64,000 bases of DNA from Stigmatella aurantiaca (lineage in GTDB: Bacteria; Myxococcota; Myxococcia; Myxococcales; Myxococcaceae). Shown piece by piece: positions 1-64,000 of the stretch; within the stretch, counting starts at the first letter, position 1, and each line of letters begins with the position of its first letter. Made by a program: the position numbers and the translations under genes. The DNA is taken from assembly GCF_900109545.1 (NCBI RefSeq), contig NZ_FOAP01000006.1:62001-126000 (forward strand), read 5' to 3'. A model generated the notes under the pieces. That model worked only from the letters and a program-made list of their open reading frames with translations. It searched no databases and was not told the DNA's origin.

Positions 1-2505
1 GGCACCCACCACGTCACGCTCGTGCGGCAGGCGGCCGACGCCGGCAACGTCAACATCGACAGCCTGGCCATCGGCCCGGCCGGCACGGGCCTTCCCGCGC
101 CTGCCGCCAGAGCGGGTGAGGACTGCGGCTTCGGCGGCATCTGTGAGGCGGAGTCCGTGGGCCTGTCCGGCGGTGCGACGGCCGCCAAGGACCACAATGG
201 CTACAGCGGCAAGGGGTTCGCGGCGGGGCTCGACGTCGCTGGCTCGCAGCTGACCGTGCGCGCGGCCGGCGTTCCGGCGGCGGGTACGTACTCGCTGCAG
301 CTGCGCTACGCCCTCGGGCTGAAGACGCCGGGCGCGGTGACCATGCAGGCAGGAACGGGCGCGGCCTCCACCCTCACGCTGCCGCCCACGAGCGACTGGG
401 ATAGCTGGCGGACGGTGCGTGCGGACATCACCCTCCCCGGCGGTACCAGCGACGTGCGCCTGAGCTGCCCGCAGGCCGGTGGGTGCGCGGTCAACGTCGA
501 CACCGTGGCGCTGACGAAGACCGACGCGCCGCTGCTCGCGCCGCACGCCGCGCTCGGCGGCTACCGGCGTGGCCTCGACGCCTTCGACGGCGACAAGGGC
601 AGCGCGATCCTCAACCCGGGGATCCTCTACCAGGACGGATGGTCGCTGCTGGACGACACCGCCTCGGCGGCGTACGAGCCGGCGTCGGGGAAGCTCACGC
701 CCCGCGCCGCACACCCGGGTGGCTACCAGGACGGCTACGTCTTCGGCTACGGCCAGGACTACCCACGGGCCCTCGGCGACCTCGCGGCTCTCACGGGGCC
801 GTCGAAGCTGCTGCCGCGCTGGGCGTACGGCGTCTGGTTCTCCGAGTACCTCGACCGCACCGCGGCCGACTTCCAGGAGCACCTGCTCCCGAAGTTCCGC
901 CAGGAGGGCGTGCCCCTCGACGTCCTCGTCATTGACACTGACTTCAAGGCCGGCAACGCCTGGAGCGGCTGGGAGATCGACACCCGCAAGTTCCCCGACC
1001 CCGAGGGGTTCTTCGACTGGGCGCGCGCGCAGGGCCTGCACACGACCCTGAACATCCATCCCAGCATCCTGCCCACCGACCCGCAGTTCGCGGCCGCTCA
1101 GGCGACGGCGAAGGGCAAGCTCACCCACCACACCGGCGGCTGCTCGGGCGGTGCCTCCGAGTGCTACACCTTCGATTTTGGCGATCCTGATCAGCTGAAG
1201 GCGTTCTTCGGCCTGCACGACACGATGAAGCAGCAGGGCACCGACTTCTGGTGGCTCGACTGGTGCTGCGACGCCAGCGAGGCCAACATCGAAGGCGCCA
1301 CCGGCGACGCGTGGATCAACCAGCAGTACACCGATTACACGAACTCCCGCATCGGCCGCGGCTTCGCGTTCTCCCGCGCGTTCGGCTCGCTGCAGGCGGG
1401 CGGCTACAGCAACCCGACCGCGGTGCCGACCGGGCCGTGGGCGGACAAGCGCACGACGCTGCCCTTCACCGGTGACACCACCTCGACGTGGGGGACCCTC
1501 GCGGCCTCGGTCGGCTTCACCTCCGGCGAGGGGGCTGCCACCGGCCTGTCGGCAATCAGCCACGACATCGGCGGGCACAACGGCGGCCTGTGGGGCCTCC
1601 CCGGCTCGGACGTCGTCAACGGCCAGCGCACGGACAAGCTGCCCGACGACCTGTACGCCCGCTGGGTCCAGTTCGGCACCTTCCAGCCGATCGACCGCCT
1701 GCACAGCAACCACGGCGACCGGCTGCCCTGGCAGTACCCCGGCGCCGCGGGCGAGTCGGCGAAGAAGTTCCTCAACCTGCGCGAGGCGCTCGTGCCGTAC
1801 ACCTACACGCTCGCGCGTGAGGCGGAGGCGACCGGCGTCCCGGTGGTGCGGCCGGTGTACCTCGCGTATCCGGCGGAGCAGGACGCGTACGCGACGGCCG
1901 GCAGCGAGTACCTGTACGGCTCGGACGTGCTCGTCGCGCCGGTGACCACGCCCGGGGACACCGCCACGGCCACGGTGTGGTTCCCGCCGGGCAGCTCGTG
2001 GACCGACTGGTTCACCGGCAAGACGTACGCGGGCGGCACGACCCAGAGCATCACCACCGGGCTGGACACCATGCCGGTGTTCATCAAGGCCGGCGGGATC
2101 GTGCCCACGCGCAGCGAGGACGTCGCCAACGACGTCCAGAACCCGCTGGACGCGGTCACGCTCACGGTGGCGGCGGGCGCGCAGGGGCACGCCAGCCTCT
2201 TCGAGGACGACGGCACGACCTCCGACCGCACGCAGAGCACCCGCACGGACATCCGCTACACCGAGGACGGCCAGCTCGCGGCGCTCCGGGTCGACAGCCC
2301 TGCCGGGTCGTTCGCCGGGCAGGTGCAGACGCGCGCGTGGACGGTGCGGTTCGTGGGTGCGCGGGAGCCAGAGTCGGTGACCCTCGACGGCCAGGCGGCG
2401 CCGGCCGGCAGCTGGACCTGGGACGCCGCGAGCAGCGTCCTGACGGTCACGGTGGCCGAGCGTCCGGCGAGCCAGGGTGTGGAGGTGGCCTACCGGCACA
2501 GGTAG
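1..2505 (+). CDS. Secreted GH31 alpha-glycosidase with CBM35-type module, 5'-truncated by the window
   Basis: The reading frame is open from base 1, so the start lies outside the window. The visible part begins with the tail of a beta-sandwich module, followed by a complete CBM35-like module (about residues 40-165 counted from base 22). A GH31 TIM barrel then follows: the nucleophile Asp is in WWLDW (codon 1258-1260) and the acid/base Asp is in FTGDTTS (codon 1474-1476). A C-terminal beta domain ends the protein. Carbohydrate-binding modules ahead of the barrel suggest an exported alpha-glucosidase, alpha-xylosidase or alpha-galactosidase-like enzyme; the substrate cannot be told from sequence. 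The heavy GTC/CTC/CGC wording looks a little different from the myxobacterial genes downstream, so acquisition from an actinobacterium is possible but unproven. A second GH31 at 37221-39620 is only distantly similar. Confidence 0.88.
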   Translation, partial: GTHHVTLVRQAADAGNVNIDSLAIGPAGTGLPAPAARAGEDCGFGGICEAESVGLSGGATAAKDHNGYSGKGFAAGLDVAGSQLTVRAAGVPAAGTYSLQLRYALGLKTPGAVTMQAGTGAASTLTLPPTSDWDSWRTVRADITLPGGTSDVRLSCPQAGGCAVNVDTVALTKTDAPLLAPHAALGGYRRGLDAFDGDKGSAILNPGILYQDGWSLLDDTASAAYEPASGKLTPRAAHPGGYQDGYVFGYGQDYPRALGDLAALTGPSKLLPRWAYGVWFSEYLDRTAADFQEHLLPKFRQEGVPLDVLVIDTDFKAGNAWSGWEIDTRKFPDPEGFFDWARAQGLHTTLNIHPSILPTDPQFAAAQATAKGKLTHHTGGCSGGASECYTFDFGDPDQLKAFFGLHDTMKQQGTDFWWLDWCCDASEANIEGATGDAWINQQYTDYTNSRIGRGFAFSRAFGSLQAGGYSNPTAVPTGPWADKRTTLPFTGDTTSTWGTLAASVGFTSGEGAATGLSAISHDIGGHNGGLWGLPGSDVVNGQRTDKLPDDLYARWVQFGTFQPIDRLHSNHGDRLPWQYPGAAGESAKKFLNLREALVPYTYTLAREAEATGVPVVRPVYLAYPAEQDAYATAGSEYLYGSDVLVAPVTTPGDTATATVWFPPGSSWTDWFTGKTYAGGTTQSITTGLDTMPVFIKAGGIVPTRSEDVANDVQNPLDAVTLTVAAGAQGHASLFEDDGTTSDRTQSTRTDIRYTEDGQLAALRVDSPAGSFAGQVQTRAWTVRFVGAREPESVTLDGQAAPAGSWTWDAASSVLTVTVAERPASQGVEVAYRHR

Positions 2506-2601
2506 GACGCTCCCTCAAAATATCGCCCATCTCGGCTCGCCCCGGGAGCGGGAGGAGAAAGACCCTGAGCGCTCGATGAACGCTGGGGGGAAGGCCGCGC
2601 C

Positions 2602-2630
2602 TTGAATCCGGCGAGGCCTGCGGGTATACG
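2602..2630 (+). promoter_or_regulatory. Sigma70-type promoter of the riboswitch-controlled Mn exporter
   Basis: The -35 box TTGAAT (2602-2607) and the -10 box TATACG (2625-2630) are separated by exactly 17 bp. The predicted transcript start, about 2637, falls on the first base pair of the riboswitch P1 stem, which supports both calls. Confidence 0.6.
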
Positions 2631-2637
2631 GGCTTGG

Positions 2638-2756
2638 CAAGGGGAGTAGTTCGCGCCGGGACACAGCGGCGCCGGGACGCTCGACACACTGGCCCCTCCG
2701 AAGCTGGAGGAGCCCGGGCCCCCACCTCGCGGCGACGCGAGGCGAACGAGACCTTG
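2638..2756 (+). ncRNA. Manganese-sensing yybP-ykoY riboswitch aptamer
   Basis: The hallmark GGGGAGTAG loop follows the 5' arm of P1 (CAAGG, 2638-2642). The 3' end reads GCGAACGAGACCTTG and pairs back through CCTTG (2752-2756). Between them are a GACACAC segment resembling the conserved GACAUAC strand and two hairpins, including a perfect 7-bp stem CCTCGCG/CGCGAGG closed by a GCGA tetraloop. This riboswitch class binds Mn2+ and switches on Mn exporters of the MntP and TMEM165/UPF0016 families; the next gene is exactly such an exporter. The class call rests on pattern recognition, not a covariance-model score. Confidence 0.87.
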
Positions 2757-2892
2757 GGACTGGCATACACACACGCCCGGAGCACCGGGCGAGCGTGTGC
2801 AGCCTGGGCCCAGGTCTTGTCGAGGGAATCCTCCCTGCGACCGCCACGGCCCAGTTGCACGCGCGTACACAGCGGTTGGGAGTCACACGCGC

Positions 2893-3453
2893 ATGGAAGC
2901 CATCCTCAGCAGCTTCGCCCTCGTCGCCGCGAGCGAGATGGGCGACAAGACCCAGCTCCTGGCCTTCAGCCTGGCCAGCCGCTTTCGCAAGCCGTGGCAC
3001 GTCATGGCGGGCATCCTGGTGGCCACGCTGGCCAACCACGCGCTGGCCTCGAGCGTGGGCGCCTGGGTGTCCGCGCACGTGCCCGAGCGGATGATGGCGG
3101 GCATCCTCGCCGTCACCTTCGTCGTCTTCGGCCTGTGGACCCTCAAGCCGGACACGATGGAGGAGTCCACCGGGTCCAACAGCTTTGGCCCCTTCCTCAC
3201 CACCACCGTCCTCTTCTTCCTCGCGGAGATGGGGGACAAGACCCAGCTCGCCACGGTGGCGCTCGCCGCGCGCTATCACTACATGGTGCTGGTGACGGCT
3301 GGGACGACCGTGGGCATGCTGGTCTCGGACGGTCTGGCGGTCTGGCTGGGCGAGCGCATGTCCGGGAGGGTGCAGGCGCGGTGGGTGCGGGTGACCGCGG
3401 CCTGCCTCTTCTTCATCTTCGGCGCGCTGTCCGCATGGCGAGCGCTGCGCTGA
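2893..3453 (+). CDS. TMEM165/GDT1 (UPF0016) family manganese exporter
   Basis: A 186-residue integral membrane protein that fits the usual bacterial length for the family. It carries the two signature motifs in inverted halves: SEMGDKTQ near residue 14 and AEMGDKTQ in the second half, whose acidic and polar residues bind the transported cation. The helices MAGILVATLANHAL, MMAGILAVTFVVFGLW and the C-terminal hydrophobic segment are clear. The ATG at 2893 is preferred over upstream in-frame starts because the protein then begins with the family's first helix and a GGGAG box lies about 10 nt upstream. It would export Mn2+ (possibly exchanging Ca2+ or H+) across the inner membrane. Its 3' end overlaps the convergent protease gene by 41 bp. 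Confidence 0.9.
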   Translation: MEAILSSFALVAASEMGDKTQLLAFSLASRFRKPWHVMAGILVATLANHALASSVGAWVSAHVPERMMAGILAVTFVVFGLWTLKPDTMEESTGSNSFGPFLTTTVLFFLAEMGDKTQLATVALAARYHYMVLVTAGTTVGMLVSDGLAVWLGERMSGRVQARWVRVTAACLFFIFGALSAWRALR

Positions 3454-6400
3454 ACCGGCGGCGGCTCCGCCAGGCCAGCGCTCCCAGCAGCAGGGGGGCC
3501 AGCGCGGCGAGGCTCCCCTCCCCCGTGGCACACCCACAGCCGCTCTCGGCGGTGACGTTCTCCTCCGGGCCCCCATCGGGGCCCGTCCCCGCGTCCCCCC
3601 CGTCCGGCGGCGCCTCGCCCGCATCCGGCTGTCCTGTTCCCCCGTCCTCGCCGGTGCCCGCATCCGGCACCGGCTCGGCCTCCACGGTGATGGACACCTC
3701 ATCCTCGCCACTTCCGCCACGGTCATCGCGCACGGCCAGCGCGAAGGTGAGCACCGTGGGGCTGCTCACCTCTGGCGCCGTGAACCCGGCCTGGGCCGTG
3801 TCCACGCCCACCAGCGCCACCTCCGGGCCCGCGGTCTGCCGCCAGGCGTAGACCACCGGGTCACCGTCGGGATCCACCCCGCTGCCGGACAGGGTGACGT
3901 CCGTGCCTCCCGGCACCGTCTGGTCGGCACCGGCCTGGGCCACGGGGGGCCCGTTCACGCAGACCTCCGTCTCCACGCCGAGCGTGCTGAAGGGCGTGTG
4001 GGTGAGGCCGGAGAAGCTCAGGTTGTCGATGTCCCAGCCCCCCGCGCCGACGTTGACGTCGGTGCCAATGCGGAAGCGGAGCTGCACCGTCTTCCCCGCG
4101 TACTGGGCCCCCAGGTTCACGGTGACGGGAACCCACGCCGGATACCCCTCGCTGTAGTCGCTGTACGCGGGCCGCCCGGCCAGCGGGTTGGTGCCAAACG
4201 CGTACAGGATGCCCGTGTAGCCCGGGTCGGCGGAGGCGCCGATGTCCACCCACGTGGCCCCGCCGTCCTGGCTCAGCTCGATGACGCCCCCATCCAGCCA
4301 ATCGAAGGAATCGGCCTCGAAGTCGAAGCGGTGGACGAAGGTGAACCGGAAGTCCTCCACGGGCGAGACCTGGAGCGGCGGGGACACCAGGGCGATGTCC
4401 GCCTTGAACGACGCGTTGGGGCCATGGAAGTAGCTCTCCACGGGCGTCTCCGAGTGGCGGCTCCAGAGCGTGGGGTGCCCCAGCCGCTCGTCCTTCGTCG
4501 AGGTCCACACGACATGCCTGCTCTCCACCTCCTCGGTGGAGGAGGACGCAGGCGTCTCATCGGTGTTGATGCGCTCCGAGAACGAGACCGTACGGGCGCC
4601 GGGGATAGCCTGCTCCGCGTCCTCATAGGTGACGCGGAAGGTGACGGAGCGGATCTCCGTGGGCCCCTCCACCGTGACGGGCACTTCCACCGTGGCCGAT
4701 TCGAAGGGGGCGATGGGTGGGAAGGTCAGCCGGCCTCCGTTGCCAATCGTCACGCCGGGATCCGTGGACTCGACCGTCGCCGTGGTGGCCGAGGCCGTGC
4801 CAATGCCCGTGTTGTCGATCGTCACGCGCAGCAGGCCCACCTCGCCCGGGTCCACCACCCCATCGTTGTCGCAAGCGCCCGGCCGCTCCACCAGCTCGGC
4901 GCCGCCCCACGCCACCTCCTTGCCCGTCACGAAGCTCTCCACCGTGCCCGCGTGGTTCAAGGAGTCCCGGGGAGGTGCCACCGCGCGAAGCCCCGCGCCG
5001 CGGCGGGCGAAGGCCGCGTGAAACAGGAGGAAGTCCTCCTCGCTCTCCGCCAGCGCCGCCGCCAGCAGCGCATCCCTCGCCTCCAGGTAGGTGGGGGCCA
5101 CGGGGGTGAGCTGATAGGAGCGCACCAGGTAGCGCTTCATCCGCCGCTGGGCCTCCTCGAAGCTGAGCCGCGTGCGGTCGCGCAGCAGGGCCGTGTAGCA
5201 CTCCCACAGCATCGAGGCCCACACCTCGCCGGACTGGTAGATCGCCGCGTTCGAGACCGAGTACAGGCGCGGATTGCGGGGGACGGTCTCGGGCAGGACC
5301 ACCCCGTTGGCGATGTACCGGAAGGTGAGCGGGTTGCGCGTGAAGTCCGTGGAGTACGGGTAGCGCCTCAACCCGAAGTAGTGGCCGTCATTGTCGCCAC
5401 CGCTCGACACGTGGCCGCCCACGGCATACGCGCCCTCGAAGCCCGCGTTGCCGGGAAGCTGGACGTCCTCGGCACGCGCCAAGAGCAACAGGGCATGAAA
5501 GTCCGCCCAGCCCTCGCCCATCGCGCGCCCCTGGTTGTTCGTCAGGCCGTTCGCGTTGGCGATCAACCGGTTGCTCATGTAGTGGCCCCACTCGTGCGCC
5601 ACGAGGGAGCTGTCCAGCGCGCCATCCCGGTGCACCGCGGCCTCGCGGAGCAGGCGCACCTCCGCCGAACCGCTGCTCAGCTGGTTCTTGAGGGCCACGC
5701 CGTCCGCCCGCTCGATGGAGAGCACGGGGATGGTGAGGGACGCATCCGTACCGGTCAGGTCCGGCGCAGGGCCCACCAGGTTGTGGGCGATGATGACGCC
5801 CACGGCGCCCGCGTTCTGGGCATTCTTCACCTTGACCGCGTCCGTGCAGGAGCCGCGGTCCATCAGGAGAATCTTCCCGGCGGGACTGCCCTGCTGAGCC
5901 TGGCACCCATCCGTGGGCGAGCCCGTCCCGTCCCTCGCGAGGGCAAGCGGCCCCTCCACGTTGAAGACCTTGGGGCCAAACGGAGCCCACCGGGAGCGCA
6001 TCCTCCCCGCGAGTTCCGGGGGCGAGAGGACCGTGACGGCCTGGAAGGGGTTGGGCGCGAAGACGTACATCTGCATCTTCGGCCGGGCACCATCGGCGGG
6101 GGTGGACATGGAGGAGGTGCTCAGGCCGCTGAACTCCTGCGCCTCCGCGAGCAGCGCATCGTTGCCGAGTCCCCCCCGGCCGTAGTTGTCCTGCTGCGCG
6201 TTGCCCGCGGCCTCGGTGAAGCCCGCGTCGTAGAACCAGTCGTGCAGGAAGTTGGTGACGTAGAAGAGCTGCGTCACCGACGCCATGCGCTGCCCCGTGC
6301 TGGCGCCGGGCTCCTGGGTGACGTCGTAGACCCGGTCGAAGGTGGACGGCCCGGTGAGCGAGGCCCGGAAGTCCGAGCCATCCCGCCCATCGCTTCCGGA

Positions 6401-7480
6401 GATATCGGCGTAGGCATCCACGTTGTTGCCCACCGTCTCGGAAGCGCCCGCCGGGAGCCAGGGATCATTCTGGCTGAAGGGCGCGTGGCTCAACGTCACC
6501 AGCTCGGGAGCCTGAAAAGGCGCCTGGTACCCATCGGGAACGCCTGTGGGATGGGGCGTCCCGGCCAGCCCCTGGGGGCCGTCATGCGGGAGGTAGGGGC
6601 TGGAGGGGCTCGCCCAGACACGGAAGGCATGGGCCTCGTGCGCGGTGAGGTTGTGGCGGAAGAGCAGCCGCCCGTCGTCCGCGGCCACGACATAGGCGTA
6701 GTAGTCCGCCTCGGCCTCTGGCGCCTGGGTGTGCAGCTCCACGTACCAGGCGGGAACCAGCCGGTCCGGCAGCGGGAAGAAGACGCGCCGGGCGCGGGCG
6801 GGGGTGAGCAACCGTGCCGGGTACTTCGCGCTCGCGGCCGGGGTGAACCCATGGAAGGTGTCGCCTCCGCGGGCCTCGCCCCACCGCACGAGGCTGGAGG
6901 GCTCCGGCCGCACGCCCTGGAGATCCGCGTAGGCGGCGGCGAGGGCCTCCGGCGCGGTCCAGGTGAAGCGCAGCCTGCCCGCCCGGGAGTCCGGGCCCAC
7001 GTGGGGCGAGAGGTGGCCCGAGAGGGCGATGAGCTCGTGGCGCCCGTTCATCAACACCGTGAGCGACTCGCGGAAGAGCTCGATGCCCTCCAGCTCCTGC
7101 CGGAAGGTGACGAGCACGGCCCCCTGCCCCTCCTTCGAAGGCTCCGCGAGCGTGGCCGGGACCGTGGCCGCCGTCTCCGGGGCCAGGCCGTAGAGCGCGG
7201 AGAGCCGGGCCAGGTGGGCCCGCGCGGCCTGCTCCGGGCCCATGCGCCGCACCGCCGACAGGAAGCGGGGATCCACCCCCGAGCGCAGCCCCCAGACCCA
7301 CCGGGGCCCCTCCCCCTCCGGTCCCGTGTGCTCCACCCGCGCGCCCGGCAGCCGTGTGGGCCGGTGCGGCCGGGACGGCGGACGCGCCATGGACACGTCC
7401 AGAGAAGGCAACTCCCGTGCGCCCGCGGCACCCGACAGCGCGAGCACGAGGCCAGAGAGGGGAAGAACCCATCGCTTCAT
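3413..7480 (-). CDS. Secreted fungalysin (M36) metalloprotease with PA and PKD-like domains and a MYXO-CTERM anchor
   Basis: The 1355-residue product starts with a signal peptide (MKRWVLPLSGLVLALSG). It has an FTP-type propeptide, then an M36 catalytic domain with zinc site HEWGH at about residues 629-633 and downstream GEGWADF supplying the third ligand. A protease-associated (PA) domain (GKILLMDRGSCTDAVKVKNA) is inserted before the active site, as in other large bacterial fungalysins. The C-terminal part has CARDB/Ig-like and jelly-roll-like modules, a PKD-like domain (PPVAQAGADQTVPGG onward), a Gly/Asp/Pro linker and a terminus of ESGCGCATG, a hydrophobic helix and arginines. That is a MYXO-CTERM sorting signal, implying cleavage and surface display or release. 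The ATG at 7480 begins the signal peptide; longer frames upstream lack support. A role in protein digestion during predation is inferred. Confidence 0.9.
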   Translation of the reverse strand: MKRWVLPLSGLVLALSGAAGARELPSLDVSMARPPSRPHRPTRLPGARVEHTGPEGEGPRWVWGLRSGVDPRFLSAVRRMGPEQAARAHLARLSALYGLAPETAATVPATLAEPSKEGQGAVLVTFRQELEGIELFRESLTVLMNGRHELIALSGHLSPHVGPDSRAGRLRFTWTAPEALAAAYADLQGVRPEPSSLVRWGEARGGDTFHGFTPAASAKYPARLLTPARARRVFFPLPDRLVPAWYVELHTQAPEAEADYYAYVVAADDGRLLFRHNLTAHEAHAFRVWASPSSPYLPHDGPQGLAGTPHPTGVPDGYQAPFQAPELVTLSHAPFSQNDPWLPAGASETVGNNVDAYADISGSDGRDGSDFRASLTGPSTFDRVYDVTQEPGASTGQRMASVTQLFYVTNFLHDWFYDAGFTEAAGNAQQDNYGRGGLGNDALLAEAQEFSGLSTSSMSTPADGARPKMQMYVFAPNPFQAVTVLSPPELAGRMRSRWAPFGPKVFNVEGPLALARDGTGSPTDGCQAQQGSPAGKILLMDRGSCTDAVKVKNAQNAGAVGVIIAHNLVGPAPDLTGTDASLTIPVLSIERADGVALKNQLSSGSAEVRLLREAAVHRDGALDSSLVAHEWGHYMSNRLIANANGLTNNQGRAMGEGWADFHALLLLARAEDVQLPGNAGFEGAYAVGGHVSSGGDNDGHYFGLRRYPYSTDFTRNPLTFRYIANGVVLPETVPRNPRLYSVSNAAIYQSGEVWASMLWECYTALLRDRTRLSFEEAQRRMKRYLVRSYQLTPVAPTYLEARDALLAAALAESEEDFLLFHAAFARRGAGLRAVAPPRDSLNHAGTVESFVTGKEVAWGGAELVERPGACDNDGVVDPGEVGLLRVTIDNTGIGTASATTATVESTDPGVTIGNGGRLTFPPIAPFESATVEVPVTVEGPTEIRSVTFRVTYEDAEQAIPGARTVSFSERINTDETPASSSTEEVESRHVVWTSTKDERLGHPTLWSRHSETPVESYFHGPNASFKADIALVSPPLQVSPVEDFRFTFVHRFDFEADSFDWLDGGVIELSQDGGATWVDIGASADPGYTGILYAFGTNPLAGRPAYSDYSEGYPAWVPVTVNLGAQYAGKTVQLRFRIGTDVNVGAGGWDIDNLSFSGLTHTPFSTLGVETEVCVNGPPVAQAGADQTVPGGTDVTLSGSGVDPDGDPVVYAWRQTAGPEVALVGVDTAQAGFTAPEVSSPTVLTFALAVRDDRGGSGEDEVSITVEAEPVPDAGTGEDGGTGQPDAGEAPPDGGDAGTGPDGGPEENVTAESGCGCATGEGSLAALAPLLLGALAWRSRRRFSAALAMRTARRR

Positions 7481-7656
7481 GATTGCTCCAGGCCGGCGCC
7501 ACCGAGGGCCCGGTGGGATCAACTCTACGCCCGCATCCCCGCGTCTATCGAGGGGCCCACGTCCGCACCGCGACAGACGTGTCAGGCTTTTCCGTGACTT
7601 CCCCGCGCCGCATCCGAGCGCGTCCCCCCGGCACACCTCTTGCTCATTTTGAGCGC

Positions 7657-8064
7657 ATGAACGTCCTCAAGTCGCTCCTGCTTGTGTTGCTCCTGCCTGT
7701 CCTGGGTTGCGGTTCGGATGACATGATTGAAGAGGCCGGCGTCTCCGTCTTCTTCCTGGACAATCAATCGAGCCACGCGTTGCGCGTCGAGTACACGGCG
7801 CTGGGCCTCGACAGCCCGCAGCGCAGCGCGTCCATTCCCAGCGGGACCCAAGCGCAGTTCAAGACGGACAGTTCGTTCGGGAGCCATCCCAGTCCCTCGG
7901 AAACCTTCCAGTCCCTGGCGCTCTACCGGGAGGGCGCCACCAGCCCCAGCTACCTCCAGCAGCCCGTGAAGGATGAGCCCTGGGCGCGGGAGAAACAGGA
8001 CACCCGGACCTATGGCACCGTCCACTTCACCCTGACCGTCCGGGACGCGGACCTTCAGCCCTGA
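7657..8064 (+). CDS. Small lipoprotein of unknown function
   Basis: 135 residues. It opens with a lipoprotein signal peptide, MNVLKSLLLVLLLPVLGCGS, with lipobox VLGC, so Cys18 would be lipidated. The Asp residues right after the Cys might keep it in the inner membrane if the E. coli rule applies. The rest is a predicted beta-rich domain with no family I recognise. It is divergent from the fungalysin gene, and its last 10 bases overlap the convergent helicase gene. There is no strong ribosome-binding site upstream. Confidence 0.7.
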   Translation: MNVLKSLLLVLLLPVLGCGSDDMIEEAGVSVFFLDNQSSHALRVEYTALGLDSPQRSASIPSGTQAQFKTDSSFGSHPSPSETFQSLALYREGATSPSYLQQPVKDEPWAREKQDTRTYGTVHFTLTVRDADLQP

Positions 8065-11000
8065 GGGCTCCGCGCGGCCGGCTCCGGTGAGCGCTCCCCC
8101 GCGAGCGCTTCGGCATAGCGGGCGGCCACCTCCAGGAAGCGCCCACCCCGCACGCCCGTGAGGTACTGGCGCTTCATGGCCCGGGTGGCCCCCACGTAGA
8201 ACATGGCCCGGCGGATGCGCTCGTTCTCGCGCGGCGCCCGGCTGCGGGTCCCTTGCATCCAGGCCTCGATGGCGTCCAGCGCCTCCAGGCCCGCGAAGAA
8301 GACGATGGGGCACTCGTGCCCCTTGCAGGAGAACACCGTGGTGGCGCGCACGTGGTCCACCCCGCTGACGCGGAAGTCCCCCACGTCCCGGCCGCCCTTC
8401 CCGCCGTAGGCCTCCGCGGGCACCCCGGCCCGGACCAGGGCCTGCGTGAAGGAGGAGGGCATGACGGGGGCCACCACCAGGATGTCGCCCGGCAGCACGC
8501 CCTCCTCGCGCACCAGCCGCGCCACCTCCTTGGCCACCCAGCGGGCCTCGCTGGTGCTGGAGGCAAAGCCGCGCACGAGCGGCGCCACCCCACCCCGCTC
8601 CGTGGACTGCACCCGGAACACGCCCTCCAGCGTCTCCTCCGGCAGCCAGAGCAGCCGCTCCCGGGCCAGCTCGTTGACCTTCATGTACTCGCGCATGCCG
8701 GGCTCGCTCACGCCGTGCTGGCGCAGCGGGTCCAGCACCACGTTGAAGGCCATGTCGAGGATGTCGCGCGTGGCGCGGAACGTCTCCTTCAGCACCCGGG
8801 TGCGGCCCCGGAAGGACAGCCCCTCGGGCAGTTGCTCCTTCAGCGCGTCGATGGGCACCTGGCCATAGACGTTCTGTGAGTCGTCCATGAAGAGCTGGAA
8901 GCAGCGCACCTCCCGCCCATCCGGCAGCACCTGCGGGCGCACCAGCGCGTAGAGGCTCGCCAGCGCCTTCGCGTCCATGTCCTGCGCCTCGTCCACGAAG
9001 ACCGCGTCGAAGCTGCCGGGCTCGGGCCTGCGCAGCGCGCCCGCGTGGCGCACCGTCACCTGGGCCTTCATCGCGCGGAGCCGCTCCGCGCCGGCGCGCA
9101 CGGTGATGGCCTCGGTGAGCAGCTTGTCCACCAGCGGCACCAGGGACCGGTTGAAGAAGGACACCAGCACCCGCGCCTGGGGGCGCTCCAGCAGGTAGCG
9201 CACCACCCAGTGCGCCAGCACATACGTCTTGCCGCTGCCGGCCACGCCCCGGACCAGGTGGTGGCCATCGTCGAAGCGCCGCTCGAAGAGGGACACCTGC
9301 TCCTGCGTGAAGAGCGGCTGGGGGGCGCGGCTCCCTTCGATTTCGCCTCCCAGCCCCAGGGGCACGAGCGGGGGCGGGGGCGGGGGCGGCGGCCGGGGCT
9401 GCGTGGCCAGCAGCTCCAGGCGCGGCGTCTCGCCCGGGTACACGCGCACGCGGGGCAGCAGCGAGAGGAACCGCGTGGAGACGGGCGAGGCCCGGGCCTC
9501 CGCGCGGGAGGACAGCACGAGCAGGTAGTCCCGCGCGCGGCTGGCGGCCACGTTGAGCAGGGGAATGAGGGTCTGCGGGGGAAACGGACGGCCGCCCGCC
9601 ACCGTGTCCACCATCACCACGTCGTACTGGGTGCCCTGCTGCCGGTGGATGGTGGAGGCGCTGAAGACATCCCCGCGCAGGCCCGCGGCCCCGCCCAACC
9701 GGCGCAGCAGGGCCGCCTGGGCGCGGTAGGGCGTCACGCACAGCACGGTGAGGCCCGCGCGGATGGCCTGGCGGGCCAGGGAGATGGCCAGCTCCGCGGA
9801 CAGCTCGCGCTGGTAGCCCGAGCCCGTCTCGCCCCGGCCGTGCGTGAGGTGGCGGGCATCCCGGCTCAGCCCGTCCAGCACCAGCCACGCGGCGCGCGAG
9901 GGAAACGCGGCCACCGGCGCGGGCTTCTGCGCCCGCGCGAGGACGAACTCGCCGTTCTCCAGCGCCCCGCCATAGCAGAAGTGGCTCACCACGTGGGCGA
10001 TGTCCGGGTGCATGCGGTGCTGGGTGCGCAGCAGCAGCACGTCCGGCCGCGCCGCGTCCTTCACCGCGTCCTCCAGGTGGGACAGGCCGCTGGCCCGCAG
10101 CCACCGCTGCGTGTCCTTGCCCGCGCCTTCCGCCGCGCGGCTCACCGGGCCGATCTGCTTGGGGTCCCCCGCCAGCGTCACCTGCCGGGCGAGCGGGGCC
10201 ATCAGCGCCGTGGCCGCGCGCGTCACCATGCCGGCCTCGTCCACCACCAGCCTCGCGAACGTCTCTTCTCCGTCCAGCTCCGACACCAGCCGCAGGGCCC
10301 GGTGCACGGTGAGCACCATGAGCGGGCTGTCGCCCTTCTCCGCCTCGCGCAAGGTGGGGTCCTTCACCCGCCCGCGCAGGGTGCGAAGCTCCGCCTGCAT
10401 CCGGGCCAGCTCCTGCGCGGGGCCGCTCCGGGCCCGCTCCTGCCCGAGCTCCCGCTCCCGCTCCTGGATGGTGCTGCGCAACTTGTTGGCCTTGGCCTCC
10501 TCCAGGGCCACGGTGGGCAGCTTCGCGAGCGCCTCGCTCGCGCCCGTGCCGCCCCGGAAGATGCTGCGGGCCAGTGGGCGCAACGGGATGGGCTCGCGCT
10601 CCAGCAGGGCGCTCACGCGCATCACCAGCTCGTCCGCGGCGCGGTTGGTGGGGGCCACCGCGAGGATGCGCTCGCCGGGGTAGGCCCGGAGCGCGCGGGC
10701 AATCAAGTCCGCCACCGCCGTCGTCTTGCCCGTGCCGGGCGGCCCCCAGATGCAGCCCCAGGGCTGGCACCACAGCCGGTCCACCGGCAGCCGCTCCGCG
10801 TCGCGGGCGGACAGGGGCGCGGGGGGCTCTTCCCCGCAGGACCGGAGGAGGGACTGCGCCAGCGCGGGCTGGCGGTCCGCGTATGAGGAGGCCGCCGCGC
10901 ACAGCGCCTCCGCGAAGTCATAGGGCCGGTAACACCAGCGCTCGGCCCGGAGCGCGCGGCGGTCCACGTCGTCGCCCGAGTCCGAGGCGGCGAAGACGCG

Positions 11001-11564
11001 CCCCGACTCGAAGTCCAGGTGGACGATGTTGCCCGCGAAGACAAGCTCCTCGCCCACGAAGCCCAGCAGCGAGCCACCGGACCAGTCGGGATCCGCCGCC
11101 GGCACCGGCACGAGCCCCAGCACGCCGGGCCCCGTCAGCCCCACCTCCCGCACCTCCTGGAGCCGCTGCGCCCGGTACTGCCCGCGCTCGGCCACCAGCG
11201 CCTCGCGCAGGGTCTCCGGCAGGTACGCGGGGGGAACCCAGGCCTCGCGCCGCTTGCCCGTGGCCACCGCGGCCTGCATGGCCTCGCGCTCAGCCTGGCT
11301 GCCCTCCACGGGGGCGGCGAGGTCCCTCGCGGGCACCTCGTCTCCCGGAACGGTTTGCGGAGAAGACGGGGAGGGGGGACGCGCAGGGCGCAGGACATTC
11401 GCGGGGCCCCGCTCCACCGGGGCCGGACGTGGCCAGGACGCGCCTGGGCCCCGAGGGGCAGGCGCTCCCCGCCCCTCGTTCCCGGCGTCCAGGTCGTACT
11501 CCACGCGGAGCGTGGGCTGGACTTCCCCGGAATGGTCTGAGCCCTCGTGCGTGCCGCGCATCAT
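8055..11564 (-). CDS. Protein with two superfamily 1 helicase cores (UPF1/DNA2-like plus UvrD-like)
   Basis: About 1169 residues from the ATG at 11564; a TTG at 11606 and an ATG at 11561 are alternatives. After a disordered Pro/Ala/Arg-rich N-terminus and a beta-rich segment comes an AAA_11/AAA_12-type core. It has Walker A GPPGTGKTT near residue 274, motif II VVDEAGM, motif III AGDPKQIGPV, STIHRQQGTQYDVV and NVAASRARDYLLVL. A second, independent core follows: Walker A GVAGSGKTY near residue 773, motif II VFVDEAQDMDA, motif III MDDSQNVYG, ETFRATRDI, VFSCKGHE and FYVGATRAMKR. Both ATPase sites look intact. It probably acts on DNA or RNA in repair, recombination or conflict; no nuclease motif was seen. 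The convergent 3' overlap with the small lipoprotein gene is 10 bp. Confidence 0.85.
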   Translation of the reverse strand: MMRGTHEGSDHSGEVQPTLRVEYDLDAGNEGRGAPAPRGPGASWPRPAPVERGPANVLRPARPPSPSSPQTVPGDEVPARDLAAPVEGSQAEREAMQAAVATGKRREAWVPPAYLPETLREALVAERGQYRAQRLQEVREVGLTGPGVLGLVPVPAADPDWSGGSLLGFVGEELVFAGNIVHLDFESGRVFAASDSGDDVDRRALRAERWCYRPYDFAEALCAAASSYADRQPALAQSLLRSCGEEPPAPLSARDAERLPVDRLWCQPWGCIWGPPGTGKTTAVADLIARALRAYPGERILAVAPTNRAADELVMRVSALLEREPIPLRPLARSIFRGGTGASEALAKLPTVALEEAKANKLRSTIQERERELGQERARSGPAQELARMQAELRTLRGRVKDPTLREAEKGDSPLMVLTVHRALRLVSELDGEETFARLVVDEAGMVTRAATALMAPLARQVTLAGDPKQIGPVSRAAEGAGKDTQRWLRASGLSHLEDAVKDAARPDVLLLRTQHRMHPDIAHVVSHFCYGGALENGEFVLARAQKPAPVAAFPSRAAWLVLDGLSRDARHLTHGRGETGSGYQRELSAELAISLARQAIRAGLTVLCVTPYRAQAALLRRLGGAAGLRGDVFSASTIHRQQGTQYDVVMVDTVAGGRPFPPQTLIPLLNVAASRARDYLLVLSSRAEARASPVSTRFLSLLPRVRVYPGETPRLELLATQPRPPPPPPPPLVPLGLGGEIEGSRAPQPLFTQEQVSLFERRFDDGHHLVRGVAGSGKTYVLAHWVVRYLLERPQARVLVSFFNRSLVPLVDKLLTEAITVRAGAERLRAMKAQVTVRHAGALRRPEPGSFDAVFVDEAQDMDAKALASLYALVRPQVLPDGREVRCFQLFMDDSQNVYGQVPIDALKEQLPEGLSFRGRTRVLKETFRATRDILDMAFNVVLDPLRQHGVSEPGMREYMKVNELARERLLWLPEETLEGVFRVQSTERGGVAPLVRGFASSTSEARWVAKEVARLVREEGVLPGDILVVAPVMPSSFTQALVRAGVPAEAYGGKGGRDVGDFRVSGVDHVRATTVFSCKGHECPIVFFAGLEALDAIEAWMQGTRSRAPRENERIRRAMFYVGATRAMKRQYLTGVRGGRFLEVAARYAEALAGERSPEPAARSPQG

Positions 11565-11705
11565 CTGGAGGCGAGGCACCGTAGGGGAGGCCTCGATCCC
11601 CGTCAACGCACCCAGCCTCTCTGCTTGGAGTGCGTCCCAGGGAAGGCCGGTCTCTTGTGAAGGGGCTCATACAGGTCGTGGGCCCCCCTCGGGTAGAAGG
11701 CCGCC

Positions 11706-13841
11706 ATGGCCCTGACTCGAAGCCCTTTTGCCTCACACCTTTCCTCCTATGTGCTCGCCCTCGCCACACTCCTGGCCGGGGTGCTCGCGGGCTGTGGTGA
11801 CGACAGCCCTCCGCCCCCTGCCGCCGCGCGGGCCAACATCCAGGCGGAGTTTCCCCAGGGCGCGTCCACCGCGGAGGTCACCCGGGTGCATGTGGAGCTC
11901 CGGGAGTCTGGCGCGGCCACGTCCATCGGCCTCGAGCTGTCCCGGGAAGACACCACGTGGAAGGGGAGCGTCGACACCCTGGTTCCTGGCAAGAACTATG
12001 TCCTCGAGGGCACTGCGTTCAACGCGGCCTCCGAGCTCCTCTTCCGAGGCGAAGCCGGGCCCATCTCCGCGAGCGCGGGCGGCACCGTGAGCGTCGTCCT
12101 CCCGCTCCAGCCGCGGACGCCTCCCTCCCCCAACAAGGCGCCGGTCATCGATACCGTCTCCCTCAGCGCGGAGCAGGTCTCGGGAGGCGGCACCGTGACG
12201 GCGGGCCTCACGGCACATGATCCCGAGGCAAGCACGCTCACCTTCTCCTGGGTCGCGAACCAGGGCGTCCTCCAGGCGCCCCGGAACACCGCCTCGTCCA
12301 GCGAGGTGGATTGGACGGCGCCCCCGTGCATCGATGGCGAGGTGACCCTCACGGCGGCCGTCACGGACGCGGCAGGCGCGGTCACGCAGCGGCACTTCTC
12401 CATCCGCGCACGCCCGGGCGCTGCCTGCGGAGACACCACGGTCCATGGCGTCCGCAACATCCACCATGTCTCTTCGAATGGGAGCATCCAAGAGGTGCCC
12501 TGGCCCGCGACCGCCACGCTGGGCGCCTGGGTGCCCAACGCCGATGGCATTGGCTACACCTGGCACGCCGCCACGAGCAGCACCGATGGCACCTTCCAGA
12601 TCCCGGGCGTGGCGTCCGGGCCCTACCTGCTCCAGGACAACACCGCCTACATGTGGACCTCGAGCCGGACGCCGGACCTCAGCAGGGCCACCCTGGGCCG
12701 CCCGGGCGTCCCATCCGAGCCCGAAGGCACCCAGCTCACCTTCCAGCTCAGCGGGCTCTCTCCCTGGCAAACGGGCGAGGACCTCCAGCTTCACTCCCCG
12801 GAGACCGGGCTGAGCTACTTCTCCCTGAGCTGCACGAACCCTTACGTCTCCGGGCCCGCGGTGGGCGAAACGGTTTTCAACAGCACCGTGAATTACACGG
12901 TCTCCTTCCGGAACTGCGGCAGCCACCCCATCCGGTTCGACCCCGCCGCGGGAGACACACTCTATGCCACCCAGTTCGTTTCCCGGCTCGATGAGGGGGG
13001 AACCCAGTCCTTCCTGGAGCTGCGCCGGGGTGTCCAGGTGGCCGCCCCCACGGCCAAGAATGGCACGCTGCTGCTCAGCGCGACGCTGGCCCCGCTGCCC
13101 ACCACCTCTCACAGCGTGAGCTACGGCACCGCGTCCTTCGAGGCCCTCGCCCTCGCCGCGCATCCCACCGCGACGCTGGACGCCAACAGGATCTTCCTGG
13201 GCACCTTGCCGGCCTACACGCGGTTCGGCGCGTACGTGGGATGGCCGGATCTGGTCCAGGCGACGTGGCCGCTGAACCGGGGAACCTTCCAGGCGGCGCT
13301 CACCTTCGGCAATCCCTATCCCGCCACCTGGGACCGGTTCATCACGGCCCTGACCTCTTCACGGATCAGCTACTCGGTGGACCTGCCCGACGGCGGAACG
13401 GCGACGCCTCTCCTGCACCTGGTCGCCACCTATGCCCAGGAGCCCCTGTCGGCCAGCGGCACGTCCACGCTGACGGCCCAGGTGGGCCCGCCCCGGGACG
13501 TGCGGCTCAACCAGACGGTGGCCACCACGCCCCTCACGGGGGTAGGCCTCGCGCCCCTGGCGAGCTGGACCGCGCCCGCGCTGGGCACCCCGCACTACTA
13601 CAGCCTGCGCCTCTACGAGCTGTCCGCCAACGCCGCCAAGAAGACCCGGCGCCAGTTGGTGGCCTCGTTCCTCACGGATCAGACCCAGATCCGCCTGCCC
13701 CCAGGGCCTCTGATGCAGGACAAGAGCTATTACCTCGAGGTCACGGCGATCTTCAGCCCGGGCACGTCCACCGGGAAGCCGTTCCTCTTGGCCCCTGTCT
13801 TCCACTCCGCCTCGGCGGTCACGAGCCGCTTCCAGCCCTGA
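11706..13841 (+). CDS. Large lipoprotein with Ig-like domains, function unknown
   Basis: 711 residues. A signal peptide ends in lipobox LAGC (VLAGVLAGCGDDS), predicting a lipid-anchored envelope protein. Residues about 45-135 form a domain that recurs twice in the next gene: an EF(P/S)Q start, a TWKGSV turn, an AFNAS-type helix start and a PLQPRTP end. An Ig/PKD-like domain follows, with CIDGEVTLTAAVTDAAG. The rest resembles secreted carboxypeptidase-regulatory or beta-sandwich modules but matches no enzyme I recognise. It lies about 100 bp from the divergent helicase gene. The start at 11706 is supported by the identical layout of the next gene's N-terminus. Confidence 0.75.
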   Translation: MALTRSPFASHLSSYVLALATLLAGVLAGCGDDSPPPPAAARANIQAEFPQGASTAEVTRVHVELRESGAATSIGLELSREDTTWKGSVDTLVPGKNYVLEGTAFNAASELLFRGEAGPISASAGGTVSVVLPLQPRTPPSPNKAPVIDTVSLSAEQVSGGGTVTAGLTAHDPEASTLTFSWVANQGVLQAPRNTASSSEVDWTAPPCIDGEVTLTAAVTDAAGAVTQRHFSIRARPGAACGDTTVHGVRNIHHVSSNGSIQEVPWPATATLGAWVPNADGIGYTWHAATSSTDGTFQIPGVASGPYLLQDNTAYMWTSSRTPDLSRATLGRPGVPSEPEGTQLTFQLSGLSPWQTGEDLQLHSPETGLSYFSLSCTNPYVSGPAVGETVFNSTVNYTVSFRNCGSHPIRFDPAAGDTLYATQFVSRLDEGGTQSFLELRRGVQVAAPTAKNGTLLLSATLAPLPTTSHSVSYGTASFEALALAAHPTATLDANRIFLGTLPAYTRFGAYVGWPDLVQATWPLNRGTFQAALTFGNPYPATWDRFITALTSSRISYSVDLPDGGTATPLLHLVATYAQEPLSASGTSTLTAQVGPPRDVRLNQTVATTPLTGVGLAPLASWTAPALGTPHYYSLRLYELSANAAKKTRRQLVASFLTDQTQIRLPPGPLMQDKSYYLEVTAIFSPGTSTGKPFLLAPVFHSASAVTSRFQP

Positions 13842-13963
13842 GCCCAGGGCCCGCCCACACGGGAAACAGAAGATTCCTGGCGGGTTGGAGTGCATCCGAG
13901 GCGGGGAGCAATCTCCGGGACGGTCCCATACACTGGGTGTGAACCCTCTCTGTGAAGGACGCC

Positions 13964-14743
13964 ATGGGCCCGACACGCAGCCCCCTCTCCTCGTGCCTCG
14001 CAGTCCGTGAAAAGACGCCGCTCGTGCTGGCCGCGCTCCTGTGCGCGGTCCTCGCGGGTTGCGGTGACGACAGACTCTCGGCCGTTCCCGAGCTCCCCTC
14101 CGCTCCCTCCACCCCCGCGCCTCGCCCCACGGTCCCCGCGTTCACCCAGATCGAGTTCCAGGCGCAGTTTTCCCAGAGCGCGTTCGCCTCGGAAATCACC
14201 TCCGCTCACGTGCAGATCGTCGGGCCGCCTCAAGCAGCCACCACCGTCCCCCTGTCCAAGCAAGGCGATACCTGGAAGGGCAGCGTCGTCGTCCCCACGA
14301 CCGCACAGGGCTATTACTTCGTGGGCAGGGCGTTCAACGCCTCCACCCAGTTCCTCTTCGAGAGCGTCAGTGAGACTCCCCCCGCGGGTCCGGACGGCCT
14401 CCTGAGCGTGGTCCTCCCCTTCGAGCTGCGGACGCCCCTGCCCTTCACCCAGATCGAGTTCCAGGCACAGCTTCCCCAGAGCGAGCTCGCCTCGGAAGTC
14501 ACCTCCGTTCACGTGGAAATCGCCGGGCCTCCGCCGGTCCACACGACCGTCCCCCTGTCCCGGCAAGGCGATACTTGGAAGGGAAGTGTCCGCATCCCTA
14601 CGACCGCGGAGGGCTATTACTTCGTGGGCAGGGCGCTCAACGCTTCGAACCAGTTCCTGTTCGAGAGCGTCGTCAGCGCTCCCGCCGCGACTCCAGACGG
14701 CATCCTGAACGTGGCCCTTCCCTTCCAGCCCCGGACGCCTTGA
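13964..14743 (+). CDS. Lipoprotein made of two tandem copies of a domain shared with the previous gene
   Basis: 259 residues. The ATG at 13964 is chosen over a GTG at 13952 because MGPTRSPLSS aligns with MALTRSPFAS of the preceding lipoprotein. Lipobox LAGC is followed by a Pro/Ser linker. Two repeats of about 90 residues then make up the protein: each starts FTQIEFQAQ, contains QGDTWKGSV and YYFVGRA, and ends near LPF(E/Q)(L/P)RTP. The same fold unit occurs once in the 11706-13841 product, so these are neighbouring paralogues. Function is unknown; a beta-sandwich binding domain is likely. Confidence 0.75.
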   Translation: MGPTRSPLSSCLAVREKTPLVLAALLCAVLAGCGDDRLSAVPELPSAPSTPAPRPTVPAFTQIEFQAQFSQSAFASEITSAHVQIVGPPQAATTVPLSKQGDTWKGSVVVPTTAQGYYFVGRAFNASTQFLFESVSETPPAGPDGLLSVVLPFELRTPLPFTQIEFQAQLPQSELASEVTSVHVEIAGPPPVHTTVPLSRQGDTWKGSVRIPTTAEGYYFVGRALNASNQFLFESVVSAPAATPDGILNVALPFQPRTP

Positions 14744-14751
14744 CGCCGGGC

Positions 14752-14786
14752 GCTCCCCCCATGGCCACGGAGTGCATGGGGGGAGC
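14752..14786. terminator. Hairpin between convergent genes, possible bidirectional terminator
   Basis: A perfect 12-bp stem (GCTCCCCCCATG with CATGGGGGGAGC) encloses an 11-nt loop. It sits between the stop codons of the 13964-14743 and 14798-16783 genes. There is no T-run on either side, so termination is likely but not certain. Confidence 0.45.
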
Positions 14787-14797
14787 CCGGTTCCGGA

Positions 14798-16783
14798 CTA
14801 CCGGGGTGGCAGGGTCACCGGGACGATGGAGGTGTTGTTGTCGAGCGTCGTCTCCTGGAAGGCCCGCGAGGGGTTGAGCGTCACCTGAAGGCGGTAGTCG
14901 CCCGGGGGCACGTCGGTGATGTCCAGCCACTGGCAGTCCAGCGTGTTGCCGTAGAGGTCCGACCAGCCTCGCTGGATGCCCTGGTCATCACACGTGAACT
15001 TCTTGGAGCACGGCACGTCCGGCCCCGTGGCCACGCGCTGGGTGTCCTCCATGCAGTAGGCCTGCTTGCGGCCCGCCAGCACCGTGCGGCCCTCCGCGTC
15101 CACCAGCGCGTACGTAGCGAACCCGCTGAAGTGGTAGTGCCCGTGGCACGGCGAGAAGGTGAAGAGGTCCGGCCGCTCGGCGGGCGGCGGCACCGTGAGG
15201 GTGGCACTGCCCTGGTTCACCGCCTCCACGCTGAAGCGCAGCACGCGGCGCTCCCCAATGCCCTCCACGCACTCCTCCACCTTCGCGCACGAGTTCTCGG
15301 TGACGAAGATGGTGTCGAACAGGATCTCATCCCGCAGCCGGGCCTCGTCGAGGATAAGGTCCGGCAGCTGCGCGCTGACGGGGTGGCACGCACAGTCGGT
15401 GCCGCAGAACTCCGAGGCGCCGCAGGACGGCGTGCACGTGGGGCGCAGGTGGTCACACGCCGCGAAGGTCTCACACGTCCCGGTGGCTGGCACACACAGC
15501 TCGGCATTGGGACAGAAGCCACACTGCCCTCCACACCCGTTGTCGCCACATTCCTTGCCGTCACAGTTGGGGATGCACGGGTTGGCCAGGCAGCGGCCCT
15601 TCACACAGGACTCGTTGCCTCCGCACACGCCGCAATTGCCACCACAGCCATCGCTCCCACCGCAGTAGACGCCGTCGCACTTGGGCACGCAGCCGTTGGC
15701 GGCGAAGCGCACGTTCAGCGTGAAGGGGCCCGCCTGGGTGGAGTCGAATCCGTCCACGATGAGGAAGTAGGTGCCTGGGTCCAACGCCAGCGAGATGCGG
15801 GAGCCATAGTCGCCCGGCGGAGAGGAGTCATCGCTGCACGCCACCGTGCGCGCCGCCGTGTTGTCGAGGCAGTCCGCAGCCCCATTCGCCCCGCGTTGCT
15901 TGCGCAGGTGGAGCACGGTGTCATAGCCGGAGACGCGCGCCTCCAGGCCCGTCTTCCCGGTGAGGGTGAAGGTGTAGACCGACTCCACCGCGGTGCTGGT
16001 CCGGTTGCACGAGGGCACGAGCTGGTGGAGCCCATTCGAGGTGTCGCCCTGGATGACGTGGTCTCCCACCAGCGGCGTCCCGCTGGCCAGGAGCGGCAAG
16101 GGATTGCGGCACGTGCCCGCCTGGGTCTCGGGCCTGCACTCGAAGACGCCCTGCGCACACGCCTGCCCCGCCGGGCAGGTGCCACACTGGCCGCCACAGC
16201 CATCGTCTCCACACAGCTTGCCGGAGCAGTCCGGATCGCACGTCGCCATGCACACCGCGCAGGCGCCCGAGGGGATGTGCTGACACGTCCGCTTCTCCGG
16301 ATCGCAGACGTCGTCGGTACAGGCCGCGCCGTCGTCGCAGGGTGGAGGGCCCGCGACGCACCGCCCATCGGCGAAGCGCTCCTCGCCGTCACAGAACACG
16401 CCGTTGGAGCACGTCACCTCCACGGAGGTCTCGAAGGGCTGCTCGAAGGCGGTGCCCTTGTGCTGGGGCGTCCACCGCACCGTGTGCACGCCCGGCTGAG
16501 CGGGCGCGGAGACCTGGCCCCGGAAGGAGGCCACCTGGCCGGGCTTCACCTGCTCCGAGAGCCCCAGCGGACCGCCCGCCCAGCCCTGGGGGACGAGCTG
16601 CACCTGGCCGGGCTTCCACGTCGCGGTGCCCTCGTTCTTCATCCGAAGGTGTACGTCGCCCGGCCCGTCCGGCCGCAGCTGCAGCGGTGCCTCGGGAGGC
16701 TCCCAGGCCGCGACATACGTGACGTCGTCATCGCAGGCCGTCACCAGCAACAGGAGCGCTGCCCAAAGACTCAAACCTCGCAT
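14798..16783 (-). CDS. Lipoprotein with Cys-rich repeats and a C-terminal lysyl oxidase domain
   Basis: 661 residues from the ATG at 16783; the signal peptide ends in lipobox LVTAC. An Ig-like N-terminal domain is followed by repeated disulfide-rich motifs (GDDGCGGQCGTC, GSDGCGGNCGVC, GDNGCGGQCGFC) around a PPC-like beta domain. The last 170 residues match lysyl oxidase (PF01186). The copper site CHGHYH has His547, His549 and His551. GRKQAYCMED holds Lys573 and DLYGNTLDCQWLDITDVPPG holds Tyr611; these line up with the Lys and Tyr that form the lysyl tyrosylquinone cofactor in animal LOX. It should oxidise primary amines, such as lysine side chains, to aldehydes with H2O2 release outside the inner membrane. 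Target unknown; cross-linking or modifying envelope or prey proteins is inference. Confidence 0.85.
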   Translation of the reverse strand: MRGLSLWAALLLLVTACDDDVTYVAAWEPPEAPLQLRPDGPGDVHLRMKNEGTATWKPGQVQLVPQGWAGGPLGLSEQVKPGQVASFRGQVSAPAQPGVHTVRWTPQHKGTAFEQPFETSVEVTCSNGVFCDGEERFADGRCVAGPPPCDDGAACTDDVCDPEKRTCQHIPSGACAVCMATCDPDCSGKLCGDDGCGGQCGTCPAGQACAQGVFECRPETQAGTCRNPLPLLASGTPLVGDHVIQGDTSNGLHQLVPSCNRTSTAVESVYTFTLTGKTGLEARVSGYDTVLHLRKQRGANGAADCLDNTAARTVACSDDSSPPGDYGSRISLALDPGTYFLIVDGFDSTQAGPFTLNVRFAANGCVPKCDGVYCGGSDGCGGNCGVCGGNESCVKGRCLANPCIPNCDGKECGDNGCGGQCGFCPNAELCVPATGTCETFAACDHLRPTCTPSCGASEFCGTDCACHPVSAQLPDLILDEARLRDEILFDTIFVTENSCAKVEECVEGIGERRVLRFSVEAVNQGSATLTVPPPAERPDLFTFSPCHGHYHFSGFATYALVDAEGRTVLAGRKQAYCMEDTQRVATGPDVPCSKKFTCDDQGIQRGWSDLYGNTLDCQWLDITDVPPGDYRLQVTLNPSRAFQETTLDNNTSIVPVTLPPR

Positions 16784-16855
16784 GATGGTTCCCCCTGGAA
16801 GACTGCCCAGGGAGGATTCCACACACGCGCCCCGCCGCGCACCTTGGGCGGGGAA

Positions 16856-17656
16856 CTACCGGGTGGCCGCCTCGGTCCCCGCCCCCGGGCCCGAGTCCGG
16901 ACGCCGGTCGATCTCCTCGGAAGGGTAGGCCTTGGCCGCGTCCAGGTACTTCTGCGGCTGGATGCGGCGGCGATCCCGGCGGCTGATCCAGTCCGGGGTG
17001 AAGAGCGTGGGCTCGCCCTCGGGCGGCTGCTCCACCATGAGCCCATCACAGAAGAGCCACTCGGTGCGGCCGTTGGGGTACTGGCGCGCGAAGTACAGGT
17101 CGCCGGAGCCCACCGTGACGTTCGCCGAGCACCACGTCTGCTTCGCCTGGGCCTCCCGGGCGGGCGCCTCCGCCTCCCACTGGCGCTGGGCCTGCCGCAG
17201 CTCGGCCGCCGCCACTGCCCCGGCGGCCCCGTCCAGCCGGGCCTTCGCGTCCTTCACCAGCTCCGTGCCCCGCCGGGCGATGTCGGGAAAGGCCCCCGAG
17301 CGGTGAAAGCCGCACGAAGGCAGCGCCCGGAGGTTCTGGGCGTGGATCTCCAGCACGGGCCCCAGCGTCTGGGAGGCCTCTTGCAGCAGGGCCAGGTGCT
17401 CGGCGTGCTGGAGCCCATCCGGCTGGGCGGCGTGCTCCGTGCTGGCGAGGAACCGGGACAGCACCCCGTTGAGGGAACTGAGCTCATCCGACAGCCAGCG
17501 CGGCTCCGCCTCGCACAGGGCCTTCGCCCCACCATAGTTCCGGTACTCCGCGCGCCCCATCCCCAGCGAGTAGCGCTGCAACGGCGGGGCTTGCTTCGCC
17601 GCGCAGGCGCTCAGCAGGACACACAGGCTCGGGAACACGATTCGCAGGGCACGCAT
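16856..17656 (-). CDS. Lipoprotein of unknown function
   Basis: 266 residues from the ATG at 17656. The signal peptide MRALRIVFPSLCVLLSAC ends in lipobox LSAC. The mature part is mostly helical (LQHAEHLALLQEASQTLG, a long Ala/Glu/Arg helix) with a C-terminal segment that includes TEWLFCDGLMV. Several Cys residues suggest disulfides. I recognise no family. It shares a 124-bp divergent region with the Ser/Thr kinase gene at 17781 and lies 72 bp upstream of the lysyl oxidase gene on the same strand, so the two may be co-transcribed. Confidence 0.7.
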   Translation of the reverse strand: MRALRIVFPSLCVLLSACAAKQAPPLQRYSLGMGRAEYRNYGGAKALCEAEPRWLSDELSSLNGVLSRFLASTEHAAQPDGLQHAEHLALLQEASQTLGPVLEIHAQNLRALPSCGFHRSGAFPDIARRGTELVKDAKARLDGAAGAVAAAELRQAQRQWEAEAPAREAQAKQTWCSANVTVGSGDLYFARQYPNGRTEWLFCDGLMVEQPPEGEPTLFTPDWISRRDRRRIQPQKYLDAAKAYPSEEIDRRPDSGPGAGTEAATR

Positions 17657-17780
17657 GGCCCCGCACCCTAAATCATGTTTTGACCACAAACAAATGACGG
17701 AAAGGCTCCGGGAGCCTCCCCTCCGCCTACCCGGCCAAGCAGGCTGACGCCGGACAACCCCTGGGGTAGGCTCCCCGGAA

Positions 17781-19331
17781 ATGTCCCCTCCGCCCACCCC
17801 CGCGCTGAGCCCGTGGTTCGTTCCCGCAGGAACTCGGATTGGCCCGTGGCGCGTGGTGGGCTGGGGGGGCAACGGGGCCCATGGCGTCGTCTACCAGGCG
17901 CAGCGGGTGGGCCGGGAGGCGCTGGGGCCCGTGGCCCTCAAGCTGGCCATGGCGCCCGGGGATGAGCGCTTCGCTCGCGAGGGGGCCCTGCTCGCCCGCC
18001 TGCGGCACCCGCACATCCCCCGGCTGGAAGACCGTGGGCGCTGGAAGCACGCCCACGGCACGGCGCCCTACCTCGCCATGCAGTGGGTGGAGGGGGAGTC
18101 CCTCTACGCCTGGGCTGCGCGGCGCAATCCCTCCTCGCGGCAGGTGCTCCAGGTGCTGGCCCAGTTGGCCCGGGCCCTGGAGGCGGTCCATGCCCTGCCA
18201 GGCGTCCACCGCGACGTGAAGGGGGGCAACGTGCTGGTGAGGGGCAGCGACAGCCGGGCGTTCCTGATGGACTTCGGCTCGGGGCACTTCGCCGGGGCCC
18301 AGCCCCTGACGTGGCAGGCGATGCCACCCGGCACCCCGGCCTACCGCAGCCCCGAGGCCTACCGGTTCACCGCGGCGCATGCGGCCGCCTCGGTCCGCTA
18401 CACGGCGGCCCCGGCAGATGACGTGTTCGCCCTGGGCGTGACAGCCTACCGGCTTGTGACCGACGAATACCCTCCCCCCGTGGAGCCTGGCTTGGACCCG
18501 CAGGGCCTCTGGAACGAAGGGGGCCCCGGGCCTTTGCCCCCCGAGGTCCTCAATCCCCGGGTCGAGCCCCCGCTCGACACGCTCATCCGGCGGATGCTCT
18601 CGGTGCGGCCCGAGGCGCGGGGCTGCGCGCGCGAGCTGGCCCAGGCCCTGGAGCAAGCCGTGGCACGGACGGGCCCGGAAGCAGACCGGCCCCTCTTCCG
18701 CTGGGAGACCCTGCCGCCCTCCCGGTGGTCCCCCGGGGATGCCGCGGAGGCGGAGCTGCTCGGCCACCGTCCCCTCCACAGGCGCCTGACGTGCGTCCAG
18801 GAGGCCCTGGCCCAGGACGCCGCCAGCAAGGCCCGGGAGGCCCACCTGAGCGCCCAGACGCGCGCCCGCGCCAAGGCTGGCACCGAGCCCCTTCCGCCGC
18901 CGCCCTTCCGGTGGCCGCGAGGACTCCTCCTGGCCTCGGCGGTGCTCCTGCTGCTCTTCGGCACCGAGAGCGTGGTGCCCGTTGCACCGGCCCCCCCCCA
19001 GGAGCCGCCGCTTCCGCGAACCGAGGCCGCTCAGGATGCGGGCACGGACGCCGGCACGGTGGGGCTCGCGGATGCCGTGGCCCCGCCGTCCCTGCCAGTG
19101 GGTGCCGCGGGTCCAGCGCACAGCGCCATCAGCGTCGACCTGCCCAAGGGCCCCCTCAAGGGACAGGTCCGGCCTCCGTGCGAGCAGGGCCAGTTGGACC
19201 TCCGAGGTGGCTGCTGGATCAAAATCGAGGCGCAGCCTCCGGACTGTCCTCGTTACTCCTACGAGTGGAAGGGGGGCTGCTACATGCCCTTCGTCGCGGC
19301 TCCCCGTCCGGACACCTCGGACAAACCCTGA
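17781..19331 (+). CDS. Membrane-anchored eukaryotic-like Ser/Thr protein kinase
   Basis: 516 residues. The kinase domain spans about residues 20-285: a Gly-rich loop GWGGNGAHGVVY, VALKLAM with the ATP-binding Lys, the catalytic loop HRDVKGGN, and MDFGSGH for the DFG motif. APE is replaced by SPEAY, as is common in bacterial kinases. A basic juxtamembrane helix leads to one transmembrane segment (about 375-395). A Pro/Ala-rich exterior linker and a small Cys-containing domain (CEQGQLDLRGGCW, CPRYSYEWKGGCY) follow, probably a ligand-sensing end. This extracellular domain recurs on many myxobacterial kinases. The GST gene starts 20 bp downstream. Confidence 0.88.
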   Translation: MSPPPTPALSPWFVPAGTRIGPWRVVGWGGNGAHGVVYQAQRVGREALGPVALKLAMAPGDERFAREGALLARLRHPHIPRLEDRGRWKHAHGTAPYLAMQWVEGESLYAWAARRNPSSRQVLQVLAQLARALEAVHALPGVHRDVKGGNVLVRGSDSRAFLMDFGSGHFAGAQPLTWQAMPPGTPAYRSPEAYRFTAAHAAASVRYTAAPADDVFALGVTAYRLVTDEYPPPVEPGLDPQGLWNEGGPGPLPPEVLNPRVEPPLDTLIRRMLSVRPEARGCARELAQALEQAVARTGPEADRPLFRWETLPPSRWSPGDAAEAELLGHRPLHRRLTCVQEALAQDAASKAREAHLSAQTRARAKAGTEPLPPPPFRWPRGLLLASAVLLLLFGTESVVPVAPAPPQEPPLPRTEAAQDAGTDAGTVGLADAVAPPSLPVGAAGPAHSAISVDLPKGPLKGQVRPPCEQGQLDLRGGCWIKIEAQPPDCPRYSYEWKGGCYMPFVAAPRPDTSDKP

Positions 19332-19351
19332 TCCCCGTCACGAGCGCCCCC

Positions 19352-19966
19352 ATGCTCAAGCTCTACTACGCCTCGGGTTCCTGTTCGCTCTCTCCCCATA
19401 TCGCCCTGCGCGAAGCCGGCGTGCCCTTCGAGCTCGACAAGGTCGACCTCCTGCGGGCCAAGCGGCTCGAAAGCGGGGGCACCTTCACGAGCGTGAGCGA
19501 GAAGGGCTACGTGCCCGCCCTGCGCCTCGACACCGGTGAGCTGCTCACCGAGGGCGTGGCCATCGTGCAGTACATCGCGGACCTGCGGCCCGGGAAGAAG
19601 CTCGCCCCGCCGCCCGGCTCCTTCGAGCGGGTCCGGCTCCAGGAGTGGCTGAACTTCATCGCCACCGAGCTGCACAAGGGGTTCGCCCCCCTGTGCGCGA
19701 AGCAGGCCCCGGAGGACGACAAGAGGCTCGCGCGGGAGCAGCTCGCCTCGCGGCTCACCCTGCTGGCGCGGGGCGTGGCGGACAAGCCCTTTCTCCTGGG
19801 AGAGACCTTCACGGTCGCCGACGGCTATGCCTTCTACATCCTGCGCACCTGGACGCGGGTGATGCGGGGCACGCTGCCGGTCGAGCTCGCCGCCTACTTC
19901 GACCGGCTCTCGTCACGCCCCGCCGTGCGGCAGGCGCTTCAGGCCGAGGGCTTCACGGTGCCGTAG
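19352..19966 (+). CDS. gstA: Beta-class glutathione S-transferase
   Basis: 204 residues, the normal length of the family. The N-terminal thioredoxin-like domain starts MLKLYYASGSCSLSPHIAL; Cys11 and the following Ser-Pro-His match the beta-class signature seen in E. coli GstA, where Cys forms a mixed disulfide with glutathione. LLTEGVAIVQYIAD supplies the glutathione gamma-glutamyl site, and the C-terminal helical domain has the usual FTVADGYAF motif. It is a cytosolic enzyme that conjugates electrophiles or handles peroxides. It ends 20 bp from the convergent nagA gene. Confidence 0.88.
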   Translation: MLKLYYASGSCSLSPHIALREAGVPFELDKVDLLRAKRLESGGTFTSVSEKGYVPALRLDTGELLTEGVAIVQYIADLRPGKKLAPPPGSFERVRLQEWLNFIATELHKGFAPLCAKQAPEDDKRLAREQLASRLTLLARGVADKPFLLGETFTVADGYAFYILRTWTRVMRGTLPVELAAYFDRLSSRPAVRQALQAEGFTVP

Positions 19967-19986
19967 CGCCCGTGCCGCCCCGCGGC

Positions 19987-21150
19987 TCAGTACCACTGGT
20001 CCTGGCCGCCCACCCACGTGGCGAGGACCTTGAAGTCCGGCCGGAGCAGCGTGAGGTCCGCGCGGTAGCCCGAGGCGAGCCGGCCCACGTACTCATCCAG
20101 CCCCAGGAAGAACGCCGGGTAGAGCGAGGCCATGCGCAGGCTCTCCTCCAGCGACAGGCCAAGGAGCTGGACGGCGTTGCGCACCGACATCGCCATGTCG
20201 ATGTCGGCCCCGGCCAGCGTCCCCGTCTCCGTCACCAACCGTCCGTCGCGGCGGAGGATGGTGTGCCCATAGAGCGTGAACGAGTCCGCATCGGTGCCCA
20301 CCGGCGGCATGGCGTCGGTGACCAGGAACACCTTGCCGGAGGGCTTGCTCTTCAAGAGCAGGCGCAGCAGCGCCGGGTGGACGTGGATGCCGTCCAGGAT
20401 GATGCCGCACCAGGCCGACTCGGAGTCCATGCCGGCGAGCACGGGGCCCGGCTGGCGGTTGTTCACCGGGGGCATGGCGTTGCCCAGGTGGGTGAAGCCC
20501 CGCAGGCCCGCCTCCAGCGCCTCGCGCGTCCTCTCGTAGGAGGCCGCCGTGTGGCCCGCGGCCACCACCATGCCCGACGCGGCCAGGCGCCGGATGACGG
20601 CATCCTCGACCCGCTCGGGCGCCAGCGTCAGCACCACGCGGCCGCCCAGGGTGGCCAGGCGCCCGGACAGCGCCGTCAGGTACTCGATGTCCGAGGTATC
20701 CGGCGTGCGGATGAAGCGGGGCTCGTGTACCCCGGGGCGCTCCTGGCTGATGAAGGGGCCCTCCAGGTGAATGCCCAGCACGCCGCTGGCGGGCCGGGAC
20801 ACCGCCTCCAGGGCGGCCTCGCACGCGCGCTGCATCGGGGCCTTCGCGTCGGTGATGAAGGTGGGCAGCACCCCGGTGGTGCCCGAGCGCCGGACGGCCG
20901 CGGCGATGGCCAGGGCGGCCTCGGCCGTGGGCGTGTCGTTGAACAGCACGCCCCCCGCGCCGTTGACCTGGGCATCGATGAAGCCCGGCGCCAGCACCGC
21001 GTCGCTGGGCAGCCGCACCACCTCGGCGTCCGCAGGCGCCGCCGAAGCCGGCAACACCGCGGAGATCCGCGCCCCATCCAACACCAGGACATGCCCTTCG
21101 AGCATGCGCTCCCCGGTGAAGAGCCGTGCCCCCGTCAAGACCCGTTTCAT
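19987..21150 (-). CDS. nagA: N-acetylglucosamine-6-phosphate deacetylase
   Basis: 387 residues of the amidohydrolase fold. Metal and substrate motifs are all present: APGFIDAQVNG, the metal Glu in HLEGPFIS, GHTAAS, THLGNAM, DGIHVHP and the catalytic Asp in VTDAMPP. It removes acetate from GlcNAc-6-phosphate, giving glucosamine-6-phosphate for the SIS-domain deaminase encoded just upstream. The start ATG at 21150 overlaps the stop of that gene by one base (TGATG), implying translational coupling. It is the last gene of the regulator-deaminase-nagA operon. Ends are convergent with the GST gene. Confidence 0.95.
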   Translation of the reverse strand: MKRVLTGARLFTGERMLEGHVLVLDGARISAVLPASAAPADAEVVRLPSDAVLAPGFIDAQVNGAGGVLFNDTPTAEAALAIAAAVRRSGTTGVLPTFITDAKAPMQRACEAALEAVSRPASGVLGIHLEGPFISQERPGVHEPRFIRTPDTSDIEYLTALSGRLATLGGRVVLTLAPERVEDAVIRRLAASGMVVAAGHTAASYERTREALEAGLRGFTHLGNAMPPVNNRQPGPVLAGMDSESAWCGIILDGIHVHPALLRLLLKSKPSGKVFLVTDAMPPVGTDADSFTLYGHTILRRDGRLVTETGTLAGADIDMAMSVRNAVQLLGLSLEESLRMASLYPAFFLGLDEYVGRLASGYRADLTLLRPDFKVLATWVGGQDQWY

Positions 21151-22208
21151 CACACCGTCTCCGTCACTTTGCGAAGGTGCGCGGGCGCATCGGGATCCAA
21201 CCGCCGCGCCGTCGCCACCTGATGCACCGCCATGTAGAAGCTCTGCACCTGGCACAGCGGGGCAATGGCGTTCGGCACCCCGGCCACGGTGGGCAGCGGC
21301 ACGGCCCCCGGGACTTCCAGCACCGAGCGGACCTCCGCCCCCAGCTCCACCATGCGCCGCACCACGCTCCGGGTGCCCTCCGCCGAGCCGTCCTCCTGCC
21401 CCAGCGCCAGCACGGGGAAGCCCGGCCCCACGAGCGCCAGCGGGCCGTGGCTCACCTCGGCGGTGCTGAAGGCCTCGGCGTGCAGCCGGCAGGTCTCCTT
21501 GAACTTCAACGCCATCTCCAGGGCCGCGCCCAGGCCGCTGCCGCGCCCCAGCACGAACAGGCTCCGGGCCTCGGCCAGCCCCGAGAGCGCCGGCCACCAG
21601 TCGAGCGCGCGCGCCGCATCCAGGGACTCCGGCAACCGGGAGACCGCCTCGTGCAGGCCCGCGTCCTGGGACCAGTGCGCCGCCAGCTGCAGGAAGGCGA
21701 GGCCCGAGAGGATGTAGGACTTCGTGGCGGCGACGCTCTGCTCGGGGCCCGCGCACAGGGGGAAGTTGACGTCGCAGAGCGTGGACAGGGGCGAGCCTTC
21801 GCTGTTGACGAAGCCCACGGTCAGGGCACCGGCCGCGCGGGCCGCCTCCGTGAGCCGCAGCAGGTCCGGGCTGCGGCCGGACTGCGACACGGCGATGAAG
21901 AGGCTGTCCTTGAGCACCAGCGGCGTGTTGTAGACCGACGCCACGCTGGGCCCCACCGAGGCCACGGCCCGCCCCAGGGTCGTCTCCAGCAGGTACTTGC
22001 CGTAGCTGGCCGCATGGTCGGAGCTGCCCCGGGCGCAGGTGACGATGAAGGAGGGAGGCCGCTGGCGCAGCCGCGCGCCCAGCTCGGCGAAGCCGCCGGC
22101 GCACTCCCGGACTTGCCGGATGGCGGCATCGGCCGCCTGCGCGGCTTCGCGCGCCATCGCGGGGACAAAAGCAACAGGGGGATTCACGGCCAGATCGCGG
22201 TTACCCAT
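21150..22208 (-). CDS. nagB-II: SIS-domain glucosamine-6-phosphate deaminase (NagB-II type)
   Basis: 352 residues with two SIS domains, related to the isomerase half of GlmS but without the glutaminase half. CARGSSDHAA, VSQSGRSPDLL and EQSVAATKSY in the first SIS domain, and GRGSGLGAALEMALKFKE with EVSHGP in the second, are the sugar-phosphate binding segments. Such proteins next to nagA replace the classical NagB and convert glucosamine-6-phosphate to fructose-6-phosphate plus ammonia. The gene follows the GntR regulator by 3 bp and overlaps nagA. An internal Met18 (MAREAAQ) is an alternative start that matches many homologues. Confidence 0.88.
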   Translation of the reverse strand: MGNRDLAVNPPVAFVPAMAREAAQAADAAIRQVRECAGGFAELGARLRQRPPSFIVTCARGSSDHAASYGKYLLETTLGRAVASVGPSVASVYNTPLVLKDSLFIAVSQSGRSPDLLRLTEAARAAGALTVGFVNSEGSPLSTLCDVNFPLCAGPEQSVAATKSYILSGLAFLQLAAHWSQDAGLHEAVSRLPESLDAARALDWWPALSGLAEARSLFVLGRGSGLGAALEMALKFKETCRLHAEAFSTAEVSHGPLALVGPGFPVLALGQEDGSAEGTRSVVRRMVELGAEVRSVLEVPGAVPLPTVAGVPNAIAPLCQVQSFYMAVHQVATARRLDPDAPAHLRKVTETV

Positions 22209-22211
22209 GGC

Positions 22212-22994
22212 TCACCTCACGGCAATGGCCGGACCGGCCAGATTCAGTTCAACGATGAAGTCGTACGAATCGCCCCGGTACTGCGAGCGGACGAATTCCA
22301 GGGGCGTGCCGTCCTCGAGCATGGTCCGGCGCTCGATATAGAGGCCCGCGGCCCCCTCCCCCACCCCGAGCTGGGCGGCCTGATCGGCCGAGAGCTGGAT
22401 GGCGGACAGCCGCTGCAGGGCGCGGTAGGGCGTGAAGCCCCGGCGCCGCAGCATCTCGTAGAGCGAGCCCTGCACCTCCGTGGGGTCCGGCAGGAAGCGC
22501 GTGGGCACCACCGCCAGCTCCAGCGCCATGGCGGTGCCGTTGGCCGTCCGCAGACGTTGCAGCCGGCTCACCATGGTGCCCGGGCGAATGCCCAGCGCCA
22601 GCGTCTCCTCGGGGGTGGCCACCGCCACCGTGCGGCTCATCCAGACGGAGCCCGCGCTCAGTCCCCGCGAGCCCATGTCCTCGGAGAAGCCGGTCAGCGT
22701 GGACAGGCGCTGCTCCACGTAAGGCGCGCGGTTGACGAAGGTGCCGGCGCCCTGGCGCTGCTGCAGCAGCCCCTCGTCCAGCAGCTCCTTCAGGGCCTTG
22801 CGCACGGTGACGCGGGACACGCCGAAGCGCTCGGCCAGCTCCCGCTCGCCGGGCAGCGCGTCCCGGTGGCCGAGCTTGCCGCTGACGATCTGCCCTCGCA
22901 GGTAGCGCGCGAGCTGAAGGTAGAGCGGCAAAGGCAGCTCGCTCGACAGCGCACCCCCGTCGAATGAATCGGCTGCGCTGGAATGGCTCGACAT
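22212..22994 (-). CDS. GntR/HutC-family transcriptional regulator of GlcNAc use
   Basis: 260 residues. The N-terminal winged helix (LYLQLARYLRGQIVSGKLG, GERELAERFGVSRVTVRKAL) is followed by a UTRA ligand domain of the HutC subfamily, as in NagR, NagQ and DasR, which bind GlcNAc-6-P or glucosamine-6-P. The ATG at 22994 is chosen because AGGA lies just upstream and the longer frame runs into the operator region. It probably represses its own operon and the divergent PTS/chitobiase operon through the TGGTAT/ATACCA sites between them, with release by the amino-sugar phosphate. Its exact orthology (NagQ versus NagR) is not settled here. Confidence 0.88.
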   Translation of the reverse strand: MSSHSSAADSFDGGALSSELPLPLYLQLARYLRGQIVSGKLGHRDALPGERELAERFGVSRVTVRKALKELLDEGLLQQRQGAGTFVNRAPYVEQRLSTLTGFSEDMGSRGLSAGSVWMSRTVAVATPEETLALGIRPGTMVSRLQRLRTANGTAMALELAVVPTRFLPDPTEVQGSLYEMLRRRGFTPYRALQRLSAIQLSADQAAQLGVGEGAAGLYIERRTMLEDGTPLEFVRSQYRGDSYDFIVELNLAGPAIAVR

Positions 22995-23011
22995 GGCTTC
23001 CTGGCTCCCTC

Positions 23012-23036
23012 TGGTATTACGACCACTACCATACCA
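23012..23036. promoter_or_regulatory. Operator-like inverted repeat TGGTAT-N13-ATACCA in the nag control region
   Basis: Perfect 6-bp arms at 23012-23017 and 23031-23036, plus direct ACCACT repeats 11 bp apart (23022 and 23033). It lies 17 bp before the GntR gene start. The same half-sites occur beside the divergent operon at 23190-23222. GntR/HutC sites of the DasR/NagR group are built on TGGT/ACCA halves, so this is a likely autoregulatory site. Confidence 0.55.
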
Positions 23037-23115
23037 CTTCAAAGGCTTGACGCAACACGCAATCTGCTCAGCTGCTCCTTAACAACCATGTTAACCGCAT
23101 GAAATCATTGGCGTT

Positions 23116-23144
23116 TTGACTTAAACAAGAAAAAGCAGTCTTAT
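23116..23144 (+). promoter_or_regulatory. Candidate sigma70 promoter of the PTS/chitobiase operon
   Basis: TTGACT (23116-23121) and TCTTAT (23139-23144) are spaced by 17 bp in an A+T-rich stretch that stands out from its surroundings. The second operator (23190-23222) would lie downstream of the start point, in a position to block elongation or initiation. Confidence 0.35.
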
Positions 23145-23189
23145 CTCCTCTTCAGGATAACAAATTTCACGTTGTAATCTTGATCCGCG

Positions 23190-23222
23190 CTGGTATCTTC
23201 CACCAGTCCAATCTAATACCAG
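23190..23222. promoter_or_regulatory. Second operator-like inverted repeat, CTGGTAT-N19-ATACCAG
   Basis: Perfect 7-bp arms at 23190-23196 and 23216-23222, with a further ACCAG half-site at 23202-23206 that also pairs with the left arm as a 17-bp repeat. It lies 20 bp before the small ORF at 23243. It shares half-sites with 23012-23036, so one regulator probably reads both. Confidence 0.55.
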
Positions 23223-23242
23223 TTAGCAGTGTGAGGAGCCGC

Positions 23243-23443
23243 ATGGCGAAGGAGACGGAAGGGGCCGCCCGCCGGTTCCAAGGGCTCGATGCCTGGGGCA
23301 CGGGCGAACTTCTGGAGACCTTGTGGGGGGGCCCGTCGCGCGCCACCGCGGCGGACGCCGCACCCGCCCCGTCCAACGGTAATCTGCGCACCGCGCTCTC
23401 CGCGCTCTCTTCCCAGGAAAAAGGTGGCCCATGTCCACGCTAA
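23243..23443 (+). CDS. 66-aa protein resembling the N-terminus of MurQ etherase; small gene or relic
   Basis: The ATG is preceded by a good GAGGAG box, so it should be translated. The first 30 residues (MAKETEGAARRF, then GLDAWGTGELLETLW) resemble the start of N-acetylmuramic acid 6-phosphate etherases (TE...F.GLD.W.T.....LW). The catalytic SIS domain is absent; the frame becomes Ala/Pro-rich and stops 13 bp inside nagF. Either a murQ gene was lost from this operon leaving its 5' end, or the leader peptide has been kept to couple translation to nagF. The similarity is my reading of the sequence, not an alignment. Confidence 0.5.
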   Translation: MAKETEGAARRFQGLDAWGTGELLETLWGGPSRATAADAAPAPSNGNLRTALSALSSQEKGGPCPR

Positions 23444-26016
23444 AGCCCGCCGGGGCCGCGGCCTCGCAGACCCTCTCCAAGCTGCAGCTCGCCGCCCCCA
23501 TCGCCGGGTGGGCCACGGTGCTGGAGGAGGTGCCGGATCCCGCCTTCGCCCAGCGCATGGTGGGAGACGGCATCGCGGTGGACCCGACTTCGGCGGAGCT
23601 CCGCTCCCCCTGTGATGGCGTCGTGCTCTCGGTCCACGCCTCCCGCCACGCGTGCACGCTGCGGACCCTCACCGGCGCGGAGATCCTGCTCCACATCGGC
23701 ATCGACACCGTCAGCCTGCGCGGCGAGGGCTTCACCCCGCACGTGAGCGAGGGCCAGAGCGTCCGGACCGGTGAGCCGCTCATCTCCTTTGATATGGACC
23801 TGCTGGCGCGCAAGGCCCGCAGCCTCATGACGGTCATGGTGGTGGCCAACGGGGATGCCTACACCGTCACCCACCGGGTGCAGAACCGCTCCGTGGCCAC
23901 GGGCGAGCCGCTCCTGGAGATCTCCGGTGGCGAGCTGGCCGCGCAGGCCGAGACGGGCACCGAGACGGCGGAGTGCCGGGTGCGGCTGCTCATCCCCCAC
24001 GGCCTGCATGCCCGCCCCGCCGCCGCCTTCGTGCGGCACGCCCGGCCCTACCCGGGCACCATCCACGTCGGGCTCAAGGGCCGCTCCGCCAACGGCAAGA
24101 GCGTGGTCGCGCTCATGGGCCTCGGGGCCCACCACGGGGACACGCTGACCCTCTCCGTCCGGGGCGGCCGGGCCGCGCAAGTGGCCCAGGAGCTGGCCGA
24201 GCAGGTCACCCTCGGCCTGGGCGATGCCGTGCGGCCCCTGGCCGAGCCCTCCGCCGCCCCCGCGGAGAAGGCGCCCGGGGTGGCGGTGGCGCCCGCCCAG
24301 CCCTTCGCACCGGGCACGGAGGTGCTGCTCAAGGGCACCCTGGCCGCCGCGGGGCTCGCGGTGGGCCAGGCGGTCCGGGTGAACGAGGAGGAGCCCGCGC
24401 TCTCCCAGCAGGGCCGGGGCCCGCAGGAGGAGGAGCGGCGCCTGGCGGAGGCCCTCGCGGGCGTGCGCCGGGACATCGAGGCCCTGCTCCAGACCGAGGG
24501 CAAGGGGAGCGCGGCGCGGACGGAAATCTTCCAGGCCCATCTGGCCCTGCTCGACGACCCGGAGTTCACCGGGGCCGCGGGCCAGGGCATCGCCATTGGG
24601 CAGAGCGCGGAGTGGGCATGGAAAGCGGCCATCGAGAAGCATGTCCAGGTGCTGCACAGCCTCGCGGATCCGCTCCTGCAGGAGCGCATGGGCGATCTGC
24701 GAGACATCGGCCGGAGGGTCATCGCCTCGCTGACGGGACAGGATGGCGCGCGCGTCCCCGCAAACCTTCCCCCGGGTGCGATCCTCGTCGCGAACGAGTT
24801 GTTGCCCTCCGACCTGGCGGCGGTCCCCCCGGGCCGTCTGGCGGCGCTCTGCACGGCGCGCGGTGGCCCCACCTCGCATGTCGCCATCCTGGCGGCGGGC
24901 ATGGGCATTCCGGCGGTGGTGGCGCTGGGAGAGGGTGTCCTCCGGGTTCCCCCCGGTGCCCCGTTGATCGTCAATGGGGACCGGGGCGAGGTGCACGTCC
25001 ATCCCCCCGAGGCGGCGCGGGAGTCCACCCAGAACACCCTGCGCGCCCGTGCGGCCCGCAGGAAGACGGACCTCGCGACGGCCCATGAGGACTGCCGCAC
25101 GTCGGACGGCGTGCGCATCGAGGTGTTCGCCAACCTGGGCCGCCCCGGCGACGCGGCCTCCGCCGCCGCCCAGGGCGCCGAGGGCTGTGGCCTGCTGCGC
25201 AGCGAGTTCCTCTTCCTGGAGCGGCTCACCGCGCCCAGCGAGGACGAGCAGGCCGCCCAGTACCAGGAGAGCGCCACCGGCCTGCAGAACCGCCCGCTCA
25301 TCATCCGCACGCTGGATGTCGGCGGCGACAAGCCGCTCGCGTACCTGCCGCTGCCCGCCGAGGAGAACCCGGTGCTTGGCCTGAGGGGCGTGCGCGTGTC
25401 GCTGCGCTACCCGGAGCTGCTGCGCACCCAGGTGCGCGCCATCCTCCGGGTGAAGCCCGAGGGGGTCTGCCGCATCCTGGTGCCCATGATTACCTCCGCG
25501 CACGAGCTGCAGGCGGTGCGGGCGGTGGTGGAGCAGGAGCGCCGGGCGCTGGGCTACGCCGCGCCGGTGCTCGTGGGCGCCATGGTGGAGGTGCCCGTCG
25601 CCGCGGTGCTGGCCGACCGGCTGGCGGTCCACGCCGACTTCCTTTCCATTGGCACGAACGACCTGACGCAGTACGCGCTGGCCATGGACCGCGGCAACGC
25701 GTACCTGGCGCCCCAGCTCGACAGCCTGCACCCGGGCGTCCTGCGCCTGGTGGCGCAGACGGTGGAGGGCGCGAGCAAGCACGGCCGGCCGGTGGCGGTG
25801 TGCGGTGGCATCGCCTCGGATCCGCAGGCGGCCCCGCTGCTCATCGGCCTGGGCGTCACGGAGCTGTCGGCCACCCCGGCCGTCATCCCCGGCCTCAAGG
25901 CCTTCATCCGCACGCTGTCCCTGGCCCAGTGCCAGGAGGCCGCGCGGGCGGCGTTGGAACTCACCAATGGTGACGAAGTGCGCGCACTCGTCGCCCGCAC
26001 GTGGCAGAGCCAGTAA
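23431..26016 (+). CDS. nagF: Multidomain PTS protein EIIA(Glc-type)-HPr-EI for GlcNAc
   Basis: 861 residues with three phosphotransferase domains in order. An EIIA of the Crr type (residues about 15-160) has its active His88 in LLHIGIDTV. HPr (about 180-265) has His193 in PHGLHARPAAAF. Enzyme I (about 300-861) has His483 in GGPTSHVAILA, the PEP-binding GLLRSEFLFLER and a conserved C-terminal barrel with GTNDLTQYALA. The order matches NagF/PtsP-like fusions that phosphorylate a GlcNAc EIIBC in Pseudomonas and Xanthomonas. It carries phosphate from PEP to the EIIB domains encoded by the next gene, so the operon needs no separate general PTS proteins. Confidence 0.93.
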   Translation: MSTLKPAGAAASQTLSKLQLAAPIAGWATVLEEVPDPAFAQRMVGDGIAVDPTSAELRSPCDGVVLSVHASRHACTLRTLTGAEILLHIGIDTVSLRGEGFTPHVSEGQSVRTGEPLISFDMDLLARKARSLMTVMVVANGDAYTVTHRVQNRSVATGEPLLEISGGELAAQAETGTETAECRVRLLIPHGLHARPAAAFVRHARPYPGTIHVGLKGRSANGKSVVALMGLGAHHGDTLTLSVRGGRAAQVAQELAEQVTLGLGDAVRPLAEPSAAPAEKAPGVAVAPAQPFAPGTEVLLKGTLAAAGLAVGQAVRVNEEEPALSQQGRGPQEEERRLAEALAGVRRDIEALLQTEGKGSAARTEIFQAHLALLDDPEFTGAAGQGIAIGQSAEWAWKAAIEKHVQVLHSLADPLLQERMGDLRDIGRRVIASLTGQDGARVPANLPPGAILVANELLPSDLAAVPPGRLAALCTARGGPTSHVAILAAGMGIPAVVALGEGVLRVPPGAPLIVNGDRGEVHVHPPEAARESTQNTLRARAARRKTDLATAHEDCRTSDGVRIEVFANLGRPGDAASAAAQGAEGCGLLRSEFLFLERLTAPSEDEQAAQYQESATGLQNRPLIIRTLDVGGDKPLAYLPLPAEENPVLGLRGVRVSLRYPELLRTQVRAILRVKPEGVCRILVPMITSAHELQAVRAVVEQERRALGYAAPVLVGAMVEVPVAAVLADRLAVHADFLSIGTNDLTQYALAMDRGNAYLAPQLDSLHPGVLRLVAQTVEGASKHGRPVAVCGGIASDPQAAPLLIGLGVTELSATPAVIPGLKAFIRTLSLAQCQEAARAALELTNGDEVRALVARTWQSQ

Positions 26017-26045
26017 GGGGACTCCCCCTCCCCGGAGAGAGGCGC

Positions 26046-27788
26046 ATGCAGACCAATAAGTTCGCTGGAATCCAGCAGCTCGGGCGGGCCCTGATGCTGC
26101 CCATCGCGGTCCTTCCCATCGCCGGCCTCCTGTTGAGGCTCGGCCAGGACGACCTGCTCGGCATCCCCTTCGTGGCCGCCGCGGGCGATGCCATCTTCTC
26201 CAACCTCGGGCTGCTGTTCGCCGTGGGTGTGGCGGTGGGCTTCGCGCGCGAGAACCATGGCGCCGCGGGGCTCGCCGGCGCGGTGGGCTTCTTCATCACC
26301 GTCAAGGGCACCGACGCCCTGGTGAGCGTGCCGCCCGAGGTGATTGGGGAGCTGACGGGGGCCGCGAAGGACCTGGCCATCGCCGGCTACAAGGCCAAGC
26401 TCGCCGCGAAGATCAGCATGCCGGCCGGCATCCTGTCGGGCCTCCTCGCCGGGCTGCTGTACAACCGCTTCAAGGACATCAAGCTGCCGGAGTACCTGGC
26501 CTTCTTCGGCGGCCGCCGGTTCGTCCCCATCATCACCAGCCTCGCCTGCCTGGTGCTCGCGGGCCTGTTCGGCTTTGGCTGGCCCCTCTTCGAGGCGGGC
26601 CTGGATGGCTTCAGCCGCCACGTGTTCGCCGCCGGCAAGCTGGGCCTGTTCGTGTACGGCTTCCTCAACCGCCTGCTCATCGTCACCGGCCTGCACCACA
26701 TCCTCAACAACATCGCCTGGTTCATCCTGGGCGACTTCAACGGGGTGACGGGTGACCTGAAGCGCTTCTTCGCGGGAGACCCCGCGGCGGGCGCCACCAT
26801 GGCGGGCTTCTTCCCCGTGATGATGTTCGGGCTGCCGGCCGCCTGCCTCGCCATGTACCACGCCGCGCCGAAGCACAACCGCGCCAAGGTGGGCGGCGTG
26901 CTGATGTCCATCGCGCTGACGTCGTTCCTGACGGGCGTCACCGAGCCGGTCGAGTTCGCCTTCATGTTCCTCGCGCCGCCGCTCTACCTGCTGCACGCGG
27001 TGCTCACGGGCCTGTCCGCCGTCATCATGGACGCGCTCAACGTGAAGCTCGGCTTCGGGTTCTCGGCGGGTCTGTTCGACTACGTGCTGAACTACGGCAA
27101 GGCGACGAACCCCATCCTCCTGCTGCCCATCGGCGCCGTGTACGCCGTCACCTACTACGCCGTGTTCCGCGTCTGCATCGCCAAGTTCAACCTGAAGACG
27201 CTGGGCCGTGAGGACGAGGAAGTCCCCGCGGTCTCCCCGGTGGGACTCCCGGTGGGGCCCGGCCTGCCGGCCCCCGCGCTGAGCCGGGGTGGCTCGTACC
27301 TGAAGGCCCTGGGCGGCGCCGCCAACGTCCAGACCGTCGACTCCTGCACGACGCGGCTGCGGCTGACCGTGGCGGACAATGCCCGCGTCGACGAGGGCGC
27401 GCTCAAGGCGCTCGGCGCGCGGGGCGTCATCCGCCCGGCCCCCGGCAGCGTCCAGGTCATCATCGGGCCGCTCGCCGAGCAGGTGGCCAACGAAGTCCAA
27501 GAGGCGCTGCGCGGCGGCGTGTCCGCGCCCGCCGCCGGTGCCAGCGCCGAGAAGACGCTGGCGCACGCCATGCTCCGGGCCCTGGGAGGGCGCGCCAACA
27601 TCCAGGAGATCGGCACCTGCACCACCCGCCTGCGGCTGGTCGTCGTCGACAACGCGCTCGTCGATGAGAGCGCCTTGAAGGAACTCGGAACCCGGGGCGT
27701 GGTGAAGCCCTCCCCGGGCTCGGTGCAGGTCATCATTGGCCCCACCGCCGAGCGGGTGGCCGATGAGCTCCGGTTGCTGATCGCTTAA
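26046..27788 (+). CDS. nagE: GlcNAc-specific PTS permease, EIIC with two EIIB domains
   Basis: 580 residues from the ATG at 26046, which has GAGAGAGG just upstream; 29 bp separate it from nagF. The N-terminal 370 residues form a glucose-superfamily EIIC channel (GRALMLPIAVLPIAG, TGLHHILNNIAW, SFLTGVTEPVEF). Two EIIB domains follow in tandem, each with the phosphorylated Cys in a conserved CTTRLRL motif (Cys434 and Cys525) and a GVxxPxPGSVQVIIGP end. It takes up GlcNAc across the inner membrane and delivers it as GlcNAc-6-P. The doubled EIIB is a variation on the usual single domain; both copies keep the active Cys. Confidence 0.93.
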   Translation: MQTNKFAGIQQLGRALMLPIAVLPIAGLLLRLGQDDLLGIPFVAAAGDAIFSNLGLLFAVGVAVGFARENHGAAGLAGAVGFFITVKGTDALVSVPPEVIGELTGAAKDLAIAGYKAKLAAKISMPAGILSGLLAGLLYNRFKDIKLPEYLAFFGGRRFVPIITSLACLVLAGLFGFGWPLFEAGLDGFSRHVFAAGKLGLFVYGFLNRLLIVTGLHHILNNIAWFILGDFNGVTGDLKRFFAGDPAAGATMAGFFPVMMFGLPAACLAMYHAAPKHNRAKVGGVLMSIALTSFLTGVTEPVEFAFMFLAPPLYLLHAVLTGLSAVIMDALNVKLGFGFSAGLFDYVLNYGKATNPILLLPIGAVYAVTYYAVFRVCIAKFNLKTLGREDEEVPAVSPVGLPVGPGLPAPALSRGGSYLKALGGAANVQTVDSCTTRLRLTVADNARVDEGALKALGARGVIRPAPGSVQVIIGPLAEQVANEVQEALRGGVSAPAAGASAEKTLAHAMLRALGGRANIQEIGTCTTRLRLVVVDNALVDESALKELGTRGVVKPSPGSVQVIIGPTAERVADELRLLIA

Positions 27789-27893
27789 CCCAGTCTCTGA
27801 ATCACCTGCATGGACTTACCCCTGGGGGGACGGCGCGAGCCGCTCCCGCCAGGGTCAGGTCCGTGCTGTCTCAAACATGGGAGGAACGAACGA

Positions 27894-30620
27894 ATGAAGC
27901 GGCTCCTGATGTCCCTGCCCCTCGCGGCGATGCTTGCCTCGGGATGTTCTGACTCGGATGACGAGAAGACCCCCACCCCCCCCACCCCCGAGCCCACCCG
28001 CCAGCCCCAGCTCGCCGTGCAGTTCGAGCCCGTGGACCACTCGGTGGGCAGCTGGCAGTTCTTCCGCGCCACCTTCACCCTGGAGAACACCGGCACCGCG
28101 GAGCTGCCCAGCACCGGCTGGAAGCTCTACTTCAGCCTCGTCCGCCACATCCTCGAGGACGGCAAGGGCGACGCGACGGGCACCCAGGAGCTCGCCAAGC
28201 AGGGCGTCCGCATCACCCCCGCGGGCAAGGCCCAGAGCGGTGACTACTACGTGATGGAGCCCGTCGAGGGCTTCCGGCCCATCGCCCCGGGCGAGAAGCG
28301 CGAGATCAGCGTGCTGATCAGCGACTGGGCCATCATGAAGGCGGATGCCCCCTCCGGCTTCCACATCACCCTCGATGGCCAGGAGCCCAACACGGCGATC
28401 GCCGTGACTTCCACGGTCAAGATCGACATCAACAACCCGAAGCACACCACGCGCTTCGAGGACGACGCCCTGCCGGTGCAGACCCCCACCCTGCGCTACG
28501 ACGAGAACCCCTCGGCGCAGACCCTGGAGCTCAAGTCCCGGCTCCTGCCCACCCCGCGCAAGGTCGAGGCGGGCACGGGCGAGCTGGCGCTCAGCGGCAA
28601 TGTCGTCATCAGCCACCCGGCCGAGCTCCGGGGCGAGGCGGCCTACCTCGTGGCCGCCCTGGGAGACGTGCTGAACGCCTCCATCACCGCCCAGACGTCC
28701 ACCGGCAACGAGCAGATCGCCCTGAGCATCGATCCCAACCTCGATGTCACCGGCGACGGCACCCGGGACGCGGAGGGCTACCAGCTCGAAGTCCAGGACG
28801 GCCGGGTGAAGATCACCGGCGCGGACGCGGCGGGCGTGTTCTACGGCATCCAGACGCTCCGCCAGCTCATCCCCGCCCAGGCCTACCAGGCGGCGGTGCA
28901 GCGGGCCAACCGCCCCACGTCCATCAACCTCCCCGTGGCGCGCATCGCCGATGCGCCGGGGTTCGCCTACCGCGGCATGCAGCTGGACGTGGGCCGCCAC
29001 TTCCAGTCCAAGGAGACCGTCAAGAAGCTGATCGACGTCATCTCCCACTTCAAGATCAACAAGTTCAACCTCCACCTAACGGACGACGAGGGGTGGCGGC
29101 TGGAGACCCCGGGGCTCCCCGAGCTGACGAGCTACGGCGCCCGCCGGGGCTTTGATCTCGAGGAGCTGGAGATGCTCCACACGGCGTTCGGCTCCGGAAA
29201 TGATCTCCAGGACGGAGACCTCATCCGCCAGAAGCCGGCCTCGCCGGAGAAGGCCAACGCCGGGGTCCGGCCCAGCTACCAGGGCTTCGAGACGGCCACG
29301 CTCAACTTCGTGGGCAAGGGCAATGGGTACTACACCACCACGGACTTCGAGGAGATCCTCCGGTACGCCGCCGAGCGGCACATCGAGGTCATCCCCGAGA
29401 TCGACATGCCGGGCCACGCCCGGGCGGCCGTCAAGGCCATGGAGTACCGCTACCGCAAGCTCAAGGACCTGGATCCCGCGCAGGCGGCCGCCTACCGGCT
29501 GATCGACCCGGACGACACCTCCAAGCACAAGAGCGTCCAGGGCTACACGGACAACTTCGTCAACCCGTGCCTGGAGACCACCTACGCCTTCCTGACCAAG
29601 GTGGCCACGGAGATCAAGGCGCGCTACGACGCGGCCGGCGTCCCGCTGAAGACGATCCACGCCGGTGGCGACGAGCTGCCCGCGCTCAACCCCCACGTCT
29701 GGTGGCAGGGCTCGCCGCTGTGCAAGGCGAACGCCGCGACCAAGGACATGACGGACCACCAGCTCTTCAACCAGTTCTTCTCGCGCTGGAGCCAGATCAT
29801 CACCGCCACGGGCGCGAAGGTGACGGGCTGGGACGACATCATCCACAACGGGCTCACCCTGCCCGGCTTCATGCCGATGCCGTGGAGCAACGTGTGGGGC
29901 TGGGGCCGCGAGGACGACGCGTACAAGTACGCCAACCAGGGCTACAAGGTCATCCTGTCCCACTCGACGAACCTCTACATGGACCTGGCCTACAACAAGG
30001 ATCCGGACGAGCCCGGCTACTACTGGGCCAACTTCGTCGACGAGAAGAAGACCTTCGAGTACCGGCCGTTCGACATCTACGCCAACGCCACCCACAACCG
30101 CATGGGCGTGCCGTTCAAGCCCTCCGACTGGGACGGCAAGGAGCGCCTGACGGCCGAGGGCAAGAAGAACATCCTCGGCATGCAGGGGCTGCTCTGGGCC
30201 GAGAACCTGAAGACGCCCGAGGTGATGGAGTACCTGGCCTTCCCGAAGGTGCTCGGCGTCGCCGAGCGCGCCTGGAACCCGGAGCTGCCGGACGTGAGCC
30301 AGATGCCCGCCCTGTGGGGCCAGTTCACCAACAGCCTCGGCCAGCACGTGCTGCCGCGCCTGGGGGCCTACCGCCCGGTGGACCTGCGTGACGAGCTGCC
30401 CGACGCGGTGGGGGTGAACTACCGCATCCCGCTGCCGGGCGCGCGCCTCATGGACGGGAAGCTGCACGCCAACGTGCGCTACCCGGGCATGACCCTCGAG
30501 TACTCGGTGGATGGGGGCAAGACCTGGACGGCGTACACGGAGCCCGTGACGGCCTCCGCCGGTGTGCAGCTGCGCACGCGGGCCGCCGACGGCCGCGCCA
30601 GCCGCGTCACCACCCTGTAG
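27894..30620 (+). CDS. Lipoprotein beta-N-acetylhexosaminidase (chitobiase), GH20
   Basis: 908 residues. The ATG at 27894 has GGGAGGAA upstream and begins a signal peptide with lipobox ASGC, so the enzyme is lipid-anchored. An N-terminal CHB_HEX carbohydrate-binding domain (about 40-190), a GH20b domain and the GH20 TIM barrel follow. HAGGDE holds the catalytic Asp593-Glu594 pair used in substrate-assisted hydrolysis, and GYTDNFVNPCLE and VWGWGRED line the pocket. A C-terminal CHB_HEX_C domain ends the protein. It releases GlcNAc from chitobiose and chitin oligomers, feeding the PTS encoded just upstream. Confidence 0.93.
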   Translation: MKRLLMSLPLAAMLASGCSDSDDEKTPTPPTPEPTRQPQLAVQFEPVDHSVGSWQFFRATFTLENTGTAELPSTGWKLYFSLVRHILEDGKGDATGTQELAKQGVRITPAGKAQSGDYYVMEPVEGFRPIAPGEKREISVLISDWAIMKADAPSGFHITLDGQEPNTAIAVTSTVKIDINNPKHTTRFEDDALPVQTPTLRYDENPSAQTLELKSRLLPTPRKVEAGTGELALSGNVVISHPAELRGEAAYLVAALGDVLNASITAQTSTGNEQIALSIDPNLDVTGDGTRDAEGYQLEVQDGRVKITGADAAGVFYGIQTLRQLIPAQAYQAAVQRANRPTSINLPVARIADAPGFAYRGMQLDVGRHFQSKETVKKLIDVISHFKINKFNLHLTDDEGWRLETPGLPELTSYGARRGFDLEELEMLHTAFGSGNDLQDGDLIRQKPASPEKANAGVRPSYQGFETATLNFVGKGNGYYTTTDFEEILRYAAERHIEVIPEIDMPGHARAAVKAMEYRYRKLKDLDPAQAAAYRLIDPDDTSKHKSVQGYTDNFVNPCLETTYAFLTKVATEIKARYDAAGVPLKTIHAGGDELPALNPHVWWQGSPLCKANAATKDMTDHQLFNQFFSRWSQIITATGAKVTGWDDIIHNGLTLPGFMPMPWSNVWGWGREDDAYKYANQGYKVILSHSTNLYMDLAYNKDPDEPGYYWANFVDEKKTFEYRPFDIYANATHNRMGVPFKPSDWDGKERLTAEGKKNILGMQGLLWAENLKTPEVMEYLAFPKVLGVAERAWNPELPDVSQMPALWGQFTNSLGQHVLPRLGAYRPVDLRDELPDAVGVNYRIPLPGARLMDGKLHANVRYPGMTLEYSVDGGKTWTAYTEPVTASAGVQLRTRAADGRASRVTTL

Positions 30621-30638
30621 TCAGCGTCTCTCCCCCCG

Positions 30639-30660
30639 GCCCCGCGGGCTCCCGCGGGGC
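30639..30660 (+). terminator. GC-rich hairpin after the chitobiase gene
   Basis: A perfect 10-bp stem (GCCCCGCGGG/CCCGCGGGGC) with a 2-nt loop lies 19 bp after the stop codon. A short TTTT follows 8 nt later, so it is an imperfect intrinsic terminator of the PTS-chitobiase operon. Confidence 0.55.
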
Positions 30661-30717
30661 TGGAGGGTTTTAGCACCCGACTGGCGGGGGTGATGCGCGC
30701 CCCCGCCCTTCCCTCAC

Positions 30718-31323
30718 ATGGTCCAGATGAGAGCCCAACCCTCGTATCATCGTCCGGCGGTGGTCACGGCGGATGCCCCTCGGATGCGTGCTGTCGTGGC
30801 CAGGCACCGGGCCGCGACCGAATCCCTGCTCGCGCAGCTCCTCCCGCGGGTTCGGAACAAGGTCCGCTACTCACTTCACTGTGACTCGGAAGTGGATGAC
30901 ATCACCCAGGAAGCCCTGATGGCCATCGTGCGCGGGCTGCCCTCCTACCGCGGCGACGGGGCCTTCGAGTCCTGGGTGGACCGGGTGGCGGGCCGGGTGG
31001 CCTTCGCCGCCTCCAGCCGGGTCCGCGCCGAGCGCAGCCAGCTCAACCTGGAGGACGACAGCGCCGGGCTGAACTCCCTGCCGGAGGAGGCGCCCTCCTC
31101 GGAGGACTGCCTGCTGCGCCGCCAGTTCGCCAAGCTGCTGGAGCAGCTCTCCGACGAGCAGCGCCGGGTGCTGGTGCTGCACCACGTGCAGGACATGAGC
31201 GTCCCGGAGATGGCCGAGCAGCTCGGGGTCCCCTTCGAGACGGTCCGCAGCCGGCTCCGCCTGGGAAGGGCCCACCTCCGGGCGCTCTTCCTCGCCCAGT
31301 ACGGCGAGGAAGCCGAGCCCTGA
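30718..31323 (+). CDS. ECF-type RNA polymerase sigma factor
   Basis: 201 residues. A region 2 helix set (EVDDITQEALMAIVRGLPSYRG, FESWVDRVAGRVAF) and a region 4 helix-turn-helix (LSDEQRRVLVLHHVQDMS, MAEQLGVPFETVRSRLRLGR) are clear, and region 3 is missing, as in ECF sigma factors. No anti-sigma gene is adjacent, so control may be transcriptional or by an unlinked partner. It lies between the chitobiase and the chitinases; regulation of chitinase genes is a guess from position. ATG at 30718 and 30727 are both possible starts. It is convergent with the 31352-33199 chitinase gene. Confidence 0.88.
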   Translation: MVQMRAQPSYHRPAVVTADAPRMRAVVARHRAATESLLAQLLPRVRNKVRYSLHCDSEVDDITQEALMAIVRGLPSYRGDGAFESWVDRVAGRVAFAASSRVRAERSQLNLEDDSAGLNSLPEEAPSSEDCLLRRQFAKLLEQLSDEQRRVLVLHHVQDMSVPEMAEQLGVPFETVRSRLRLGRAHLRALFLAQYGEEAEP

Positions 31324-31351
31324 AGGCCCCGGCCTCCCCGCCCTCCCCCCG

Positions 31352-33199
31352 CTAGTACTTCGGCAGGGTGGGGATGCTCTGGTTGCAGTTGCTGGTGATG
31401 CCGAGGATCTGGCAGACCTTCTGGCCGGCGGAGTTCACCGAGGCGGCTCCGGCGGGCGGGGCCATGTGGACGCGCTCCTTCCAGATCTGCCACACCATCA
31501 TGCCGTCGGTGGCCTTGCCCTTGTTCTTCATGTACGTGGCGAGCGTCTCGACGTTGTAATACTTCGTCGCCATGTTGTTCTGGCCGGTGAGCATCTCGGC
31601 GTCGTACACGGTGCCGGGGTCCGCGTTGAGCCGCAGCGTCGCGCCGCCCGCGCCCTCGGGAGCAATCTCCAGCCCCATCGCGATCGGGCCGCTGTAGATG
31701 GCCCGGTACGACTCATAGCCCTCGCGGGGATCGTAGTACTCGCCCCCGTCGTAGGACATGAGGTTGATGTGGTGCAGCTTGCTGCCGTGGTTCTTCACCA
31801 CGCTGTACATGGTGCCGCCGAAGGGCGAGCCCCACTGCACCTTGCCCTCCTCGAACGGGGTGCCCTTCACGTAGTAGGCGCCCGTGGACCAGCCCGCGAT
31901 GGAGATGCCCAGCTTCAGCCCGCGCGAGCGGATGGTGCTGTCCAGGCTGGTGATGATGCCGGCAATCTCTCCGTCCTTGGAGCAGCTGAACTGGGCGGCC
32001 TCCAGCTTGTTGCAGCTGCTGCCGCTCGACTCCCAGTCGATGTCGATGCCGTCAGCGCCCAGGTCCTGCGCCAGGTCCACGACGCGCGCGGCGTTGAAGC
32101 TCTCCCACTGGGTGCCCTGGCTGTAGCTCCACCCGCCCACGGACAGCCACACCTGGGTGCCGCGCGTGCGCAGGGCGCGGATGTTGTTGATGAGCGTCTG
32201 CGACTGGGCCGGGGTGAACTTCTTCTGCCCGGTGTTCGTCGTGGCGCCCTCGAAGAACTCAAGCCCGGCCACTTCCTGGTCGAACGCGAACGAGCCCTTC
32301 TGGTAGGCCGTGTTCGGCCGCACGAAGGACAGGTTCAGGTGCGTGTAGTAGCTGGGGATGTTCGCGGGGGTGAGGTCCTCGATGCTGGTGTTCCAGCTGC
32401 TCGCGTAGCCGATGTACATCCGGCCACCCGGCGGGAGGGGTGGATCCTGCGGCAGGGCGACGGTGACGCCCGCCGCGCTGGAAGTCGCACTGTTCCCCGC
32501 CCCGTCGAAGGCCTTCGCCGTGTAGCTGTAGGTGCCGTTCTGCGCGCTGGAGCTGAAGCCGTCCGACACGCTGTAGGGGCTGGTGGTGTCCGTGCTCAGC
32601 AGGGTGCCGTTCTTGTAGAACTCGACCCGGGCCACGCCCACGTTGTCGCTCGCCGGGGCGGTGAGGACGACGCTGCCCGCGCTGGTGAGCCGCGTGGTGC
32701 TGGCCGACAGGCTGACCGTCGGGGCGGTCTTGTCGTTCGGGTCCGTGGGCGGCAGGCCCCCATCACACGAGTAGCCGTTGATGGTGCAGGCGCTCAGCCC
32801 GCTGTAGGTCCCCGCGCCCTCGAAGGTGACGGTGACGCTGCCCAGCGCGGGCACCACGTTGCCGCCCCAGGCGTTGGGGAGGAACGTCCACGAGCCATCG
32901 CTGCCCTGGCTGGCGGAGCCGCCCGCGCCCCAGGGAGCGCCCCGGACCGAGACGGTGCCGTTGAACTTGAACTTGAGCGCCCAGTCGGTGATGGGGCTGG
33001 AGGTGGTGTTCTGGATGGTGAACACCCCGTTGAAGCCTCCATCCCACTTGGAGCTGGTGGCGAAGGTGGCCTTCAGCCCGGCGGCGGACGCCGCGAGCTG
33101 GAGGCTCTGCAGGGTGGCGGGCTCCTGCGGCTCCTCACCGCAAGAAGCCGCCAGGGCGCCCACGAGGGCGGTCACAAGGAATTTTCTCGGCTGACGCAT
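31352..33199 (-). CDS. Lipoprotein GH18 chitinase with CBM2-like and Ig-like domains
   Basis: 615 residues. The signal peptide has lipobox AASC. A CBM2-type module (about 35-145, with SKWDGGFNGVFTIQNT) and a Big-type Ig domain (about 150-245) precede the GH18 barrel. The barrel has the strand motif VWLSVGGWSYSQG and the catalytic DGIDIDWE, whose last residue is Glu390. The final INLMSYDGGEYYDP and MVWQIWKE match chitinases of the ChiA/ChiD families. It hydrolyses chitin chains outside the cell. It is 33 bp downstream of the next chitinase gene on the same strand, so the three chitin genes form one transcription unit. Confidence 0.92.
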   Translation of the reverse strand: MRQPRKFLVTALVGALAASCGEEPQEPATLQSLQLAASAAGLKATFATSSKWDGGFNGVFTIQNTTSSPITDWALKFKFNGTVSVRGAPWGAGGSASQGSDGSWTFLPNAWGGNVVPALGSVTVTFEGAGTYSGLSACTINGYSCDGGLPPTDPNDKTAPTVSLSASTTRLTSAGSVVLTAPASDNVGVARVEFYKNGTLLSTDTTSPYSVSDGFSSSAQNGTYSYTAKAFDGAGNSATSSAAGVTVALPQDPPLPPGGRMYIGYASSWNTSIEDLTPANIPSYYTHLNLSFVRPNTAYQKGSFAFDQEVAGLEFFEGATTNTGQKKFTPAQSQTLINNIRALRTRGTQVWLSVGGWSYSQGTQWESFNAARVVDLAQDLGADGIDIDWESSGSSCNKLEAAQFSCSKDGEIAGIITSLDSTIRSRGLKLGISIAGWSTGAYYVKGTPFEEGKVQWGSPFGGTMYSVVKNHGSKLHHINLMSYDGGEYYDPREGYESYRAIYSGPIAMGLEIAPEGAGGATLRLNADPGTVYDAEMLTGQNNMATKYYNVETLATYMKNKGKATDGMMVWQIWKERVHMAPPAGAASVNSAGQKVCQILGITSNCNQSIPTLPKY

Positions 33200-33232
33200 G
33201 GAATCCTCTGAGAGATGCGCGGAAGGGACGGC

Positions 33233-35059
33233 CTACTGGTACCGGTCCAGGTAGGCGCGGTGGCTGTTGGAGAACTCGGAGTTGAAGTACTTGTCCCAGT
33301 TGATCGACCAGGTCATCAGCCCCTTGAAGCCGGGGTAGCCCGAGGACTGGCGCAGCACGTAGGTGCCGCCGAAGGACTGGCCCTTGATGAGGTAGTCGAG
33401 CGCCTTCTGGACGTTGGCGGGCGTCGTGTAGCCCCCGCCCGCGGCCTGCGGAGAGGCGGGCAGGCCGATGATGACCTGATCCGGGCGCAGCGCCGGGAAG
33501 ACGTTGCTGCTGTTGCGGCCTACGGGGAAGCCCTGGAGCAGCATCTCCGCCATGGCCACGTGGAAGTCCGCGGTGCCCTGCGCGTACGCCTTGCCATCCA
33601 GGCCCTCCACGGAGCCCGTGTTGTAGTGCTGCACGTGCAGGTAGGTCAGCCGGTCACGCAGCGCGTAGATGACCGGGAGGTAGGCGCCCCACGGCCCGCC
33701 GTAGGCGGCGAACCCGCCCTGCACGTAGGCCGTCTCGGGGGCCATGGTGAGGATGAAGCCGGAGCCGTACGCGCTGAGGATCTGCCGGGTGGCGTCGATG
33801 AGGTTGACGATCTTCGGCGTCGTCGGGCTGCGGAAGTTGGTGTCGCCGCCGTTGAGGGACAGGGAGCTGCCCTCCAGGTCCAGGTCCATGCCGTCGAACC
33901 CGTAGGTGGTGATGATCGACTTCATCGTGTTGATGAAGTTCTGCTTGGCGGTGGCATCGGCCAGGTCCACGGTGCCGTTGGCGCCACCGATGGAGATGAG
34001 CACCTTCTTGCCCTGCGCCTTGAGCGCGGCGATGTCCGCCTTGAAGTCGGCGACGGTCGAGTTGTAGGGCTCGAACGCCATGTTGCCGGTGGTGGGGCCG
34101 CCCACGGGCTCGGCGAAGGCGACCTGGATGACGTCGTACTTGGGCGAGATGTCCTTCAGCCGGATGTTCGTCGAGCCGTTGTCGAAGTTGTGCCAGTAGC
34201 CCACGATGATCTTGCTGCCCACGGGCGGGGGCGCCGACGTCTTCGCCGAGATGCTGGCGCTGGCCGCGGAGCGGTTACCGGCCGCATCCCGGGCCTTCAC
34301 CGTGAAGGTGTACGTCATGTTGGCCGACAGGCCGGAGACCGTGGCGCTCGTGCCCGTGGCGGTGGCCGCCGCGGTGGTGGCGCTGCCCACGAACACCTCG
34401 TAGCCCGTCACCCCGATGTTGTCGGTGGAGCCGGTCCAGGCCAGCGAGACGCTGCCGCTGGTCACGCCCGTGGAGCGCAGGCTCGACGGGGCGGTGGGCG
34501 CCTGGTTGTCATTGCTCACCGGGGACGTCGTCACGCTGAGGGCGGAGCTGGCCGCGGACCAGTTGCCGGCCGCATCGCGCGCCTTCACCGTGAAGGTGTA
34601 CGTCATGTTGGGCGAGAGCCCGGAGACCGTGACGCTCGTGCCGGTGGTGGTCACCGACGTGGACGCCGCGCCGGTCACGAACACCTGGTAGCCCGTCACC
34701 CCCACGTTGTCCGAGGAGGCACTCCAGGTGAGGGAGACGCTGCTGGACGTCTTGCCCGGAGCGCTCAGCCCCGACGGCGCCGAAGGGGCCTGGACATCCA
34801 CCGAGCCCGCCGTCTCCAGCCACAGGGCAGGCACGTTGGGCGGCTCCCAGCCCACCAGGGACGTGTGCGCCTGACGGCAGTCATAGGCCTTGCCGGAGTA
34901 GGTGACGTTATCGCCCTGGGCATAGGCGACCGACGGGGCCCAGGCCCCCCGGTTGGCGGCCATCGCCAGGGTGGGCACCAGGCTCCACACCAGGGCCACC
35001 AGGGCCAACCACGACACCATGCTCCGCCCGGACCGCCGGGCCACTTGCAACGCACTCAT
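33233..35059 (-). CDS. Secreted GH18 chitinase with CBM5/12 and two FnIII domains
   Basis: 608 residues from the ATG at 35059, with AAGGAA upstream. A Sec signal peptide ends near AMAANRG. A CBM5/12 chitin-binding module (WAPSVAYAQGDNVTYSGKAY, WEPPNVPALW) is followed by two near-identical FnIII domains (about 90-185 and 188-280), a sign of recent duplication. The GH18 catalytic domain has VLISIGGANG and DGMDLDLEG with catalytic Glu396, then LTMAPET and HVQHYNTG, as in ChiD-type bacterial chitinases. It should be a free, exported chitinase, complementing the lipid-anchored one. Confidence 0.93.
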   Translation of the reverse strand: MSALQVARRSGRSMVSWLALVALVWSLVPTLAMAANRGAWAPSVAYAQGDNVTYSGKAYDCRQAHTSLVGWEPPNVPALWLETAGSVDVQAPSAPSGLSAPGKTSSSVSLTWSASSDNVGVTGYQVFVTGAASTSVTTTGTSVTVSGLSPNMTYTFTVKARDAAGNWSAASSALSVTTSPVSNDNQAPTAPSSLRSTGVTSGSVSLAWTGSTDNIGVTGYEVFVGSATTAAATATGTSATVSGLSANMTYTFTVKARDAAGNRSAASASISAKTSAPPPVGSKIIVGYWHNFDNGSTNIRLKDISPKYDVIQVAFAEPVGGPTTGNMAFEPYNSTVADFKADIAALKAQGKKVLISIGGANGTVDLADATAKQNFINTMKSIITTYGFDGMDLDLEGSSLSLNGGDTNFRSPTTPKIVNLIDATRQILSAYGSGFILTMAPETAYVQGGFAAYGGPWGAYLPVIYALRDRLTYLHVQHYNTGSVEGLDGKAYAQGTADFHVAMAEMLLQGFPVGRNSSNVFPALRPDQVIIGLPASPQAAGGGYTTPANVQKALDYLIKGQSFGGTYVLRQSSGYPGFKGLMTWSINWDKYFNSEFSNSHRAYLDRYQ

Positions 35060-35112
35060 GGGGGATTCCTTTTGTGAAGCGTGAGGTTTGAGAGAGAGGG
35101 ATTCGGAGACCG

Positions 35113-37098
35113 TCAGGGCAGCTTCACCGGGTTGGCGAAGTACTCCTGGACGCGGGTGATCCAGTAGTAGCCATCGGTGGGCAGGGCCTCAGGGTAGGCA
35201 CCCGGTTGCGGAATGCCACGGGTGCTCTGCCCCACGCCGGCGCCCATGAGAATGGCCACCACCCCGGCGTTGGCCGCCTCCTGCATGTGCGAGCCCCAGG
35301 TGACGGTGTTGCCGCTCACGGTGACCTTGGGGTCCTTCCACTCGTTCTTCGAGAAGTAGGCCAGCCGGTTGCCCGAGAGCGTGAGCGTGTCGCCGAAGAA
35401 GTACGGCGAGGCCGACTCCTCGTAGCGCTGCACGGTGTTGTCCAGGAGCGGGAACGTGCCCGAGGGGTTGTAGACCGTGGGGCTGCTGCGCGTGGTGCCG
35501 TTGATGTGCCCGGCGGGAATCTGCCAGAGCACCACGGGCAGCGAGAGCGTGTCCTTGAGGGAGCGGACGAACAGCAGGTAGTTGTTCCAGAGGTCCGCGT
35601 TCCAGAACCAGATGGAGGTGGCCGGATCATTCGGGTTGGCCCCGCCCGCGCCCGCGCCATCCAGGCCGTACTTGTCGATGGAGATGAACTCGGCGCCGCC
35701 GTACTTCACGCCCGCCTTCAGCGCGAAGCCCGCGTTGGCCCGGGCGTTCTCCTGGATGCGCGTCTTGCCCGCCTCGAAGCCGAACACCTCGGTCGAGTGC
35801 ATGATGCCCGTGCCCGGCGCGCCGGGGGCGGCCCACAGGTTGAGCTGCCAGCCCAGGAACGCCCTCGGGGTGTGCTTGCGCAGGGCGTGGTTGATGCTCT
35901 GCACGAGGCCCGTCACCGTGTTGGGGAAGTCTGGGTCCACGCCGCGCTGGAGCACGCCCGAGTCATAGGCGGCATGGGTGGCGGCGGGCATCCTCGACGG
36001 GTCCCCGCCGTACTGCGCGGCGTACTGCTGCTGGAGGTAGCCCAGGGTGTCGGGCTCGATGACGTAGCCGATGCGGCCCGTGCCCATGATGGACGTGGCG
36101 GTCTGCCCCACGTCGCGCAGCCCCTGGAAGTACTGGGAGAGGAAGCCGGCGTTCTGGAGGTTGGCCCACAGGGACGCGGGGCTGTCGGAGTTCCCGCCAA
36201 TCCCGTACACCACGAAGATGGGCGTCATGCCCTGCTCCTTGCTCTTCGTGGCCAGGCGGGTGGCGCGGCTGTGCCACTCGCTGAACTGCACGCCGCCGTT
36301 GAGGTACAGGTAGCCGTAGTCGAGCCGCTTGCCCGCCGGGAACTGCGGGTTCACCTTGTTGAAGAAGCCATCGGTGCCCGTGAAGGGCTCGTACACGGTG
36401 CCCACCGCGACATGGCTGGGGTGCCAAGAGCCACCGGGGTTGGTGTCCTGCGCCGTCGTCACGGACAGGGCGGCGCTGGCCACGCCCACGTTGCCCACGC
36501 CATCGCGCGCCTTGACCGTGTAGCTGTACTGCGTCGAGGGCGAGAGGATGCCGTCCGTGTAGACCAGCGCCGAGGTGGTGCCCACCTGCGTCCCATTGCG
36601 GAACACGAGGTAGGCGGCGATGCCCACGTTGTCGCTGGCCGCGTTCCAGGCCAGGGACACCTGGGTGCTCGTCACCCCGGTGGCGCGCAGGCCCAGCACC
36701 TGCGAGGGCGGACTTATGTCGGTGCCGCCATCCGTCCCGCCGTCGGTGCCCCCGTCCGTGCCACCATCCGTGCCACTGCCGGAGCAGGCGCCCACCAGCT
36801 TGTACCAGCCGCTGGCGGTTCCCCAGACGGGGTCCGCGGTCCAGATGGCCACCAGCGCCTCGTAGAGGCTGCCCTGGTACACCACCCGGTCTCCCGGGTT
36901 GTAGATGGTGCTGGCGTTCCACGCAGGCACGCCCGTGCAGCTCACCAGCGCCGCCGGCGCCGTGGCCGTCAGCCCCTCCTCGAACGAGGCCTCCTCCAGG
37001 GACGGGCCCACCTGGCAAGCCGCGGAGGACAGGACCCACAGGGCCAGCAGGCCCATCCGCGCCACGGCTTTCCGATTACAAAAGAACATTCCAGCCAT
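35113..37098 (-). CDS. CBM5/12-FnIII lipoprotein with an uncharacterised C-terminal catalytic-like domain
   Basis: 661 residues. Lipobox SAAC is followed by a CBM5/12 chitin-binding module (WNASTIYNPGDRVVYQGSLYEA, ASGWYKL). Five short TDGG repeats (DNA at 36719-36778) form a flexible linker, then an FnIII domain. The last 400 residues look like a TIM-barrel glycosidase: GTVYEPFTGTDGFF, PIFVVYGIGG, GYVIEPDTLGYLQ, FISIDKYGLDG, VVLWQIPAGHING and a C-terminal GVVAILMGAG. Acidic residues in EPDTL and SIDKYGLD are candidate catalytic groups. I cannot place it in a named GH family. It is first in the chitinase operon, so a chitin- or chitosan-directed activity is likely. ATGs at 37098 and 37089 are both possible. 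Confidence 0.75.
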   Translation of the reverse strand: MAGMFFCNRKAVARMGLLALWVLSSAACQVGPSLEEASFEEGLTATAPAALVSCTGVPAWNASTIYNPGDRVVYQGSLYEALVAIWTADPVWGTASGWYKLVGACSGSGTDGGTDGGTDGGTDGGTDISPPSQVLGLRATGVTSTQVSLAWNAASDNVGIAAYLVFRNGTQVGTTSALVYTDGILSPSTQYSYTVKARDGVGNVGVASAALSVTTAQDTNPGGSWHPSHVAVGTVYEPFTGTDGFFNKVNPQFPAGKRLDYGYLYLNGGVQFSEWHSRATRLATKSKEQGMTPIFVVYGIGGNSDSPASLWANLQNAGFLSQYFQGLRDVGQTATSIMGTGRIGYVIEPDTLGYLQQQYAAQYGGDPSRMPAATHAAYDSGVLQRGVDPDFPNTVTGLVQSINHALRKHTPRAFLGWQLNLWAAPGAPGTGIMHSTEVFGFEAGKTRIQENARANAGFALKAGVKYGGAEFISIDKYGLDGAGAGGANPNDPATSIWFWNADLWNNYLLFVRSLKDTLSLPVVLWQIPAGHINGTTRSSPTVYNPSGTFPLLDNTVQRYEESASPYFFGDTLTLSGNRLAYFSKNEWKDPKVTVSGNTVTWGSHMQEAANAGVVAILMGAGVGQSTRGIPQPGAYPEALPTDGYYWITRVQEYFANPVKLP

Positions 37099-37102
37099 CC
37101 TC

Positions 37103-37116
37103 TGTCACAAGTGACA
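37103..37116. promoter_or_regulatory. 14-bp palindrome just before the chitinase operon
   Basis: TGTCAC-AA-GTGACA is a perfect inverted repeat 4 bp upstream of the first ATG of the chitinase operon. It could be an operator or could hide the ribosome-binding site. It does not match the nag operators. Confidence 0.35.
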
Positions 37117-37220
37117 TCCACTCCGGCAAACCCATCCGGGAACGCGAAACACCTGACTAGAGAGGAGAGCCTTTTTTTTCGGGTCAACCCGTGTAGACAG
37201 CCCACCCAGAGGGGCGCGGG

Positions 37221-39620
37221 TTAGAGCCGGACCTCCAGCCGCGTCCAGCCCGCCTCCACCTCCACGAGCAGAACGTCCTCCACGTAACGGTGCTCGCGCG
37301 CCCCCAACACCTCCTTCGGCTCGGTGAGGGCGTACAGGCACAGCGTCTCGGTCTCCCGGGCGGAGGGCAGCGCGCCTTCCGTGGTCCGCTCGAGCACGAA
37401 CCGGTCCGCGGTCCCCTCCCCCACCAGCCGCGTCCGCCGCGAGGCACCGTAGCCCTCGCCGGCGTCCTCATACAGGTGGGCCTCCACGCGCGGGGCCGCA
37501 TGGATGTGCCAGGTGAGGTGGGCCCAGTTGGCGGAGGTGGTGTGCAGCGCGGGCTCCGTCAGGGCCAGGGCGCCGCCCGCCCGCAGCCACATGGGCACCG
37601 TGCGCAGCGGCGCCTCGGCGAGCACATGCTGCCGGCCCTCCCGCACCCCGCCCGCGGAGAGCCCCAGGTCGAAGAAGGGCAGCCACCGGCCCTCGGGCAG
37701 GTACACGTGCCGGTGCGAGCGCCCCTGGCGAATCACGGGGGCCACCAGCAGCTCCCGGCCCAGCAGGAAGGCGTCATCCATGCGCAGCGCCTCCTGGTCG
37801 TCCGGCGCGTACATGACGAGCGGGCGCATCGCGGGCAGTCCCTCCTGGGAGGCCTCGTACATCAGCGTGTAGAGCGTGGGCAGGAGCCGGTAGCGCCGCT
37901 CCAGCCACTCCCGGGTGATGGACAGGTAGGGCTCCCCGAAGCGCCAGGGCTCCTGGTAGGGGGTGCCCTTCGCGGAGTGGTTGCGCAGCAGGGGGTAGAA
38001 GGCGCCCAGCTGCGTCCACCGCACGAGCATCTCCCCGGTGGCACGGCCCAGGAAGCCCGGCACATCCGCCCCGCTGAAGGCAACGCCCGACAGGCCCAGG
38101 CCCAGCAGCATGGCGATGGACAGCTCCAGGTGCGCCCAGTAGCTGGAGTTGTCGCCCGTCCAGACCGCCGCGTAGCGCTGGATGCCGGCCGCGCCCGCGC
38201 GCGTCAGCAGGAAGGGGCGCCGCTCAGGCGCAAGCTCGCGCAGGCCCTCGTAGGCGGCCCGGGCCATGCCCAGCGCATACACGTTGTGGACCTCCAGGTG
38301 GCGCCGGTCCCCGTGCCGGGCGTCATGGGGCAACGTGGGCCCCTCCACCTTGCCCAGGTCCGCCGCGGGCGCCGAGTTGATGGGGAACGTCTCGTTGCCA
38401 TTGATGAGCCGGAAGCAGGCCGGCTCGTTCATGTCGTTCCAGAAGCCCGCGACGCCCGTCTCCACGAAGGCCCGGTGCAGCTGGCCCCACCACGTGCGCA
38501 CCGGCTCCCGGGTGAAGTCCGGGAAGGCGGCGGGCTTGGGCCACACCTCGCCGAGCAGCACGCTGCCCCGGTCGTTGCGCACCAGGTAGTCGCCCGCGAG
38601 CGCCTCGTCATAGACGCGGTAGCCGGGCTCGGCCTTCACCGCCGGATCAATGATGGTGACGAGCTTCACGCCCTGCGCGGCGGCCTCGCCCGCCAGGCCC
38701 GCCGGGTCCGGGTAGCGCGAGCGGTCCCACGTCCAGACCTTGTAGCCCTCCATGTAGTCGATATCGAGGTACACGCAGTCCAGCGGCAGCTGGTGGGCGC
38801 GGTAGTCGCGGATGACGGAGCGGATCTCCCGGGCGTTCTCGTAGCCCCAGCGCGACTGCTGGACGCCCAGGCTCCAGAGCGGGGGCAGCGGGGGCCGGCC
38901 CGTGAGCGCGGTGTAGCGCCGCAGCACGTCCGCGGGCAGGGGCCCGGCGAACAGATAGGCGTCCAGCTCCGGGCCCGCGGACTCCCAGCGCACGCGCGTG
39001 GGGTCCTCCGCGGCCACGTCCACCTCCAGCCGCCAGGACTCATCGAGGAAGAAGCCCCAGGCGGTGCCGCCGCGCAGTCCCATGCTGAAGGGGATGGACT
39101 GGTAGAGCGGATCCGTGTCCGGGTGGTGCGGCACGACGTCGGTGTTCCAGAAGACGAAGTGCATGCCCCGCTTGTCGAGCGTGCCCACCTTCTCGCCGAA
39201 GCCGAGCCACGCCTCATCGGGCGGCGCATGCAGGCTGAGCCGGGAGCGGTACCGGTTGACGGGATAGTCGGGCATCGTCTCGCCCGAGAAGCCTTCGCAC
39301 CGGGCCAGCTCCCGGCCCCCGGGCTCCCGCAGCACCCACGTGCCCTGCTCCGGACGGACTTCCAGCGACAGCCCCTCGGCCTGCACCACCGTGAGGCCGG
39401 CCGCCTTGTCCTGGCGGACGGAGAGCGGAAGCTCCGCATGCGCCACGACGGACCAGGAGTGCTTGGCGGCCAGCTCCCGGGCGGCCATCGAGGAGTGGCC
39501 CGGAGAGGGGATGTGCCGCACCCGGAGCACGCCCGGCAGGGGGCTGCGGATCTCCAGCGCGGCGCTGGCGCCCCAGAAGGTGACGCGGGTGGGTTCGAGG
39601 GACAAGTCGTTGAAGCGCAT
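37221..39620 (-). CDS. Cytosolic GH31 alpha-glucosidase
   Basis: 799 residues with no signal peptide. An N-terminal galactose-mutarotase-like domain is followed by a GH31 (alpha/beta)8 barrel: YLDIDYMEGYKVWTWD, the nucleophile Asp396 in WNDMNEP, the acid/base Asp490 in WTGDNSS, and FSGADVPGF. A proximal and distal beta domain ends the protein. WNDMNEP is the classic alpha-glucosidase signature, unlike the WWLDW form in the GH31 at the window start. It probably hydrolyses maltose, malto-oligosaccharides or related alpha-glucosides in the cytosol. The gene stands alone between the chitinase operon and two small envelope genes. Confidence 0.92.
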   Translation of the reverse strand: MRFNDLSLEPTRVTFWGASAALEIRSPLPGVLRVRHIPSPGHSSMAARELAAKHSWSVVAHAELPLSVRQDKAAGLTVVQAEGLSLEVRPEQGTWVLREPGGRELARCEGFSGETMPDYPVNRYRSRLSLHAPPDEAWLGFGEKVGTLDKRGMHFVFWNTDVVPHHPDTDPLYQSIPFSMGLRGGTAWGFFLDESWRLEVDVAAEDPTRVRWESAGPELDAYLFAGPLPADVLRRYTALTGRPPLPPLWSLGVQQSRWGYENAREIRSVIRDYRAHQLPLDCVYLDIDYMEGYKVWTWDRSRYPDPAGLAGEAAAQGVKLVTIIDPAVKAEPGYRVYDEALAGDYLVRNDRGSVLLGEVWPKPAAFPDFTREPVRTWWGQLHRAFVETGVAGFWNDMNEPACFRLINGNETFPINSAPAADLGKVEGPTLPHDARHGDRRHLEVHNVYALGMARAAYEGLRELAPERRPFLLTRAGAAGIQRYAAVWTGDNSSYWAHLELSIAMLLGLGLSGVAFSGADVPGFLGRATGEMLVRWTQLGAFYPLLRNHSAKGTPYQEPWRFGEPYLSITREWLERRYRLLPTLYTLMYEASQEGLPAMRPLVMYAPDDQEALRMDDAFLLGRELLVAPVIRQGRSHRHVYLPEGRWLPFFDLGLSAGGVREGRQHVLAEAPLRTVPMWLRAGGALALTEPALHTTSANWAHLTWHIHAAPRVEAHLYEDAGEGYGASRRTRLVGEGTADRFVLERTTEGALPSARETETLCLYALTEPKEVLGAREHRYVEDVLLVEVEAGWTRLEVRL

Positions 39621-39675
39621 GGGGCCGGCAGCCTATGCGCTCCCCCCACCCGCTCATAAGAAACAGGAGGCCGGG

Positions 39676-40086
39676 CTACGGCGACGTGGCCCACGACAGG
39701 TGGAAGTGAACCTCCAGCGACGGGGACGTGTAATCGGCGGGCAGCCGGGGAAAGGGGGCGGCCTTCTTGACGGCATTCAGCGCGGCGGCGTCCCAGACCT
39801 TGGAGCCCGACTCCATCAAGAGCGCCGTGGAGATCAGCTTCCCATCCGAGGCGACCATGGCCTGGACAATCGCCTTCTTCCCGGGCCCCGGCGCATGCCG
39901 GGCACTCGGCTGCTTCCAGGTGCGGGCGACGCGGTCGAACACCTTCTTCTGATAGTCGGCGCTGTTCAGGTGCCCCTGGAAGAAGGTCTGGAGCTGCGAG
40001 TGGCCTCCCGCGGCCAGGGCAACGGGCCCCACCAGCAGCGCGGACAGCAGGACCAGCCAGAAGCGAAAGCGGGCATGAGGCTTCAC
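39676..40086 (-). CDS. Small exported protein with a TonB C-terminal-like domain
   Basis: 136 residues from a GTG at 40086, which has CCGGAG 8-10 nt upstream. A basic start and hydrophobic segment (FWLVLLSALLVGPVALAA) form a signal peptide. The mature part has the TonB-box-like fold pattern AIVQAMVASDGKLI, ESGSKVWDAAALNAVKKA and a final strand LEVHFHLSW, as in TonB C-terminal or TolA-III-like domains. It is too short and without a Pro-rich spacer to be a full TonB, so it is a free periplasmic domain of unknown partner. It lies 13 bp after the 40100-40348 gene, in one operon. Confidence 0.72.
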   Translation of the reverse strand: MKPHARFRFWLVLLSALLVGPVALAAGGHSQLQTFFQGHLNSADYQKKVFDRVARTWKQPSARHAPGPGKKAIVQAMVASDGKLISTALLMESGSKVWDAAALNAVKKAAPFPRLPADYTSPSLEVHFHLSWATSP

Positions 40087-40099
40087 GGCGGAGCTCCGG

Positions 40100-40348
40100 C
40101 TAGAGGTTGTTCCCGGTGTCGGTTCTGTTCGCCTCACGCCGCTCCTTCTGGGCCTGCTCACGCTCTTCCTTCACCTGCTGGGCGGAGCGGCACACGCGCC
40201 GGGGAATGTGGCTGCCCGTCACCGGCGTCTCTTCGCAGATGAGCTCTTTGCCCTGAGGCGCGGCGGCCGTGGTCTTCCGCTGGGGCTGTGAGCCGGCACA
40301 TGCCAGCAGAACCCCTGCCATTGCTCCCATCCACACAGTCGTTCTCAA
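40100..40348 (-). CDS. Small lipoprotein of a widespread proteobacterial family
   Basis: 82 residues from a TTG start at 40348 with GGGAG 8 nt upstream; the ATG at 40330 is an alternative. Lipobox LLAC is followed by ICEETPVTGSHIPRRVC and a charged helical tail (VKEEREQAQKERRE). The pattern I/V-C-x-x-E-x-V-T-G-S-x-I-x-x-x-x-C recurs in many small periplasmic proteins of gamma- and deltaproteobacteria; its function is not known to me. The two Cys may form a disulfide. Confidence 0.6.
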   Translation of the reverse strand: MRTTVWMGAMAGVLLACAGSQPQRKTTAAAPQGKELICEETPVTGSHIPRRVCRSAQQVKEEREQAQKERREANRTDTGNNL

Positions 40349-40742
40349 GCCGCAAACTCCCGTTGAGGCTTCGTCAGCCGGAGGCTCGAAGTGTACGCGA
40401 GATGAAATCCCCCCCTGCCCCTCTTTGCGCTCTGGCTTGCGCCCCCTCTCCTGCCTGCCCAGCCTGAGGGCGTGAGACTGGGGGGACGCCACGGCTCGAA
40501 TTCCCCCGGGATTTTTGAATAAATCCCACCTCTCAAAGTCCAAAGGCGGCCCCTAGAATCACAGGCTGGGCAGAAAATTAAACCTGGGCTTTATTTTCCT
40601 GATGAGTTTTGTGAAGTACAGCGGTAGAGTTCGTCTCGTGCTGGAACTGGCAGCGCATCGAGTTCACAGGCCACCGGAGGGTTCTTCCGCCCAGGTCCTG
40701 AGACTCGCCCCCTCGGTGGTCAATTCAACAAGGAGCAAGCCC
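40349..40742. other. 394-nt intergenic region between divergent genes
   Basis: No convincing gene. It is more A+T-rich around 40500-40620 and contains a hairpin at 40508-40527 (GGGATTT, 6-nt loop, AAATCCC). The last part before 40743 has AAGGAG as ribosome-binding site. I found no clear promoter boxes and checked for, but did not find, a c-di-GMP riboswitch core. Confidence 0.5.
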
Positions 40743-42008
40743 GTGAAGAACAAGTCCTTGGGTTGGTGGATGGTGCTGAGCCTCTCGGCGTCCGCGTGTG
40801 GCATGGAGGATATGTCGGAGCAGACGTCGCGGGATGGTGCCTCGCTCCAGCGCCCCTCCATCACCTCGGACAGGGCGAGTCCTCCGGCGGGCCAGGCCAC
40901 CTTCGGCGTCGAGGAGGAGGACTACGCTCCTCCTGAGAGCAGCATCGAGTCCTTCGCGTTCCCCGACGAGAATGGCAACTACGCCGGGGCGGTCGCCTTG
41001 AAGATCAGCGCGTCGGACGTGGGCACGGGCGTGAAGGAAATCCTCTACTACTTCGCCGGTGCCACGTCGGGGAGCGCCACGGTGAGCGGCGACACGGCCT
41101 ATCTGCCCCTCATCGAGAACCCGGGTCTGACGACCGTCATCTACTACGCGCGTGACAACGCCGGGAACCTCGAGGAGGCCAAGAGCCTCGACATCAACAT
41201 CGTGCTCGAGCAGCCGGGCGTGAGCTGTCTGCCGGTGCAGTTGGGCGAGTACAACCTCTTCGTCCTGGGCAACTACATGAACGGCCACGACGTGCAGGGC
41301 AAGGTGGCCGCGGGCGGCAACGTCACCCTGACCAGCTTCGCCGTGGGCGCGGGGCTCCCGTCCACCAACACGAACCATGTGCTGGTGGTGGGTGGAAACC
41401 TCAACATCAGCAACGGCGCCGTCTACGGCGACACCTACTACGGGGGCACCCTCACCAAGGCCCAGAACGCCACGATCCGCCGCGGCACCCTGACCCAGGG
41501 CACGCCCTTCAACTTCACCGCGCTGAGCGGGGACCTGCAGACGCTGTCCTCCCAGCTCGCCACCCAGCTGGAGCCCACCGCCGCCCCGCGCATCGAGCCC
41601 TGGGGCGGCCTGTACCTCAAGGGAAGCGATCCCAAGCTCAACGTCTTCGAGCTGAACGCCAGCATCTTCGCCTCCACCCGGTACATGGAGCTCGAGGCCC
41701 CGGCCGGCTCGCGCATCGTCGTGAACATCCGCGGCGCCTCCGCCTCGTTCTCCAACTTCAGCCAGCACAACTTCCGGGGCGGCATCGACCAGACGGGCAT
41801 CCTCTACAACTTCGTCGACGCCACGAAGATCAACGCCTCGTCCTTCGGGTTCTGGGGCACGGTGCTCGCGCCGCTGGCCGACATCACATTCAACAACGGC
41901 AGCTGGGATGGTGGCATCTACGCCAACTCGCTGACGGGCACCGCCGAGGGCCACATCAACCCGCTGAAGGACTTCGAGTTCTGCCAGGACGGGGAGAACC
42001 ACTACTAA
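40743..42008 (+). CDS. Choice-of-anchor A family surface lipoprotein
   Basis: 421 residues from a GTG at 40743, preceded by AGGAG; an ATG-started longer frame at 40602 lacks such a site. The lipobox SASAC ends the signal peptide. A short Ig-like domain (KISASDVGTGVKEILYYFAG) precedes the choice-of-anchor A domain: LGEYNLFVLGNYMNGHDVQGKVAAGG, VGGNLNISNGAVYG, a central YLKGSDPKLNVFEL and FWGTVLAPLADITFNNGSWDGGIYAN. The domain is a right-handed beta-solenoid-like fold common in Myxococcota, Gram-positives and others on the cell surface. Its function is not established; adhesion or matrix binding is suspected. Confidence 0.85.
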   Translation: MKNKSLGWWMVLSLSASACGMEDMSEQTSRDGASLQRPSITSDRASPPAGQATFGVEEEDYAPPESSIESFAFPDENGNYAGAVALKISASDVGTGVKEILYYFAGATSGSATVSGDTAYLPLIENPGLTTVIYYARDNAGNLEEAKSLDINIVLEQPGVSCLPVQLGEYNLFVLGNYMNGHDVQGKVAAGGNVTLTSFAVGAGLPSTNTNHVLVVGGNLNISNGAVYGDTYYGGTLTKAQNATIRRGTLTQGTPFNFTALSGDLQTLSSQLATQLEPTAAPRIEPWGGLYLKGSDPKLNVFELNASIFASTRYMELEAPAGSRIVVNIRGASASFSNFSQHNFRGGIDQTGILYNFVDATKINASSFGFWGTVLAPLADITFNNGSWDGGIYANSLTGTAEGHINPLKDFEFCQDGENHY

Positions 42009-42033
42009 AACCCGCGGCCCCCGCGTGAACGCT

Positions 42034-42069
42034 GGGCACTGGACTCCCTGGAGTCCGGTGCCCTTTTTT
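42034..42069 (+). terminator. Rho-independent terminator of the choice-of-anchor A gene
   Basis: A stem with arms GGGCACTGGACTCC and GGAGTCCGGTGCCC (one T-G pair) and a 2-nt loop is followed by TTTTTT. It starts 25 bp after the stop codon. Confidence 0.9.
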
Positions 42070-42149
42070 CATTTCCCCTTCCGGACGGCGCCGGGCAGAA
42101 CTCCCCCACGCCAGGTGTTGCTGGCGGCACTGTGCTGAAGGGGAAGCAG

Positions 42150-42923
42150 ATGCGTCGTGAGGTGCGGCTCACGGAAGTGGGACAAGGCCCGGGGCCCCGG
42201 GTGCTCCTCCTGCCTGGCCTGGGCGCCCGGGGGACAGGCTTCCAGGCCCTCGCAAACCAGCTCGCCCCCTCGGCCCGGCCCGTCCTCGTGGACTACCCCG
42301 AAGGCGCCCATGCCGCCTGCGGGGCCAAGGCACTCTCGGAGCAGGTGGCCCAGGCCGCGGGCCCGCTGGATGCGGTGGTGGCCAGCTCTTTTGGTGGGAT
42401 GGTGGCGGCGCACCTGGCCGTCTCGGGCAAGGTCCGGGGGGTGGCGTTCCTCGGCTCGTTCACCCGGCCCGAGCACCTGGGCCTCCGGGGAGGACTGCTC
42501 GCCCTGATGGGCCCCATCGCCGTGCTGGGGCGGCCGGGCCGGGCCGCGGCCTCCCTCGCCTCGTGGCGGCTCGTGTCCGGGGAACAGGTCGCCGAGGTGG
42601 TCCCCACCACGGCCCTGGAGCGAATCACCACCTTGCGCCGGGCCTTCGCCATCGGCACCGAGCCCCCGCCGGAGGACCTGCGCGGGCTCCCCATCTCGTG
42701 TGTGTGCCTCCAGGGTGACCGGGATGTGCTGGTCCCTCCGGCCACCCTGGAGCGGCTGGCCGCCTCACTGCCTCCCGGAACGCCCCGGCACCGGCTGCGT
42801 GGCGCCGGGCACGTTCCCTACTTCACCCACCCCGAGGCCTGTGCCCAGCTGCTCCAGCCCTGGCTCGCGGCGCTGGCCCCCGCCCCGTTTGCCCCGGAGA
42901 GGGACGCCGAGAACGCGGCCTGA
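42150..42923 (+). CDS. Alpha/beta hydrolase
   Basis: 257 residues from the ATG at 42150 with AAGGGG upstream; a GTG at 42132 is possible. The fold's elements are visible: LLLPGLGARGTGF (oxyanion hole), nucleophile Ser in ASSFGGMVAAH, acid Asp in QGDRDVLVP and base His in GAGHVPYFTHPE. Such small hydrolases act on esters or lactones; the substrate cannot be told. The gene is convergent with the P450 gene 22 bp away. Confidence 0.85.
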   Translation: MRREVRLTEVGQGPGPRVLLLPGLGARGTGFQALANQLAPSARPVLVDYPEGAHAACGAKALSEQVAQAAGPLDAVVASSFGGMVAAHLAVSGKVRGVAFLGSFTRPEHLGLRGGLLALMGPIAVLGRPGRAAASLASWRLVSGEQVAEVVPTTALERITTLRRAFAIGTEPPPEDLRGLPISCVCLQGDRDVLVPPATLERLAASLPPGTPRHRLRGAGHVPYFTHPEACAQLLQPWLAALAPAPFAPERDAENAA

Positions 42924-42944
42924 GCCGCCGGCAGGCCCCTTCCC

Positions 42945-44195
42945 TCAGGGACGCAGCCGGACCTCGAGGGAGTCCATCTTGCGGAGCACCGGGTGGGGCC
43001 CGAAGGTGGGCTGCCCCAGGAGCTCCATCCGCGGAAACCGGCGGATCAAGGTGCTCACGGCGAGCTGCACCTCGAGCCGCGCCAGGCTCGCCCCGATGCA
43101 GTAGTGCACCCCGTGGCCGAAGGCGATGCTCGCGTGGGTGTTCCGGCGCACGTCGAAGACGTCCGGGTGGGAGAACGTGTCCCCATCCCGCAGCGCGCTG
43201 CCCAGCATGAGCAGGACCATCTGCCCCTTCTTGAGGGTGACGCCCCCCAGCGGCACGTCTTCCAGGGCGTAGCGGGCCAGCCCCATCTTCCCGAAGTTGT
43301 CGAAGCGGAGCACCTCCTCGATGACGTTCCGGATGAGCTCGGGCTCGGCCTTCACCTGGGCGAACACCTCGGGCCGCTGCAGGAGGTTGAACACGGTGAA
43401 GCTGATCAGGTGGACGGTGGTCTCGAAGCCGCCCACGATGAGCGCCGCCACCAGGGAGAGCAGCTCCTGCTCGTTGAGCCGGTCCCCCTGCGCCTCGGTC
43501 CGGATGAGCGTGGTGAGGATGTCCTCCTCCAGCGGATTCCGGCGCCGATCCTCGACCGTCTCGCGCACCAGGCCCAGCCCCTCGATGATGTCGGGGCGCA
43601 TCGCCTCCAGCTCCCCGGCGGAGACGAGGCCTGGAAGGAAGTTTTTGATCATCGCCTCGGTGAAGCGCTGGAACAGCGCCTCGCGCCCCTGGGGAATCTT
43701 CAGCATCGCGCCGATGACCCGGGCCGGAATCAGATCCGCGATGTCCGTCACCACGTTGACGGAGGGGCCCCGGGCCGCCGCGGCATCGAGCACCTCGTCC
43801 ACGATGGCCTGAATCCCGGGCCGCAACCGCTCGATGGCCCGGGGCGTGAGGGCGGGGCTGATGAGCTTGCGCACCCGGGCGTGGTCCGCGCTGGCGAGCG
43901 CGAACAAGCCGTACCGGTTCAGCTCCTTGAGCTCCGGAATCTGGGCGGCGACGCCCAGCTCCGCGTCGAACTCCCACGCGGCCCGGTTGGCCGTGAACCG
44001 CTGCGTGTCCCGCAGCACGGCGATGACGTCCTCGTACCGGCTGAGCAGCCAGCCCCGCCCCTCTTCCCAGAAGGGAGGCGCCGGTTGGGCCCGCAGCTTC
44101 TCCAGCATGGGATAGGGGTTCGCGTCGAACTCCGGCGTGTAAGGGTTGAACACCGGGCCAGGCCGCGGCTCGCGCTTCACCGGATCAAAGGACAT
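42945..44195 (-). CDS. Cytochrome P450
   Basis: 416 residues, a typical soluble bacterial P450. The I-helix has VGGFETTVHL with the oxygen-activating acid/Thr pair, the K-helix EEVLR gives ExxR, and the heme loop FGHGVHYCIGASLAR places the heme-ligating Cys at residue 366. It would hydroxylate or otherwise oxidise a small hydrophobic substrate. The ferredoxin gene just upstream overlaps it by 11 bp and should supply electrons. No biosynthetic cluster is adjacent, so the substrate is unknown. Confidence 0.93.
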   Translation of the reverse strand: MSFDPVKREPRPGPVFNPYTPEFDANPYPMLEKLRAQPAPPFWEEGRGWLLSRYEDVIAVLRDTQRFTANRAAWEFDAELGVAAQIPELKELNRYGLFALASADHARVRKLISPALTPRAIERLRPGIQAIVDEVLDAAAARGPSVNVVTDIADLIPARVIGAMLKIPQGREALFQRFTEAMIKNFLPGLVSAGELEAMRPDIIEGLGLVRETVEDRRRNPLEEDILTTLIRTEAQGDRLNEQELLSLVAALIVGGFETTVHLISFTVFNLLQRPEVFAQVKAEPELIRNVIEEVLRFDNFGKMGLARYALEDVPLGGVTLKKGQMVLLMLGSALRDGDTFSHPDVFDVRRNTHASIAFGHGVHYCIGASLARLEVQLAVSTLIRRFPRMELLGQPTFGPHPVLRKMDSLEVRLRP

Positions 44196-44412
44196 TCGTG
44201 GCCTCCCCCCGGACGGGGCCTTCGCCCACGAGCGAGAGCGCCTGACGCGGGCACTCCCGCACGGCGCGCTCCATCTGGACGCGCAGCCTGGGCGTCACCT
44301 GCTCCGAGAGCAGGTGCAAGGAGTCCTGCGCATCCAGGAAGAAGGCCTCCGGCGCCGCGCGAACGCAGACCCCGTTGGCCTCGCAACGATTCTCATCCAG
44401 CACGATCTTCAT
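44185..44412 (-). CDS. Small ferredoxin, P450 redox partner
   Basis: 75 residues. The Cys pattern is NRCEANGVC near the start and ECPRQAL near the end; a fourth cluster Cys is replaced (VRAAPE), as in the [3Fe-4S] or divergent [4Fe-4S] ferredoxins that partner actinobacterial and myxobacterial P450s. The start ATG at 44412 precedes MKIVLDENRC. Translation overlaps the P450 start, so the two are made together. Confidence 0.9.
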   Translation of the reverse strand: MKIVLDENRCEANGVCVRAAPEAFFLDAQDSLHLLSEQVTPRLRVQMERAVRECPRQALSLVGEGPVRGEATNVL

Positions 44413-44439
44413 GGTTCCCCCCGATACCGCGAACGGCAC

Positions 44440-44477
44440 CACCGGCAGGGCGCCTGGTAGCGCAGGCCCTGCCGGTG
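44440..44477. terminator. Hairpin between the molybdenum-hydroxylase operon and the ferredoxin gene
   Basis: A perfect 12-bp stem (CACCGGCAGGGC/GCCCTGCCGGTG) with a 14-nt loop lies 14 bp after the stop of the 44492-46723 gene. There is no T-run. It may end the operon transcript or separate the two transcription units. Confidence 0.4.
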
Positions 44478-44491
44478 CTCAGCACCTCGTC

Positions 44492-46723
44492 CTACAACAG
44501 CTTGTCGAGCGTGATGGGCAAGCTGCGAACCCGCTTGCCCGTCGCGTGAAACACGGCATTGGCGATGGCGGCCGCGACGCCGACGATGCCAATCTCTCCC
44601 ATTCCCTTGGCGCCCAGGGCGTTGACGATGGCGTCCTCCTCGTCGACGAAGAGCACCTCGATGCCCTGCACATCCGCGTTCACCGGGACATGGTACTCGG
44701 CCAGGTTGTGGTTCATGAACCGCCCCAGGGTCTGATCGATGGCGGTTTCCTCCTGGAGCGCCATGCCAATGCCCCAAACGATTCCGCCGAGGATCTGACT
44801 CCGCGCGGTCTTCGGATTGAGAATCCGCCCCCCCGCGATGGCACTGACGACGCGGGTGACCCGCACCGTGCCGAAGTCCTCGTCCACCTTCACCTCGGCG
44901 AACACGGCGGAGTGGGTGCACCGGGTGTACTGCAGCTGCTGGGGGTCCGGGGTGGCCAGCACCTCCTCCTCGAGGCTGAGCACATCCCCCTGGCGCATGG
45001 CCTGGGTAATCGTCACGGCCTTGTCCGGCTCCGCCGTGAGCCGGAGGGCCCCACCGGAGAACGTCACGTCCTCCAGGCGGGCCTTGGCCAGCGGAGAGCC
45101 CTCCACCTTGCGGGCGAACTTGAACAGCTGCTCGCGCACCTTCTCGCAGGCCCGCTTCACGGCCGAGCCGACGGAGGACACCGTCCAGGAGCCCCCTTCG
45201 ATGGGCGCCATGGGCAGCGAGGAATCCCCCAGCTTGAACGTCACGTCCTGCACGCGCACGCCGAGCGTCTCCGCGGCGATCTGCGTCATGACCGTATAGG
45301 TGCCCGTGCCAATGTCGGCGGTGGCGCTGCTGACGGTGAGCTTCCCATCGATGCTCAGGACGGCCCGCGCGCTCGAGGGCTGCTGCATGGCGTCCCAGAT
45401 GCCGGTGGCCATGCCCCACCCCACGAGCTGCTTGCCCTCCCGCATCGAGCGCGGGGCGGGACTTCTCCGGGCCCACCCGAACCGCTCGGCGCCCTGCTCG
45501 TAGCAGGCGCGCAGCTCTTTGCTGGAGTACGGCTTGTCCTTGTTCTGGTCACGCTCGGAGTAGTTCTTGAGGCGCAGCGCGAGCGGATCGACTCCCGCCT
45601 TGTGGGCGAGCTCGTCCATGGCGCACTCCAGGGCATAGACGCCCAGGACCGCCCCCGGCGCGCGCATGTCCAGGGGCGTGTAGCAATCGAGCTGGGCCAC
45701 CTTGTAGTCGAACCGGAAGTTGTCGCACCGGTAGAGCATCCCCGCCCAGTTGACGACCACCTCGATGTAGTCCTCGAACCGCGATGTCTCGCCCACCGCC
45801 TCGTGGATGATGGCCTCCAGCGTGCCGTCCGCGGAGGCCCCGAGGGCCACCCGTTGAAGGGTCGCCGGGCGGTGGCCGAAGGTGAACATCTGCTGGCGTG
45901 TCAGCACCACCCGCACCGGGCGCTTCAGCTCGCGCGCCGCCATGACCGCCATGAACAGCTGGTACTGCGGCCTCAAGCCCGAGCCAAAAGCCCCTCCGAC
46001 GAAGGGCGACAGCACGTGCACCTGCTCCTTCGGGAGGTTGAACACATTCGAGACATACTTCTGGCTGTTCTGGACGCCCTGGGTCTTGTCGTAGATGGTG
46101 AGCGAGCCATCGTCCTCATAGATGACCGTCGAGGCGTGCATCTCCATCGGGTTGTGGTGCTCGACGGGCGACGCGTACTCCGCGTCGATCTGGACCGCGG
46201 CCTTGGAGAGGGCCTTGTCCGCATGTCCCCTGGGCTTGGGCGGGGGCTCGAAGCCGTCCTTCCCCTGGGAGGGCGCGTACGCCTTGCTGCGCCGGGCGTG
46301 CAGATCCGTCTCGTGCTCACGGACGTCGTACTCAATCCGGATGAGCGACGCGGCATGGCGGGCAAGCTCCAGCGTCTCGGCGACCACCAGCGCCACGGGC
46401 TGCCCACTGTAGAGAATCTTGTCATCCGCGAGCGGCCGGAAGGGCGAGCCCGAGGGCGCGTCATCATCCCGGTAGCTGCGATCGAACCAGGCCAGCCGGG
46501 GCCGGTTCTCGTGCGTGAAGACCTGCAGCACGCCCGGGAGCCCCAGGGCCTCGCTCGCGTCGATCTTCTGGATGCGTCCCCGGGCGATGGTGCTGGACAC
46601 CACCTGCCCGTAAGTCAGGCCAGGGACATGGAACTCCGCGGCGTACTTGGCCTCGCCCGTGACCTTGGCACGGCCATCGACACGGCTGACCGGCTGGCCG
46701 AGCGGCGTGGAGGAAGCCGTCAT
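44492..46723 (-). CDS. paoC: Molybdopterin-binding subunit of a PaoABC-like aldehyde oxidoreductase
   Basis: 743 residues of the xanthine-oxidase family. SRVDGRAKVTGEAKYAAE opens the N-terminal domain. GGAFGSGLRPQYQ, MRAPGAVLGVYALE and GSSVGSAVK bind the molybdopterin, and the catalytic Glu710 lies in KGMGEIGIVG. The layout matches E. coli PaoC/YagR, which oxidises aromatic aldehydes to acids. The ATG at 46723 overlaps the stop of the FAD-subunit gene by 4 bp (ATGA). It would work with the two subunits encoded upstream as an alpha-beta-gamma trimer. The symbol reflects family similarity, not proven orthology. Confidence 0.88.
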   Translation of the reverse strand: MTASSTPLGQPVSRVDGRAKVTGEAKYAAEFHVPGLTYGQVVSSTIARGRIQKIDASEALGLPGVLQVFTHENRPRLAWFDRSYRDDDAPSGSPFRPLADDKILYSGQPVALVVAETLELARHAASLIRIEYDVREHETDLHARRSKAYAPSQGKDGFEPPPKPRGHADKALSKAAVQIDAEYASPVEHHNPMEMHASTVIYEDDGSLTIYDKTQGVQNSQKYVSNVFNLPKEQVHVLSPFVGGAFGSGLRPQYQLFMAVMAARELKRPVRVVLTRQQMFTFGHRPATLQRVALGASADGTLEAIIHEAVGETSRFEDYIEVVVNWAGMLYRCDNFRFDYKVAQLDCYTPLDMRAPGAVLGVYALECAMDELAHKAGVDPLALRLKNYSERDQNKDKPYSSKELRACYEQGAERFGWARRSPAPRSMREGKQLVGWGMATGIWDAMQQPSSARAVLSIDGKLTVSSATADIGTGTYTVMTQIAAETLGVRVQDVTFKLGDSSLPMAPIEGGSWTVSSVGSAVKRACEKVREQLFKFARKVEGSPLAKARLEDVTFSGGALRLTAEPDKAVTITQAMRQGDVLSLEEEVLATPDPQQLQYTRCTHSAVFAEVKVDEDFGTVRVTRVVSAIAGGRILNPKTARSQILGGIVWGIGMALQEETAIDQTLGRFMNHNLAEYHVPVNADVQGIEVLFVDEEDAIVNALGAKGMGEIGIVGVAAAIANAVFHATGKRVRSLPITLDKLL

Positions 46724-47715
46724 GAGGGGTGCTCCATTCCCGCGGCCTGCGCCAGGGCACGGACCACCGTGCGCTTCGCCAGCTCGATCTTGAAGGTGTT
46801 GTGGCCAAACCCTTTCGCCCCGCGGACGATCGCCTCCGCCACGGGTTGGAAGCTCTCCAGCGTGGCGGGCTTCCCACGCAACATCGCCTCGGCCTCCGTG
46901 TCCCGCCAGGGCTTGTGGGCCACGCCCCCGAGCGCGAGCCGGGCCTCTTGAATCTGCCCCTCCTTCAAGTCGAGCGCGGCGGCCACCGAGACCAGGGCAA
47001 AGGCATACGAGGCGCGGTCCCGCACCTTGAGGTAGGCGTGATTCGCGGCAAAGCCCTCCCGGGGCAGCTCCACGGCGGTGATGAGCTCGCCGGGCTGTAG
47101 GTTCGTGTCCAGGTGTGGGGTGTCGCCCGGGAGCCGGTGAAACTCGGAGAAGACCATCGTGCGCTCTCCGTCCTTGCCCGTCACCCGGATGACCGCGTCC
47201 AGCGCCGCGAGCGCCACGCACATGTCCGAGGGGTGGGTCGCGATGCACTGGTCGCTCGTGCCCAGGATGGCGTGGATGCGATTGAACCCCTTCAGCGCGC
47301 CACAGCCGGCCCCCGGCTCGCGTTTGTTGCAGGGCGTGCCCGTGTCATAGAAATAGTAACAGCGCGTGCGCTGGAGCAGATTGCCCCCCGCCGTCGCCAT
47401 GTTCCGCAGCTGCGGAGAGGCTCCGGCCAGAATGGCCTTCGCGAGCAGCGGGTAGCGCCGTTCGACGTGCGGGTGGTAGGCGATGGCCGAGTTCGTGACC
47501 AGGGCGCCAATGCGCAGGCCCCCGGCCCCGGTCTCCTCGACTTCGCGCAAGGGCAGCCGGGTGATGTCCACCAGGTGGCTGGGGCGGGAGACGTTCTCCT
47601 TCATCAAATCGAGAAGGTTCGTTCCGCCGCCGATGAACTGGGCCTGGGGGTGCTGCGCCGCCGTGCGGACCGCGCTGGTGATGTTCTCGGCGCGAATATA
47701 GGAGAAGCGGTTCAT
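46720..47715 (-). CDS. paoB: FAD-binding subunit with extra Fe-S site, PaoB-like
   Basis: 331 residues of the FAD_binding_5/CO_deh_flav_C type: FIGGGTNLLDLMKEN and ATAGGNLLQRTRC contact FAD. A Cys-rich insertion (CYYFYDTGTPCNKREPGAGC, then SDQCIATHPSDMC) matches the additional [4Fe-4S] cluster of E. coli PaoB and 4-hydroxybenzoyl-CoA reductase-type subunits. It relays electrons from the Mo site via the Fe-S centres to FAD. Both ends overlap neighbours by 4 bp (ATGA), so the three subunits are translationally coupled. Confidence 0.88.
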   Translation of the reverse strand: MNRFSYIRAENITSAVRTAAQHPQAQFIGGGTNLLDLMKENVSRPSHLVDITRLPLREVEETGAGGLRIGALVTNSAIAYHPHVERRYPLLAKAILAGASPQLRNMATAGGNLLQRTRCYYFYDTGTPCNKREPGAGCGALKGFNRIHAILGTSDQCIATHPSDMCVALAALDAVIRVTGKDGERTMVFSEFHRLPGDTPHLDTNLQPGELITAVELPREGFAANHAYLKVRDRASYAFALVSVAAALDLKEGQIQEARLALGGVAHKPWRDTEAEAMLRGKPATLESFQPVAEAIVRGAKGFGHNTFKIELAKRTVVRALAQAAGMEHPS

Positions 47716-48203
47716 CGCCCCTCCCCGCCCTGGCGCGCGCCCATCGCCTGCTGAATCGCCGCGAGGATGTTGGGGTAGGCACCGCAGCGGCAGAGGTTGC
47801 CGCTCATCAGCTCGCGGATGTCCTCCGCGCTCTTCGCCTTGCCCTCGGCAATCAACCCCACGGCGGAGCAGATCTGGCCCGGGGTGCAGTAGCCACACTG
47901 GAAGGCGTCCTGCGCGACGAAGGCCTCCTGCACCGGGTGCAAGGCCTCGCCCTGCGCCAGCCCCTCCACGGTGGTGACGCTGGCGCCGTCCTTCATGACG
48001 GCCAACGTCAGGCAGGAGTTGATGCGCTGCCCATCCACCAGGACGGTGCAGGCCCCGCACTGGCCGTGGTCACACCCCTTCTTGGTCCCGGTCAGCTGGA
48101 GGGATTCGCGGAGAAGGTCCAGCAACGTGGTCCACGGGGCCACGTCCAGCTGCTTCTCGGCTCCGTTGATCTTCAGGGAAATGCGCTGCGCTGACGTCTC
48201 CAC
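47712..48203 (-). CDS. paoA: Two [2Fe-2S] cluster subunit, PaoA-like
   Basis: 163 residues from a GTG at 48203 with GAGGAGG upstream. The plant-type ferredoxin domain has GCDHGQCGACTVLVDGQ; the second, helical domain has QCGYCTPGQI and GNLCRCGAYP. There is no Tat signal peptide, unlike E. coli PaoA, so the complex should stay in the cytosol. It is the first gene of the three-gene operon; a separate maturation protein (PaoD/XdhC type) is not seen in the window. Confidence 0.9.
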   Translation of the reverse strand: METSAQRISLKINGAEKQLDVAPWTTLLDLLRESLQLTGTKKGCDHGQCGACTVLVDGQRINSCLTLAVMKDGASVTTVEGLAQGEALHPVQEAFVAQDAFQCGYCTPGQICSAVGLIAEGKAKSAEDIRELMSGNLCRCGAYPNILAAIQQAMGARQGGEGR

Positions 48204-48347
48204 GCGTACACCCTCCTCGGCGGTCCACCTGTCCCGGGCGCATTGGATAGTGCTCGGGAACGAGGGGGGTACCGGGGAAGACGCTCAGCGTTTCACGACG
48301 AACACGTGGCGGGGCTCCCGTGTGTCCAAGTGACGGATACACCACGG

Positions 48348-48369
48348 AAAAGCCCCGGCAGGTGCGGGG
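48348..48369 (-). terminator. Short hairpin with T-run after the C39-like gene
   Basis: Read on the minus strand, CCCCG and CGGGG form a 5-bp stem followed by CTTTT. It lies 15 bp after the stop of the 48385-49305 gene. Confidence 0.45.
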
Positions 48370-48384
48370 ACGGCCCGGCCGCGC

Positions 48385-49305
48385 TCAGACCTCGCGGCCG
48401 TAGGTCGCCTTGCCGCGGGAGCCACCGCCCGGGGTGTTGCCGAGCGTCTCGATGTGGTCGTCGTTCTCCTGCGCCAGCGTCGCCTCGTCCTTGGCGCCCT
48501 GGGCATTGTCGACCACGAGCATGCCGCCGCCGCCGTTCTTCTGCCAGCTGGCGTCCACGGCGGAGGCGAGCTTGTCGGCGCTCACCGCGTACTTGGAGCC
48601 CGAGGAGGGATCCTTCACCGTGTAGTTGCCCTGGGCATCCTTGCCATCCACCGTCACCCAGTGCGCGCTGCCGGGCTGCTGCGCATCGCCCGTGGCAAGC
48701 TTGTTGGCGTCCAGCTGGACCATCACCTTCTTGTCGTTGAGCACCGCGCTGTCCAGCGACTGGGCATCGACCTGGGACTTGCCATCCACCACCTCGAAGC
48801 CCTCATGCGCGAGCATGTTGGACATCTGGTGCGGCGTCGTCCCCGTGCCATCGGTGAACCGGTCCTCCAGCGAGTTCATCAGGTCGCCGGTGGGCTTGTC
48901 GATGTACTGGCCCTCGGACTTCTTCAGCTCGGCGACGGCCGCGGGCGCGCAGTTGTTCTCCTTGGTCTGCTTCACCACCTCGCCCGAGTCCTCCCAGGCG
49001 CTGACGCCCAGGTTCGGGTCTGGCAGCTCCCCGGTGGCCTCCAGCGTGGGCGCCTCGAGCGACGTGTCCAGGGGCTCGGACGCGGCCCCCGCGTACTTGG
49101 AGGCCCACTCGGCCAGGGCCTGAGGGGCCCGCTCGAAGGCATCCCGGAAGTGCGCGAGCTGGGCCCTGTTGGGCAACGAGGCCGCGGGCTGCACCGCGTT
49201 CTGAACCAGCGCGGGGACCTGGGTCCCAACCGCCCCGGCAGGAGAGGAAGTCTCCGGCTTGGCCAGAGGGGGTCTCGAGACGTTGGTGGGAAGGGTCACG
49301 CTCAC
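48385..49305 (-). CDS. C39-like cysteine peptidase-fold protein without signal peptide
   Basis: 306 residues from a GTG at 49305, with GAGGAG upstream. The first 110 residues are Pro/Ala/Ser-rich and probably unfolded. The C-terminal domain has the C39/papain-like layout: Cys119 in KENNCAPAAVAEL, His215 in GSAHWVTVDG and Asp232 in TVKDPSSGS. The spacing fits a peptidase_C39_2 fold. The absence of a Sec signal and the disordered N-terminus are features of type III or other non-Sec substrates, but no secretion genes are nearby. It is next to the FHA-sigma54 activator and may be one of its targets. Function is inferred from fold only. Confidence 0.65.
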   Translation of the reverse strand: MSVTLPTNVSRPPLAKPETSSPAGAVGTQVPALVQNAVQPAASLPNRAQLAHFRDAFERAPQALAEWASKYAGAASEPLDTSLEAPTLEATGELPDPNLGVSAWEDSGEVVKQTKENNCAPAAVAELKKSEGQYIDKPTGDLMNSLEDRFTDGTGTTPHQMSNMLAHEGFEVVDGKSQVDAQSLDSAVLNDKKVMVQLDANKLATGDAQQPGSAHWVTVDGKDAQGNYTVKDPSSGSKYAVSADKLASAVDASWQKNGGGGMLVVDNAQGAKDEATLAQENDDHIETLGNTPGGGSRGKATYGREV

Positions 49306-49354
49306 AGGGGTACTCCTCGCCTAAGGTCAGGGAAAGTCAGAGGATGTAGGGCTA

Positions 49355-49375
49355 CTTCCTCATTATCTGAGGAAG
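49355..49375. promoter_or_regulatory. Inverted repeat upstream of the C39-like gene
   Basis: CTTCCTCA-TTATC-TGAGGAAG is a perfect 8-bp inverted repeat, 50 bp upstream of the gene start and followed nearby by another TTTCCTC copy. It may be an operator for the C39-like gene or a weak terminator of the activator gene; it lacks a T-run on the minus strand. Confidence 0.4.
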
Positions 49376-49408
49376 CCGAAGAAAGTTTCCTCGGTCTTTT
49401 CCGATTTC

Positions 49409-50812
49409 TCATTGTCCCCGGGGACTCTTGTCGTCCGCGGAGGCCCCGGCCCTGTCCTCCAGGCCGTGCTTGCGCAGCAGCTTGCGCAGGTAGACCCGGT
49501 CGATGCCCGCCTCGCGGGAGGCGCGGGAGATGTTGCCTTCACACCGTTCGATCAGGCCCCGGAGGTAGTCGCGCTCGAACCCTTCGATGAGGCGCTCCTT
49601 GGCCTCCTTGAAGGGAAGGTCCATCTCGGTGGCGGCCCCCGCCTTGGGCAGCGGGGTTTCGCCTGAGAGCGCCTCCATCTCCGGCAGCGCGTCCTCGCCC
49701 AGGCTCACCACCTGCTCCACCACGTTGCGCAGCTCGCGCACATTGCCCGGCCACGGGTACTGGGCCAGCAGCGCCCGCGTCTGGTCCGACAGGGCGCTGG
49801 GAGGCTTGCCCATCCGCTCCAGCATGGTGTCGATGAGCAGGGGGATGTCGTCGGGCCGCTCGCGCAGGGGCGGCAGCGTGACGCGGAGCACCGCGAGCCG
49901 GTGGAACAAGTCCCGGCGGAACTTGCCCGCCTTCACCGCCTCCTCCAGGTCCACGTGCGTCGCGGTGATGACCCGGGTGCTCACGGTGCGGTAGTCGTTG
50001 GAGCCCACGCGCTTGACCTGGCGGCGCTCCAGCACGCGCAGCAGCCGGGGCTGAAGCTCCAGGGGCAGCTCCCCCACCTCATCCAGGAAGACGGTGCCGC
50101 CATTGGCGCGCTCGAAGGCCCCGGCCCGGTCGGCCTGGGCCCCCGTGAAGGCGCCCTTCACGTGGCCAAACAGCTCCGACTCGATGAGCGTGGGGGCCAC
50201 GCCCGCCATGTCCACGATGACGAAGGGCCCCTGGCTGCGCTGGCTCTGCTGGTGCAGCGTCTCGGCGCACACATCCTTGCCCGTGCCCGTCTCGCCCTGG
50301 ATGAGCACGTCCGCGCCTCCGGGGGCCATGCGCTCCAGCAGGGTGAAGGCCTCGCGCATCTTGCGGCTGTTGCCCACCAGCGCCCCGAAGTTGTTCTTCT
50401 TCGAGAGGAGCAACGAGCGCTCCCGGGTGTCCTCCGGCACCAGCTTGAGCTCCGTGGTGCCCAGGGTGATGACACTGCCCGGGCGCAGCTCCAGCTGGGA
50501 GAAGCGCAGCCCCTCGCAGAAGGAGCCGTTGCGCGAATCCAGATCGATCGCCAGCACGTGCTCCTCGCGGACCTCCAGCTTCAGGTGCTGGCGCGAGATG
50601 GTCTTGTCACTCAAGACGATGTCGCAGGTGGGCGCCTTGCCCACCATATACTCGGGGCGCGTGAGGGCATGGCTGCTGCCCGCCTCCTGGCCCGAGAGCA
50701 CCAACAGCTTCAACCGCACCCGGCCTGGCTTGGCCCGGCGAAGGGTTGCGGTGGGATCCAAAGATTCCTGCTCGTCGTCTTGAAACTCCGGCACGCTTCG
50801 GGATGCTAACAC
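49409..50812 (-). CDS. FHA-domain sigma54-dependent transcriptional activator
   Basis: About 467 residues from a GTG at 50812; a GTG at 50794 is possible. An N-terminal FHA domain (about 45-125: YMVGKAPTCDIVLSD, ISRQHLKLEV, DSRNGSF) reads phosphothreonine. The AAA+ domain has Walker A GETGTGKD, the sigma54-contacting KGAFTGAQ, and LDEVGELPLELQPRLLRVLE. A Fis-type helix-turn-helix ends the protein (EGNISRASREAGIDRVYLRKLLRKHG). It drives sigma54 promoters when the FHA domain binds a phosphorylated partner. A Ser/Thr kinase gene lies 43 bp upstream on the same strand, so the pair is a likely kinase-to-promoter relay. Confidence 0.93.
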   Translation of the reverse strand: MLASRSVPEFQDDEQESLDPTATLRRAKPGRVRLKLLVLSGQEAGSSHALTRPEYMVGKAPTCDIVLSDKTISRQHLKLEVREEHVLAIDLDSRNGSFCEGLRFSQLELRPGSVITLGTTELKLVPEDTRERSLLLSKKNNFGALVGNSRKMREAFTLLERMAPGGADVLIQGETGTGKDVCAETLHQQSQRSQGPFVIVDMAGVAPTLIESELFGHVKGAFTGAQADRAGAFERANGGTVFLDEVGELPLELQPRLLRVLERRQVKRVGSNDYRTVSTRVITATHVDLEEAVKAGKFRRDLFHRLAVLRVTLPPLRERPDDIPLLIDTMLERMGKPPSALSDQTRALLAQYPWPGNVRELRNVVEQVVSLGEDALPEMEALSGETPLPKAGAATEMDLPFKEAKERLIEGFERDYLRGLIERCEGNISRASREAGIDRVYLRKLLRKHGLEDRAGASADDKSPRGQ

Positions 50813-50855
50813 GCTCCCGCCCCGGGGGCACCTGCCAGCTTCCCGGGCTCCGCGT

Positions 50856-53612
50856 TTACCTGCGAGGCTTCCGCGGAGGGTGGGCAGGGCGGCGGGCGGT
50901 CTGTTGGGGGACCGACTTCAGCCAGGAGTCCACCTCGGCCACGCGGGCCTTCAGCCCGGCCTCGGCGAAGCGCTCGCGGGCATGGACGGCTTCGCCGCGT
51001 GCGGCCTCGGGCGGGTTGCCGGACAGCCAGAGCGCCCGGGCCAGGGCAAAGCCCGACTCCGCCAGCACATCGGCGGGCGCCGAGGCAAAGGAGACGGCCC
51101 GCTTCAGGGGCTCGATCGACTCGCGCGCCTTGCCCATGAGCAGCAGCGCCTGCCCCACGCCGTCATACGAATACTGGAGCCCCTCGTCATCCGCCGGGAG
51201 CGCCTCCTGCTTCAGCTTCAAGGCCTCCTCGGACGCGCGGAGGGCCTCCTCATGGCGGCCCAGCCCCATCAAGGACATGCTCACCTCGTCCAGGGCATCC
51301 GCGAACGCCACGCTCCGCTCGCCGATCAAGGCCTTGCGGATCTCCGCCGCCGCCTGCGCGTGCACCAGCGCCCGGGCGTAGTCCCCCTGCTCCCGCAGGA
51401 GCACGGCGAGCAGGCCATGGCGGTGGGCCATGTCCGGATGCATGGGCCCCACCGCGGCCTCGGTCTGCTTCAGGGCCAGCTCCAGCATCTCCTGGGCCCG
51501 CTGGGGCTCGCCCAGGTCCATCAGCGTCCTGCCCAACAGGAAGGTGTTCCGGGCCAGCTTCGGATGGCCCGGCTCGAGGACCCGCTCCAGCAACTGGCGG
51601 GACTGCATCAGCAGCGCCTGGGCCTCCTGGAAGCGCTCCTGGGAGATCGCCAGGTTGGCCTGGACGACGCGCAGCTCGGACTCCAGCTCCGGCTCGCCCC
51701 CCAGCCGCTGGAGCGTGGCCTCCGCGAGGCCGCCCCAGCTCGCCGCCTGCGGGAAGTGCCGCTGCCCGTCCTCCACGAAGATCAGCCGGTTGAGGATGGC
51801 GACCTTCAACCGGTCCGCGCGCCCCGCCTCGGCGTCGTAGACAGCCTGGGACAGGTTGCGCGCCGCCTCGGGAAGCTCCCCCAGCCGGTCCTGGGCCACG
51901 CCCATTTGCAGGCGCAGCTCCGCGATGAGGGGCAGGTGGCCGGTGGCCTTCACCGGCGCATCGATCTGCTGCGCGGCCTCCAGCGCGGCCGGGTAGCGGC
52001 CCGCGGTCACCAGGGCCTTCACCTCCGCGAGCCTGCCCTCCAGCCGCTCGATGTCCGCGCGCCGCACCGGATCCGACGGCAGCCGCTGCTGATCCGCCAG
52101 GGACTCGGCGTCCTCACACTCCTGCAAGGACGGCAGCGCGTAGGCCGCCTCCACCGCCTTCTCCACCAGGGCGGCATCCGCCTGCTCCAGCAGCCCCACC
52201 GTGGCCCGCATGTCCTTGCGCCGCCGCTCCAGGCAGACCACCCGCCGGGCCAACAGCTCCTCGGGCTGGGTGCCCTCCACGCGCGTGGCCTCGCACGCCG
52301 CGGTGCTCTGGTGCGCCCAATCCCGGGCGTAGCCATCCAGCACCTGGGCGACATGCAGGGCGGTCTCCCGCGCCAGGGGCCGTCCGGTGGCCACGAACGC
52401 CGCCTCCATCGCCTGCCGCTGGGCCGCGCCCCACACCTGCCCCACCAACGCCCCGGCGCCCGAGCAGACCTGGGACTGCTGGTACACGCCCCCCGCCACC
52501 ACCGCCAGGCCCACGCCCGCCGTGCACGCCGCCACGGCCCACTTGCGCCGCTGGAGCTGGCGCCGCTCCTGAGAGAGCGCCTCCAGCAACTGCTGCATCG
52601 ACGGGAAGCGCGACGCGGGCTCGAGCGACAGGCCGCGCATCACCACGTCCCGCACCCACGCGGGGACCTTCACATCGCGGGGGGGCTCCCGGATGATGTC
52701 CGAGGGTACCTGGGAGGACTTGGCCAGCCACGGGGTATTCGTCGGCCGCATCGGCTCGGTCTGCTCGGGCGCTGGCGGCTGAGCGCCCGAGGTCGCCGAG
52801 GCGTAGGACCGCATGCTCTCGGGCTCGAAGGCCCGCTGGCGGTAGAGCCCCCAGTAGAGCGCCACACAGAAGCTGAACTGATCCGAGCGCGCATCGAGCT
52901 CGGCGTCCCGGAACTGCTCCGGGGACATGTAGTTGGGCGTCCCCATCACCAGGCCCGTCTCGGTGAGGGTCGTCTCCAGCATGCGGTTCTCCGGGGGCAG
53001 CATCAGCTGCGCCTGCTCCGGAAGCGGCTCCTCCGTGTCCTCGCCCACCTTCCGCGCGAGACCGAAGTCGGTGACGAACACGCGGCCCGCCTGGCTCACC
53101 AGGACGTTGGCCGGCTTGAAGTCCCGGTGGACCAGCCCCGCCGCGTGGGCCGCCTGCAGCCCCTGGCCCGCCGCCAGGAACCGCTCCAGCACCTCCCGCC
53201 AGGACCGGGGCTTGGCCTTCAGCCAGGAGGCCAGCGTCCCACCGTCCACGATCTCCATGGCCAGAAAAACTTGGTCACCCCAGACGCCCACATCGAAGAT
53301 GGGGATGACGTTGGGGTGGGAGACGCGCGCCATGGCCTGCGCCTCGCGCAGCAGCCGCGCCCGGGCCTCCTCCGAATCCGTCCCGCCGTCCGGCCGCAGC
53401 AGCTTGAGCGCCACCTTGCGGTCCAGGTCCGGATCATACGCGGCGTACACCACCCCCATCCCACCCTTGCCCAGCTGCTTGAGCAGGATGTAGCGCCCCA
53501 CCTGGGACACGGGCGGCGCATCGTCGGGCGTCAGGGCCGGCCCGGAGCGGGCCGTATTCGGCACGGCGTTGGATGCACCCTTGCGCTCGCTCCGAGTGTT
53601 TCTCGAATTCAT
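50856..53612 (-). CDS. Ser/Thr protein kinase with C-terminal TPR domain
   Basis: 918 residues from the ATG at 53612. The kinase domain (about 35-310) has GKGGMGVVYAAYD, VALKLL, the catalytic VHRDFKPANVL and TDFGLARK, with GTPNYMSPEQF as activation-loop end. One transmembrane helix (about 360-380) precedes a long helical part that includes many TPRs (about 480-890), of the MalT/tetratricopeptide type often fused to myxobacterial kinases. It is co-oriented with the FHA-sigma54 activator gene, so phosphorylation of that protein, or of the kinase's own threonines as FHA ligands, is likely. The TPRs would sense or hold a partner. Confidence 0.92.
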   Translation of the reverse strand: MNSRNTRSERKGASNAVPNTARSGPALTPDDAPPVSQVGRYILLKQLGKGGMGVVYAAYDPDLDRKVALKLLRPDGGTDSEEARARLLREAQAMARVSHPNVIPIFDVGVWGDQVFLAMEIVDGGTLASWLKAKPRSWREVLERFLAAGQGLQAAHAAGLVHRDFKPANVLVSQAGRVFVTDFGLARKVGEDTEEPLPEQAQLMLPPENRMLETTLTETGLVMGTPNYMSPEQFRDAELDARSDQFSFCVALYWGLYRQRAFEPESMRSYASATSGAQPPAPEQTEPMRPTNTPWLAKSSQVPSDIIREPPRDVKVPAWVRDVVMRGLSLEPASRFPSMQQLLEALSQERRQLQRRKWAVAACTAGVGLAVVAGGVYQQSQVCSGAGALVGQVWGAAQRQAMEAAFVATGRPLARETALHVAQVLDGYARDWAHQSTAACEATRVEGTQPEELLARRVVCLERRRKDMRATVGLLEQADAALVEKAVEAAYALPSLQECEDAESLADQQRLPSDPVRRADIERLEGRLAEVKALVTAGRYPAALEAAQQIDAPVKATGHLPLIAELRLQMGVAQDRLGELPEAARNLSQAVYDAEAGRADRLKVAILNRLIFVEDGQRHFPQAASWGGLAEATLQRLGGEPELESELRVVQANLAISQERFQEAQALLMQSRQLLERVLEPGHPKLARNTFLLGRTLMDLGEPQRAQEMLELALKQTEAAVGPMHPDMAHRHGLLAVLLREQGDYARALVHAQAAAEIRKALIGERSVAFADALDEVSMSLMGLGRHEEALRASEEALKLKQEALPADDEGLQYSYDGVGQALLLMGKARESIEPLKRAVSFASAPADVLAESGFALARALWLSGNPPEAARGEAVHARERFAEAGLKARVAEVDSWLKSVPQQTARRPAHPPRKPRR

Positions 53613-53766
53613 GACGATGCACCCTGATGACCGCGACACCGGCCGGACGAACCACGCCTAGCACGTTCTGGACCTCCCCCTTTTGCCCACACGCCCTCCG
53701 GAAATTCTATACGGAATCCACGGAGGGTTGCGCGTTCTACAGGGAAGTCCTGAGAACGCCGCCCCG

Positions 53767-53788
53767 CGTGGTGACCGGAGTCACCACG
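53767..53788. promoter_or_regulatory. 22-bp inverted repeat, operator-like
   Basis: CGTGGTGAC and GTCACCACG arms are separated by CGGA. It sits about 135 bp upstream of the sigma54 promoter, the distance expected for an enhancer-binding protein site, and 155 bp upstream of the kinase start on the other strand. Binding by the neighbouring activator is inferred. Confidence 0.5.
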
Positions 53789-53913
53789 GGAGACAGCGGT
53801 CATCAGGCTCTCACGTTCCGGACCGGGCCAGAACTTCCCGGCGGGGCTCGGTCCCTCGGCCCCTGCCCAAGGAAATCAGGCGTTTGCGCCACACCTGGGT
53901 GATTGTGCGCGGC

Positions 53914-53929
53914 TGGCACACCTCCTGCT
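53914..53929 (+). promoter_or_regulatory. Sigma54 (-24/-12) promoter of the lytic transglycosylase gene
   Basis: TGGCACACCTCCTGCT fits the TGGCACG-N4-TTGCW consensus at 10 of 12 fixed positions, with exactly 10 bp between the invariant GG and GC. Transcription would start near 53940, 35 bp before the ATG. A sigma54 activator gene lies 3 kb away in the same cluster. Confidence 0.7.
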
Positions 53930-53974
53930 TTGGGAAGGCGCATCCACTGCTTCCCTTCCTTAGGACCTCCCGCC

Positions 53975-54913
53975 ATGAGCCTCGCTCCCGTCTCCCGCAA
54001 CGCCCCGGCTTTCAGCTCCTCGAACGACCTGTCCGTGACCCGTGGCAGTGCCCTGGGCCAGACGGCGCCGGCCATCGGCTGCGGCCGCGGAGGCCTGGCG
54101 CAGGGAATGAAGGCGCTGCAGCAGGACAGCTTCCAGTCCGGGCCGGGGCTGGCTGGGGACTGGTCGAAGTTCATGGAAGGCGCCGCGAGCCTCCTGGATG
54201 CGGCGGCCCAGCTGGTGAACCTGCTGCAGTCTCCCGAGCTCGGTGGGGACCTGTCCGCGGGCTGCGGCACCGACGGCGCCTCGTCCCTGGCGTCGCCCTT
54301 CGAGGACAGCTTCGCGCCCGAGTCCTCCGCCGGTCCGTCCACGGGGGCCGCCCCGTCGGCGCCGGCCTCGCCCGCCCCGTCGGCGGCTGCGCCCTCGGCG
54401 ACGGGCTCTGCGGGAGCCTCCTCGGCCTCGGGTGAGGGCGCGCTGGGCGGCGGGTTCCCCCCGGCCCTGAACAAGTACAAGGGCGCCATCGAGTCGGCGG
54501 CGGCCAAGGCGGGCGTGCCGGCCTCCATGCTGGCCGCACAGATCTGGCAGGAGTCCCGCGGCGACCTGGGCGCCGCCACCACCAACGGTGGCAACGGCCT
54601 GACGGACACCGGCCTGATGCAGGTCAACCCCAACACCTTCCAGGAGCTGCAGAGCAAGCACCCCGAGCTGCAGGGCAAGAACCTGGCGGACCCGGAGACG
54701 AACATCCTGGCCGGCGCCTTCTACATGAAGGACATGAAGGAGCAGTTCGGCAGCTGGGATCTCGCCCTGCGCGCCTACAACTCCGGCCCCAACGGCGTGG
54801 ACCGCAGCAACCCGAACGCCATCCCGGCGGGCACGGGTGACGCCACCTACGTGGAGAAGGTGCAGAAGTTCGCGGAGATCATCGCCACCGGCAACGGCAC
54901 CCTGCCGGCGTAG
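53975..54913 (+). CDS. Lytic transglycosylase (SLT domain) without signal peptide
   Basis: 312 residues. The first 165 are low-complexity Ser/Ala/Pro with a short helical stretch, and no Sec signal is visible. The SLT/lysozyme-like domain (about 170-305) has catalytic Glu193 in AQIWQESRG, then GLMQVNPNT, NILAGAFYMKDM and ALRAYNSGPNG. It would cleave peptidoglycan glycan strands with 1,6-anhydro product formation. With the sigma54 promoter and the kinase-activator pair next door, a regulated cell-wall attack or wall-opening role is plausible; lack of a signal peptide suggests delivery by a dedicated secretion system or release on lysis. Confidence 0.85.
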   Translation: MSLAPVSRNAPAFSSSNDLSVTRGSALGQTAPAIGCGRGGLAQGMKALQQDSFQSGPGLAGDWSKFMEGAASLLDAAAQLVNLLQSPELGGDLSAGCGTDGASSLASPFEDSFAPESSAGPSTGAAPSAPASPAPSAAAPSATGSAGASSASGEGALGGGFPPALNKYKGAIESAAAKAGVPASMLAAQIWQESRGDLGAATTNGGNGLTDTGLMQVNPNTFQELQSKHPELQGKNLADPETNILAGAFYMKDMKEQFGSWDLALRAYNSGPNGVDRSNPNAIPAGTGDATYVEKVQKFAEIIATGNGTLPA

Positions 54914-54934
54914 GAATAGGAACTCGGCTGGGAG

Positions 54935-55007
54935 GGGGCCTTCTGCGCCTGGATGCGCTCGAACTTCACTTCGAGCCCTCCTGGGCGAAGAAGGCCCCGC
55001 TTGTTTT
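54935..55007 (+). terminator. Long hairpin terminator of the transglycosylase gene
   Basis: Outer arms GGGGCCTTCT (54935-54944) and AGAAGGCCCC (54989-54998) enclose an inner hairpin GCTCGAA/TTCGAGC (54957-54976). GCTTGTTTT follows directly. Confidence 0.65.
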
Positions 55008-55096
55008 AGGCAGTCTCGCCCCATGAGCAGCTGCCGGCGGCGGTGACCATTTTCGCGCCCTGGTGAGCCAACGCGCCTTTGGGCATCAGGAGCAGA

Positions 55097-58000
55097 TCAG
55101 CGTTTCGTCAGGCGCTCGAACAGGGCCTGACACTCCTGGACCACAGGAGGAAGTGGGTGCTGACCATCTGCGCAGAGGTTCTTCACGCTGGTGAGCATCC
55201 GATGCATGTTCCGATCGAAAGCACTTGGGGTTTGCTCGAAGAAAGATCGGAGCTTGCTGACAGCCTCCTCGAACACAGCCAATGCCTCCTCTCTCCGGCC
55301 CAACTCGCTCAACCTATTGCCCAGGCTGTTGAGGCTCATGGCGAGGTCGGGCTGGAAGGCCTCCGGGTTGCGCTGCGCCAGCGCTCGCAGCAGTTCCACC
55401 GCATGCTCCGTCGCCTTCAGCGCCTCCTTGCCCTGGCCTAGGTCGCTCAACATGATGCCCAGGTTGTGAAGGCTCATGGCCAGGTCGTGTTGGAAGGCCT
55501 CTGGGTGGCGCCGCGCCAGTACTCCATACATTTCTACCGCCTGCTCCGCCGCCTTCAGCGCCTCCTCTCTCCGGCCTAATCCGCTCAACATCTTGCCCAG
55601 GCTGCGGAGGCACATAGCGAGGTAAGGCTGGAAGGCCTCTGGGTGGCGCTGCGCCAGCGCTCTATACATCTCCACCGCCTGCTCCGTGGCCTTCAGCGCC
55701 TCCTCTCTCTGGCCCAGCTCGCTCAACATGACGCCCAGGTTGTGGAGGCTCATGGCGAGGTAAAGCTGGAAGGCCTCCGGGTTGCGCTGCGCCAGCGCTC
55801 CATACATTTCCACCGCCTGCTCCATGGCCTTCAGCGCCTCCTCTCTCCGGCCTAATCCGCTCAACGTAGCGCCTAGGCTGTTGAGGCTCATGGCCAGGTC
55901 GGGCTGGAAGGCCTCCGGGTGGCGCTGCGCCAGTGCTCGCCGCAGCTCTACTGCCTGCTCTGTGGCCTTCAGCGCCTCCTCTCTCCGGCCCAGTCCGCTC
56001 AACCTATTGCCCAGGTTGTGGAGGCTCATGGCGAGGTCGGGCTGGAAGGCCTCCGGGTGGCGCTGCGCCAGCGCTCCATACATCTCCACCGCCTGCTCCG
56101 TCGCCTTCAGCGCATCCTTGCTCTGGCCTAGGTCGCTCAACATAGCGCCCAGGTTGTGGAGGCTCATGGCGAGGTCGGGCTGGAAGGCCTCCGGGTGGCG
56201 CTGCGCCAGTACCCCATACATTTCTATCGCCTGCTCCGCCGCCTTCAGCGCCTCCTCTCTCCGGCCCAGTCCGCTCAACGTGGCTCCTAGGTTGTTGAGG
56301 CTCATGGCGAGAGCGGGTTGGAAGGCCTCTGGGTGGCGCTGCGCCAGCGCTCTATACATCTCCACCGCCTGCTCCGTGGCATTCAGCGCCTCCTCTGTCC
56401 GGCCCAGCTCGCTCAACCTATTGCCCAAACTGTTGAGGCTCATGGCGAGGTCGGGCTGGAAGACCTCTGGGTGGCGCTGCGCCAGCGCTCTATACATCTC
56501 CACCGCCTGCTCCGTGGCATTCAGCGCCTCCTCTCTCCGGCCCAACTCACTCAACATATTGCCCAGGCTATTGAGGCTCATGGCGAGGTAAGGCTGGAAG
56601 ACCTCCGGGTGGCGCTGCGCCAGCGCTCCACACGTTTCAACCGCCTGCTCCGCCGCCTTCAGCGCCTCCTCTCTCCGGCCCAGTCCGCTCAACGTGACGC
56701 CCAGGTTGTGGAGGCGCAAGGCTCGCTTAGCAAGTCCTTCCGGCTCATCCGTGGCTGGCAGTGCCTCCAAGAGGATACGCGCTGTCCACTCAGCAACCCT
56801 GCGAAGGGAGACGGTCGGGTGGGGAATTCCCGCTGATTCCAACTCGCTGGCCAGTTCCACATTGCCCGCTGACTCAAGCCGTGCCGCCAACTCATCACCG
56901 AGCACCGAGAGCGCCGTACGCTGTCCAACAGCCAGCGCTGCTTGGAGAGCGAGGTGCGCTCGTGGACGCAAGGGCCCCGCGAGAATCTGTCGGATCCATT
57001 GCCGCGCGACTTCAGGCTCCCGGGCGGATGCCCTCCCCAGCACCTCCAGCGCATGCTTCACGGCACCTTGCGCTTCGTTGACCGGAAGCACCCGGTCAAT
57101 CCAGTCGGACGGGAGTGCGTCCCCCGCACGAACTGGAGATCCTGCCACGCGCAGCACCATCGCCTCGCCGAGCAGATCTGGCTCCAAGGAGGGAAGGAAC
57201 ACCGCAGACTCATCTCCAGCCCGGTGGTAGATCTCGTGAAGCCGATGGAGCAGCTTCTCGCTTTCATCGGACGTGGGCCGCCCGGAAACATCTTGCGCGA
57301 CCCTCCGCGCTACTTCGCGGGTTTCCAGGCCTCCTCGAAGCGTGGCGGCAGCCACCCACTGACGTGCATCGGACTCCCACGCACCTGCGGCCCAGAAGCG
57401 TTCCTCGTGGTTAAGGATGACCTCCATCAGCGTGCGCGCCTCGAATTCGAGGCCCTCTACCGCCGCGAGAGCGGCCATATGCAGATAGAGCACCCGCTCG
57501 AAGCGTCTATCAGACAATCGTGGAAGGGCTCGCCGCTCGTACCCCTTCCCTTGCCTGCTGGCGAACCTCTCTGCCGCTTCGTGGAAGACCTTCTCCCGGT
57601 CGGCCTCATTCTCAGCCAGCGGCCCCAGCTCGTACGGCAGCATAGCACCGAGCCATGCCTCCAATTCCGAGTTGGCCTTCAACAGCGCTGTCCACCAGTC
57701 ACCCGCGCCTCGGGCCAGGAGCAGCACACGCATCCGGCGCATCGCTCCCGTCCCTTCTTGGACCGCATAGCGATGCATGCGCTGGAGCACCTGACGCAGC
57801 TCTTCGGAGCGGCTCTCTGCATAGTCGAGCACCACCAGCGCCGGCTGCCCCCGCGACCACAACCGCTCGAACCAGTCTTCGGGAACGCCCTTCGCCAGGA
57901 ATCCTGCGGTCCACCCCTGCTCCCGAAGGCGGCGGATCCACTCCATGGCAAGCCGGGTCTTCCCGCTCCCTCCCGCGGCATGAAGCAGCCGCACCGCGAC

Positions 58001-59215
58001 GGACGGCCCGCTGCCACACCAGCGTTCGAGTTCCGCGAAGACCTTCTCGCGTCCCCCCATGTGGAAGGGAACAACCTCGTAACGCGTATTGAGGAGCGCT
58101 GAAGGAGGAGGCTTCTCCGAAAGTTCTCCTTCGGTTCCCGACAACAGCAGGTCATCTACTCGTGGGACGACTTCCACTTCGAGATGCTCGCGCAGGAATG
58201 CAATCAAGCACTCTGCCGAGGCACGCGCAGCGAACTCCTTGAACTGATCGTCACGGCCGTGATTGGCGAAGTCCATCACGCCCTTCATCACCAACGCGTC
58301 GAGCCTCAGGTCCCGCTGGGCATGGACCAGCGCTCCGAGGGCCGCCGCCTCCATCTCCAGGCCCAGCGTCTTGCGCAGGTACTCGGAGATGAAACTCCAC
58401 ACCTTCTCATCCTCGACCACCTGGCTGCCGCTGCCCATCGGCGCAACGTGAACCTTGAATGGCAGCACCTTTCCCTCAGGGGAGAGGCCGGGAAGCTGAT
58501 TGCGGTGCTTGATCATCACCGGCCTGATGCTCTTGCGCCCTGCATCGGTGAGCGTCAGCGTGCCGTGCTCCACGTGACCGGCCTGCCAGAGCGAGTCAAT
58601 CACCTTGCCCCACTGCGGGCAGAACTCCGCGCTCTCAGGAAGCGCCGAGGGATCCGTGATGCCCTGTGCCAGCTTGAGCAGCACCCAGTTCTCCTGCCAC
58701 TCGTAGGGAATGGGACGCTGCTTCCACCACGCCTCGTCGCGGAAGCGTAAGGCGAAGCCGAAGCTTTCGAGCCTCACCTTCCAGTCGTCGCGCAGGTTGT
58801 ACGTCTTGAGGTCCTGCTGCACCTCGCCGGGAAGCCGCTTGCCCGTGTCGTGGAAGAACAATCGCTCCGCGGCCACCACGTCTCCCAGGTTCGTCTTGCC
58901 CGGACGCCCCGCGCAGACGCCGCACATCGCCACACAGCGAGGCTTGTAGGCCATGGCCAGGGGAAGCAGCGCATTCGAGGCCGCCACGGCCCCCATGTCT
59001 CCGGCCAGCGTCACCGCCACCCGGAGGGGCCGGCCCGCCTTACGCGCAAACGAGCGGAACGCCACCGGCAGGCCATTGGGGCCCGTCACTTCCTCCCATG
59101 CGCTTCCTGGCACGGCTCCCGCGTCCACCTTGAGAGCCTGCTGGTACTCCAGCGTGATCGCCGTCAGGATCACCGCGTCGGCTTGGTGCGGGCTTGCGGA
59201 CATATGCCGAAACAT
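55097..59215 (-). CDS. Nucleoside phosphorylase-STAND NTPase-TPR protein, candidate anti-phage effector
   Basis: 1372 residues. An N-terminal purine-nucleoside-phosphorylase/MTAN-like domain (about 10-345) has AVILTAITLEYQQAL, VAMCGVCAGRPGKTNLGDVV, LEMEAAALGALV and VMKGVMDFANHG. A STAND-type P-loop NTPase follows: Walker A GGSGKT at 415-420 and Walker B ALVVLDYAES with Asp464, then a helical region. Eleven 46-residue TPRs occupy 831-1336. PNP domains fused to STAND NTPases with repeat sensors are known bacterial immune proteins, some of which cleave ATP after phage sensing. By that logic the TPRs sense, the NTPase switches and the PNP domain depletes nucleotides; this is inference. ATG 59215 or 59203. 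No partner gene is obvious. Confidence 0.88.
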   Translation of the reverse strand: MFRHMSASPHQADAVILTAITLEYQQALKVDAGAVPGSAWEEVTGPNGLPVAFRSFARKAGRPLRVAVTLAGDMGAVAASNALLPLAMAYKPRCVAMCGVCAGRPGKTNLGDVVAAERLFFHDTGKRLPGEVQQDLKTYNLRDDWKVRLESFGFALRFRDEAWWKQRPIPYEWQENWVLLKLAQGITDPSALPESAEFCPQWGKVIDSLWQAGHVEHGTLTLTDAGRKSIRPVMIKHRNQLPGLSPEGKVLPFKVHVAPMGSGSQVVEDEKVWSFISEYLRKTLGLEMEAAALGALVHAQRDLRLDALVMKGVMDFANHGRDDQFKEFAARASAECLIAFLREHLEVEVVPRVDDLLLSGTEGELSEKPPPSALLNTRYEVVPFHMGGREKVFAELERWCGSGPSVAVRLLHAAGGSGKTRLAMEWIRRLREQGWTAGFLAKGVPEDWFERLWSRGQPALVVLDYAESRSEELRQVLQRMHRYAVQEGTGAMRRMRVLLLARGAGDWWTALLKANSELEAWLGAMLPYELGPLAENEADREKVFHEAAERFASRQGKGYERRALPRLSDRRFERVLYLHMAALAAVEGLEFEARTLMEVILNHEERFWAAGAWESDARQWVAAATLRGGLETREVARRVAQDVSGRPTSDESEKLLHRLHEIYHRAGDESAVFLPSLEPDLLGEAMVLRVAGSPVRAGDALPSDWIDRVLPVNEAQGAVKHALEVLGRASAREPEVARQWIRQILAGPLRPRAHLALQAALAVGQRTALSVLGDELAARLESAGNVELASELESAGIPHPTVSLRRVAEWTARILLEALPATDEPEGLAKRALRLHNLGVTLSGLGRREEALKAAEQAVETCGALAQRHPEVFQPYLAMSLNSLGNMLSELGRREEALNATEQAVEMYRALAQRHPEVFQPDLAMSLNSLGNRLSELGRTEEALNATEQAVEMYRALAQRHPEAFQPALAMSLNNLGATLSGLGRREEALKAAEQAIEMYGVLAQRHPEAFQPDLAMSLHNLGAMLSDLGQSKDALKATEQAVEMYGALAQRHPEAFQPDLAMSLHNLGNRLSGLGRREEALKATEQAVELRRALAQRHPEAFQPDLAMSLNSLGATLSGLGRREEALKAMEQAVEMYGALAQRNPEAFQLYLAMSLHNLGVMLSELGQREEALKATEQAVEMYRALAQRHPEAFQPYLAMCLRSLGKMLSGLGRREEALKAAEQAVEMYGVLARRHPEAFQHDLAMSLHNLGIMLSDLGQGKEALKATEHAVELLRALAQRNPEAFQPDLAMSLNSLGNRLSELGRREEALAVFEEAVSKLRSFFEQTPSAFDRNMHRMLTSVKNLCADGQHPLPPVVQECQALFERLTKR
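55208..56725 (-). repeat. Eleven tandem 138-bp repeats encoding the TPR sensor
   Basis: The repeats are exactly 138 bp (46 codons) and contiguous: 11 x 138 = 1518 bp. Translated units share LG.(M/R/T)LS.LG(R/Q), EEAL.A.EQAVE, ALAQRHPE(A/V)FQ. Units are near-identical in DNA as well as protein, with variation concentrated at a few codons (for example N/R/A/V/K/I after LG, and YR/YG/RR/LR in the second helix), which points to recent expansion and gene-internal recombination. Confidence 0.95.
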
Positions 59216-59314
59216 ACCGCAAGGGGCTGGCGGTGCTGCCCCTGGATGGGCTCGGAGCGGACGGTCAGGGGGACCACAAGACAGGACGGGATCGATCTCG
59301 CCGAAGAGGTAGCC

Positions 59315-59562
59315 AGCGGCTACTACCGACTGGTTGGTACCGCGCAGCGGCTACTACCGACTGGTTGGTACCGCGCAACGGCTGCTGCCGACTGGTTGGT
59401 ACCGCGCAGCGGCTACTACCGACTGGTTGGTACCGCGCGACGGCTGCTGCCAACTGGTCGGTACCGCGCGACGGCTGCTGCCAACTGGTCGGTACCGCGC
59501 GACGGCTACTACCGACTGGTTGGTACCGCGCAACGGCTGCTGCCGACTGGTTGGTACCGTCG
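59315..59562. repeat. Array of eight contiguous 31-bp repeats
   Basis: Copies start every 31 bp from 59315 (59346, 59377, 59408, 59439, 59470, 59501, 59532); the last diverges after GGTACCG. Each has a CGGCT(A/G)CT(A/G)CC block, an (G/A)ACTGGT(T/C) block and the palindrome GGTACC. Differences come in coordinated types (CTACTACC with GACTGGTT; CTGCTGCC with AACTGGTC), so two subtypes exist. There are no spacers, so it is not CRISPR. 31 bp is close to three helical turns, placing every copy on one face of the DNA. Confidence 0.95.
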
Positions 59563-59566
59563 ACGG

Positions 59567-59756
59567 ACACAGTCCGAGATCTCGGACGGTCCCTCCTGCG
59601 TGCGGCAAACCTGAACCTACCCCGTGAATTCAACGGGTTGGCCAAACGCGCCGAGACGCCCTGGGCCACCATCCTCCGCGCAAGCCTTGGACATTCCAGC
59701 GCTTTTTGGGGACCGTCTCTCAACTCGGACTCACCGTCCGAGATCGTGGACTGTGT
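59567..59756. mobile_element. 190-bp segment bounded by 21-bp imperfect inverted repeats, MITE-like
   Basis: The left end (59567-59587) and the reverse complement of the right end (59736-59756) agree at 19 of 21 positions, beginning ACACAGTCC and ending GATCTCGGAC. Within the left end, GTCCGAGATCTCGGAC (59572-59587) is itself a perfect 16-bp palindrome. A second inverted pair (CTCGGAC 59724-59730 and GTCCGAG 59736-59742) and a third (GACGGTCCC 59585-59593 with GGGACCGTC 59708-59716) strengthen the fold. No transposase and no clear target duplication are present; a structured regulatory RNA or paired operators are alternatives. Confidence 0.45.
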
Positions 59757-59901
59757 TCAGAGCGCCTGCGCGTTCAAGTGCCTGTTTCCACTGAAGGACA
59801 GGGTTGGGTACGGAAAGTGCCATGGGGGTGCGCAACCGCAACGTCCCAACGTTCGCGGCGGGGAACGCAATCGTGCGCTCCCATCCAGAGAGAAACCTCT
59901 C

Positions 59902-60630
59902 ATGTTCAGTCTGCTGAGGTCCAAGGAAGGCACTCCTGCCGTCTCGGAGAACACCATTGTCCGGCGCACCGCCATCCCGGAGGGCACCACGCTGGAGCAA
60001 CTGCGTGCCGAACTGCTGGAGCTGATGGGCCAGGAGAACATCAACCACCACCGCATGGGGGAGATCTACAACCACATCGTGGCCAAGAAGCTGGCGGAGA
60101 AGGCCGGGTTCACGGACGCGCGGGCCTACTTCAGCCAGCACCTGGTGGACCTGTCCCAGTCGTCGCTGACGATGTACGGGGCGGTGGCCGCGGAGTTCAG
60201 CGAGCCGGTGGCCCGCCGCTTCGGCGTCACGTGCTTGAACCTGCTGCTGGTCTACAAGGGGGCGGCGGACGTGGAGGTGGACCGCGACGAGCCAGGCCCC
60301 ACGGTGATTGAGGTACCGGACGACAAGGGGCATGTCACCGCCAAGCCCTTCGCGCAGTGCAGCGTGGAGGAGATGCGCCGGGCGCTGCGACGCAAGCGGA
60401 CGCCGGCCTCCAGCAAGCCGCTGCCACCGGAGGTGGAGGCGCGCGCCGAGCAGTGCTCCGAGGCAGTGGCCCTGCGCTTCCCCCAGGGCAAGGGCACGCG
60501 CGTGAAGGCAGTGGTGCGCAACGAGAAGGGCAAGGCGGTGATGGACTTCAAGGGCATCCCGCTGGACCAGCTGAACCTGCTGGCCGAGGCGCTCACGGCA
60601 ACGCTTCCGCCTCTGCCTCCGGCGTCCTGA
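59902..60630 (+). CDS. Protein of unknown function
   Basis: 242 residues from the ATG at 59902, with GAGAGAAA 8 nt upstream. There is no signal peptide or membrane helix. The N-terminal half is helical (ENINHHRMGEIYNHIVAKKL, GFTDARAYFSQHL, LSQSSLTMYGAVAAEFSE) and looks like a DNA- or protein-binding helical bundle of the kind that reads HTH-like 'KLAEKAGF...YFSQ..LSQS' motifs. The C-terminal half has charged segments and ends with a predicted alpha/beta piece. I recognise no family. It is divergent from the STAND gene across the repeat array, so it might be the protein that binds those repeats; this is a guess from position. Confidence 0.7.
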   Translation: MFSLLRSKEGTPAVSENTIVRRTAIPEGTTLEQLRAELLELMGQENINHHRMGEIYNHIVAKKLAEKAGFTDARAYFSQHLVDLSQSSLTMYGAVAAEFSEPVARRFGVTCLNLLLVYKGAADVEVDRDEPGPTVIEVPDDKGHVTAKPFAQCSVEEMRRALRRKRTPASSKPLPPEVEARAEQCSEAVALRFPQGKGTRVKAVVRNEKGKAVMDFKGIPLDQLNLLAEALTATLPPLPPAS

Positions 60631-60727
60631 CACCGAGCCGGTGAGCCCAAGCCCTGCGCTCCTGAGGATTCTTTCCCGCTGCGTAGGCCCGGAGGCTAAT
60701 TTCCGGCCCATGCCGAGGGAGAGAACC

Positions 60728-63097
60728 ATGCGGACCGAGCATCTTCCACGTACGTCTGGCGCGGGCCGCCAGGGCTTGCTGGTGTTCATCGCCATCCTGG
60801 GAGGCCTGAGTGCCCCGCTGGCCGCCGCGGGAACCCCAGACACCGCCTATGCCGCGGTGGACCCGTTCATCGGCACCGGCGGGGATGGCCACACCTTCCC
60901 GGGCGCCGCCCTGCCCTTCGGGATGATTCAGCTCAGCCCCGACACGCAGATCCGCCACTTCCGCGAGAGCTACAAATGGGCAGCGGGCTACCGGCACGAC
61001 GACACCACCATCCAGGGCTTTTCCCATACGCACTTCTCCGGCACTGGCCATTCGGATCTCGGTGACGTGCTGGTGATGCCCATCGCGGGGGAGGTCCGGC
61101 TGGAGCCGGGCGACATCGACAAGCCTGGCAGCGGCTACCGCTCCCGCTTCAGCCATGAGGACGAGAAGGCCGAGCCCGGCTACTACGCGGTGACGCTGAC
61201 GGACCCGGGCATCCGCGCCGAGCTGACGGTGAGCCGCCGGGCGGGCCTGCACCGGTACCGGTTCCCGAAGGGCACTCCCGCCCACGTGCTCGTGGACCAG
61301 CGCACGAGCATCTACAACTACCCCGGCAAGGTGCAGTGGTCGCGCCTGCGCGTGCACCCGGACGGCGCGGTCACCGGCTTCCGCGAGCTTCGGGGCTGGG
61401 CGCCCGGCCGTCCCCTGTACTTCGCCATGCGGTTTTCCCAGCCGATGACCGGGCATGCCCTGCACAACCGGGAGGAGAAGATCGACTACAAAGGCTTCTC
61501 CCCCCCCGGCCGGGGAACCGCCCAGCGGGCGCAGCTCGAAGGCCGGGAGCTGGTTGGTGTCTTCGATTTCGGCGAGCTGAAGGCGCAAGAGCTGCTGGTG
61601 AAGGTGGCCATCTCTCCGGTCAGCGAGGAGAACGCCCTGCGCAACCTGGACGAGGACCTGCCGGGCTGGGACTTCGAGGCCACCCGGACCGCGGCCCGCG
61701 AGGAGTGGAAGAAGGCCCTCTCCGTGGCGGACATCGACGCGCCCGAGCCGATGCGCAAGATGCTCTACACGGCGCTCTACCACACGATGATCGCCCCCAG
61801 CCTCTTCACCGACGTCGATGGCCGCTTCCGGGGGCCCGACAACCAGGTCCATCAGGCGGAGGGGTTCACCTTCTACTCGACGTTCTCCCTGTGGGACACC
61901 TACCGGGCCGAGCACCCGCTGCTGACCCTGATCCAGCCGGAGCAGCGCAACAACGACTTCATCCATTCGCTGATCGCCTCCCAGAAGGTGAGCCCTTACG
62001 GCATCCTGCCGGTCTGGCAATTCCACGGGTTGGAGACGTGGTGCATGATTGGCTACCACGCGGTGCCGGTCATCGCCGATGCGTACCTGAAGGGCATTCG
62101 CGGGTACCCCGCGGCGCAGGCGCTCGACGCGATGGTGGCCAGCGCCACGTACAAGCCCTATGGGGGCCTCGAGCACTACATGTCCCTCGGGTATGTCCCC
62201 ATCGACAAGGAACCCGAGGCGGCCTCCAAGACGCTGGAGTACGCCTACGACGACTGGGCCCTGTCGCGGATGGCGCGCGCCATGGGGCGCGAGTCCGTGG
62301 CCACGCAGTTCGAGGCGCGCGCGAAGAACTACCGCAACGTGTTCGATGACAAGACCGGCTTCGTCCGGGCGCGCCACTCCGACGGCCGCTTCCGCGAGCC
62401 CTTTGATCCGGCCGCGGTGGGCTATGGCAGCGACTACACGGAAGGCAATGCCTGGCAATATTCGTGGTACGTGCCGCAGGACACCGCCGGATTGATTTCC
62501 CTGCTCGGCGGCGATGCGAAGCTGATCGCGAAGCTGGATGCCGTCTTCGACGCCAAGGTGTCCGCCGAGTCGTTCGCACACGTCGAGGACATCTCGGGCC
62601 TGATCGGCCACTACGCGCACGGCAACGAGCCCAGCCACCACGTCGCGTACCTCTATGGCTACGCGGGACAACCCTGGCGCACGCAGGAGCGGCTGAAACA
62701 GATCATCGACACCCAGTACAAACCCTCGGTGGACGGACTGGCCGGCAACGACGACTGCGGCCAGATGTCGGCCTGGCTGGTGTTCACCGCGCTCGGGTTC
62801 TACCCGGTGACGCCGGGCAGCAACGAGTACGTGCTCGGCCGTCCTTTCGTCGAGCGCGCCGCGTTGACCCTGCCCAACGGCAAGCGCTTCACCGTGGTGG
62901 CCGAGAACCTGAGCGATGACCGTCCGTACGTCGGCAAGGTCACACTCAATGGAAAGCCGCTGGAGCGCGGCTTCGTGCGCCACGAGGAATTGCTCGCGGG
63001 GGGTGAGCTTCGCTTCGTGATGCAGGCCCGGCCGAACAAGACCTGGGCCACCCGGGCGGACCACCGGCCCTACTCCCTGTCCAACCGCTCGCGCTGA
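60728..63097 (+). CDS. Secreted GH92 alpha-mannosidase
   Basis: 789 residues from the ATG at 60728, preceded by GAGGGAGA. A Sec signal peptide ends near PLAAAG. The GH92 N-terminal beta-sandwich (VDPFIGTGGDGHTFPGA, GFSHTHFSGTGHSDLGD) and the (alpha/alpha)6 barrel (FYSTFSLWDTYRAEHPLL, YGSDYTEGNAWQYSWYVPQD, GNDDCGQMSAWLVFTALGFY) are complete. GH92 enzymes are calcium-dependent exo-alpha-mannosidases acting on fungal or eukaryotic glycans (alpha-1,2 most often). It suits a predator or saprophyte that digests yeast or fungal mannan. Confidence 0.95.
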   Translation: MRTEHLPRTSGAGRQGLLVFIAILGGLSAPLAAAGTPDTAYAAVDPFIGTGGDGHTFPGAALPFGMIQLSPDTQIRHFRESYKWAAGYRHDDTTIQGFSHTHFSGTGHSDLGDVLVMPIAGEVRLEPGDIDKPGSGYRSRFSHEDEKAEPGYYAVTLTDPGIRAELTVSRRAGLHRYRFPKGTPAHVLVDQRTSIYNYPGKVQWSRLRVHPDGAVTGFRELRGWAPGRPLYFAMRFSQPMTGHALHNREEKIDYKGFSPPGRGTAQRAQLEGRELVGVFDFGELKAQELLVKVAISPVSEENALRNLDEDLPGWDFEATRTAAREEWKKALSVADIDAPEPMRKMLYTALYHTMIAPSLFTDVDGRFRGPDNQVHQAEGFTFYSTFSLWDTYRAEHPLLTLIQPEQRNNDFIHSLIASQKVSPYGILPVWQFHGLETWCMIGYHAVPVIADAYLKGIRGYPAAQALDAMVASATYKPYGGLEHYMSLGYVPIDKEPEAASKTLEYAYDDWALSRMARAMGRESVATQFEARAKNYRNVFDDKTGFVRARHSDGRFREPFDPAAVGYGSDYTEGNAWQYSWYVPQDTAGLISLLGGDAKLIAKLDAVFDAKVSAESFAHVEDISGLIGHYAHGNEPSHHVAYLYGYAGQPWRTQERLKQIIDTQYKPSVDGLAGNDDCGQMSAWLVFTALGFYPVTPGSNEYVLGRPFVERAALTLPNGKRFTVVAENLSDDRPYVGKVTLNGKPLERGFVRHEELLAGGELRFVMQARPNKTWATRADHRPYSLSNRSR

Positions 63098-63112
63098 ACC
63101 CCCCGGAACCTC

Positions 63113-63478
63113 ATGACGGATGAAATCCTGGTGCTCTCGTACGCAGGGTGTGGAACCTGCAAGAAGGCCCTCCAGTGGTTGAACCAGCACGGGGTGGCCT
63201 ACCGCCTCCGCGCCATCGTGGAGGCGCCCCCCACGCCCGAGGAGCTGGCGCGGTGGGTGCCCCAGAGCGGCGTCTCCGTGCGCAAGTGGCTCAACACCAG
63301 CGGGCAGAGCTACCGCGCCCTCGGCAAGGAGAAGGTGGACGCCGCCAGCGATGCGCAGTTGCGCCAATGGCTCGCGGCGGACGGGAAGCTCGTCAAGCGG
63401 CCCGTGCTCGTCCGGGGCAACACGGTGCTCGTCGGCTTCAAGCCCGAGGTCTACGCGCAGCACTTCTCCACCGCCTGA
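63113..63478 (+). CDS. ArsC/Spx-family thioredoxin-fold protein
   Basis: 121 residues, starting 15 bp after the GH92 stop. CGTCKKAL near the N-terminus gives a CxxC redox site, followed by a helix, RKWLNTSGQSYRALG and KRPVLVRGNTVLVGF, the ArsC/Spx/YffB signature with the cis-Pro in RPVLV. Classical arsenate reductases have CxxNS-type context; here the CxxC form and length fit the Spx/YusI-like group. It may act in redox control or as a reductase with glutathione or thioredoxin; which is unclear. Confidence 0.85.
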   Translation: MTDEILVLSYAGCGTCKKALQWLNQHGVAYRLRAIVEAPPTPEELARWVPQSGVSVRKWLNTSGQSYRALGKEKVDAASDAQLRQWLAADGKLVKRPVLVRGNTVLVGFKPEVYAQHFSTA

Positions 63479-63666
63479 AACTCCAGCGGGTGAACAGCCG
63501 CCACGGGTGACTGCCGCTCACGGACGTTTCTCCCCCCGTTTCACGGACCCGGGGGCAGGTCCGCGTCTCCTGCAGAATGGCGCCTGGGGCAGGCGAGCCG
63601 GCAGCCCTCGCCTTTCCATGCATTCTGGGAACTGCGTGGAAAACGCAAGAGGAGGCATGCCTGCGA

Positions 63667-64000
63667 ATGAACGGAAGCTGGTGGCGCACGGGGATGGCGG
63701 GAGTCCTCGCCATGGGACTGACGTACGGGGAGGTTTGCTGGGCGGAGTGGACGTTCTACGCGCCCTCGCAGGGAGCCCCCCAGGATGCCTGGGGAATCAC
63801 GGAGGACGAGGGCGGGAACGTCTGGGTCGCCGGGGGAGAAGAAGGGCTCTTCCTGCTGCGCAAGGGAGCCCGCCAGTTCGAGCGGTTCACGATGGAAGAT
63901 GGCCTGCGCCCTTATGGCTTTCTCAAGGACGGCAGTGCCCCCGTGGGCCCGAAATACCTCAAGGTCATCTCCGTGGCGGGCGGCCCGCCCGGAACGGTGT
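63667..64000 (+). CDS. Exported propeller-repeat protein, 3'-truncated by the window
   Basis: 111 codons are visible and the frame runs off the window end. A signal peptide (TGMAGVLAMGLTYGEVCWAE) precedes WGITEDEGGNVWVAGGEEG, a two-component-regulator-propeller (Reg_prop) blade, and a second blade-like stretch (FTMEDGLRPYGF). Such beta-propellers form the sensor part of hybrid kinases or free periplasmic proteins; the rest is needed to decide. AGGAGG lies 13 nt upstream; the frame starting at 63655 is a different, unsupported one. Confidence 0.7.
   Translation, partial: MNGSWWRTGMAGVLAMGLTYGEVCWAEWTFYAPSQGAPQDAWGITEDEGGNVWVAGGEEGLFLLRKGARQFERFTMEDGLRPYGFLKDGSAPVGPKYLKVISVAGGPPGTV

Follow-up and report, generated by a model that had tools for sequence, protein, structure and literature searches.

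A predicted lipoprotein of Stigmatella aurantiaca with a C-terminal lysyl oxidase domain, and a possible kinship of this domain with CARDB

Gene organization and predicted lipid anchor

The window analyzed here is a stretch of 64,000 nucleotides from Stigmatella aurantiaca (contig NZ_FOAP01000006.1). On its minus strand, an open reading frame runs from an ATG at 16783 to its end at 14798. The sequence AGGGGGAA, which is ribosome-binding-like, sits just upstream of the ATG, and the translation of the 661-aa protein starts with MRGLSLWAALLLLVTAC. The features of the gene are collected in Table 1.

Table 1. Features of the lysyl oxidase gene and its product; positions are those of the window.
Feature	Position	Strand	Remarks
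Complete gene	14798..16783	-	661 aa; predicted lipoprotein carrying a lysyl oxidase domain at its C terminus
Signal peptide and lipobox LVTAC	16733..16783	-	Residues 1-17; Cys17 predicted to be lipidated; +2 Asp, +7 Tyr
FW (NBR1-type) Ig-like domain	16412..16711	-	Residues 25-124; sub-threshold Pfam match and fold match
First Cys-rich segment	16109..16411	-	Residues 125-225; repeat CxxxCxGxxCGxxGCGGxCGxC at 182-203
PPC/collagen-binding-domain-like beta-sandwich	15692..16108	-	Residues 226-364; sub-threshold profiles and fold match
Second Cys-rich segment	15374..15691	-	Residues 365-470; repeats at 365-387 and 403-424
Lysyl oxidase catalytic domain	14801..15373	-	Residues 471-661, the C-terminal 191 residues
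Copper-site histidines H547, H549, H551 in CHGHYH	15131..15145	-	LOXL2 alignment, conservation
K573, predicted LTQ lysine	15065..15067	-	LOXL2 alignment, conservation
Y611, predicted LTQ tyrosine	14951..14953	-	LOXL2 alignment, conservation

A preliminary description of this DNA, made from the sequence alone, had proposed that the protein is lipid-anchored. One feature supported the anchor, namely the lipobox, the pattern of which was matched by eight of nine proteins (the window protein and eight orthologues); the sole exception, L009, reads ATSC. In the sorting pattern described for Myxococcus xanthus, lipoproteins with Lys at +2 go to the inner membrane and those with Ala at +7 to the matrix (PMC3222651). 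The mature window protein would start with C-D-D-D-V-T-Y and has neither residue, so that its default placement would be the outer membrane, a guess made with the pattern of another genus.

Lysyl oxidase domain and its active-site residues

The C-terminal domain was assigned to the lysyl oxidase (LOX) family by a match to Pfam PF01186 at residues 504-652 (E = 8.4e-33; 114.2 bits, cut-off 20.4), and its best PDB sequence match was human LOXL2 (5ze3, E = 2.4e-26). The numbering H547/H549/H551, K573 and Y611 in the preliminary description was exact on the translated protein. As it had claimed, these residues align with the copper-site and quinone-forming residues of animal LOX: in the local match with LOXL2, the three histidines of CHGHYH pair with those of CHRHYH, K573 with the Lys of HKASFC, and Y611 with the Tyr of MYRHDIDC. 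The stretch pointed out as highly similar, DCQWLDITDVPPGDY, aligns with DCQWVDITDVPPGDY of human LOXL2, and DCQW(L/V)DITDVPPGDY is nearly identical in the two proteins.

The set of copper residues had also been called full. This held for the three histidines of the bacterial type, but the fourth, animal-type histidine, which corresponds to H289 of human LOX (PMC4448552), is replaced by Ser544. In this column, three residues before the first copper histidine, His was found in only 4 of 118 intact domains, and the first animal histidine is described as absent from bacterial, fungal and amoebozoan LOX (PMC4448552).

The AlphaFold2 model of residues 471-661, made with 95 aligned LOX domains, had a mean pLDDT of 95.9 and a pTM of 0.90. 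It matched LOXL2 in Foldseek (E = 4.5e-16 for 5ze3_B, 1.1e-15 for 5ze3_A) and in VIA-align (Z = 22.5, rmsd 1.9, 183 residues aligned). At the level of family fold and residue identity, the predicted fold does carry the site. The domain thus shares with the amine oxidase domain of LOXL2 the fold and five catalytic residues, while it is 32-34% identical in sequence, has Ser544 in place of the extra animal histidine, and is not accompanied by the SRCR modules that are N-terminal in LOXL2-4, for which the window protein gave no Pfam match at E up to 1. In the solved precursor state of LOXL2, the Lys-Tyr pair is 16.6 Å apart (PMC9659206); the residues alone are therefore no proof that LTQ forms.

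Conservation and selection

To read the conservation of the active site, it matters how the sequences were gathered. The scan of named genomes gave 390 stretches encoding relatives, and the 80 named loci are the best 80 of these, fetched by two peptide patterns, one of which contains the LTQ Tyr. Among 123 LOX segments (from 118 ORFs at 115 loci) counted with no His filter, the three histidines, Lys and Tyr were all kept in 118, repeated sequences included. The remaining five were three degenerate copies, each adjoining an intact one, and two identical fragments. The degenerate copies belong to tandem LOX proteins (L003 at 270-1748, L069 and L079), where every copper and LTQ residue is gone from the N-terminal copy and the C-terminal copy is intact.

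An alignment of 95 domains (the window domain and 94 others, the second domain of L073 not included) contained 15 invariant columns, among them the three His, Lys and Tyr. Its rows had passed a filter for length and the His motif, de-duplication to 110 and thinning to 95, so that the invariance of the histidines proves nothing and that of Tyr, which is part of one fetching pattern, proves little; only the Lys result (95 of 95 rows) is independent of such selection. Cys577 and Cys598 were both present in 98 of the 118 intact domains and both absent in the other 20, and never occurred singly, as would be expected of a disulfide pair.

When the window protein was compared with three orthologues, the LOX part gave dN/dS values of 0.056, 0.073 and 0.079, indicating that the domain is under purifying selection. 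The FW/Ig-like part evolved fast (dN/dS 0.54-0.91 against three orthologues). Selection thus maintains the enzyme and lets its outermost module drift. The claim that the protein is a bacterial LOX with the residues for copper and LTQ is supported by its family, fold, conservation and selection; we regard it as a real and probably active enzyme.

Modules preceding the LOX domain

Residues 25-124 gave a sub-threshold Pfam match to N_BRCA1_IG (20.3 bits against a cut-off of 28), and their model matched NBR1 (4ole, VIA Z = 9.9) and the FW domain of ILRUN (6vhi, Z = 9.6). Residues 226-364 were likewise below threshold for PPC (17.1 bits against 25.9) and for the DVUA0089 family (20.5 against 29), and the model of this middle domain (about residues 220-360) matched s3b of ColG, a bacterial collagenase (2o8o, Z = 10.6). 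Over both parts, other chains scored nearly as high. The Cys-rich segments flank the PPC-like domain on either side and contain three copies of the 22-23-residue motif CxxxCxGxxCGx(1-3)GCGGxCGxC. With these copies and 51 Cys in the whole protein, the fusion of disulfide-rich repeats to LOX noted earlier was confirmed. The full-length model was modest (pLDDT 70.0, pTM 0.37), and the arrangement of the modules relative to each other is not readable from it.

Most prokaryotic LOX in a survey of 2015 were described as having simple architectures (PMC4448552). The order FW/Ig-like, Cys-rich, PPC-like, Cys-rich and LOX is a minor variant that is kept in relatives: conservation extends along the entire protein within the genus and in four Polyangium loci, which are 57-59% identical to it over about 650 aa, and L036 and L037 match much of it (56% over 609 aa and 51% over 622 aa).

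Distribution, phylogeny and gene neighbourhood

The genome that contains the window has a single LOX. PF01186 was found in all seven genomes of the same genus that were listed, this one included, in 62 of 145 genomes of the order, and in 71 of 195 genomes in a phylum-wide search that overlaps the order-level set. A tree was made from 111 of the 123 segments, leaving out segments shorter than 130 residues, duplicates and the three degenerate copies; its bootstrap was not fully settled. The window protein fell in a clade of eight rows of the same family (100/98), which four Polyangium rows join (100/93) before the family-mate L006, a nesting that hints at transfer between orders. A further comparison, meant to place animal LOX and with one human sequence as its only animal row, gave this row a long branch and no supported position. 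By similarity to LOXL2, the window protein ranked 60th of 111, and it is thus not specially animal-like.

A second, distinct LOX clade of the same family comprised 19 domains (100/100). Two of its members, L018 (1495-3504, minus strand) and L022 (19-2073, plus strand), resemble the window protein in their lipoprotein-like N terminus and C-terminal LOX domain with all five catalytic residues, but their LOX is fused to FG-GAP beta-propeller repeats and lacks Cys at the positions of 577 and 598.

Genes flanking the LOX gene, coding for a helicase, a kinase, a NagA-like protein and a SIS protein, were found again in the G077, G078 and G079 regions, and the upstream lipoprotein gene is present in two of these three syntenic regions. 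No match to the flanking genes was found at 1e-10 in the other 11 of the 14 regions compared, some of which are short; L032 and L120, among the regions compared, are apparently the same contig. Of the proteins encoded nearby, eight were scanned: five matched Pfam families, with no copper or amine-oxidation theme among them, and three matched none. With flanks that recur in 3 of 14 regions and no such theme, the neighbourhood was dropped as a functional clue.

Two lipoprotein-like genes with no Pfam match lie next to each other at 11706-13841 and 13952-14743. The second, which is the smaller, shows signs of an internal duplication, and in the related region L118 a part of it is also similar (39%) to the larger protein.

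Relation to known lysyl oxidases

Genome G078, which we take to be that of Stigmatella aurantiaca DW4/3-1, has one PF01186 match, and its LOX is 86.6% identical to the window protein over 651 aa. The orthologue, L010, has the same catalytic residues as the window protein and is 95% identical to it in the LOX domain, against 68% in the FW/Ig-like part, the lowest value outside the signal peptide. The window protein belongs to a known family and is an orthologue of a member that appears to have been published already. The survey of 2015 found LOX in five bacterial clades (PMC4448552). A 2018 article in Plant Direct lists S. aurantiaca DW4/3-1 (Table 1 and Fig. 8 legend) and Sorangium, and describes myxobacterial LOX as retaining K, Y and the copper histidines other than the first one (PMC6508830).

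For a prokaryotic LOX, activity has also been measured. HTU-LOX of the archaeon Haloterrigena turkmenica, described in 2019, has the three copper histidines and the LTQ Lys and Tyr in common with the window LOX. After removal of its N terminus it was an active amine oxidase of broad specificity, blocked by 3-aminopropionitrile, while the full-length form was inactive and the host had no detectable amine oxidase activity (PMC6452851). By its description, HTU-LOX is set apart from the window protein by an N-terminal hydrophobic signal and an inhibitory stretch (PMC6452851), and the FW, Cys-rich and PPC-like modules belong to the window protein and not to HTU-LOX as described. In view of the bacterial LOX published in 2015, the DW4/3-1 LOX of 2018 and the archaeal activity, the suggestion that amine oxidation would be a new activity in this setting did not hold. 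In a search that covered few subscription journals, no title indicated functional work on a LOX from myxobacteria, and no paper contained both 'lysyl oxidase' and 'Myxococcus'. Since an orthologue of this strongly conserved LOX is apparently present in DW4/3-1, a laboratory strain, the role of a bacterial LOX is open to direct testing.

Proposed function and alternative explanations

We consider it likely, from sequence, models and analogy, that the gene codes for an exported lipoprotein that presents a copper-dependent LOX domain with an LTQ cofactor on the cell envelope. Judging from the sequence only, the protein would be exported by Sec, lipidated at Cys17 and placed by default in the outer membrane. 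If established LOX chemistry applies, Cu2+ held by H547, H549 and H551 would lead to self-processing of Y611, and the processed Y611 would join K573 to form LTQ. LTQ would then convert primary amines, whether of protein lysines or of small molecules, into aldehydes, producing ammonia and H2O2. The FW-like, Cys-rich and PPC-like modules may act as a disulfide-stiffened spacer or as a binding arm. As substrate we favour, tentatively and at a little below an even chance, the cell's own surface or matrix proteins. The preliminary description had spoken of envelope or prey proteins; this analysis gave no indication of prey as the target, nor of a specific envelope protein.

The enzyme might instead serve amine scavenging or detoxification of amine drugs, deaminating small primary amines, aminoglycosides and peptide antibiotics at the cell surface. 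This is possible though rather unlikely. Among the substrates of HTU-LOX are taurine, glycine, several aminoglycosides and polymyxin (PMC6452851). Compatible with such a stand-alone enzyme are the single LOX in the genome and neighbours that recur in 3 of 14 regions, and two genes of amino-sugar type (NagA-like and SIS) lie a few genes away. The large non-catalytic region, however, is also conserved, in the four Polyangium loci, L036 and L037, which suggests binding to something macromolecular. Action on prey, in which aldehydes or H2O2 formed at contact would damage or tether prey surface proteins, seems improbable. LOX chemistry does release H2O2 as a by-product, and the myxobacterial setting and predicted surface anchoring would suit such a role, but none of the five Pfam-matched proteins among the eight neighbours scanned (three had no match) suggests prey killing. 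PF01186 also occurs in Luteolibacter (L072), Planctomycetota (L084) and Bacteroidota (L042), lineages that are not known as predators.

Degenerate LOX copies in L003, L069 and L079 bring up a catalytically dead LOX-fold adhesion module, which we regard as very improbable here, given that the five catalytic residues are kept in the window protein and in 118 of 123 segments, with dN/dS of 0.06-0.08. Least probable in our view is cross-linking of the cell's own collagen-like proteins in the animal style. The genome has six matches to the collagen profile PF01391 (best 1.6e-8), and the middle domain folds like a collagen-binding domain of collagenase (Z = 10.6); yet the PPC-like fold is common, with other beta-sandwich chains reaching Z of 8-10 over the same part, and in four of the six PF01391 matches the reading frame is interrupted by stop codons, the reason for which collagen was set aside as a substrate. 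Cross-linking of collagen by bacterial LOX was also deemed unlikely by Grau-Bove 2015 (PMC4448552).

Possible kinship of the LOX fold with CARDB

After LOXL2, the best structural match to the LOX model was CARDB (3idu, PF07705; Foldseek 8.8e-4), with a Z of 8.8 that is only slightly higher than the 8.2 of glycoside-hydrolase Ig domains. CARDB resembles LOX in its beta-sandwich core and C-terminal motif, and nearly its full length (107 of 110 residues) aligns with the LOX domain, but it is much shorter and lacks the part in which the copper and LTQ residues are located. In sequence, weak CARDB matches were found in 27 of the 95 LOX domains (best 2.5e-4), and L003 scored above the CARDB cut-off (26.0 against 22.7), with the best stretch in its degenerate LOX copy.

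LOX and CARDB were also compared by hhalign, with PKD, FN3 and DUF11 as controls; for CARDB, PKD, FN3 and DUF11, 27, 27, 28 and 26 of 30 loci each were retained. The score of LOX against CARDB was 38.4, whereas the maximum in 200 column shuffles was 19.05. For the whole LOX domain, the first settings, the only ones used with controls here, gave CARDB a Probab of 74 over 108 columns and the controls at most 0.15. The second settings gave CARDB a Probab of 85 over 32 columns; since the extent depends on the settings, the similarity in sequence may come mostly from the C-terminal strands. With these second settings, for which the controls were compared with the LOX core alone, the core without the catalytic segment matched CARDB with a score of 37.1 and a Probab of 89, against 13 for PKD, 0.4 for FN3 and 0.7 for DUF11. 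The catalytic segment alone gave 0.13 against CARDB. CARDB and DUF11 matched each other at 94, so that the kinship may be a general Ig-like one.

Together, the profile and fold comparisons with their controls suggest that LOX is built as a CARDB-like sandwich into which a catalytic segment has been inserted. We give an even chance to the proposal that the LOX domain, and hence the animal collagen cross-linker, descends from a bacterial adhesion beta-sandwich of the CARDB type. As part of this proposal, the insert would comprise roughly 85-90 residues, among them the copper histidines and the Lys and Tyr of LTQ; its boundaries (domain residues 60-147) are our own cut. Intact LOX and degenerate copies devoid of all five catalytic residues still occur side by side in myxobacteria. 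Judged by title and abstract opening, none of the few papers that turned up joins LOX and CARDB. The link, if true, would give the LOX family a structural origin.

Other occurrences of PF01186

Several other arrangements of LOX were noticed. In 13 of 16 genomes of genus g6, two PF01186 matches lie about 2 kb apart, for example at 29288-29854 and 31413-31979 of G058:C477. In a MAG of Bdellovibrionales (L085:7314-9674), LOX is fused to a glucose/sorbosone dehydrogenase domain. Two sequences titled Klebsiella pneumoniae (L056) and Bifidobacterium breve (L107) were grouped by the tree with deltaproteobacterial and uncultured proteobacterial rows, and their organism titles are therefore probably wrong. 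At G100:C1:8512936-8513501, the PF01186 match is split across two frames, suggesting that the LOX gene of this genome is broken.
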